Source: a virus. From it: a stretch of DNA of 31,891 nt. The DNA lies in the IMG/VR virus record IMGVR_UViG_3300037507_002357, positions 1 to 31,891 of that record. One strand, 5' to 3'. The notes beneath the pieces are model-generated. The model saw only the letters and a list, made by a program, of their open reading frames with translations. It was not told the DNA's origin and did not search any database. Shown in pieces: positions 1-31,891 of the stretch. The stretch's first letter is position 1, and each line of letters starts with the position of its first letter. The position numbers and the translations under genes were made by a program.

Positions 1-1
1 C

Positions 2-109
2 GGCTACCGCCTGCTCACAGTCGAGCGGGATCCCGCCGAGGGGCGGAGGTTCCTTGTTCGATTGAGCCCAAAGGGTCGACTCCTGCTTCAGCAGTTGGAG
101 GCCCTCTAA
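2..109 (+). CDS. C-terminal fragment of a MarR-like winged-helix regulator (5' end outside window)
   Basis: An open frame enters from the left edge and ends at the TAA at 107-109. The 35 visible residues contain LLTVERDPAEGRR followed by LVRLSPKGRLLL. This matches the wing of MarR-family DNA-binding domains: an arginine-rich D-P-x-D/E-x-R-R turn, then a beta strand and the x-x-x-K-G-R-x-L-L start of the last helix. MarR proteins are dimeric repressors. T7-like cyanophages are known to carry a MarR-like gene just before the integrase and RNA polymerase, which fits the neighbours here. The dimerisation helices and recognition helix are not visible, so the assignment rests on the wing alone. The stop codon runs straight into an ACC repeat. 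Confidence 0.6.
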   Translation, partial: GYRLLTVERDPAEGRRFLVRLSPKGRLLLQQLEAL

Positions 110-147
110 CCACCACCACCACCACCACCACCACCACCACCACCACC
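109..147 (+). repeat. 13-unit ACC trinucleotide tract between a stop codon and the integrase start
   Basis: Thirteen perfect ACC units begin with the last base of the upstream TAA stop and end directly at the ATG of the integrase. They occupy the whole intergenic space, so the integrase has no Shine-Dalgarno sequence. Shorter ACC tracts precede two other start codons, near 9230 and 9504. Confidence 0.97.
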
Positions 148-1140
148 ATGAGAGGCACCGTCCGCCGCCTGCCGAGCGGCATCTGGATCGCCGATGTCAC
201 CATCGGAGGCGAGCGCCGCACCGCGAAGCGGCACACCAAGGCCGAGGCCATGGAGGCCCGGCGCGAAATCAACGCGCAGCTGGCCAGGCCTCGAGCCAGC
301 GGGGACGTAGGCATCACCATCGCAGAGGCCCGGGCGCTCTCCCTGCGCATCCGATGGGCGGGGAAGGCTGGCGAGCGCACCGCCGCGATCTACTCGCAGA
401 GCGCAGCGGACTTTTTCGGCCCGGGCACACAGCTCGGCACGATCGGCGCACCGCAGGTGGAGCAGTGGCGCCAAGAGCTGCTCCGGCGGGGGAACCGACC
501 AGGGACGGTCAACGCCAAGACCAGCGCGCTGCGGGCGATGATGGCCGACGCCGTCCTGCACGGTCACCTGCCGGCCATGCCGAGCCTGCCCCGGCAGATC
601 AAGAACCGAAACACCCGCGACCGGGTCTTCAGCGACGAGGAGTCCCGCCTGTTCTGCGACTGGTTCCAGGCGGCTGGCGAACCGGCCGCGGCCGATCTGT
701 TCGTGTTCCTGCTGGAAACGGCATGCCGTTGGGGGGAGGCCGAGCGGCTCAAGGGTCGGGACATCGACCTGGTGCGCCAGCGCTGCACGTTCTGGGAGAC
801 CAAGGGGGGGCGGGCTCGGTCGGTGCCGCTGACCGCCCGGGCCGTGGACGCCCTGGCGCGGAACCGGCCGCCCGTTGCCACGCATCGAGTGTGGCCCTAC
901 CGCTACAACCAGTTCCGGCACCTGTTCGACCGGGCCAAAGCGAGCCAGGGGATCACCGATCCGGCGCTGACGATCCATAGCACCAGGCACACATGCGCCA
1001 GCAAGCTGGCCAGCCGCGGGATACCGCTGCAGCAGATCATGACGTTTGGCGGCTGGACCTCGTTGCAGAGTGTCCAGCGCTACCTCCACCTCCACGTCGA
1101 TGCCCTGGCAGGCTGTGTCCAGGCCCTCGAAGCGGTGTGA
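148..1140 (+). CDS. int: Tyrosine site-specific recombinase (phage integrase)
   Basis: This 330-residue protein has the size and layout of phage tyrosine integrases. An N-terminal arm and core-binding region (about residues 1-150) precede a catalytic domain (about 155-320). The catalytic set is visible: Arg194 in TACRWGEAERL, Lys219 in the beta hairpin ETKGG, the HxxR box His277/Arg280 in HSTRHTCAS, Trp303 in GGWTS (Trp replaces the second His in some members) and the nucleophile Tyr312 in QRYLHLH. All are present, so the enzyme should be active in integrating or excising the phage genome. Its place before the RNA polymerase is that of the int gene in T7-like cyanophages. No ribosome binding site is present; the ACC tract abuts the ATG. 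Confidence 0.95.
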   Translation: MRGTVRRLPSGIWIADVTIGGERRTAKRHTKAEAMEARREINAQLARPRASGDVGITIAEARALSLRIRWAGKAGERTAAIYSQSAADFFGPGTQLGTIGAPQVEQWRQELLRRGNRPGTVNAKTSALRAMMADAVLHGHLPAMPSLPRQIKNRNTRDRVFSDEESRLFCDWFQAAGEPAAADLFVFLLETACRWGEAERLKGRDIDLVRQRCTFWETKGGRARSVPLTARAVDALARNRPPVATHRVWPYRYNQFRHLFDRAKASQGITDPALTIHSTRHTCASKLASRGIPLQQIMTFGGWTSLQSVQRYLHLHVDALAGCVQALEAV

Positions 1141-1374
1141 ATGGGTGAACTGGTCTTGCTGGCCCAGCTGGGCGGGCCATGGTGCGGATCGAGCTACAGC
1201 GGGCGGGTGAGCCCACAGAGCGCCCCCATCGTCGGCTGCACCGTCCCTGGCAGCCACGGCGGGGGCGCCCGCCTGTGGGTTGACCCGTTCGCCCCCGGTG
1301 GGGTTCGGGCGCAGCCAGTCGCGCCGGCCCCGCTGCCGGTCTTCACACCCGGCGGCGCGCCGCTTCGCAGGTAA
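1141..1374 (+). CDS. Doubtful small ORF directly after the integrase
   Basis: A 77-codon frame starts with an ATG immediately after the integrase TGA. It encodes a Gly/Pro/Ala-rich peptide with no recognisable domain. The direct stop-start contact would allow translational coupling, as is common in this genome. However, the composition is what GC-rich non-coding DNA produces, and a second short frame (ATG at 1180) overlaps it. No function can be proposed. It could equally be part of the non-coding region between integrase and RNA polymerase, where an attachment site might lie. Confidence 0.25.
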   Translation: MGELVLLAQLGGPWCGSSYSGRVSPQSAPIVGCTVPGSHGGGARLWVDPFAPGGVRAQPVAPAPLPVFTPGGAPLRR

Positions 1375-1419
1375 CTGTGTTCACCGGATCGAAGTAGGAT
1401 GCGCGACGGGCGCCGAAAG

Positions 1420-1444
1420 GTGCTGATTTCAGTAGCTGAAGCAC
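1420..1444 (+). promoter_or_regulatory. Hairpin upstream of the RNA polymerase gene
   Basis: GTGC and TTCAG pair with CTGAA and GCAC around a TAG loop, giving a nine-pair stem with a four-base bulge on the left side. No T-tract follows, so it is not a classical terminator. It may be a regulatory or processing structure in the polymerase leader. Confidence 0.4.
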
Positions 1445-1532
1445 CCGGCTTAACCGACGAAAAGCCAGGCCAGCACAGGCCGGGGGCCTAGCCATCTGGT
1501 GAAGGCAGCGAACTCATAATTTAGATTTCAGA

Positions 1533-1548
1533 TCTGCGACCCTGCATT
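1533..1548 (+). promoter_or_regulatory. Candidate phage control motif, copy 1 (TCTGC-N6-GCATT)
   Basis: The sequence TCTGCGACCCTGCATT matches copies before the ssDNA-binding protein (4081-4096), capsid (14404-14419) and tail fibre (31165-31180) genes. The left half is perfect and the right half is degenerate, so only a weak hairpin forms. It follows an AT-rich island and lies about 90 bases before the likely polymerase start. Confidence 0.35.
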
Positions 1549-1636
1549 GTTCCGGCTGAGACTGGTATGGCGGGCGAGCGGACGAACTCTGCAAGGGTGG
1601 GGTAGAAAAAGTGCGAGCCGCTACCGGTTTCGCACC

Positions 1637-4036
1637 GTGCCAGCATCCAGCAACTCGTCCACCACCCCGGAGCAGCGCCAGCGGCGACTGGAGGCGGCCG
1701 CCAGGGAGGCCGCAGCGAGCTCCTCGCGGATCGCCCGCGCCAAACTCCGCCAGCAGCAGCGGGAGAGCGCCACCGAGTACGGGCGCGCCATGTTCGCCCA
1801 CTTCGGGGAGGCCGTCGCGCTGGCCCTGGAGGACGCCATGGGGAACGCGCTGTCGCGCCGCCAGATCGCTGGCCCCTACTACGCGGGGATGCTGCAGCTC
1901 ATGGGCCTGGGCGGCAAGGGCCCCCGGGCCATCGCCGCGGTTGCGCTGGGGGTCGTGGTCGATCGGATCGGGCAGCGCTGCAGCCATCGAGCCATGGCCA
2001 AGGCCATCGGCGCCGCGGTCGAGGCTGAGAGCCTGGCTCTGCTGGTCGAGCGCCGCGGCCAGGACCTGCTGCGCATCGGCCGAGCGCGCCACGGCCACCG
2101 GCTGGTGACGCCGGCCCGGTTGGCCGAGCTCAGGGTCACCCCCCAGCGATGGACCAACACCGACCGATTCATGGCCGGGGCCTTCTTACTGACCCTGGTG
2201 ATCGAGCAGACCGGGCTGTTCGATGTGGTGGCCTGCGCCGGCCGTCGTGGCCCAGGCCTGGTGCCCACCGAGCTTGCGGCCCGGATCATCGCCAGCAACC
2301 CACCAACACCGGCAAGGGCCCGCCGGCTGCCGATGCTGGTCCCGCCGCGGCCATGGGTCGCCATGGTCGGCGGCGGCCACCTGGACAACCGCGAGCCTCT
2401 GGTGAGGACACGACAGGGCCTGCCCCTCGATTACCTGGAGGGGCAGCTGCATTGCGCCCTCGAGGTGATCAACACCCTGCAGGGCCAGCAGATCGAGATC
2501 GACCCGTGGATAGTGGCCCAGCAGCGCATGGCCTGGGACGCCGGGGTCCCGGGGCTGTTCCCGCTGCGCCGCGAGCCCCTGCCAGAGCCCCCGCGGCCGC
2601 AGGAGCAGATCGGTGGAGCTGCTTTCGCCGCATGGCAGCAGGAGCGGCAGCGGGCCGTGCGCGACCGGGTCACCGGCCGATCGGCCCGGGCTGGAATCGA
2701 GCGGTCGCTGCGCCAGATGGCCGCTGTCGCCGGCGAGCCGGTGTGGCAGGCGTGGTTTCTTGATTTCCGGGGCCGCTGCTATACCTCCAACCGAGGCGCC
2801 ACCCACCAGGGCCCCGACTGGGAGAAGGCGGCGGTGCTGGCCGGCGATGCCGAGCCGTGCGACTGGGATGGGGTCAAGTGGCTGCTGCGCGCCGCGGCGG
2901 GGCACTGGGGGGAGCGTGGGTCATGGGCCGAGCGGGACACGTGGGGCGCGGACAACGCCGGGCGGATGATGCGCTGCGCCGAGGACCCGCTCGAGAACGT
3001 GGACCTGTGGCGCGACGCCAAGGACCCGTGGCAGTTCCTCGCGTGCTGCCGCGGCTTTCAGCTTTGGCGCCACGATTCAACCCAGCCGATCCGGCAGCTG
3101 GTCCGGCTGGACCAGACGACCAGCGGGCCCGGGATCATCGCTGCCCTTCTCAGGGACAAGACCTTGGCGCGGTCGACCAACCTGATCGGCGCCACGCGCC
3201 ACGACCTCTACGAGGAGGTGGCCGCCGATGTCACGGACTGCCTGCGCCGAGACCTCGAGGCAGGGGACGCGCGCAGCCAGAAGCTGGCGGCCTTCTGGTT
3301 GGAACGCGGGGTGTCCAGATCGACCGCGAAGGGGCCCGTGATGAGCAGCGTCTACGGAGCCCACCTACTGGGAGTGGCCGAGCAGCTGGTGGCCCAGCTC
3401 GACCTGTCCGAAGGGGAGGTGAGCCTGTCGCGCGTGGAGGAGCAGCGGCTGATCCCCTGCCGGTACCTGTCGAGGGTGTTCCGTGTGGTGCTACGCGCGC
3501 GGCTTGGCTCTGCCATGGCCCTGCAGCGCTGGCTGCGCCAGCTGAACCTGGCCTGCACGGCCAAGAATCGGCCGCTGGCGTGGACCAGCCCTATGGGTTT
3601 CCCGATCCGGGTCGGCCGGCCGACGCCGAGCACCAGCGGGGTGCAGACCCTGCTGCACGGCCGCCGGCGATGGCAGACCCTGATGGACGCACCCGTGGAT
3701 GGCGAGCTCAGCGCCAGGGAGACCGGCCGGTCGATCACCGCGAACCTGGTCCACAGCTTCGATGCGGCACTGGTCTGGGCCGTGGTCTGCGATGGTGCAG
3801 GCGCCGGCATCAGCGTGCTCCCCAACCACGACTGCTTCGCGGTGCCGCCGTGCCACGCCGAGTGGCTCGGCCAGGCGCTTGCTGGCCACATGGGCGCGAT
3901 GTACCGCAACGACTGGCTGGCCGAGGTGGCCGGTGAGATCGCTGCGGGGGCGGGACTTCACGGCGTCGGGCCCCCGCCGATGGTCGGCGACCTCTCGCCA
4001 GGGCAAATCGGAACAAACCCCTACCTGTTCTCCTAG
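1637..4036 (+). CDS. T7-like single-subunit DNA-directed RNA polymerase
   Basis: This is the phage RNA polymerase that would transcribe the middle and late genes. The C-terminal palm and fingers motifs of T7 RNA polymerase are all recognisable, counting from the GTG at 1637. They are a WFLDFRGRCY box like T7 DWRGRVY, motif A RLDQTTSG with Asp492 (T7 Asp537), motif B RSTAKGPVMSSVYG with Lys565 and Tyr573 (T7 Lys631, Tyr639), and motif C NHDCFAVP with Asp732 (T7 Asp812). The 799 residues are shorter than T7's 883, the difference being mainly N-terminal. The start is uncertain: the frame is open back to a TTG at 1547, and no good ribosome binding site precedes either codon. I prefer the GTG because the 30 residues before it look like non-coding translation. 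The enzyme appears intact. Confidence 0.95.
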   Translation: MPASSNSSTTPEQRQRRLEAAAREAAASSSRIARAKLRQQQRESATEYGRAMFAHFGEAVALALEDAMGNALSRRQIAGPYYAGMLQLMGLGGKGPRAIAAVALGVVVDRIGQRCSHRAMAKAIGAAVEAESLALLVERRGQDLLRIGRARHGHRLVTPARLAELRVTPQRWTNTDRFMAGAFLLTLVIEQTGLFDVVACAGRRGPGLVPTELAARIIASNPPTPARARRLPMLVPPRPWVAMVGGGHLDNREPLVRTRQGLPLDYLEGQLHCALEVINTLQGQQIEIDPWIVAQQRMAWDAGVPGLFPLRREPLPEPPRPQEQIGGAAFAAWQQERQRAVRDRVTGRSARAGIERSLRQMAAVAGEPVWQAWFLDFRGRCYTSNRGATHQGPDWEKAAVLAGDAEPCDWDGVKWLLRAAAGHWGERGSWAERDTWGADNAGRMMRCAEDPLENVDLWRDAKDPWQFLACCRGFQLWRHDSTQPIRQLVRLDQTTSGPGIIAALLRDKTLARSTNLIGATRHDLYEEVAADVTDCLRRDLEAGDARSQKLAAFWLERGVSRSTAKGPVMSSVYGAHLLGVAEQLVAQLDLSEGEVSLSRVEEQRLIPCRYLSRVFRVVLRARLGSAMALQRWLRQLNLACTAKNRPLAWTSPMGFPIRVGRPTPSTSGVQTLLHGRRRWQTLMDAPVDGELSARETGRSITANLVHSFDAALVWAVVCDGAGAGISVLPNHDCFAVPPCHAEWLGQALAGHMGAMYRNDWLAEVAGEIAAGAGLHGVGPPPMVGDLSPGQIGTNPYLFS

Positions 4037-4063
4037 GGGATTGACAAACCGGGCTCCTAGGGG
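4030..4063 (+). repeat. Two direct copies of CTCCTAGGGG around the polymerase stop codon
   Basis: The identical ten-base sequence occurs at 4030-4039 (covering the polymerase stop codon) and 4054-4063, 24 bases apart. Each contains the palindrome CCTAGG. The spacing is about two helical turns, which would suit an operator, and the pair lies just upstream of the motif at 4081-4096. Function is inferred only from position. Confidence 0.5.
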
Positions 4064-4080
4064 TCAGCCTTGGGGAGACC

Positions 4081-4096
4081 TCTGCGACATTGCAGA
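4081..4096 (+). promoter_or_regulatory. Candidate phage control motif, copy 2 (TCTGC-N6-GCAGA)
   Basis: TCTGCGACATTGCAGA forms a five-pair stem, six with a G-U pair, closing an ACAT tetraloop. It ends two bases before the ATG at 4099. T7 has promoter phi2.5 at the equivalent place. It could be a phage promoter or an RNA hairpin that controls translation of the ssDNA-binding protein. Confidence 0.45.
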
Positions 4097-4098
4097 CC

Positions 4099-4737
4099 AT
4101 GCCCCGCGAGATTGTGGTCTCACCCCCGGGTGACCTGATGTGGCCGGCCCTGTTTAGACCAAGGGTCCAGAACAAGGGCAAGTCCGACGAGAAGGAAGCG
4201 TGGCAGGTCGACATGCTCCTACCTATGTGCGACGCCGGAGCGCAGGCGTTTGTCAATTACTTGCGGAAGCTGTTCACGGATTCCCATGGAGCGCAAGCCC
4301 GACCGGGCGGTAAAGGACTCCCTTACAAGCGGTTTGTCGATCAGACCGGCAAGGAAACCGATCTGTGGATTGTCAAGTTCGCAAAGAACACTGTCACAGC
4401 CCGCGGGACAGTGCTTTCGGCTCCGGTTGTAACTGACAGCCAAGGCAATCCGTGGCCGGAAGAGCTATTAATTGGCAACGGCTCAACTGGCAAGATCGCC
4501 TTCGACTATTACCCCTGGGACAACGAGGGCGGCAAGGGAATCAGCCTGCAGGTTGAGGCTGTGAGAGTGCTGGACTTCAAGCACTACGTGCCGCCCCAGG
4601 CCACAGCAGTGTTTGGGGATCCGGAGCCAGGGTTCATCCTGCCGAACGCTGGCCAGGCCGTCGACGGGTTTGCATCTGGCGGCTGGGGCCCCAGTGATCC
4701 CGGCTCGACTCCGTCGGTCGAGGAGGTCTCCTGGTAA
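4099..4737 (+). CDS. ssb: Single-stranded DNA-binding protein, T7 gp2.5-like
   Basis: This 212-residue protein follows the RNA polymerase, as the ssDNA-binding protein does in T7-like phages. The pattern fits the gp2.5/DUF2815 OB-fold family: an early strand LMWPALFRPRVQNKG, a central block VVTDSQGNPW then LIGNGSTGKIAFDYYP, and GGKGISLQVEAVRVLDF. T7 gp2.5 ends in an acidic tail with a terminal Phe that contacts the replisome; here the tail is short and only mildly acidic and ends in Trp (VEEVSW). The gene would protect ssDNA and promote annealing and recombination. An upstream TTG at 4090 is better spaced from a GGGGAG at 4072-4077, so the start could be nine bases earlier. The body of the gene is less GC-rich than its neighbours. 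Confidence 0.75.
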   Translation: MPREIVVSPPGDLMWPALFRPRVQNKGKSDEKEAWQVDMLLPMCDAGAQAFVNYLRKLFTDSHGAQARPGGKGLPYKRFVDQTGKETDLWIVKFAKNTVTARGTVLSAPVVTDSQGNPWPEELLIGNGSTGKIAFDYYPWDNEGGKGISLQVEAVRVLDFKHYVPPQATAVFGDPEPGFILPNAGQAVDGFASGGWGPSDPGSTPSVEEVSW

Positions 4738-4946
4738 TGGCAAAGGTCGAAATCGTTCGCTCGTTTGCATACAAGCTGAACGCCGGCAACTACGAGTCGA
4801 GAGACTTCTTCTGCAGCCAGAAGCAGGAATGCGACGAGGAGGACGCGTTCGCCGTGAGCTCCCGGCTCTACCAGTTCTGCCAACAGCAGGTGATGAGCGA
4901 TGTCATGGCCTGGCGACAACAGAAGGCCAGAGGCACCCCGCCGTGA
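4737..4946 (+). CDS. Small protein of unknown function between SSB and RusA
   Basis: The 69-residue protein begins at an ATG sharing one base with the SSB stop codon and is preceded by AGGAGG at 4721-4726. The sequence FAYKLNAGNYESRDFFCSQK recalls short beta-rich proteins that sit beside ssDNA-binding or recombination genes in some phages, typically with a K-x-x-x-G-N-Y-E/x-S core. I do not know a function. Three cysteines are present, but they are not spaced like a zinc site. It overlaps the RusA-like gene by four bases, so the three proteins are probably made together. Confidence 0.75.
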   Translation: MAKVEIVRSFAYKLNAGNYESRDFFCSQKQECDEEDAFAVSSRLYQFCQQQVMSDVMAWRQQKARGTPP

Positions 4947-5308
4947 CACTGAGAACGTCGACATTCGATCTCTTGGTGCCGCTGCAACCGAAGGCCAGGC
5001 CGCGATTCAGCGGCCACGCCTATCAGGACAGCCGATACCGGGAGTGGATGAAGACGGCGCGGGCCGTCTTGGGCGAGTGGTGGACGGTCCCCCCGCTAGG
5101 CAAGGGCGAAATTGTCGTGGTCTCCCTCACCTTCAGGGGGCCGGGGACCAGCGATCTGGACAATCTAATTGGCGCAATCCTCGACGCCGGCAAGGGCATT
5201 GTCTGGACCGACGACAGGGTGACCGTGATTCACCGGCTAGAGGCCAGCTTCGAGAAGGCGCCACGGATAAATCAATCGATCAAGCTCTCTCTTCTTTGGA
5301 ACCGATGA
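4943..5308 (+). CDS. rusA: RusA-family Holliday junction resolvase
   Basis: The 121-residue protein starts at GTG in a GTGA overlap with the previous gene. It shows the RusA pattern: an N-terminal PLQPKARPRFSG strand, then SDLDNLIGAILDAGKG and WTDDRV. The acidic residues Asp71, Asp73, Asp81 and the Asp90-Asp91 pair match the metal-binding aspartates of RusA, which cut Holliday junctions symmetrically. The lysine normally found just after DLDNL (Lys76 in E. coli RusA) is replaced by Gly77, which may lower or alter activity. T7-like phages usually carry endonuclease I (gp3) here, so RusA is a non-orthologous replacement of the sort found in lambdoid phages and prophages. Confidence 0.85.
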   Translation: MTLRTSTFDLLVPLQPKARPRFSGHAYQDSRYREWMKTARAVLGEWWTVPPLGKGEIVVVSLTFRGPGTSDLDNLIGAILDAGKGIVWTDDRVTVIHRLEASFEKAPRINQSIKLSLLWNR

Positions 5309-6399
5309 CCACGAAAAGCGAATCGCCGCCCGCCAATCTGGCGAAACAAGCTGACCCGATTGTTATCACGCAATACCAGGTTTTGCTTGGGGACATCAAT
5401 GAGGCCAAGAGAAACGCCGCCGCGGCGAAGTTTGACTACGCTGAAAAGCAGGGTGAGAAGGCGGCCCGGTCCTACATCTGGGGCTTACGCCTCCTGAAGG
5501 GGCGGATCGACTCCGCCCGCAAGGACGCCAAGGCCTGGGCGCTGAACTATGGCCGCGCTGTCGACGAAAAGGCGAAGGATCTGGTCAGCGAGATCGATGC
5601 GCTGATCCATCCGCACCAGGCCCAGCTCGACGCCATCGCCGCAGCCGAGGCCCGGCGCGTCGAGGCCCATCGGGCAGTGCTGAACCGGGCCGTCGACCTG
5701 GGAGAAGTTCGGTTCGGGGCGACGAGCGCGGAAATCCGGCTGCGCATGGAGAGCCTGGACGGGATCACCCTGGAAGGGCTGGAGGAGTTCGCCGACCAGG
5801 TGGCCGCGGCCATCGTGCGCTCTCGTGCGGCCCTGACCGGAATGCTGGCGCAGGCCGAGGCGGCGGAAGCGCAGCAGCGGGAGCTCGAGCAACGCCGCGC
5901 CGAGGAAGCGGAGCAACAGCGCCTGGCCGAGGTGGCCCGCAAGGAGCAGGAGGCCCAGGAGGAGCGCGACAGGTTGGCGCGGGAAGCCCAGGAGGCCGCG
6001 GCCGCTGCGGCTCAGCCGGTTCTTGAGGAGGCGGAACGGCGGGTGGCCGAGGCGGAGGCCAAGGCCACCCCTGTCCATCCCACGCGGGCGCAGGTGACCG
6101 GCGGGCCGAGCCCGTCCACTATCTCTGAAGCTGCCGCCATGGGCTGGGGCTGGCCGGGCAGCCTGGCCGACTGCGCCGTCTCGCCACTGGGCCTGCCCGC
6201 GGCAGAGGTGCAGGGGGGCGCGCCGTCGTCCTCCGGGTTCCCGTGGCGGACCGGCTTTTCCACCACCAGTAAGAAAGAGGTGTTGACCCACCAGATCTAC
6301 ATGGCCATGGCTGGACTTGACCGCGAGCAGGTGGCGCGAGCGATCGCCGAGGGCCGCCTGCACGACGCGATCACGGTCGACTGGGAGCGGGTCCGATGA
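5305..6399 (+). CDS. Coiled-coil protein of the recombination/replication operon
   Basis: The 364-residue protein starts with an ATGA overlap on the RusA gene. About residues 15-210 are predicted from sequence to be mostly helical, with regular Lys/Glu/Ala spacing. About 210-275 is a strongly charged Glu/Arg/Gln/Ala coiled coil containing ELEQRRAEEAEQQRLAE. A Pro/Gly/Ser-rich linker follows, then a short C-terminal helical block (LDREQVARAIAEGRLHDA). The layout resembles helical phage proteins of the DUF1351 type that sit beside recombination genes, but the similarity is weak and I do not claim the family. A structural partner role for the ssDNA-binding protein or resolvase is possible. The longer open frame upstream of 5305 overlaps RusA and is not used. 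Confidence 0.8.
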   Translation: MTTKSESPPANLAKQADPIVITQYQVLLGDINEAKRNAAAAKFDYAEKQGEKAARSYIWGLRLLKGRIDSARKDAKAWALNYGRAVDEKAKDLVSEIDALIHPHQAQLDAIAAAEARRVEAHRAVLNRAVDLGEVRFGATSAEIRLRMESLDGITLEGLEEFADQVAAAIVRSRAALTGMLAQAEAAEAQQRELEQRRAEEAEQQRLAEVARKEQEAQEERDRLAREAQEAAAAAAQPVLEEAERRVAEAEAKATPVHPTRAQVTGGPSPSTISEAAAMGWGWPGSLADCAVSPLGLPAAEVQGGAPSSSGFPWRTGFSTTSKKEVLTHQIYMAMAGLDREQVARAIAEGRLHDAITVDWERVR

Positions 6400-7004
6400 G
6401 GTGCCCTCATTGCCATGGGGAGAGAAGCCGGGTCACCGAAACCCGGAAGGTCTGCGACGACGTGCACCGCCTTCACCTGTGTCGAGACTGTGGGTCCAGC
6501 TTCCGCAGCATCCAGTCGGTCTTCGTCTGGCGGGGCCGGGGGGAGGGGTGGGTCAGGCCACCGGCTCCGCCCAGGCCGATCGCCGCTGCCCCCGCGCCAG
6601 AGGAAGCGGACATCGCCAAGCCCGCCGCAAGGGGCGCGCCTCGCCGTCGGTTCATGCCGGACTCGGTGCCCGACGAGCTCCACATCCCGCCCCAGGTGGC
6701 GGCACTGCTGCTGATCTGGTGGAAGGAGTCGAGGCTGTCCAAGCACGGCTCGCGGGCGGTGTGGACCGAGCTGGCCTGGCGCAGCTCGGTCAAGCGAGTG
6801 GCGGCCATGCGCCCGGCTGACCAGCTGCGCCTGGTCGAGGCCGCCGTGGAGAACGGGTGGCAGGGGATCCAGGCCAGCTATCTGGAAGGGCTCCCGGCGG
6901 CCAGGCCGGTGGCCGCCGCCGGCGCGGGGCCGCTCCCCAGCGACCCGCGGATGGTCGCGGCGCTCCGTGCGGTCCATCACCAGGAGGAGCCGTGGTCAGC
7001 TTGA
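6396..7004 (+). CDS. Zinc-ribbon protein, possible replication initiator-like
   Basis: The 202-residue protein starts with an ATGA overlap. Residues 1-40 form a zinc ribbon: Cys3-x2-Cys6 and Cys29-x2-Cys32, with the text MRCPHCHGERSRVTETR resembling the NrdR N-terminal ribbon. A Pro/Ala linker follows (about 50-88), then a helical domain with LLLIWWKESRLSKHGSRAVW and a closing ENGWQGIQASYL. That W-x-G-W-Q-G type ending is frequent in phage and bacterial replication initiators of the DnaD/DnaT kind. A role in replication initiation or transcription is therefore plausible but unproven. The next gene may encode a helicase-loader-like protein, which strengthens the idea of a host-dependent replication module. 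Confidence 0.75.
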   Translation: MRCPHCHGERSRVTETRKVCDDVHRLHLCRDCGSSFRSIQSVFVWRGRGEGWVRPPAPPRPIAAAPAPEEADIAKPAARGAPRRRFMPDSVPDELHIPPQVAALLLIWWKESRLSKHGSRAVWTELAWRSSVKRVAAMRPADQLRLVEAAVENGWQGIQASYLEGLPAARPVAAAGAGPLPSDPRMVAALRAVHHQEEPWSA

Positions 7005-7516
7005 GCCCTGAGACCTTCCTTGCCGCCTGCGAGATGGTCTTCGGGCATCTGCGGCTGAAGGAGTCGGACCGCTGGTCTCCTCACATCTGCCAGCTCAAGT
7101 ACAGATCGTTCGTCACCGAGTTCCCCGAGGTCGGCGACGCCCAGTTCTTGTGGGCCGCCGAGCGCTGGGTCCAGTCCTTGGATGCGGGGTTTCACCGGTA
7201 CCCCACCTGGAACGAGTTGATGCGGTTCCTTTACCGGTGCGAGGCAGGGATCCCGAACAGAAGCTGGGGCCCACGGGAGGACCTGCCCGCCTACGTGCGG
7301 TTCACGTCGGCGCAGGTGGCCATGATGCCCGGCCAGCCCCGGCCCGTGGCGGCCCTGCCGGCGGCCCACGCCGAGGAACAGGAGGCCTACCGCCCGGCAC
7401 CAGTTGGTGCCAGGGGGTGCCGGGTGCCAGTCGGCCAGGGCATCGCGCCAGGGCTCACCGATGACGCGTGGGAGCGGTACCTGGACCGCGTCTGGCGCGG
7501 CGACATGGCGCCATGA
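6992..7516 (+). CDS. Hypothetical protein with helicase-loader-like pattern
   Basis: The best start is GTG at 6992, five bases after AGGAGG at 6982-6987 and overlapping the previous gene; TTG at 7001 is an alternative. The 174-residue protein has a helical N-terminal half: LSPETFLAACEMVFGHL, a middle FVTEFPEVGDAQFLWAAERW and then YPTWNELMRFLYRCE. This order (a helix with W/F positions, F-P-x-V/G-D-x-x-F-x-x-A, then P-T-x-x-E-L) recalls the small helicase loader/inhibitor proteins of phages such as G39P. The match is from memory and only to the pattern. The C-terminal half is Pro/Ala-rich with an acidic WERYLDRVWRGD end. If correct, it would help load the host DnaB helicase. Confidence 0.7.
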   Translation: MVSLSPETFLAACEMVFGHLRLKESDRWSPHICQLKYRSFVTEFPEVGDAQFLWAAERWVQSLDAGFHRYPTWNELMRFLYRCEAGIPNRSWGPREDLPAYVRFTSAQVAMMPGQPRPVAALPAAHAEEQEAYRPAPVGARGCRVPVGQGIAPGLTDDAWERYLDRVWRGDMAP

Positions 7517-7758
7517 CGGAAGCAGCGCCGGGACTGGATGACGACACCGCGAAGCGCAACCGATATGCCAGAAGCGTCATGCAAAAGGGGCTCCTTGCTG
7601 GCCTCTGGAGCATCGCTGATTTCAACAGGTCGCGTGGTCCCGGTGACTACATTTTCCCGGAGCCGGGATTCATAACTGCTCACCCGCAATTCGCCGACAA
7701 GAGCTTTCGTGATATTGCCGTTTTCAGAAACAACCCCCATCCGAGGATTCCCTTATGA
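7513..7758 (+). CDS. Small hypothetical protein
   Basis: This 81-residue protein begins at an ATGA overlap with the gene before it and ends in an ATGA overlap with the gene after. It is soluble and basic/aromatic, with GPGDYIFPEPGFI and SFRDIAVFRNN. No domain is recognised. Its base composition is lower in GC than the flanking genes, which suggests a separate origin. The overlaps at both ends are the main evidence that it is a gene. Confidence 0.65.
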   Translation: MTEAAPGLDDDTAKRNRYARSVMQKGLLAGLWSIADFNRSRGPGDYIFPEPGFITAHPQFADKSFRDIAVFRNNPHPRIPL

Positions 7759-8006
7759 ACTGGACCGAATGCTTCAAGCCAGGAGACCGTTGCCGTGTTC
7801 GCCACCAGGGCAACTGGAAGACCGCGACTATCGAAAAGGTCATCGACAACACTGCGGTGATCTGCTCAATTCAGATCGGCGGCAGTGTCAGCAATGTTCG
7901 CTGCGGTGACAGTAGGAATGTCCGGCTTCCGGCCTCGCCGGCCCTGGCAAGGCGGGGCCTGGGCCAGGAAGTGGCACAGGCAAGCATGTTCTCGGGAGAA
8001 CGCTGA
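7755..8006 (+). CDS. Small hypothetical protein, possible SH3/Tudor-like barrel
   Basis: The 83-residue protein starts in an ATGA overlap. Its first 50 residues look like a small beta barrel: FKPGDRCRVRHQGNWKTATI, then IEKVIDNTAVICSIQIGG and a closing strand. The pattern of a G-D-x-C/x-V-x turn, G-x-W, and three alternating hydrophobic strands is typical of Tudor, KOW or SH3-like folds that bind nucleic acids or peptides. The C-terminal 30 residues are unstructured. The fold is inferred and no function is known. Confidence 0.65.
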   Translation: MNWTECFKPGDRCRVRHQGNWKTATIEKVIDNTAVICSIQIGGSVSNVRCGDSRNVRLPASPALARRGLGQEVAQASMFSGER

Positions 8007-8614
8007 TGGCTCCCATGACCCACGAGGCCCTAAAGCGGCTCGTAGAGCTGGACGACGCCGCCAGCGCTCTCGGCGCAGATCCTGACACGAGGGCATGGGA
8101 CGACGCCATCACCGCCGCCCGCGTCGCGCTCCTTGCTCATGAGCTCGGGCTGGACGAAAAACCAGTCAACGCCGCCGCCGTACGGCTGCTGCAACAACTG
8201 GAACTGCGCCGGACTGATCCCGACGCGCCCTTGACGCTGGAGCGCGCCGAGAGCGAACTCCGCGCCGCCCTGGCCGCCCAGCCCCCGGCGCCGGCCCCCG
8301 CCAGCGATGGGGAACGGGAGAAGTTGGCGGCATGGCTTGACGGGGAAGCCCAATCCTGTGCAATTCAGTTCAAGGATCGAATCCTGCGCGCCGCCACCCT
8401 CCTCCGCGCCCCCGCCCCAGCTGCTGTGCCGGTGGGTGAGCGCCCGTGGGAGCGGGAGGGGTGGTGCGATGTGGAGGGCAGGTGCTGGTGGTTTAACCGG
8501 GCTGGGATCCCTGAGTGGCAACTTGCCGATGGAGGTCCTTATGGAGACTTCTGCCTCCCCCACTGGGCCATTCCCGACCCCCAGTCGCCCCAGGGCGGGG
8601 AGGTGGCGGAGTGA
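8006..8614 (+). CDS. Hypothetical protein with C-terminal EGWCD/GRCWW motif
   Basis: This 202-residue protein starts one base inside the previous stop codon; a second ATG at 8015 is possible. The N-terminal half is helical and Ala/Leu-rich, and a Pro-rich linker lies at about 91-100. The C-terminal part (about 146-190) has PWEREGWCDVEGRCWWF followed by WQLADGGPYGDFCLPHW, ending in LP-x-H-W-x-I-P. This Trp/Cys module is one I associate with short proteins of cyanophages and picocyanobacteria, where it terminates otherwise unrelated proteins. Its function is unknown; three nearby cysteines might bind a metal. The last residues (PQGGEVAE) are encoded by a repeat that recurs at the end of the next gene. 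Confidence 0.75.
   Translation: MAPMTHEALKRLVELDDAASALGADPDTRAWDDAITAARVALLAHELGLDEKPVNAAAVRLLQQLELRRTDPDAPLTLERAESELRAALAAQPPAPAPASDGEREKLAAWLDGEAQSCAIQFKDRILRAATLLRAPAPAAVPVGERPWEREGWCDVEGRCWWFNRAGIPEWQLADGGPYGDFCLPHWAIPDPQSPQGGEVAE
8586..8603 (+). repeat. Gene-junction repeat type 1, copy 1
   Basis: The 18-base sequence CGCCCCAGGGCGGGGAGG occurs here and at 8759-8776, each time at the extreme 3' end of a gene. It encodes the tail PQGGE. It contains a short inverted repeat (CGCC/GGCG) and supplies the ribosome binding site GGGGAGG for the next gene. Confidence 0.9.
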
Positions 8615-8784
8615 AAGCCACCATCCTGCAAGACGGGACGCTGAAGGTGACCCCGGAGAACGGAACCGAGTCTTATGCGCTCAAAATGTGGAACCTTGGA
8701 TTTTCGATGACCGATCACAGCGCAAGCATTTTGTGGATCGCCCATGACGACATCCAGCCGCCCCAGGGCGGGGAGGCGCAGTGA
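8611..8784 (+). CDS. Very small hypothetical protein in a repeat-bounded cassette
   Basis: The 57-residue frame starts at GTG in a GTGA overlap with the previous gene, seven bases after GGGGAGG. It ends where the next gene begins. Residues such as VKATILQDGTLKVTPENGTE, then FSMTDHSASILWI, suggest a small beta-rich protein. No family is recognised. The gene sits between the two copies of the 18-base junction repeat and ends in the same PQGGE tail as the gene before it. It is thus a candidate for gain or loss by recombination between the repeats. Confidence 0.65.
   Translation: MKATILQDGTLKVTPENGTESYALKMWNLGFSMTDHSASILWIAHDDIQPPQGGEAQ
8759..8776 (+). repeat. Gene-junction repeat type 1, copy 2
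   Basis: Identical over 18 bases to 8586-8603 and in the same relation to the reading frame, the stop codon and the next start codon. The pair brackets the 57-residue gene with a period of 173 bases. Confidence 0.9.
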
Positions 8785-9233
8785 TGCCTGATCCGATCTT
8801 CTATGCCGTGATGCGTGCAATCGCCTGGGAAGGGATCCAGGCTGGCGGATTGCCGATGGGTGCGCCGGTCGGCGGCCCGCAGCGGTTCATCCCGGTCTTT
8901 GACACGCGGGAGCAGGCCGTGGCTTTCGCTGAAGACGGGGATCGTGTTCTGCTGTTGCGGCTGAAGGTCGGGATGCACGGCAGCGCGCCGCAGCTTCTGG
9001 CGGGGATGTTTGCGGGCCTGATGGAAACACAGGACGCCCCGAACTACCTGGAGATCACATTCCAAACACCCAAAGGCCCGATGATCGTCACCGTCATCCA
9101 GCCAGGCGGCGCCACGCCGCATCAGCTCAGGCAACAGGCTGAGCAACGGGTGCAGGAGCTGGAAGCCCGCTTGGCGGCGCTGGAGCCCCCAGCAGGCGAA
9201 ACCACCACCACCACCACCACCAACAAACCATGA
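8784..9233 (+). CDS. Hypothetical protein with poly-Thr tail
   Basis: This 149-residue protein most likely starts at ATG 8784, seven bases after the ribosome binding site in the junction repeat; GTG at 8781 is an alternative. Residues about 1-110 look globular and alpha/beta: PDPIFYAVMRAIAWEGIQAG, then FIPVFDTREQAVAFAED and MIVTVIQPGG. A short Gln/Glu/Leu coiled coil follows (HQLRQQAEQRVQELEARL). The end is AGE plus seven Thr codons (all ACC) and NKP. The IPVFDTREQAVAFA segment recalls small proteins that read a parameter and adjust a value, but I cannot name a family. Its tail DNA is repeated at the end of the next gene. Confidence 0.7.
   Translation: MPDPIFYAVMRAIAWEGIQAGGLPMGAPVGGPQRFIPVFDTREQAVAFAEDGDRVLLLRLKVGMHGSAPQLLAGMFAGLMETQDAPNYLEITFQTPKGPMIVTVIQPGGATPHQLRQQAEQRVQELEARLAALEPPAGETTTTTTTNKP
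9190..9220 (+). repeat. Gene-junction repeat type 2, copy 1 (with ACC tract)
   Basis: CAGCAGGCGAA followed by an ACC tract is identical over 31 bases to 9462-9492. It encodes AGE-Thr(n) at the end of one gene. The tract (seven ACC units in all, 9201-9221) lies just upstream of the next ATG at 9230, where no Shine-Dalgarno sequence is seen. Confidence 0.92.
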
Positions 9234-9502
9234 TCAATCCCAAGGCCATCGAACAAAATCGCCGCGTCACTATTGAAAAAAGAGTGATTGTGGATGGCGA
9301 GTGGAAAACGCTATCAGACACAAGGGGTGAAGCTAAGTTTTGCTTCTTCTCTACTGATCACGAAGAGTACGAGAACGGCCCCGGACATTTCCCGGTTGCT
9401 GTAGTTGAATGGCCAGATGGGAGGCTTGAGTCGTTCCACGTCGACTTTATTCGCTTCGTTTCAGCAGGCGAAACCACCACCACCACCACCACGAACCGCT
9501 AA
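9230..9502 (+). CDS. Small hypothetical protein with poly-Thr tail, in a repeat-bounded cassette
   Basis: The 90-residue protein begins in an ATGA overlap. It looks like a single beta-rich domain: RVTIEKRVIVDGEWKTLSD, then FCFFSTDHEEYE and FPVAVVEWPDGRLESFHVD. The last stretch resembles small phage proteins of unknown role that carry a V-E-x-x-D-G-x-x-x-x-v strand pair. The C-terminus is AGE plus a Thr run (six ACC codons and one ACG) and NR, repeating the end of the preceding gene. Its GC content is clearly lower than that of the surrounding genes, consistent with recent arrival. It is flanked by the two 31-base repeats. Confidence 0.7.
   Translation: MINPKAIEQNRRVTIEKRVIVDGEWKTLSDTRGEAKFCFFSTDHEEYENGPGHFPVAVVEWPDGRLESFHVDFIRFVSAGETTTTTTTNR
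9462..9492 (+). repeat. Gene-junction repeat type 2, copy 2 (with ACC tract)
   Basis: Identical over 31 bases to 9190-9220, with a period of 272 bases. It again encodes AGE and the start of a Thr run at a gene end, and it lies 11 bases upstream of the ATG at 9504. The two copies bracket the 90-residue gene. Confidence 0.92.
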
Positions 9503-9503
9503 C

Positions 9504-10457
9504 ATGCTGAAAAGCGACCGCTGGATCAACGAACAGGCCGCCGCCGGTATGATCGAGCCGTTCCAGGGCACGTTGGTGCGGCACCTGGAGCCGGAGAGCG
9601 CCGGGTCGCCGGTGTTGAGCTTCGGCTGCTCCTCCTACGGTTACGACCTGCGCCTCTCGGCGAAGGAATTCCTGATCTTCCGCCACGTGCCGGGCATGGT
9701 GATGAACCCGAAGCTGAAGTTGATGGTCGACACGGAGATTTACCTCTTCCGAGCGGCCGTCGCCTGCGAGATTGAGATTGAGTGGCAGCCAGACGTGTGG
9801 CAATACTTCTGCCGCCACGGGGAAGCGAAGGGCCTGTTTCAGGGCATGATTGCCGACCTTATGGCGGCAGCGCCCGACCACCGGCCCGTACTTGCGTTCT
9901 CGACCGGGTATTCGTTTCGCTACGGAATCTGGCCGTCCTACAAGGCGAACAGGAAGAAGTATCGAAAGCCCTGCGGCTATCAAGCCCTGGTCGACTGGGT
10001 GTCGAGCATCGCGGCGGCGCGTGACTGGGGCCTGGCCGCACTGCCTGACGTGGAGGCCGACGACGTACTGGGGATCCTCGCCGGGCCCGGCGACGTGATC
10101 GCCAGTGTCGACAAGGACATGTTGACCATCCCTGGCCTCCACCTGCGAGACCGCGGGGAGCTGTTGGAGGTCAGCCGGCTCCAGGCCGACCTGGCCTTTT
10201 ACGCGCAGACGCTGACCGGGGACCAGTCGGACAACTACCCCGGCTGCCCGAAGGTTGGGGAGGTCGGCGCCCGCCGGCTGCTGGAGGGGCTGCAGACCGA
10301 GCAGGAAATGTGGGCGGCCGTGCTGTCGGCCTTCCGCAAGGCCGGCCTGGACGACCGCTATGCCCTGGCGCAGGCCCGCTGCGCTCGCATCCTGCGACCC
10401 GAGGACTACGACCTGGCCGCTCAGGTGGTGCGACCGTGGGTTCCCCCGGTAGGCTGA
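9504..10457 (+). CDS. 5'-3' exonuclease (T7 gp6-like) fused to an N-terminal dCTP deaminase fragment
   Basis: The 317-residue protein has two parts in one uninterrupted frame. Residues 1-70 (MLKSDRWINEQ, GMIEPF, LVRHLEPE, SYGYDLRLS, EFLIFRHVPG, MNPK) read like the N-terminus of cyanobacterial dCTP deaminase. That enzyme's catalytic Glu and trimer core are missing. From about residue 71 the protein is a flap/5'-3' exonuclease: LMVDTEIYLF (Asp76), YKANRKKYRKPCGY, EADDVLG (Asp186/Asp187), SVDKDM (Asp203/Asp205) and TGDQSDN (Asp240/Asp243). This is the set of T7 gp6, which removes RNA primers and degrades host DNA. Internal ATGs at 9700, 9703 and 9723 have no ribosome binding site, so translation from 9504 is preferred. 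The exonuclease should be active and the deaminase not. Confidence 0.88.
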   Translation: MLKSDRWINEQAAAGMIEPFQGTLVRHLEPESAGSPVLSFGCSSYGYDLRLSAKEFLIFRHVPGMVMNPKLKLMVDTEIYLFRAAVACEIEIEWQPDVWQYFCRHGEAKGLFQGMIADLMAAAPDHRPVLAFSTGYSFRYGIWPSYKANRKKYRKPCGYQALVDWVSSIAAARDWGLAALPDVEADDVLGILAGPGDVIASVDKDMLTIPGLHLRDRGELLEVSRLQADLAFYAQTLTGDQSDNYPGCPKVGEVGARRLLEGLQTEQEMWAAVLSAFRKAGLDDRYALAQARCARILRPEDYDLAAQVVRPWVPPVG

Positions 10458-10476
10458 AACAGCTGCAGCGGTGTAG

Positions 10477-10698
10477 ATGTTCCAGCTGGTGACCCAGGAG
10501 CTCATCGACAGGCTCGATGACGTGTTTCCACCGAAGCCCACTCGGTCGATGGATCACCGCCAAATCGACTGGCAGATTGGCCAGCAGATGGTGATCGATC
10601 TGCTGAAGGAATGGCTTGCGGAAGGCGTCGCAGGCGAGGATGCGCTCAACCCGCTGGGCCTGAGCCAGCCATCCGGTCCCCTCGCGGAACCGCGGTGA
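10477..10698 (+). CDS. Small conserved-looking protein between exonuclease and virion genes
   Basis: The 73-residue protein begins at ATG 10477 and ends one base inside the next gene. Its sequence (MFQLVTQELIDRLDDVFPPK, then GQQMVIDLLKEWLAE) has the form of short proteins seen after the exonuclease gene in T7-like cyanophages: an N-terminal helix, L-x-x-x-F-P-x-K, and a G-Q-Q-x-V/x-x-x-L helix. The role is unknown. It has no membrane segment or signal peptide. The 19-base gap before it lacks a clear ribosome binding site. Confidence 0.65.
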   Translation: MFQLVTQELIDRLDDVFPPKPTRSMDHRQIDWQIGQQMVIDLLKEWLAEGVAGEDALNPLGLSQPSGPLAEPR

Positions 10699-11090
10699 TG
10701 TGCATGGGTGCAGGGCCACGCGCAACCATCACGGTGCCCGACACCAGCGCCTATGACAGGCTGCTGGACCGGCAGATCGCGGCGATGAACAGCGGACAGC
10801 AGCAGTCCATGCTGCTGGGGCAGGAGCGCCTGAATCAGGCCGTGCGGACCCAGCAGGCCGCGCTGGCCGCGGCGAATCAGGCGGCGCAACAGCGCGCCGC
10901 CGACACCTCCGCCAACGCCGCCCGCATCGCTGCGATCATCGGCACACCGGCGCCGGAACCAACGGCCGCGGCTCCGGTGCTTGCCGCCGACCGCCAGGGT
11001 CGCAGCCGGGCACAGGGAAAGCAGCTGCTGCGCATCGAGCGCGGCACCGCCGCCGGCGCTGGCACCGGGCTGAACATCGGAGGCGGCTGA
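10698..11090 (+). CDS. T7 gp6.7/gp7.3-like virion protein, tandem copy 1
   Basis: The 130-residue protein starts MCMGAG and ends GKQLLRIERG then GTGLNIGGG. T7 gp6.7 starts MCFSPK, and T7 gp7.3 ends with a basic GGKKSLSV stretch and GGGINI, so both ends match small T7 virion proteins needed for tail assembly and DNA ejection. The middle (about 25-85) is an Ala/Gln-rich helix that could form a coiled coil. It lies directly before the portal gene, as 6.7 and 7.3 do in T7. The first of three tandem genes with the same start and end motifs, it shows little similarity to the other two in between. The codons for the final NIGG also carry the GGAGG used by the next gene. Confidence 0.7.
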   Translation: MCMGAGPRATITVPDTSAYDRLLDRQIAAMNSGQQQSMLLGQERLNQAVRTQQAALAAANQAAQQRAADTSANAARIAAIIGTPAPEPTAAAPVLAADRQGRSRAQGKQLLRIERGTAAGAGTGLNIGGG

Positions 11091-11091
11091 G

Positions 11092-11472
11092 ATGTGCATG
11101 GGATCGCCACGGTCGCCGCAGATCGTCCAGCAAGGACCCAGCCGCGCACAGATCAAGGCCCAGGAGGAGCAGCTGCTTGCCTATCAGCAGCAGGCCGCGG
11201 CCCAGTCGCAGGCGTTCCAGCAGCAGCTGCAGGCGCAAATTGATCAGGTGACAGCGCAGACCGCGCAGGCACAGGCGCAGGCGGCCGCGATGGCCTCAGC
11301 CGTGCCCACGGTGGTGCAGGGCGCCTACGACGTGACCACGGCTCAGCAGCCCGCCGCTGGTGCGCAGACGACTGAGTCCATGGCAGAACAGCAGGCGCGT
11401 CGCAGCAGCTTGCGTATCAGCCCAGCCGGCACACCCGCATCGGTCGGGACCGGTCTCAACATCGGAGTTTGA
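11092..11472 (+). CDS. T7 gp6.7/gp7.3-like virion protein, tandem copy 2
   Basis: The 126-residue protein starts MCMGSPRSP and ends RRSSLRISPAG then GTGLNIGV. It is preceded by GGAGG at 11079-11083, which lies inside the LNIGG codons of the previous gene. The central part is a long Gln/Ala helix (AQEEQLLAYQQQAAAQSQ and onward), probably a coiled coil. The start and end motifs tie it to copies 1 and 3 and to T7 gp6.7/gp7.3. It is probably a minor virion protein associated with the tail or the ejected core. Confidence 0.7.
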   Translation: MCMGSPRSPQIVQQGPSRAQIKAQEEQLLAYQQQAAAQSQAFQQQLQAQIDQVTAQTAQAQAQAAAMASAVPTVVQGAYDVTTAQQPAAGAQTTESMAEQQARRSSLRISPAGTPASVGTGLNIGV

Positions 11473-11474
11473 TC

Positions 11475-11819
11475 ATGTGCATGGCAGCCACGGAGATGTC
11501 AACGGGTCGGCGCATGAGCGCAGGGCAGGCAGCGCAGGCCCTGGCCACAGGCGGCGCACAGCCGGCGCCTGTGGAGCCCACCATGCCAGCGTTGCCGCAG
11601 CTGCCCACGCTGCCCACGCTGCCGACTATGCCAGCCGCACAGCAGCCCGCTTCGGTCACGACCGCTATCGCGGGCCCGCAGGCGGCCACCAGCGCACCGA
11701 CCGCCAAGCAGGGCGGGGCCAACACCCGCCGGCGCCGCTCCCAGGGCAGCGGAACGAGCGGGCTTTCCATCGGGTCCACCCAGGCCGCCGCAGGCGCTGG
11801 ACTGAACATCGGACGATGA
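11475..11819 (+). CDS. T7 gp6.7/gp7.3-like virion protein, tandem copy 3
   Basis: The 114-residue protein starts MCMAATEMSTG and ends SGLSIGSTQAAAGAGLNIGR. The ATG at 11475 is preferred because it restores the MCM start and sits eight bases after CGGAG in the LNIG codons of copy 2; a TTG at 11469 is in frame. The middle has a proline repeat LPTLPTLPT instead of the Gln-rich helix, followed by a basic NTRRRRSQGSG segment like that near the end of T7 gp7.3. It overlaps the portal gene by four bases. It is likely a small virion protein. Confidence 0.68.
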   Translation: MCMAATEMSTGRRMSAGQAAQALATGGAQPAPVEPTMPALPQLPTLPTLPTMPAAQQPASVTTAIAGPQAATSAPTAKQGGANTRRRRSQGSGTSGLSIGSTQAAAGAGLNIGR

Positions 11820-13462
11820 CGGGAACAGCCGAAGCCCGCTACAAGCGACTTGCGACCGACCGGGAGGAGTGGATCCAGCGAGGCCGGGAGGCCTCGAAGT
11901 TCACCCTGCCGTGGCTGATGCCACACGAGGGAGAGCCCCAGTCACCGATCGCCAGGATTACTCAGCCCTGGACTGGCATCGGCCAGCGAGGCGTCAACAA
12001 CGTGGCTAGTCGGCTCCTGCTGGCGCTGCTGCCCCCGACCCAGACGTTCTTTAGATTCATCCCGGATGACATGAAGTGGGCCGAGGCCGAGCGCGAGAAG
12101 GTTGCCGCTGGGGTGTCGCCGGAGAAGATCGCGGAGCAGAAGGCCGCCATCGACGAAGCGCTGGGCCGCATGGAGAGGGCCGTGCTCACCTCAATCGAAA
12201 CCAGTAACGACCGACCGTCCCTGCACTTTGCATTGCTACATCTGATTATTCCCGGTAACTGCCTGCTTTATATGCCGCTTGAAGGCGGACTCAAGGTATT
12301 TACTCTATACAGGTATGTGCTGCGGCGCGATCCCATGGGTAAGCCCCTGGAGATTGTTGTTTGCGAGACAAGGGCGGTTGATGACCTGCCCGAAGAGGCC
12401 CGCAAGGCAGCGACCCATGCGGACGCAAAGAGTATTTCGGATGGGGGTTTGGCCGACGATAAAGACAATGAGAACCGCGACCAGAAAACAGTCAATGTCT
12501 ACACGCATATCCGTTGGGAAAACGGCAAGTGTCGCTGGCATCAGGAGATCAAAGGCCAGAAATTTGGCAAGAAAGGCGTTGTGGACGAGGAAAACGCGCC
12601 GTGGATCCCACTGCGCATGTTCAAGGTCGACTCAAGCGATTACTCGCCCGGCTATGTGGAGGCCGTGGGGATGGCGGATCTTCAGACGGCAAACGCTTTG
12701 TCGAGAGCGGTTACGGAAGGAGCCCTAGCGGCAGCTCAGCTCCGTTGGATGCGGAGGTCGGGCGCCAAGACCACGGCACAAGCATTTGCAGAGGCGGACA
12801 ACGGGGCCGTGCTCGACGGAGGGCCGGAAGATTTTCAGGCCGCCAGGTTGGAAAAGTCCAACGACTTTGTTGTAGCTCAGCGGGAGCTGGAGAACCTGCG
12901 CGCCAGTCTTGCCCCTGTGTTTATGCTTAATGAGGCGCGAGACAGCGAGCGGACCACGGCAGAAGAGGTCCGCATGATGGCGCAGCAGATCGACAACGGC
13001 ATGGCCGGGGCCTACAGCTCCCTGACTGTGGAACTGGTCTACCCCTACATATCGCGAAGGCTTTACATCCTGACCAAGGCTAATCGCCTGCCGAAGCTGC
13101 CCAGCGACACTATTCGCCCGGTGGTGAGCGTTGGCCTGCACGCCGTCGGCAGGGGTAACGACCTCGATAGACATGCGCAGTTCATTACGATTCTGCGCCA
13201 GTTGCTCGGCCCTGATACGGTTACGCGCTTCATGTTCGTCAACGTCCTAATTCAGAGGCTGGCAAACTCGCTGGGAATCGACACCGTCGGTTTGATCAAG
13301 ACCCAGCAGCAGATACAGGACGAGGCGCGGAAGGCCGCCGAGGCACAGCAGCGGGAGGCCCTGCTGCGATCCCCAGCCGGGGACCCCCAGCGACTGGCCA
13401 ACGCCGCAGCGACGGTCCAGCAGATGGCCCAACCACAACCACCCGAGACCCAAGCCCCATGA
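11816..13462 (+). CDS. Portal (head-tail connector) protein, T7 gp8-like
   Basis: The 548-residue protein matches T7 gp8 (536 residues) in length and layout. The start is ATG 11816, in an ATGA overlap with the preceding gene; the open frame further upstream is a shadow. Recognisable parts are an N-terminal helix ARYKRLATDREEWIQRGRE, then LTLPWLMP-like FTLPWLMPHEG, GQRGVNNVASRLLLALLPP, FFRFIPDD, and the clip/crown end with a Gln/Ala-rich C-terminal helix. It forms the dodecameric ring through which DNA is packaged and ejected. Part of the gene (about 12220-12620) is noticeably less GC-rich, suggesting mosaic ancestry. It overlaps the scaffold gene by four bases. Confidence 0.93.
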   Translation: MTGTAEARYKRLATDREEWIQRGREASKFTLPWLMPHEGEPQSPIARITQPWTGIGQRGVNNVASRLLLALLPPTQTFFRFIPDDMKWAEAEREKVAAGVSPEKIAEQKAAIDEALGRMERAVLTSIETSNDRPSLHFALLHLIIPGNCLLYMPLEGGLKVFTLYRYVLRRDPMGKPLEIVVCETRAVDDLPEEARKAATHADAKSISDGGLADDKDNENRDQKTVNVYTHIRWENGKCRWHQEIKGQKFGKKGVVDEENAPWIPLRMFKVDSSDYSPGYVEAVGMADLQTANALSRAVTEGALAAAQLRWMRRSGAKTTAQAFAEADNGAVLDGGPEDFQAARLEKSNDFVVAQRELENLRASLAPVFMLNEARDSERTTAEEVRMMAQQIDNGMAGAYSSLTVELVYPYISRRLYILTKANRLPKLPSDTIRPVVSVGLHAVGRGNDLDRHAQFITILRQLLGPDTVTRFMFVNVLIQRLANSLGIDTVGLIKTQQQIQDEARKAAEAQQREALLRSPAGDPQRLANAAATVQQMAQPQPPETQAP

Positions 13463-14385
13463 CCGCAACACCATCCAGCCTTCAGCCCACTCCGGAACAG
13501 GTGCAGATGGCCGGGCGCCATCACGACAGGGATGCCTTGGCCGGTTTCCTGCAGGAGATCGCGGAGGAGGACGCGGAACTGGCAGCGGCGAGCGCCGCAC
13601 CTCCAGCGGCCTTGGTTGCGCCCGCGCCCCTCGCCCCCGCCGCCCCCGGCGCGCAAGAAGGACAGCTGCTGGCCGGGAAATTCCAGGGCGTTGCGGCGTT
13701 GGAGCAGGGGTACCTGGAGTTGCAGCGCAAGCTCGGCGAGCGGCCACAGCCAGCCCCGCCCGCGCCGCCCGCGCCGCTGAGCCGGGAGGAGGCCGTGAGC
13801 GGCTATGGCGAAGCGGTGGTGGTGGCCGCTGAGGCACAAGGCATCGACCTGGGGCAGTGGGACCAGCTGGTGCGGCAGGGCGCGGACACTGCTCCCCTCC
13901 GGGAGAAGCTCGCTGGTGCGCTTGGGATCGCCCCGTCGGTGATCGAGGGCTATGAGCGGGCATTTCGTCCCTCCCCGGCTGCCCCCGCAGCGACCCCCGG
14001 CGGTGGCGGCCTGAGCGCAGCCGACGAAGCGGCGATCGTGGCGGAGGCCGGGGGCGCTGCGGCGTTCCAAGAGCTCAGCCAGTGGGCGGCCGCCGGGCTC
14101 AGCGCCGCCCAGTTGGACGACTACAACGCAGCCATCGACACCGGCAACCCCGCCGCCGCCCGCGCCGCCGTGCGGTGGCTGCAGGCGATCAGGGCCGCTC
14201 AGCCGAGCGAGCCGCCGCTGCTCCTGGGCGGGGCCCCCACTGGCGCCGACGTGTTCGAAAGCGAGGCTGAAGCGCTTGAAGCGAAAAATGTCCTGACCGC
14301 CAGCGGGAGGCCTCGCTACCTGGTGGACCCGAAATACCGGGCACAGATTGACGCGAAGTTTGCAAGGTCGAACATCTTCGGGTAG
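13459..14385 (+). CDS. Capsid assembly scaffolding protein, T7 gp9-like
   Basis: The 308-residue protein is the same length as T7 gp9 (307) and lies between portal and capsid. It is acidic and Ala/Pro/Glu-rich with extended, low-complexity segments, as expected for a scaffold that leaves the procapsid. A short motif GKFQGVAALEQGYLELQRK is the G-K-F/x-x-x-x-x-L-x-x-x-Y-x-E/x-L-x-x-K segment common to phage scaffolds. The C-terminal part ends in LVDPKYRAQIDAKFARSNIFG, a helix of the type that binds the capsid protein. It starts in an ATGA overlap with the portal gene. Confidence 0.85.
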   Translation: MTATPSSLQPTPEQVQMAGRHHDRDALAGFLQEIAEEDAELAAASAAPPAALVAPAPLAPAAPGAQEGQLLAGKFQGVAALEQGYLELQRKLGERPQPAPPAPPAPLSREEAVSGYGEAVVVAAEAQGIDLGQWDQLVRQGADTAPLREKLAGALGIAPSVIEGYERAFRPSPAAPAATPGGGGLSAADEAAIVAEAGGAAAFQELSQWAAAGLSAAQLDDYNAAIDTGNPAAARAAVRWLQAIRAAQPSEPPLLLGGAPTGADVFESEAEALEAKNVLTASGRPRYLVDPKYRAQIDAKFARSNIFG

Positions 14386-14403
14386 AAATACACCATGAGT
14401 TGA

Positions 14404-14419
14404 CCTGCACTCACGCAGA
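14404..14419 (+). promoter_or_regulatory. Candidate phage control motif, copy 3 (CCTGC-N6-GCAGA)
   Basis: CCTGCACTCACGCAGA keeps four of the five stem pairs of the motif before the ssDNA-binding and tail fibre genes. It lies in the capsid leader, where T7 has its strongest promoter phi10. A perfect palindrome follows at 14428-14439. Confidence 0.4.
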
Positions 14420-14427
14420 CCACGGGC

Positions 14428-14439
14428 CGGCCTAGGCCG
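14428..14439. promoter_or_regulatory. 12-base perfect palindrome in the capsid leader
   Basis: CGGCCTAGGCCG is its own reverse complement. It contains CCTAGG, the same core as the two direct repeats at 4030-4063. It could be an operator or a hairpin in the capsid messenger leader. Confidence 0.45.
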
Positions 14440-14490
14440 ACACCCCGATGTGCGCGCGTGCCGTGGCAGAGGCTCGCAGCAACCATTGCA

Positions 14491-15525
14491 GTGACCCTTA
14501 TTGGACTTTCGCGCCTTGGCCAGATCCGAGGCGTTGACACAAACAACTTCGCGCTGTTCCAGAAGCTTTCCATGGCGGAGGTGCTGACGGCCTTCGACCG
14601 CCAGCTCGTATTCAACGGGCGGGTCAAGGAACGCAGCATCACCCGTGGCCACTCGGCGCGGTTCAAGGTGACCGGCCGTCGGGTGGCTGGCTATCACACC
14701 CCCGGGACTCCGATCACGAATATCCCGACGGACGCCAACAACCCCAATCCCTCCAACGCTCCTTCCGACCGCAACGAGGAAATCATCAACCTCGACGGTC
14801 TCCTGGTGGCGCCCGACACCGTCAACGACCTCGAAGACCTCATGGAGGACGTTGACTACCGGCAGGACACCATGCACCAGCTGGGGGAGGCGCTAGCCCG
14901 CGAGCGGGATAGCCGGACCGCGAGGATAATCTTCGCGGCTGCCAACAGCAGCACCGAGCCCCTGGCCAAGGGGGTGAATGCGGGCCGCACGGGCTTCGTC
15001 AAGACCCTGACCGCCGGCTACTCCACGGCGTCCAAGACGGCGCGGGGTGACGAGCTGGCCCAGGCCATCGGCGACATTGTCGTGGCCCTGCGCAAGAAGG
15101 ACGTACCCACGGAAGACCTTCTGTGCGTCGTGCCGCCTGAGGAATACGATTTCCTCACGGAAGGAAGCAAGGTCATCAACACGGATTTCAACTCCGGCGT
15201 GGTGTCCGGCGCCTATGCCGCTGGCACGATCGGCAGGGTCAAGGGGCTACCGGTGATGTGGTCCAACCATGTCACGCAGGCCAACTACACCCTGCAGCCC
15301 TTTGACCGCAACCCTCAGTACGCGCAAAACCTGTCGAAGTGCAGGGGCCTGATTTTCCACAGGGATTGCATGGGGATCCTGAACCTGCGGCGCCCCCAGC
15401 TGCAGATGACGGACCCGAACGGCGACTACAACGTGGTCTACCAGGCTCAGCTGTTCGTCGCACGGATGGCCATCGGCATGGCTCCACTGCGGGACGAGTG
15501 CGCCGCGGCCATCGTCATCCCCTAG
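14491..15525 (+). CDS. Major capsid protein, T7 gp10-like
   Basis: The capsid shell protein of the HK97 fold. It aligns in order with T7 gp10: SRLGQIRG, ALFQKLSMAEVLTAF (T7 ALFLKVFGGEVLTAF), RSITRGHSARFKVTGR (T7 RSISSGKSAQFPVLGR), a GYHTPG loop, INLDGLLVAPDTVNDLED (T7 ITIDGLLTADVLIYDIED) and a C-terminal GLIFHRDCMGILNLR (T7 GLFMHRSAVGTVKLR). From GTG 14491 it is 344 residues, the same as gp10A. The frame is also open to a GTG at 14458, and no Shine-Dalgarno sequence precedes either. I prefer 14491 because relatives have only a few residues before S-R-L/V-G-Q. A terminator follows, so this gene ends a transcription unit. No gp10B-type extension is seen before the terminator. Confidence 0.92.
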   Translation: MTLIGLSRLGQIRGVDTNNFALFQKLSMAEVLTAFDRQLVFNGRVKERSITRGHSARFKVTGRRVAGYHTPGTPITNIPTDANNPNPSNAPSDRNEEIINLDGLLVAPDTVNDLEDLMEDVDYRQDTMHQLGEALARERDSRTARIIFAAANSSTEPLAKGVNAGRTGFVKTLTAGYSTASKTARGDELAQAIGDIVVALRKKDVPTEDLLCVVPPEEYDFLTEGSKVINTDFNSGVVSGAYAAGTIGRVKGLPVMWSNHVTQANYTLQPFDRNPQYAQNLSKCRGLIFHRDCMGILNLRRPQLQMTDPNGDYNVVYQAQLFVARMAIGMAPLRDECAAAIVIP

Positions 15526-15562
15526 CCTGGGCCTGTCGGGTCTGCGACACATGGGATCTCGG

Positions 15563-15592
15563 GCCTCGCCGCTTCGGTGGCGGGGCTTTTTT
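15563..15592 (+). terminator. Intrinsic terminator after the capsid gene
   Basis: GCCTCGCCGC and GTGGCGGGGC form a ten-pair stem (two wobble pairs) closed by a very stable TTCG tetraloop, and six T residues follow. This is a textbook factor-independent terminator. It is in the same place as T7 T-phi, between the capsid and tail tube genes. It probably sets capsid expression above that of the genes downstream. Confidence 0.93.
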
Positions 15593-15607
15593 GTGCAGGC
15601 CGATAGG

Positions 15608-16276
15608 ATGAGCTCCACCGCTGCAGAGCAGATGGGGCTGGAAAACCAGGGCGTCACCCCGGGCCGCACCACCCTGCTGGAGGCCGTGAACATCTGCCTG
15701 GCGGCGATCGGGGAGCAGCCGGTCAACACGCTGGAGAACCAGCAGGTGCTTGAGGCGCGGACCGCTGAACGGACCATCCTCGAGTTCCACAAAGACGGCC
15801 AGACGCGCGGCTGGAGCTGGAACCGGGAGAAGGCCTACCCGTTCACCCGGAATGCAGGCGGGGAGATCGTGGTCCCGGCCAACATCGCTGAATGGCAGCC
15901 GGACCAATTCGAGCACCAGCACCGGTACCAGCTCCGTGGCCAGCGGGTCTACGACCGGGAAGGACACAGCTACCAGATCCCCGCCGCAGAAATTAAGGCT
16001 GACGTGGTCTGGCTCCTGCCGTGGGACGATTGCCCCGAGGCCTACAACCGCTGGACGCTGATACGGGCTGGGCGAGTGTTCTGCGCCAGGTTCGTGGGTG
16101 AGGTCAACGGTGTTCAGTTCGCCGCCGTCGACGAGGACGCAGCGTTCACGGAGCTGCAGCGGGTCGAGACCCAGCAGGCCAGGCCCAATGTCCTCACCGG
16201 CGCGGCGCGCTTCCCCACGTTCCGGCCAAGGGACGGCATGGGTAGCCGGCTGATCGGCGGGGGGAGTTGGCTGTGA
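15608..16276 (+). CDS. Tail tubular protein A, T7 gp11-like
   Basis: The 222-residue adaptor joins the portal to the tail nozzle. It aligns with T7 gp11 (196 residues): TTLLEAVNICLAAIGEQPVNTLE (T7 AVNDILASIGEPPVSTLE), a TRGWSWNREKAYP segment (T7 SRGWTFNIEEG), then VYDREGHSY, DVVWLLPWDDCPEAY and RAGRVFCARFVG. The start at ATG 15608 is chosen because it lies just after the terminator; an in-frame ATG at 15551 lies before the terminator stem and would encode it. The ribosome binding site is weak (AGG directly before the ATG). It overlaps the nozzle gene by four bases. Confidence 0.9.
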   Translation: MSSTAAEQMGLENQGVTPGRTTLLEAVNICLAAIGEQPVNTLENQQVLEARTAERTILEFHKDGQTRGWSWNREKAYPFTRNAGGEIVVPANIAEWQPDQFEHQHRYQLRGQRVYDREGHSYQIPAAEIKADVVWLLPWDDCPEAYNRWTLIRAGRVFCARFVGEVNGVQFAAVDEDAAFTELQRVETQQARPNVLTGAARFPTFRPRDGMGSRLIGGGSWL

Positions 16277-19200
16277 GCCTGGTTTCGTACCTCATCCCGA
16301 ACCTGATCCAGGGCGTCAGCCAGCAGCCGGACGGGCAGCGGGACCCGACACAGGGAGAGGTCCAGATCAATGCCGTCAGCTCCCAGGCCGAGGGCCTCAG
16401 GAAGCGCGACGGCACCGAAGCAATCGCCATGGTGAGCTCCACCCCGTTCGGGGATGTGGCCTTCCATCAGATCGAGAGGGATCGCACGGAGCGCTATCTG
16501 GTGGTAATCGGCAAGAGCGCAGTCCAGGTCTTCGACCTGGACGGCCTGCCGCGCACCGTCACCGCCCCAAGCGGCTACGGCTACCTGAGCAGCGTGCAGG
16601 CGCCGAGCAGCGACATCAGGGCGGCCACCATCGCCGACTTCACCTTCATCAGCAACACGCGCGCAGTGCCAGCGATGGCGACACCGGTGGCGCCAGCCAC
16701 CGCCAGACCCACCGCCCATGAATGCCTGGTCTGGGTGAAGGCCGCCAACTACGGGCAGACCTACCGGGTCAACATCAATGGCACCGAGGCGGCGGTGACA
16801 ACCCCAGTGGCGGCCGTCGTCGTGCAAGGCAGCACCACGACGGAAAACCGCATCAGCTCGGAGACCATCGCGGAGGCGATCCGGACGGCCCTGGCCGGGG
16901 TGGCCGGGGTCACCATCACCAGGTCTGGCAGCGTGCTGTGGGTTCAGTCGGCCAATCCGATCACGGTCAGGGCCACTGATGCCAGGGCGAATGCCGACAT
17001 CACGGCAATCACCTCGCGCGTCCAGGCCTTCACGGAGCTGCCCACAATCTCTCCCCTGGGCTACCAGGTGGAGATAGCTGGAGATCCCAGTAATAAATTC
17101 GACAACTATTACGTTGCCTTTCGCCCGCGTCCCGGCATCGGGACGTTCGGAGAGGGTACGTGGGAGGAGACCGTCGCGCCAGGCCTTCGTTACCGGATCG
17201 ACGCCGCGACCATGCCGCATGTCTTGGTCAGGCTGGCAAATGGGCAGTTCTACTTTGGGCCAGCCAATGGCTCCACGCAGAGCGGGACGGCGATACCCAG
17301 TTGGGGCGAGCGCACAGCAGGAGACCTTGACACTGCGCCGGACCCGAGCTTCATCGGCAACCCTATTCAAGATGTGTTCATTTTTAAGAATCGGCTCGGA
17401 ATACTGGCGGACGAAAACATTGTATTGAGCAGGTCCAGGGACTTCTTTGAGTTCTTCCCGGAAACCGTGACAGGCGTGCTTGACACCGACCCGATTGATC
17501 TGAGAGCCAGCAACCCGAAGGTGTCAGTGCTTCGCTACGCCATACCGTCACAGGACGAGCTTATTGTTACGTCGGACCAGATTCAGTTCAGGTTTAGTTC
17601 ATCCGACTCCCTGCTGTCGCCCGCGACAGCCCAGATCAATCTTTTAACCTCTTACGAGATCGACCCAGATGTTAGACCGATCGTCGCGTCGGGATCCATA
17701 ATCATGTGTCAAGTCAATAATCAATTTTCCCGGTTCAGGGAGTTTTCCGTGCGGGGCGCTGGGACAGCGCTTGTCGCTGACGCCGACGAGATCACCGCTC
17801 ACGTCAGCACGTACATACCGAACCAGGTTACAAGGCTTGCCGCAAATGACACCGGGAATGCGTGGTTTGCAATAAGCAGGAAGCAGGGGTACAAGAATAG
17901 GATTTACGTCTACAAATACTTCTTTCGGAACAGCGGCGCCGGCGCCGAGCGAGTACAGAGCAGCTGGAGCTTCTGGGAAACGTGCGCCGACCAGATCCTC
18001 CAGATCCTGTGCGTGCAAGAGCAGCTCTACATGCTTTGCCAGTACGGTAACGAGGTGTGGCTGGAGCGACTCTCCGTCACCGACAGGCTTGGCAATGCCC
18101 CGCCGCTCCTGGATCGCCGGGTCTCGACAACGACTCTCACGCCCGCGTCAATGCGGGTCGCATCTGGCGCCTGGGATCCGGTCAATAGAACCACGACATG
18201 GACCCTGCCTTACACCATTCGCGCTACCACGCAGGCCTGGTCTGGTGTCGCGCCGGGCCAGAACAGTATGGTGATGCTTGGGCAGGCAGCCAGCGGAAGC
18301 ACGATCGTCGGCCGCGGCGACTGGCGAGGCCGGGCCGTGTGGTTTGGGGTTCCGTATGATTTCGTATATCGATTTACAAGGTTTAGGTATTACAAGGAGG
18401 TCGGCGGCATAAGAACTGCCGTGAGCGCAATGCGGACTCAAATTCGCTACGCATTGCTCAGGTATCAAGGCACGTTTTTCTTCAAGGCCTGGGTCAAGGC
18501 CGAACGAAGAGACCCTGCGGTCTACACGTTTGACGGAACCGCGCTGGCCGTGCGCGGCTCGACCATCGGCGACGAGGTCGACACCAGCAACGTGGCGGAC
18601 GTAACGCCACCGGCGGCGCTGACGCTTGCGCTGGCGACCGACACGGGAGGGAGCGGGGCGGACGGGGTCACGTCTGACCCGACTATCAACGTTTCAGGCG
18701 TGGAGCCCGGCGCAACATGGGAGTTCTCGGTGAACAGCGGGAACACCTGGGCGCCTGGCGCAGGATCGTCTTTCGTCGCTCCGGCGGGAACCTATGGCAG
18801 CGGAGCACTCCAGGCTCGACAGACCGACTCGGCGGGAAATCGCGGGCCGGCCGGACAGAACCAGACGGAGATCGTGGTCTACGATCCGTTCACGATCCCC
18901 TCGATTCCTGGCGTCAGCCTCACCGTTACAGGTACCAGGGGCCGGCTATCCCATGTCACGCGGGTCAGGACTCGCAACAGCGTGTCCCAGTACATAACAG
19001 GCGGCGAGTGTCAATTTAGCTATCCAAACTATTCGTCGAGTGACTGGAGCGGCTACACAAACCTTCCGTCCCCGCCAGTCAGGATTCGAGCCGAAACGAT
19101 TACCGGCACCTGTCCACCGAACAACCCGGGACCGCGTGACGTGCGAATCTTTGTTGTTCTTGCTAATGGAGACGAATTCGGCGCCTTTAATCTGAATGCG

Positions 19201-19278
19201 GGCTTCGGCGGGTTTATTGGCATATCCGTAGAGTGCGAGTTTGAGACAACAGACCCCAAAGCTGGGCCGATCCCATGA
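16273..19278 (+). CDS. Tail tubular protein B (nozzle), T7 gp12-like, with inserted Ig-like domain
   Basis: This 1001-residue protein matches T7 gp12 (794 residues) from its N-terminus (SYLIPNLIQGVSQQPD; T7 LKGGISQQPD) through ADFTFISN, VEIAGDPSNKFDNYYV, DVFIFKNRLGILADENIVLSR, DPIDLRASNPKVSVLRYAIP and VYTFDGTALAVRGSTIG. The last aligns with T7 YTMAGARLGSNT near the gp12 end. After about residue 777 the sequence changes to an Ig-like domain (TPPAALTLALATDTGGSG, TWEFSVNSGNTW, LQARQTDSAGNRG), then about 125 beta-rich residues of unknown type. The C-terminal segment of gp12 is missing here and instead appears in the next small gene. GTG 16273 overlaps the previous stop; a TTG at 16267 is in frame. 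Patches of lower GC occur throughout. The protein forms the tail tip and channel gate. Confidence 0.9.
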   Translation: MSLVSYLIPNLIQGVSQQPDGQRDPTQGEVQINAVSSQAEGLRKRDGTEAIAMVSSTPFGDVAFHQIERDRTERYLVVIGKSAVQVFDLDGLPRTVTAPSGYGYLSSVQAPSSDIRAATIADFTFISNTRAVPAMATPVAPATARPTAHECLVWVKAANYGQTYRVNINGTEAAVTTPVAAVVVQGSTTTENRISSETIAEAIRTALAGVAGVTITRSGSVLWVQSANPITVRATDARANADITAITSRVQAFTELPTISPLGYQVEIAGDPSNKFDNYYVAFRPRPGIGTFGEGTWEETVAPGLRYRIDAATMPHVLVRLANGQFYFGPANGSTQSGTAIPSWGERTAGDLDTAPDPSFIGNPIQDVFIFKNRLGILADENIVLSRSRDFFEFFPETVTGVLDTDPIDLRASNPKVSVLRYAIPSQDELIVTSDQIQFRFSSSDSLLSPATAQINLLTSYEIDPDVRPIVASGSIIMCQVNNQFSRFREFSVRGAGTALVADADEITAHVSTYIPNQVTRLAANDTGNAWFAISRKQGYKNRIYVYKYFFRNSGAGAERVQSSWSFWETCADQILQILCVQEQLYMLCQYGNEVWLERLSVTDRLGNAPPLLDRRVSTTTLTPASMRVASGAWDPVNRTTTWTLPYTIRATTQAWSGVAPGQNSMVMLGQAASGSTIVGRGDWRGRAVWFGVPYDFVYRFTRFRYYKEVGGIRTAVSAMRTQIRYALLRYQGTFFFKAWVKAERRDPAVYTFDGTALAVRGSTIGDEVDTSNVADVTPPAALTLALATDTGGSGADGVTSDPTINVSGVEPGATWEFSVNSGNTWAPGAGSSFVAPAGTYGSGALQARQTDSAGNRGPAGQNQTEIVVYDPFTIPSIPGVSLTVTGTRGRLSHVTRVRTRNSVSQYITGGECQFSYPNYSSSDWSGYTNLPSPPVRIRAETITGTCPPNNPGPRDVRIFVVLANGDEFGAFNLNAGFGGFIGISVECEFETTDPKAGPIP

Positions 19279-19469
19279 CAACCAGCAACACTGCACCTTT
19301 CGGAGCATTGCCCGATCCCAAGACTTACTCGGACGGCATTTTCAGGGTTCCGATACAGGCCGAGGGCGAAAAGGTGATCCTGGAAATTCACAACGACACG
19401 CCAAACCCCTGTGCGCTTGTCAGCTGTGAATGGGTGGGGATGCTGTTTGGAAAGGCGAGGCTGCTGTGA
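19275..19469 (+). CDS. Detached C-terminal segment of the tail nozzle protein (gp12-like)
   Basis: The 64-residue protein begins in an ATGA overlap with the nozzle gene, in the -1 frame. TSNTAPFGALP and then YSDGIFRVPIQAEGEKV, LEIHNDTPNPCALVSCEWVG read like the last 55 residues of T7 gp12 (GSNTLRAG, TGQYRFPVVGNAKFNTVYI, DETTPLNIIGCGWEG). It is therefore the missing end of the nozzle, cut off by the Ig-like insertion. It may be made by re-initiation as a separate subunit, or joined by -1 slippage at the CCC just before the overlap. No ribosome binding site is seen, so expression should be coupled to the gene before it. The alignment is by eye but follows the same order of residues. Confidence 0.75.
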   Translation: MTTSNTAPFGALPDPKTYSDGIFRVPIQAEGEKVILEIHNDTPNPCALVSCEWVGMLFGKARLL

Positions 19470-19915
19470 ACTGGGCGACTCCCACTCCCTGCCGAATCGC
19501 GCATGTCGCCCGGCACATGCGCCAGCGGGACAGGGCCGAGGTGCTTGCCAGCCATGGCGTCAGCCCCGAAGATGCGGTAATGCAGAGCTGGCGCCACTCC
19601 GTTGTCTGCCACTCCATCATTGGCGACGATGGATCGCCGGTTGGGCTGGCAGGGGTGACCTCCAGCGGCAGCATCTGGCTGCTGGCAACGGATGGGCTCC
19701 TGGCAACCCCTGGCCACCGGCGCCAGTTCGTCAGGGGTGCAAGGATATGGGTCGAGTCTCTGCTGGACAGCGGGATGGGTCCCCTCCACAACTGGACCCT
19801 GGCGAGGAACCGCGTCGCGCTTCGCTGGCTGCGGTCCCTGGGTTTCACCGTTGAGCCTCCGGCCCCGATGGGGCCACGGCTTGAGCTGTTCTGCTACTTC
19901 GAGCGCCACTCCTGA
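19466..19915 (+). CDS. Internal virion protein A, gp13-like, GNAT-type fold
   Basis: The 149-residue protein starts at GTG in a GTGA overlap; an ATG at 19430 lies inside the previous gene and is not used. It has the pattern of the gp13-like proteins of T7-like phages: CRIAHVARHMRQRDRAEVLA, SPEDAVMQSWRHS, a strand GLAGVTSSGSIWLLATDGL, and ARNRVALRWLRSLGFTVEPP. The last block (N-x-x-A-x-x-W-L-x-x-L-G-F) is the signature of GNAT acetyltransferases. T7 gp13 is an assembly factor for the internal core, and acetyltransferase activity has not been shown in that family to my knowledge. The place between nozzle and gp14-like gene supports the call. Confidence 0.75.
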   Translation: MNWATPTPCRIAHVARHMRQRDRAEVLASHGVSPEDAVMQSWRHSVVCHSIIGDDGSPVGLAGVTSSGSIWLLATDGLLATPGHRRQFVRGARIWVESLLDSGMGPLHNWTLARNRVALRWLRSLGFTVEPPAPMGPRLELFCYFERHS

Positions 19916-20724
19916 TGGTCGTGTTCACCCCGATGCTGGGCGCCCTGGCCTTGGGCGGCGTGGAGGCGGGGCTGGGGGTGATGAGCTCCGCCATGCAGGG
20001 AGCAGGCGCCCGCCAGGACTACCTGAATCAGCGCGCGCTGCAGTCGGCGAACGACAGTTTCGCGCGCTGGCAGGCGGGCTTTAACGCCCGCTACGCCGAT
20101 GCCAATCAGCAGCAGCAGTTCTGGCAGTCGACGCTGGCGCACAACCAGCAACTGGCCTACGTCAACTCCCTGCGCAATTACGAGCTCTCCAAGGCCCTGG
20201 CCCAGGCCAATGTCGTGGCCGAGACTCGGGCCGCCGCCGGTGCCGAATTTGTTCAGCAGTCCGACGCGCTAAGCCAACGGTTTGCAGAGGCGGCAATGCA
20301 GGACGCGGTGGCGTTCCAGCAGTACCAAGTCGCAGCGCTCAAGGCCCGGTCCACCGTAGCGGCCAGCGGCCAGGAGGGCGCCAGCATCGACAGGCTGATC
20401 AATGACTACGCCCGCCAGGTGGGCGATTACGCAACAATCGAGCGGGTGAGCCAAGGGCTCAGGTCGCGCCAGTACGGCCGCGAACAGGCGTCACAGGTGG
20501 TCCAATACCTGAGCCGATACAACAGCCAGTCCTTCTACGAGCAGCAGCCCTACCTGGAGCCGATTGCGCCGTTCCAGCCTCTCCCGACCCTGCTGGCGCC
20601 GGCGGCCCCCTCGTTCACGGGCTCCGCTCCTTCTGGCGGCGCGACGGCCCTCAACATCGGCACGGCCCTGCTGGGCGGCGTGAGGACCGGCCTCGGCATC
20701 AATCAGCAGCTGAGGAAGGTCTGA
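19915..20724 (+). CDS. Internal virion protein B, T7 gp14-like
   Basis: The 269-residue protein (T7 gp14 is 196) starts one base inside the previous stop. A hydrophobic N-terminus (MLGALALGGVEAGLGVMSSA) is followed by long helices with Gln/Ala-rich heptads. The segment YQVAALKARSTVAASGQEGASIDRL matches T7 gp14 VQAIGSIRAAIGESMLEGSSMDRI in the order of its conserved residues. T7 gp14 is ejected first and forms a pore in the outer membrane. The C-terminus has GGATALNIGTALLGG, which again contains the LNIG motif of the three small proteins at 10698-11819. It overlaps the next gene by one base. Confidence 0.85.
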   Translation: MVVFTPMLGALALGGVEAGLGVMSSAMQGAGARQDYLNQRALQSANDSFARWQAGFNARYADANQQQQFWQSTLAHNQQLAYVNSLRNYELSKALAQANVVAETRAAAGAEFVQQSDALSQRFAEAAMQDAVAFQQYQVAALKARSTVAASGQEGASIDRLINDYARQVGDYATIERVSQGLRSRQYGREQASQVVQYLSRYNSQSFYEQQPYLEPIAPFQPLPTLLAPAAPSFTGSAPSGGATALNIGTALLGGVRTGLGINQQLRKV

Positions 20725-23648
20725 TGCCCCGCGAGCTCCCCCGGAACCAGATCCGCCCTGCAGCGCAGCCGGTCGCCTTCTTCCTGCAGCCAGCCGGCCG
20801 TCAGGTCGCAGCGCCGGCCGGGCCGCTGGAGATCCCCAGGGCGCCCGGAATCGAGGTGATCCAGCAAGGGAGCGGCGGCAACGTCCAGGGCTACAACGCC
20901 TTCGAGCAGGTGGCACAGGCCCTGGCCCCGTTCAGCCAGCGGCTCACGGAGCTCGGTGCTTTCGGCATGGAGGCCTACGCCAGCGCCGAGGTGCAGCGGG
21001 GGATCAACGAAGCGATGCGGGCCAAGGCCCTACTCGACGAGCAGCAGCGGCAGTCGGGCAGAGAGTACGCGGCGGAGAACCGAAGGCTTGCGCAGTCGGA
21101 CCCCATCGGGGCCCTGATGATGGATTCGGTCAATCCGTTCCGCCAGTCGGGTCGCCAGCGAGCGCTGACCCAGCTGGCGGGGGCGGAGGTGAAGGGGGCC
21201 CAGATCAGCGCCTACCGCAACGCGCATGGCCTGCAGTCTCTGGCGCCCGGGGACCCCCGCTTGGCAGAGGTCAAGGCCGCTGCCGTTCAGGGGGTCCTCC
21301 AGAAGTATCGGGTCAACGAGGGCAGCCCCGGCTTTGCTCAGTTCGTGCTGCCTCAGGTCAATGAGGGCAGCGACCGCGTCACGGAGATGCACTGGCAGGA
21401 CCGCCAGGGCTACCTGAAAAGCACGATCCCCCGCTCGGCGGCGTCCGAGATGTTCGGCTTCTACGTGAAGACGCTGGAGGACAAGCAGGTCGAATATTTC
21501 ACGCCGGACGGGCAGCGAGTCGTGATCCCGTCGACTGACCCGCGGTTCGATGGGGCCCGCTCGGCTCGCATGGGGGCGATCCTCGACCGCCTGGTGGACG
21601 AGGCGGGCCTGCCTGGCGAGGCGACGGACATGAAGCGGCAGGCATTCGAGCGGCTGAAGGCGATCGCCGACGCGGACGGAAACGAGGAGCTCAAGCGATT
21701 GCTACTGGGGCTTCCCGTCGGTCCTCCCGACAGCAAGGGCTTTCGAGAGCCGGCCTTGACCTTCTTCTCGGTGGAGGCACTCGACAGCGAGCTGAAGTAC
21801 GGAGAGGTCTCCTATCGGCGGGCGCAGCGGGCACAGGAGGCACTGGCCGCCCAGTATCAAGACCAGCTCGTAGAGCTCACCTATGGGGTCCCCGACGGCG
21901 CGGAGCGGCTGCAGCGCATCGAGCGGCTGCGCGCCAGTGCGGAGTACCAGGGGCTCAGCCTGAACCAGAAGCTGGAGCTGGAGCAGAAGACCAGCACCAA
22001 CATCGACGCAGTGACTGCCCGCGGCCGATCGGCCGAGGGGGCTTCTGCCCTGCTGCTGGACATGGAGAGCCGCTACGGCTCCGCCTGGAACACGGCCGAG
22101 GCGGACGCCGAGTTCCAGCGGGCCCTGGCGAGCGCCCCCGAAAAGGATCGCCCCGAGCTGCGCCAGCGCTATGCCCAGGTCCGCCGGCGCAACAGCGAGC
22201 GCGAGGCGTCGCCCACCTCTAAGGAGGTCAGTGGCGTCATCGATCGGGCGATCAAGGCCAACCTGTTGGCCAACTACCCCCGCACCGTCACCGAGGCCGC
22301 CCTGCGGGGTGTCAGCGCCGAACAGGTGATGGCCGGGTGGGCCGATGCCAACGTGGCCGAGAGCGCCAGGCGGCAGTTCTCCGCCTTCCAGTCCCACGTC
22401 CGCAATCGCATCGCGGCGGCCGAGGCCCAGAAGGGCCGCCCCCTGACCGCGGCAGAGGCCACCGCCGAGGCATCCCAGGCCATCGGGGAGTACGGGCGGA
22501 GCAGACCCGAGGAGAAGCGCTACCTCTTTCCGGGCATTGACGGCCAGCCTGGCGCCGGCAGCCGCCAGCAGCCTCCGGCGCCTGCCCCCACCGGCGGCCA
22601 GCAGTCGAGGCCGGGCACCAGGCCATTCACCGGCAGGGTCTACCCCAGTGGGCAACTGGACAACATCCCTGATCGCCCTGGCCGGGTGAGCAGCTGGCGT
22701 TCCCAGCCGGTGCTCGACGCGGCGTCCGTGGTGCAGGAGGCGAACCGGATCATCGGCGGCGGGGCCCCCAGCGCGGCCCTGCGCCGCTTCGCGCGAGACG
22801 CCGGCACCACGCCTGGCGAGTTCCTCAATCGCCACCTCGACTACTACCGGGACAGTCTGGAGGTGCCGGCGGCCGACCGTCAGAAGCTGCTGAGAGACGG
22901 GCGCCAGTCCCAGGCCGTGCGGAACACGGCGGCGGCGGTGGCCACCAGCGGGGGGCTCCCCGGCCCCATCGGCAGGGCCGGAACCATGCTGATGGACCTG
23001 CTGATGGGCACCCGCCCGGCGGCGGCGGCGCAGCGCCAGCCGCAGCTGCGCTCGGCGGTTGGGCTGGCGGGCCCTGCTGGCGCGCAGCAGGTGGCGACGA
23101 GATCAGCGGCGCCGGCCGGGCCGCCGATTACCAGCCCGGTTCTCGATCGACTCGCCAGCGGGCGGCTGTACGCGCCCCCGAGGCCGGGCCTGTGCGTTAC
23201 CGCCGTCCTTGAGTCTATGCAGCTGAACGGGATCCCGAATCCCGCCGCCGCCGGCGGCGACTCCAGCAACCATCCCCGTGGCCTCGCGTCCCAACTGGTG
23301 CGCGATTTCGGCTGGCGCCCCCTCCCGGGCGTCGGCAGACCCAGGACTCTGAACAGCTCCTACGGATCCTTCACGGTCAACCAGCTCAGCCTGGGCGAGT
23401 ACCAGGCCGCAGTGGAGGCCGGCCGGGTACCCAGTGGGGCAATCGTGTTCCAGACCATGAAGGACTGGGACGGCGGCCACCCCAAGTCGACGGGCTTTGA
23501 TGCTGCCATCGCCCGAAACGGCGGCCGGAACCTATGGAACGGCCGGATGGCGGGCAGCGCGGTGTACGGCAGCGCCACTCGACAGGTGTTTGTCCTCGTC
23601 CCGGGCGATCCCAAGCCACGGGGCGGCTCCGTCAGCCGCAGGAGGTAA
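20724..23648 (+). CDS. Internal virion protein C, gp15-like, with C-terminal CHAP-like wall hydrolase
   Basis: The 974-residue protein (T7 gp15 is 747) has a largely helical body. Its DPIGALMMDSVNPFRQSGRQR and HWQDRQGYLKSTIPRSAASEM segments are typical of ejected core proteins in this phage group. About residues 600-810 are Pro/Gly/Ala-rich. The C-terminal 150 residues resemble a CHAP or NlpC/P60 cysteine peptidase: Cys824 in PGLCVTAVLESM, a VPSGAIVFQTM strand, and His919 in GGHPKSTGFDAAIARNGG. T7 places its lytic domain in gp16, so a wall-opening activity at the end of gp15 is a different arrangement. Assignment of the peptidase is by motif only. An AGGAGG at the gene end serves the next gene. 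Confidence 0.8.
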   Translation: MPRELPRNQIRPAAQPVAFFLQPAGRQVAAPAGPLEIPRAPGIEVIQQGSGGNVQGYNAFEQVAQALAPFSQRLTELGAFGMEAYASAEVQRGINEAMRAKALLDEQQRQSGREYAAENRRLAQSDPIGALMMDSVNPFRQSGRQRALTQLAGAEVKGAQISAYRNAHGLQSLAPGDPRLAEVKAAAVQGVLQKYRVNEGSPGFAQFVLPQVNEGSDRVTEMHWQDRQGYLKSTIPRSAASEMFGFYVKTLEDKQVEYFTPDGQRVVIPSTDPRFDGARSARMGAILDRLVDEAGLPGEATDMKRQAFERLKAIADADGNEELKRLLLGLPVGPPDSKGFREPALTFFSVEALDSELKYGEVSYRRAQRAQEALAAQYQDQLVELTYGVPDGAERLQRIERLRASAEYQGLSLNQKLELEQKTSTNIDAVTARGRSAEGASALLLDMESRYGSAWNTAEADAEFQRALASAPEKDRPELRQRYAQVRRRNSEREASPTSKEVSGVIDRAIKANLLANYPRTVTEAALRGVSAEQVMAGWADANVAESARRQFSAFQSHVRNRIAAAEAQKGRPLTAAEATAEASQAIGEYGRSRPEEKRYLFPGIDGQPGAGSRQQPPAPAPTGGQQSRPGTRPFTGRVYPSGQLDNIPDRPGRVSSWRSQPVLDAASVVQEANRIIGGGAPSAALRRFARDAGTTPGEFLNRHLDYYRDSLEVPAADRQKLLRDGRQSQAVRNTAAAVATSGGLPGPIGRAGTMLMDLLMGTRPAAAAQRQPQLRSAVGLAGPAGAQQVATRSAAPAGPPITSPVLDRLASGRLYAPPRPGLCVTAVLESMQLNGIPNPAAAGGDSSNHPRGLASQLVRDFGWRPLPGVGRPRTLNSSYGSFTVNQLSLGEYQAAVEAGRVPSGAIVFQTMKDWDGGHPKSTGFDAAIARNGGRNLWNGRMAGSAVYGSATRQVFVLVPGDPKPRGGSVSRRR

Positions 23649-23652
23649 CCCC

Positions 23653-26600
23653 ATGCCGATCAAGCTCACCGGCAACGGCCAGCCCGTTGTCCCCGACCAA
23701 CCCCAGCAGCGCTACACGGACAGCAACCGCCCGATCGGCTCGAAGGCCGTGTTTCGCGGGAGGAGCGTCGTGTGGGGTGGCCCTGAGTGGCGCTGGCAGT
23801 CGGCGGCGGCATTCGATCGGCTCAAGCGGACCGGGCGGCTCAACCGGTCGATCCTGTCCGATCCATTGGGAGTCATCGGTAACGAGCTTCGCTACATCGG
23901 CCGCCAGATGGCCGCCACCAACGCCAGGGCCGGCGACCGCCCGCAACTCCGGGGCTCGCTGCTCGATCGCTTCGGACAGGCGCTGGCCCGGCAAGGGCGC
24001 GACGCGGTTCGCACCATGGCCTCGCCGCTGCCGGCCGTCACGGCGCTGGCCAATCCACTGGGCCAGACCGGCCGGAACCTCAGCGCCGCGGTTGCCGTGG
24101 GGGCCGCCGAGAACGCCGCGAAGCTGGCCGTGGCCGCAGGCCAGGGCGTGCGCGGCCGCCGCGCCAACCCAGAAAGCAGCCGGGCAAGCGCCCTGATCGA
24201 AACCATCACCGAGGCGGGTTACCGGGCCATGGGGGCCACGCCGCCGGGCCAGCAGAACCAGTTCGAGCGGGGGCTGGATGCCACGGCTCGCAGCAGCACC
24301 ACGGCCGCGGTCGGCACCGCCGCCGCCATCCCCATGATTCCCGCCATCGGCAGCGGGGCCGGTGGGGCGGTGATCACCGGTGGCGCGAGGTGGGCGGTTG
24401 GGGAGCTGCTGAGCACGCTGGCGGACGACAACCGGGGCGGCAACCTGATGAACATCGGCGAGGCCGTCACCGGGCAACGCCTGCCGCTGGCGGTGGATGT
24501 GGGCCAGGACGACTGGCTCAGCAGCGCCTTCAAGAGCCTGCTGCCCAACGCCGCGCCGGGGGTGGCCCTGTCGGGCCTGGGGGAGGCGCTGGGGGGGTTC
24601 CGGAACACCAGGCGGTGGCTGTCTGGCCAGCGCACGATCGCAGAACGGACCGAGGCCCGGCAGCGGCTGGAGAAGGCCGGCATCGTCGAAACCGACCCGG
24701 CCACCGGCGCTTCCACGCTGCGAGAGGCGGAGGCCGATGCGCAGGAGCAGATCAACAGCTGGATCAACGCCGGCCGCGACCCATCCGAGGCACCTCCGCC
24801 CCCGGCGGAAGCCGGTGCCCGGAGTGAAGCCGGCGGGGCCGCGGCGCCGCCATCGCCCCCCGCCGAAGCCGGCGCCATGGAGGTTGACGGGCTGGACATC
24901 GCCCCCGGTGACTTCGTCTACGACCCGGCCCTGCCCGAAGCCGACGTGGTGCTGGGGCTGGTGCGCGACCTGGGCGACGCCGATCTGCAGCGGTTGGTGG
25001 CCGGGTCCGAGCCGGTGATCCCCCAGCTCAGCGAACTGCTCCAGGCGCGCGAGGCCGCGCCGGTCCGCACCGATCTGGAGCAAGGTCGCGTCATGGCGCC
25101 CTCCACCGCCGTGGCGGAACGGATAGGGCCCGACCGGCAGCCGCTCACCTACCAGCAGACGCTGGAGGGGATGAACCCGGATTTCCTCCGGAGCGTGGCT
25201 GCCCCAGAGAACAACGCCGACCTGGCGCGGCTGATCAGCGACTTCACCGGCCGCGACTGGGAAGAGTTCACCAGGGCCGACATCATCGAGGGCCTGGTCA
25301 GGTACCAGGAGGAAGAGGGTCTGTCGCTGCTGTCGCGCGACTGGGATCAGAACATGCGCCCGACCGCTGAAATCCAGGCCGACCCCCAGCGGTTCCAGTT
25401 CAAGGGCAACACCAACGAAGCCGGCGAGCAGATCGGCAACAGCCTGGCCGGCGTCGACCGCTGGGACGTGGTGGCCGAAGGCGTCATCGACGTGTGGACC
25501 GACCCAGCCAACGGGGTCACCTATGTGGTCAACGGCCACAACCGCCTGGCCAGAGGGCGCCAGCTGGGGATCCCCACCCTGCCGACCCGCGAGCTCCAGG
25601 CCGCCGCCGCCGGCGAGGCCCGGGCCCTGGGCGCCCTGGCGAACATCAAGGAGGGCCGGGGCACGGTGTTCGACGCCGCCAAGTTCATTCGGGAGTCAGG
25701 GATCACGACTCCGGACCAGCTGCAGCGGATGGGCGCCCCGATGAAGGACGGGCACGCCGCCCGCGGCCTGGCCCTGGCTCAGCTGCCCGACGACCTGTTC
25801 CAGGCTGCGATCGAGGGACGTTTGTCGGTCGGCAAGGCCGCGGCGCTAGGGGGCAGCGGGTTGGACGAGCAGGGGATGCGGGCGGCATTCAAGTCCCTGG
25901 GCGGCCGCGACATGAGCGACGCCAAGTTCGCCGAGATCGTCGAGCAGGTTCGGAACACCCCGCGGGTGGTGGTCGACGACGGCCAGGGCAGGCTGCCGTG
26001 GCTCGACGAGGAGCCCCTTCTGCTGATGGAGCAGAAGGCCGATCTGGTGGTGAAAATCAGGAGCGACCTCCTGAAGGACAAGCGGTTTTTCGGCACTGCC
26101 GCTCGCGGCGCCGATCGGCTGGAGCAAGCCGGCAACAGGATCAACGTGGAAGGCAACAAGGCGATCGCCGCCGACGCCGAACAGGTGCTCAGCATGTTCG
26201 ACCGGCTGAAGTACGCCCCGGGCCCGGTGAGCGACCTATTGAATGACGGCGCCCGCCAGATCGCCGAGGGCGCGAAGGCCAAGGTCGTCGCCGACAGGAT
26301 CCGCGACCAGGTGGCCGAGGCGGTGCGGGTGAGCCTGGAGGACCAGGGGCTGCCGATGCAGCGGCCGGCGGGGGCCGCGGCGGCCGACCCTGCTGCCCTG
26401 CCCGCCCTCACCCCCGAGCAGCGGGATGCCCTGCAGCTCGACGTGGTGCGCAAGGCGGTGAACGGCGCCGAGGTGCGCCCGCCCGAATCTCCCCTGCCGG
26501 CGTTGCCCGATGGGCCCGCCGTGCGGCTCGACGTGGCCGGGGCCGAGCTGGGCGGGAACCGGGGCCGGCCGCAGCCGGGCACCAAGGCCGCGCAGGCGAT

Positions 26601-27744
26601 GGCCGACGAGCTGCGCTTGGCCGCTGAGTTCCACGAGCGGGACGCCGAGATGCGGGCGATCACCGAGGAGGGCCTGCGGGACGCGGTGGGCTACGAGCTG
26701 AAGACCTTCGAGGAGAAGAAGGCCCTGGGGATGGCGGATGGGTACGACGTTTCTAGTGTTTCACAGGGTTGGGATTCATTTGACACTGGCGGCAAATCCG
26801 ACCTTGAAATAGCCCAAGACATGATAAAAGTTGAACACCTTATCAGAAAGGTTGCTGGTGACGATGTAGCAGTCAGGTTTCACGACGAGTACATTGAAAC
26901 GGTCACCGCCAAGGCGTGGGGCGGCGACGGCATTAAAACGAGCACACAGGCAGGCGTCTACCGATTCCTGGAAGACCTAGTACAGGTCAACGGCTTCAGC
27001 GCGGCGTCCTCGACTGATTTAATAGAAACAGGGTTTCACGAGTCTTTTCACCGCATCCAGTTTATGGCCTTGGGCAGTCAGGACATGAAGGCACTCGACG
27101 GCGTCTTTGCTAGGCTTAAGGCTGACCTTGGAGCAAGAGTAGACGGCATCGCTTACCTGGAGTCGCAAGCAATCGCCTTTCAACGCTATGCAAGAGCACG
27201 CTTCCTTGGACAAGACCCCATCGCCGCGCTTGTCGGAGCCGACCTGCGCCAGCTCGGTAGACTCCCGACCAGGCTGGAAAAAGCGGCTACAAGCATTATT
27301 AGAGCCTTCGACAAGGTTGCAGATTTTATCGAAAGGGTTGTCAACGTTATTCAGGGCAATGGGCCTACCTCTATCAAGAGAATCTTCAAGCGAGCATACG
27401 AAGGTTCTTTGAGAAACGGTCTGCCCGAAGACGTTGCGTACGACCCAGACCGGCTGGGACAACTTGTCGCATGGCAAAAGGAAACCGCCACCGGAGCCCC
27501 AGTAGGCAACAGCGGCGCCACAGGTCTCAAGGGACAGGCAGATTCGGCGCTGGGTGATGGCATGGTCAACTCCAATCTGCTTCCTGCTCCAGTCCGCCCT
27601 GAGCCCATGCGGCTGGCCGATGGCGAAGAGCCTGCGGCCAAACCGCGCACCGAAAAGGCTGACATCGAAGCCCGACGCCAGATCGAAGCCAACAACCAGC
27701 GGATGGACGACATCCGCCGCCAAGCTCAACAGGAGGGCTGCTGA
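23653..27744 (+). CDS. Large ejected polyvalent protein with ParB-like and zinc metallopeptidase domains
   Basis: The 1363-residue protein starts at ATG 23653, preceded by AGGAGG; the frame further upstream is a shadow. A hydrophobic Ala/Gly stretch lies at about 215-240, and Pro-rich linkers at about 375-415. Around 600-720 there is a ParB/sulfiredoxin-like domain: VIDVWTDP then YVVNGHNRLARGRQLGIPTLP with Gly628, His629 and Arg631, the ParB box. Near 1125-1180 there is a zinc peptidase: GFHESFHRIQ with His1129, Glu1130 and His1133 (HExxH), and YLESQAIAF with Glu1170 as probable third ligand. Such combinations are known from polyvalent proteins that phages inject. The DNA from about 26740 to 27480 has much lower GC than the rest of the gene, so the peptidase was probably acquired. 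It ends just before AGGAGG for the next gene. Confidence 0.8.
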   Translation: MPIKLTGNGQPVVPDQPQQRYTDSNRPIGSKAVFRGRSVVWGGPEWRWQSAAAFDRLKRTGRLNRSILSDPLGVIGNELRYIGRQMAATNARAGDRPQLRGSLLDRFGQALARQGRDAVRTMASPLPAVTALANPLGQTGRNLSAAVAVGAAENAAKLAVAAGQGVRGRRANPESSRASALIETITEAGYRAMGATPPGQQNQFERGLDATARSSTTAAVGTAAAIPMIPAIGSGAGGAVITGGARWAVGELLSTLADDNRGGNLMNIGEAVTGQRLPLAVDVGQDDWLSSAFKSLLPNAAPGVALSGLGEALGGFRNTRRWLSGQRTIAERTEARQRLEKAGIVETDPATGASTLREAEADAQEQINSWINAGRDPSEAPPPPAEAGARSEAGGAAAPPSPPAEAGAMEVDGLDIAPGDFVYDPALPEADVVLGLVRDLGDADLQRLVAGSEPVIPQLSELLQAREAAPVRTDLEQGRVMAPSTAVAERIGPDRQPLTYQQTLEGMNPDFLRSVAAPENNADLARLISDFTGRDWEEFTRADIIEGLVRYQEEEGLSLLSRDWDQNMRPTAEIQADPQRFQFKGNTNEAGEQIGNSLAGVDRWDVVAEGVIDVWTDPANGVTYVVNGHNRLARGRQLGIPTLPTRELQAAAAGEARALGALANIKEGRGTVFDAAKFIRESGITTPDQLQRMGAPMKDGHAARGLALAQLPDDLFQAAIEGRLSVGKAAALGGSGLDEQGMRAAFKSLGGRDMSDAKFAEIVEQVRNTPRVVVDDGQGRLPWLDEEPLLLMEQKADLVVKIRSDLLKDKRFFGTAARGADRLEQAGNRINVEGNKAIAADAEQVLSMFDRLKYAPGPVSDLLNDGARQIAEGAKAKVVADRIRDQVAEAVRVSLEDQGLPMQRPAGAAAADPAALPALTPEQRDALQLDVVRKAVNGAEVRPPESPLPALPDGPAVRLDVAGAELGGNRGRPQPGTKAAQAMADELRLAAEFHERDAEMRAITEEGLRDAVGYELKTFEEKKALGMADGYDVSSVSQGWDSFDTGGKSDLEIAQDMIKVEHLIRKVAGDDVAVRFHDEYIETVTAKAWGGDGIKTSTQAGVYRFLEDLVQVNGFSAASSTDLIETGFHESFHRIQFMALGSQDMKALDGVFARLKADLGARVDGIAYLESQAIAFQRYARARFLGQDPIAALVGADLRQLGRLPTRLEKAATSIIRAFDKVADFIERVVNVIQGNGPTSIKRIFKRAYEGSLRNGLPEDVAYDPDRLGQLVAWQKETATGAPVGNSGATGLKGQADSALGDGMVNSNLLPAPVRPEPMRLADGEEPAAKPRTEKADIEARRQIEANNQRMDDIRRQAQQEGC

Positions 27745-27746
27745 CC

Positions 27747-30700
27747 ATGGCCAACAACTGCGACGACTATCAGTCACAGATTCTCAAGCTGCAGGAAGAT
27801 AACGCCAGGCTCCAGGCGGAGCTGGGCGAGTCCGAGCGCGCGCGCAAGGCCGGCGAGGCATTCCTGCGCACCGAGGTCAAGCGCCAGTGGGTGATCCCGA
27901 TGCGGGACGGCACCAGCCGCAGCATCACCGACGCGGACGTGAACGGGGCCTACTTCGATTTCGCCAGCCGCATGCAATCGGCCGAGATCGACAGGATGGT
28001 CGACCGGGGCCTTGGCAACCGCTCCAAGCCTGTGGGCGCCGAGGGCCGGTTCGTCAACTACCGGATGCTCGTGGACAACGCGAACATCCAGGACGCGGAG
28101 GACTGGGCCAAGCTCACCGAGGCCCTGGTCGGAACCTGGGAGCGAACCGCTCCGGAGGACTTCGCGTTCGTCACGGACATCTATGGGCGGGAGCGGCTGC
28201 TGCGCTCCGTCGCCGACGCCTACCGGGAGTTCACCGACGCCGACACCATCGCCACCGCCATGGCGAACAACGCCGTGGGCTTCATGAACCTCGCCGAGAA
28301 GATGACGCGCTTGCGGTTCATCTCCGACATGGCCAAGCGGAGCTACCTCGACACCCTCGACCAGGTCGCTCAGTTCATGGGCGCCACTGCAGCGCCGGTG
28401 CCAGACGGGCTGCGTCGGCGGATCTTCAGCAGCTACAAGCTGGCGTTGATGGCCGAGCGCCACGTCTCCGCCGCCAAGCGGAACACCGGCCAGGCGCTGC
28501 GAAGCCTGCAGGAGGACTTCGACGCGCCACGGCACTTCCAGGTCGACATGGCCGAAGCGCAGCAGACCCTGGGGGCCAGCGCCAGGGAGGTCGCCGCCGA
28601 CGAGCACTTTGGCCGGGTGATGGCGGCCATCGACAACAGGGACGCCGAGCAGATCAACCAGCTCAAGATCGCGGCCGTTGTTGACTCAATCGACCCCCAG
28701 GCCAGGCTGGATAAGGGGTGGGCCAACACTCACATGCGATTCGGCAACGCCCTGGTGAAGGACAGCCAGCTGTCCAACCTGGGCTCGCTGGTGCGCGCGA
28801 ACTTCATGGGGACCTGGCTGGCGAACACCCACGGGTTCGTCCATCAGGCGTTCGAGAACATCGGGACCCTGACCCCCTATGGCACACGGTTCAGCCGGGA
28901 GGCCTTCGGGGAGGGGCTCCGGGTGGCCTGGGAGAGCGCGGCCTACTCCCACGACTCGGTCCGACGCGCCTGGCGCGAGCTGGCCAGTGATGCGTTCTTC
29001 CGTGGTGACGCCCCCATGAGCGGGGCCGTGGACACCTACGGGCCCCGCGCCGGCAACAACGACAAGCTGTTGGCCCAGGTGAAAGGGATCCTGGAGATGC
29101 CCTACCCCCCGGGCGGCCCCCTTGACCCCCGTTGGTGGGCCATGAATGTCCACAAGATCCAGGCCGCGGTGCGGATGTTCGCCTACCACTCGACTGGCGG
29201 GAACCCTGCGGTGCTGATCCCAGCATTCCGAGCGATGGGCGCCACGGACACGGTGTTGGGCTACGACGCCTTCGTGTTCAAGCTCAAGAACGACCTCGAG
29301 ATCCGGTCCCGGCGCGACGGGGTGCAGCTGGGCCTGCTCACGCCGCGTGACCGTGAGGAATGGGTCGAGAAGCAGCTGGAGAACGCCTTCTACAGCGCAG
29401 CGCCCAGCGAGGAGAACATCCTGGCGTTCCGCCGCCAGCACAGCCTCAAGGGCTCCGACATTACCGACGACGAGATCGCGGCGATCATCACCGCCGACCG
29501 GGTCAAGGAGACCTACGGCTACCCCACGATGGACTCCCCGGAAGCCGAGGGGGCGATGCGGTATTCGCTGGCGAACCGCATGCAGTCCGCGCCGGAAGGT
29601 GGGCTGCCGGAGGCGATCGACTCGGCGATGATGGGGGCCAGGCGGCACTGGGCCATCGATTCGCTGGTGCCGTACTGGCGGGCGCCGTTCAACCAGTTCC
29701 TGTTCGACGCCAGGCTGAGCTTCGGGCCGCTGTCGGAAACGGTCCAGGTGATCTTCGGCAAGAACCCAACCCCCGAGCAGATCGCCAAGGTGCAGGCGGG
29801 CTGGGTCACCACCGGCGGCCTGCTCGGCCTCTTCGCCGGCCTCGACATGATGGGCCTGATCGAAGGGAACGGGCCGGTCGAGCCCAACGCCAGACGCGCC
29901 TGGCTGCTGGAGGGTAACAAGCCCAACAGCTTGGCCGGGGTGCCGTACCTGGGGGGTCTCCCGATTCTCAACACCTTGTTTCTGTGGAAGGACATCAGGG
30001 AAACGATCATCACCGGCTCCTACAGCAGCTTCGATCAGTACCAGTGGTTCTGGGGGGTGGCGCAGGTGCTCACCAGCCAGCTGGTGCGCCAGACGGGTTT
30101 CGGGCAGCTGCAGAGACTGGTGGACGCCATGCTCGACCCAGAGGATCAGATGCCCAAGCTGGTGCAGTGGCTGGGCCAGGGCCAGCTGCCCGGCAGCGGC
30201 ATCATGCGAGACGTTCAGCGCCTCACCGGCGGCGGCCCGGGCGACTTCTACCGGGACGCACTGCCCAACGCGAAAGAGCGGGACCTGCTGGGCGAAGACG
30301 ACCCGGTGGCCATGCTCGAGCGGAACCTGCGGAACGTGGCCTACGGCACCATCCCGTTGCTTGGCCTCGCCGGCGGCGCCCCGCGCAAAGAGAACGACTT
30401 CCTTGGCTCCCCGTTGCAGCTGGAGTTCGGCGCCGACTGGGAGGAGGCCATGAAAACCAGATTCCATCCAAGGATCTGGCCCCGTGCCTACCAGCGGGTC
30501 TACGCCGAGCTGGACACCCAGGGTCGCCTGTCCCTGCCCCGGCCACTGCTGACGCGCCAGCTGGAGGGGGTGTCGATGAGCGACGAGCTCCAGAAGCTCT
30601 ACAACGACACCTACGGATCCGTGCGCGGCTCGGTCCCGCTGGAGGCCCGCATGGCGATTGCAGGGCAGAAGGTTGCCGTCGCCTTCCCCCTCCAGATAGA

Positions 30701-31136
30701 GACGCCGATCGACCTGCGGGAGAGCTTTCGGGGGGCAGGGGTGGCGGTGTCCCGCAGCGGATCCGCCGCCACGGTGGACCTGGGGCCATTCCTGGCGAAA
30801 CACGTCAAAGGCCGAACGATCCTGGAGGCCTTCACCTCTCTGTTCAACGACCCGCTCTACCGGCGGATGCAGGACAAGGAGGGGACCACCTCGGACCTCA
30901 GGAAGCGGGACATGCCGCCGGCGGAACGGCGGTCGCAGGCGGCCTCGCGCATGATCCAGGGGATTTACGACTACTACCACCTGCTCACCATGGACCAGCT
31001 CAACGCCTCCGGGGCGCCAGCCGCCACGGACTGGCGGAATCGCCGCAACCAGATGGCGCAGGAGTCGTTCCGCAGGCAGACTGACGAGATGCGGGACCTG
31101 GTGGAAGCCGTCAACCCCGCAGCCTCCGGCAGGTAG
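27747..31136 (+). CDS. Very large internal virion protein, gp16-like position
   Basis: The 1129-residue protein (T7 gp16 is 1318) is the last core gene before the tail fibre, as gp16 is in T7. AGGAGG at 27731-27736 precedes the ATG. It begins with a coiled coil (SQILKLQEDNARLQAELGES), and most of the rest is helical. SLVPYWRAPFNQFLFDARLS carries the P-Y-W-R-x-P-F-N pattern common in large ejected or polyvalent phage proteins, followed by hydrophobic stretches (TTGGLLGLFAGLDMMGLI) that could enter membranes. I see no lysozyme (SLT) motif such as T7 gp16 has at its N-terminus. It probably forms the part of the ejection conduit in the inner membrane. Assignment rests on position, size and the motif. 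Confidence 0.78.
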   Translation: MANNCDDYQSQILKLQEDNARLQAELGESERARKAGEAFLRTEVKRQWVIPMRDGTSRSITDADVNGAYFDFASRMQSAEIDRMVDRGLGNRSKPVGAEGRFVNYRMLVDNANIQDAEDWAKLTEALVGTWERTAPEDFAFVTDIYGRERLLRSVADAYREFTDADTIATAMANNAVGFMNLAEKMTRLRFISDMAKRSYLDTLDQVAQFMGATAAPVPDGLRRRIFSSYKLALMAERHVSAAKRNTGQALRSLQEDFDAPRHFQVDMAEAQQTLGASAREVAADEHFGRVMAAIDNRDAEQINQLKIAAVVDSIDPQARLDKGWANTHMRFGNALVKDSQLSNLGSLVRANFMGTWLANTHGFVHQAFENIGTLTPYGTRFSREAFGEGLRVAWESAAYSHDSVRRAWRELASDAFFRGDAPMSGAVDTYGPRAGNNDKLLAQVKGILEMPYPPGGPLDPRWWAMNVHKIQAAVRMFAYHSTGGNPAVLIPAFRAMGATDTVLGYDAFVFKLKNDLEIRSRRDGVQLGLLTPRDREEWVEKQLENAFYSAAPSEENILAFRRQHSLKGSDITDDEIAAIITADRVKETYGYPTMDSPEAEGAMRYSLANRMQSAPEGGLPEAIDSAMMGARRHWAIDSLVPYWRAPFNQFLFDARLSFGPLSETVQVIFGKNPTPEQIAKVQAGWVTTGGLLGLFAGLDMMGLIEGNGPVEPNARRAWLLEGNKPNSLAGVPYLGGLPILNTLFLWKDIRETIITGSYSSFDQYQWFWGVAQVLTSQLVRQTGFGQLQRLVDAMLDPEDQMPKLVQWLGQGQLPGSGIMRDVQRLTGGGPGDFYRDALPNAKERDLLGEDDPVAMLERNLRNVAYGTIPLLGLAGGAPRKENDFLGSPLQLEFGADWEEAMKTRFHPRIWPRAYQRVYAELDTQGRLSLPRPLLTRQLEGVSMSDELQKLYNDTYGSVRGSVPLEARMAIAGQKVAVAFPLQIETPIDLRESFRGAGVAVSRSGSAATVDLGPFLAKHVKGRTILEAFTSLFNDPLYRRMQDKEGTTSDLRKRDMPPAERRSQAASRMIQGIYDYYHLLTMDQLNASGAPAATDWRNRRNQMAQESFRRQTDEMRDLVEAVNPAASGR

Positions 31137-31164
31137 CGCGCGGGCGCCGGCAGGGCACAATAGG

Positions 31165-31180
31165 TCTGCAGCCGTGCAGA
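31165..31180 (+). promoter_or_regulatory. Candidate phage control motif, copy 4 (TCTGC-N6-GCAGA)
   Basis: TCTGCAGCCGTGCAGA forms a perfect six-pair stem with a GCCG loop and ends four bases before the tail fibre GTG. T7 has promoter phi17 at this place. It is the most regular of the four copies. Confidence 0.45.
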
Positions 31181-31184
31181 AGTC

Positions 31185-31891
31185 GTGCCCCGTCCCCCGA
31201 GCTGGATCAGCTACGCCGGGAACGGCAGCAACCGCTTATTCGGTGTACCTTTCCCGTACTTGCTGAGGTCTCATGTAGCAGTTGGCTACGGATGGGACGC
31301 TGATTCCGATACGTTTTCGCAACAACTTATTGAGCCGGCTGGTTTCACTTGGATAAGTGACACGACGATACAAGTAACCACGGCCCCCACGAGTGCGCAA
31401 GCGTTGTTTATACGTCGCAAAACGCCAACCGACGCACAGTTAGTTCAGTGGGTAGACGGATCGACCGTTAATGCTTACGACGTAAATACGGCTGATCTAC
31501 AGTTTCTGTATTCGCTCCAGGAGCGGGAGGATCGACCCGGAGGGGGCGTAGGGGGCGGGCAGGACGGGCAGGACGGCCGCACCATCCTCAACGGCAGCGG
31601 CGCCCCGGCGGCTGGCCTGGGCGCCAACGATGACTTCTACCTCGACACCACAGCATCCCGGCTCTACGGGCCGAAGGCGGCTGGTGCGTGGGGATCGGGC
31701 GTGTCGCTGATCGGCCCACCGGGCACCAACGGCACCAACGGTGCCAACGGCACCAACGGCACCAACGGCCGCACCATCCTCAACGGCAGCGGCGCCCCGG
31801 CGGCTGGCCTGGGCGCCAACGATGACTTCTACCTCGACACCACAGCATCCCGGCTCTACGGGCCGAAGGCGGCTGGTGCGTGGGGATCGGG
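31185..31891 (+). CDS. Tail fibre protein, T7 gp17-like N-terminus (3' end outside window)
   Basis: A frame opened by GTG 31185 (a stop codon lies in frame at 31161) runs to the end of the window. Residues 5-115 match the virion-attachment domain of T7 gp17: WISYAGNGSNRLFGVPFPYL (T7 TYQLDGSNRDFNIPFEYL), LFIRRKTPTDAQLVQWVDGS (T7 IEIRRVTSTTDRLVDFTDGS) and YDVNTADLQFLYSLQE (T7 YDLNVAQIQTMHVAEE). A Gly-rich hinge follows, then two copies of a TILNGSGAP...DDFYLDTTASRLYGPK module joined by collagen-like GTNGTNG triplets. The protein anchors the fibre to the tail and recognises the host. The attachment domain is low in GC (27 of 60 in 31321-31380) while the repeat part is GC-rich. It has no ribosome binding site. 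Confidence 0.9.
   Translation, partial: MPRPPSWISYAGNGSNRLFGVPFPYLLRSHVAVGYGWDADSDTFSQQLIEPAGFTWISDTTIQVTTAPTSAQALFIRRKTPTDAQLVQWVDGSTVNAYDVNTADLQFLYSLQEREDRPGGGVGGGQDGQDGRTILNGSGAPAAGLGANDDFYLDTTASRLYGPKAAGAWGSGVSLIGPPGTNGTNGANGTNGTNGRTILNGSGAPAAGLGANDDFYLDTTASRLYGPKAAGAWGS
31573..31699 (+). repeat. Tail fibre module repeat, copy 1
   Basis: At least 127 bases are identical to 31765-31891, a period of 192 bases or 64 codons. It encodes the module beginning GRTILNGSGAP. Exact identity at the DNA level points to recent duplication or ongoing gene conversion. Confidence 0.93.
31765..31891 (+). repeat. Tail fibre module repeat, copy 2 (runs off the window)
   Basis: Identical to 31573-31699 as far as the window extends. 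The sequence stops inside the repeat, so more copies may follow. Confidence 0.93.

Follow-up and report, generated by a model that had tools for sequence, protein, structure and literature searches.

The 31,891-bp window, that is, the whole stretch of DNA that was analysed (IMGVR_UViG_3300037507_002357), contains an ORF at 9504-10457 that encodes 317 amino acids without an internal stop and is a chimera of the N-terminus of a dCTP deaminase (Dcd) and an exonuclease. We consider it probable that this is a genuine in-frame dcd-exonuclease fusion, that the exonuclease functions normally in it, and that the Dcd part serves as a catalytically dead passenger leader. The fusion is most likely young, private and translation-competent. 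The exonuclease and deaminase families are both already known, and a limited literature search gave no description of a dcd-exonuclease fusion.

Structure of the fusion reading frame

The features of the locus are as follows.

7759..9714, + strand: variable cargo slot, from the end of a conserved ORF at 7758 to the exonuclease (synteny table, slot ORFs)
8781..9233, + strand: upstream phage ORF of 150 aa, overlapping the 9230 ORF by ATGA and ending in an (ACC)7 tract
9230..9502, + strand: upstream phage ORF of 90 aa (phrog_11000), its stop codon 1 nt before the fusion start
9462..9503, + strand: A/C-rich leader of the fusion start codon, containing (ACC)6 (repeat search, (ACC)n positions)
9504..9714, + strand: first 70 codons (MLKSDRWI...VMNPK) and one further base of a picocyanobacterial-type dcd (amino acid and nucleotide identity)
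9715..10457, + strand: gp6-like 5'-3' exonuclease / flap-nuclease domain (homology, PF02739, acidic residues, AF2)
10477..10698, + strand: downstream conserved phage ORF (phrog_4970), in the syntenic 3' flank

The original prediction read residues 1-70 as a picocyanobacterial-type Dcd N-terminus and the protein from residue 71 onward as a complete gp6-like nuclease, joined in frame at MNPK/LKLMVD, and this reading was borne out. Residues 1-70 share 81-90% amino acid identity with the 80 closest picocyanobacterial host Dcd loci, and the best nucleotide match was 86.7% over 210 nt, to Synechococcus sp. GreenBA-s (L160). Identity of the piece to viral proteins was at most 84% in viral contigs and below 60% in the phage collection. 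With PHROGs, phrog_1663 (dCTP deaminase) matched residues 1-69 (1.3e-5) and phrog_107 (exonuclease) residues 66-306 (2.5e-45). Among PDB structures of Dcd, 4dhk aligned with residues 2-70 and 3km3 with residues 4-70, and both matches end at the join. Judged by these alignments, the two-part match of the ORF is far beyond chance.

The boundary could be placed at 9714/9715, where the junction sequence is AACCCGAAGC / TGAAGTTGATG, in agreement with the join seen in the protein. The nucleotide similarity to dcd stops at 9714 (AACCCGAAGC), where hosts go on with GGTTC; across the join, host dcd reads AACCCGAAGCGGTTC and the exonuclease of Synechococcus phage S-SRP02 begins ATGAAGCTG. The exonuclease similarity starts at 9715 with the TG of the ancestral start codon, corresponding to the second base (22390) of the start codon in S-SRP02. 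Everything as far as the first base of the exonuclease start codon has thus given way to 211 nt of dcd, and the frame is kept. Alternatively, base 9714 may be read as an ATG or GTG start codon mutated to CTG. The 5' boundary is the dcd ATG; a single nucleotide separates it from the stop codon of the upstream ORF (9230-9502), and 13 nt separate it from the (ACC)6 tract.

Genomic context and authenticity of the join

The record is a partial genome of an uncultured, S-SRP02-like cyanopodovirus, a freshwater-type cyanophage. Its gene order (integrase, T7-type RNA polymerase, SSB, RusA, small ORFs, exonuclease, portal, scaffold, capsid, tail and internal proteins) is that of S-SRP02 (MW822601, here also L002), and tblastn synteny with MW822601, L003, L004 and others confirmed the order int-RNAP-SSB-RusA-...-exo-portal of this lineage. 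The fusion is flanked by genes syntenic with those of relatives, namely RNAP, SSB, RusA and ORFs 6396, 7001 and 7468 upstream, and ORFs 10477 and 10695 and the portal gene downstream. Since the exonuclease differs by about 36% of its amino acids from the nearest known relative, the lineage of the window phage is well separated from the sampled relatives.

The cargo slot closes with the Dcd piece, just upstream of the exonuclease. In relatives this slot measures about 0.6-2.0 kb and holds small ORFs that differ between phages, such as a pentapeptide-repeat-like protein in L004. Consecutive slot ORFs at 8006-9502 of the window share similar tails (SPQGGEVAE, PPQGGEAQ, PPAGETTTTTTTNKP and SAGETTTTTTTNR), which reflect repeated gene-boundary DNA, where the stop codon is combined with a possible ribosome-binding site and the following start.

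The join looks real by sequence, and it occurs in one contig only. An assembly or amplification chimera, joining a host dcd read to a phage contig, is unlikely. The record is a metagenomic contig, the fusion was seen once, and the 3' end of the contig stops in a 127-nt repeat, as is typical of an assembly break. The repeat is direct and exact (31573-31699 and 31765-31891) and lies in a tail-fibre-like gene that contains collagen-like GTN repeats; the window ends on its second copy, so the record was cut by such a break. But with phage synteny on both sides, the 211-bp host segment could be an artefact only if false joins had been made exactly at both of its ends, the dcd ATG and the exonuclease start codon, with frame and strand both correct. 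Past codon 70, the host dcd genes compared agree with the window in about one base, the C (AAGC, then GG vs TG), and therefore no shared k-mer of assembly length was available for an assembler to make the 3' join. Likewise, the DNA upstream of the fusion ATG is not host-like: a phage repeat precedes the ATG, and the host dcd loci compared lack that repeat. The syntenic flanks, the missing k-mer and the non-host DNA before the ATG speak strongly for a real junction, as originally proposed.

It is extremely unlikely that the dcd fragment is a recombination or att site left by phage integration into host dcd. The window does encode a tyrosine integrase at 148-1140, but the fragment lies 8.4 kb from it and matches the nearest host at only 86.7%. 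In addition, two cyanobacterial genomes with close relatives of the exonuclease carry dcd and exonuclease on different contigs, and no prophage was seen within their dcd. We rejected the att-site idea, as no tRNA was found in the window and no dcd-integrated prophage was seen.

The fusion was in no other exonuclease found among 58 viral loci, 1,751 phage records and 300 cyanobacterial genomes. Viral contigs were searched with the whole protein, the Dcd piece and a degenerate junction pattern, and no other viral contig matched the pattern; near copies of the window possibly lie outside the searched sets. None of 80 viral dcd loci contained the exonuclease, and the two cyanobacterial genomes, whose exonuclease is 60-61% identical, had no fusion. 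Eleven relatives, including the complete S-SRP02 and several contigs of about 42-43 kb, have a separate exonuclease and no dcd match. For three of the eleven a Dcd family search agreed, with control genomes and dcd-bearing phages matched. Because the fusion was seen nowhere else and these relatives have no dcd, the fusion is confined to this phage or a lineage outside the searched collections.

Properties of the two halves

Like the exonucleases of S-SRP02-like phages (MW822601 ORF34, L003-L029), the second half of the fusion lies at the same gene position and keeps the same catalytic acidic residues. All these relatives begin at or near residue 71, and unlike the fusion none has a Dcd N-terminus. 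Residues 71-316 share 53-64% amino acid identity with them, and 61-64% with S-SRP02, L003 and L004. PF02739, the N-terminal resolvase-like nuclease domain, scored 43.5 bits against a cut-off of 34.3 (E=3.6e-11), and PF01367, the C-terminal SAM-fold with a helix-hairpin-helix, scored 30.1 bits, below its cut-off of 40 (E=6.8e-7). Residues D76, E184, D186, D187, D203, D205, D240 and D243 are present and 100% conserved across 37 aligned exonucleases. The AF2 model of this half had a pLDDT of 91-98 over most of the domain. Foldseek matched the model to a plastid exonuclease, M. smegmatis FEN, E. coli ExoIX and T5 FEN (E 1e-11 to 1e-7), and the best viral structural match was 1.2 A over 247 columns. 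Judging from sequence and model together, the exonuclease half should be active. T7 gp6 and related enzymes act in primer removal, end resection and host DNA breakdown, and the fused enzyme would keep this usual gp6/FEN-like work, including 5'-end resection.

S-SRP02 ORF34 (L002 22389-23129) is annotated as DNA polymerase I, and the gene encodes an exonuclease only. DNA_pol_A and DNA_pol_B had no match in S-SRP02 or in five relatives of about 41-43 kb (G004, G005, G303, G306 and G310), while the controls matched. The S-SRP02 gene is given as DNA polymerase I in PMC8790148, where the concatenated tree includes a "DNA polymerase"; this may be the S-SRP02 exonuclease gene. S-SRP02 ORF14 is annotated as Pol III beta-like, and the C-terminal beta-clamp model PF02768 did not match it. 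The S-SRP02-like lineage may depend on the host replicase.

The Dcd piece corresponds to the N-terminus of picocyanobacterial Dcd and lacks residues 71-197. The host motifs GKSTYARLG and TLEFSN (residues 119-146), which are the counterparts of the substrate and catalytic residues reported for E. coli Dcd (Johansson et al. 2005), are therefore missing, and with them the host-invariant residues G119-R125 (GKSTYAR) and E146 (TLEF). The 71-aa piece had no Pfam match, whereas a full-length host Dcd used as control scored 80.8 bits (PF22769), and the Dcd family search gave no PF22769 match in the window. By sequence, the piece cannot deaminate, since the conserved Glu, the substrate motifs and the Pfam Dcd match are all missing; the original prediction had said so on the grounds of the active-site Glu, which indeed lies in the missing part, in TLEFSN. 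It had also suggested that the piece may bind nucleotides, help oligomerise or interfere with the host deaminase; positive evidence emerged for none of the three. Dcd-type nucleotide binding is very probably absent, because the nucleotide-contacting motifs are missing. Among the functions offered, simply providing a good start is the best fit. The piece most likely only gives the exonuclease a new start and an N-terminal leader, and it is probably unstructured.

The Dcd segment may instead be functional; its partner for contact or co-assembly would be host Dcd, or else an enzyme of replication or nucleotide metabolism. This would place the nuclease near the dNTP machinery or perturb the host dCTP to dUTP flux, and we regard it as rather unlikely. 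In its favour, 37 of 38 host-invariant Dcd positions are kept, the sole change being T65M, five residues before the end of the piece, and dN to hosts (median 0.113) is that found between hosts (0.112). Native Dcd is a trimer with active sites at the subunit interfaces (PMC4827122). Against it, only the N-terminal third is present, without the active-site motifs, and AF2 gave the Dcd part of the fusion a pLDDT of about 41-56, although a full-length host Dcd control modelled as a single chain was also poor (pLDDT 40), so that the model has no bearing on whether the piece folds. The piece is shared by no relative, so long-term selection cannot be shown. A decoy nuclease, in which the Dcd segment engages host Dcd trimers and so tethers the exonuclease to, or poisons, the enzyme of dUTP/dTTP supply, is very doubtful; if true, it would couple DNA breakdown to nucleotide recycling. 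A functional extension would represent a novel means by which a phage ties its nuclease to host nucleotide metabolism. As the evidence stands, the fusion is mainly a private gene-fusion event, with the Dcd part probably a passenger.

Origin, expression and (ACC)n leaders

The kept invariant positions and the host-like dN mean that the fusion is either young or constrained. The dN/dS of the Dcd piece, too, was indistinguishable from that between hosts, and so does not separate recent capture from constraint. In a simulation, more than about 10-12 random substitutions in 210 nt would probably hit at least two invariant positions (P about 0.07-0.03); if the piece is neutral, 37 of 38 kept positions thus fit fewer than about 10-12 random substitutions since capture. 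The host-like conservation could instead reflect selection. A donor genome for the piece was not found by nucleotide comparison with hosts, the nearest of which is 86.7% identical, and the donor phylogeny, built on 210 nt only, was poorly supported (0.66-0.80). L175 (CALPNT020000040.1), titled a Bifidobacterium breve MAG, carries a picocyanobacterial dcd with 84% amino acid identity to the window piece, so that its title or bin is probably wrong.

As a passenger leader, the piece would have arisen when the exonuclease start codon lost its first base to the first 211 nt of a host-type dcd in the variable slot. In the simplest history, dcd resided in the cargo slot behind an ACC-rich leader until a deletion brought its codon 70 up to the exonuclease start; alternatively, a dcd fragment may have been inserted directly. 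The original prediction invoked a deletion joining a phage-borne or host-derived dcd to the exonuclease. The host-type origin stood, but the eleven dcd-less relatives offered no full-dcd intermediate for the deletion. A phage-borne source is supported at the level of the class, since full-length dcd is common in cyanophages. Host-type dcd of full length is frequent in freshwater cyanophages (e.g. L115, L101 and L061), sometimes behind the same (ACC)n leader. Like the fusion piece, the dcd of L115 and L101 is host-type and lies directly behind an ACC-rich leader. Unlike it, the dcd genes of L115, L101 and L061 are complete unless cut by the contig end, have no exonuclease join and lie on unrelated backbones. 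The fusion is a base-level snapshot of a captured host gene becoming an N-terminal extension of an essential-looking phage enzyme, made by a join inside a start codon in a variable cargo slot.

The fusion protein would start at 9504, in a phage-type A/C-rich leader. The 35-nt block holding (ACC)6 repeats the phage sequence of 9190-9224 with 97% identity, and ACC tracts are found both at the end of the 8781-9233 ORF (9201-9221) and in the fusion leader (9473-9490). The stop codon of the 9230 ORF next to the fusion ATG is compatible with translational coupling. As the fusion start lies in this leader one base after the upstream stop (TAA-C-ATG), initiation is likely by termination-reinitiation. 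The Dcd leader may have been kept because it supplies a start and is harmless to the nuclease. Translation of the exonuclease from an internal ATG, with the Dcd frame an untranslated or separately translated remnant, is very unlikely. ATGs adjoining the join (9696, 9702 and 9723) could yield a near-native exonuclease, and the ancestral start codon is now CTG; but the 211-nt frame is intact and without a stop, inspection by eye showed no strong Shine-Dalgarno sequence before the internal ATGs, and the ATG at 9504 lies 1 nt past the upstream stop within the phage-type leader.

The (ACC)n tracts were located as follows.

Window: 109-147, 9201-9221 and 9473-9490
L002: 10878 and 13965
L003: 2263
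L007: 631
L061: 8636
L101: 5987
L115: 535

These cyanophage microsatellites end 0-17 nt before start codons, and the genes behind them are the integrase, a Pol III beta-like gene, dcd and the dcd-exonuclease fusion. Of the tracts with n>=4, 14 of 19 in cyanophage loci lay at most 20 nt before an ATG-ORF, vs none of 16 in host loci. In general viral contigs, tracts of n>=7 near start codons were found in 4 of 108 (controls 1-5, no link), so the pattern is not universal. Other freshwater-type cyanophage dcd genes have A/C-rich leaders without (ACC)n, e.g. caccctcacccctgacccccaATG. The (ACC)n leaders look like a group-specific initiation-leader habit of these cyanophages, and the tracts are possibly a translation-initiation leader or a length-variable switch. 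They may indicate an unrecognised habit of translation initiation, possibly a broader, incidental finding. L115 (IMGVR_UViG_3300032116_001200), an unrelated cyanophage-like contig, carries at 585-1184 a full-length dcd behind an (ACC)13 leader, with a C39-peptidase-like ORF on the strand opposite dcd.
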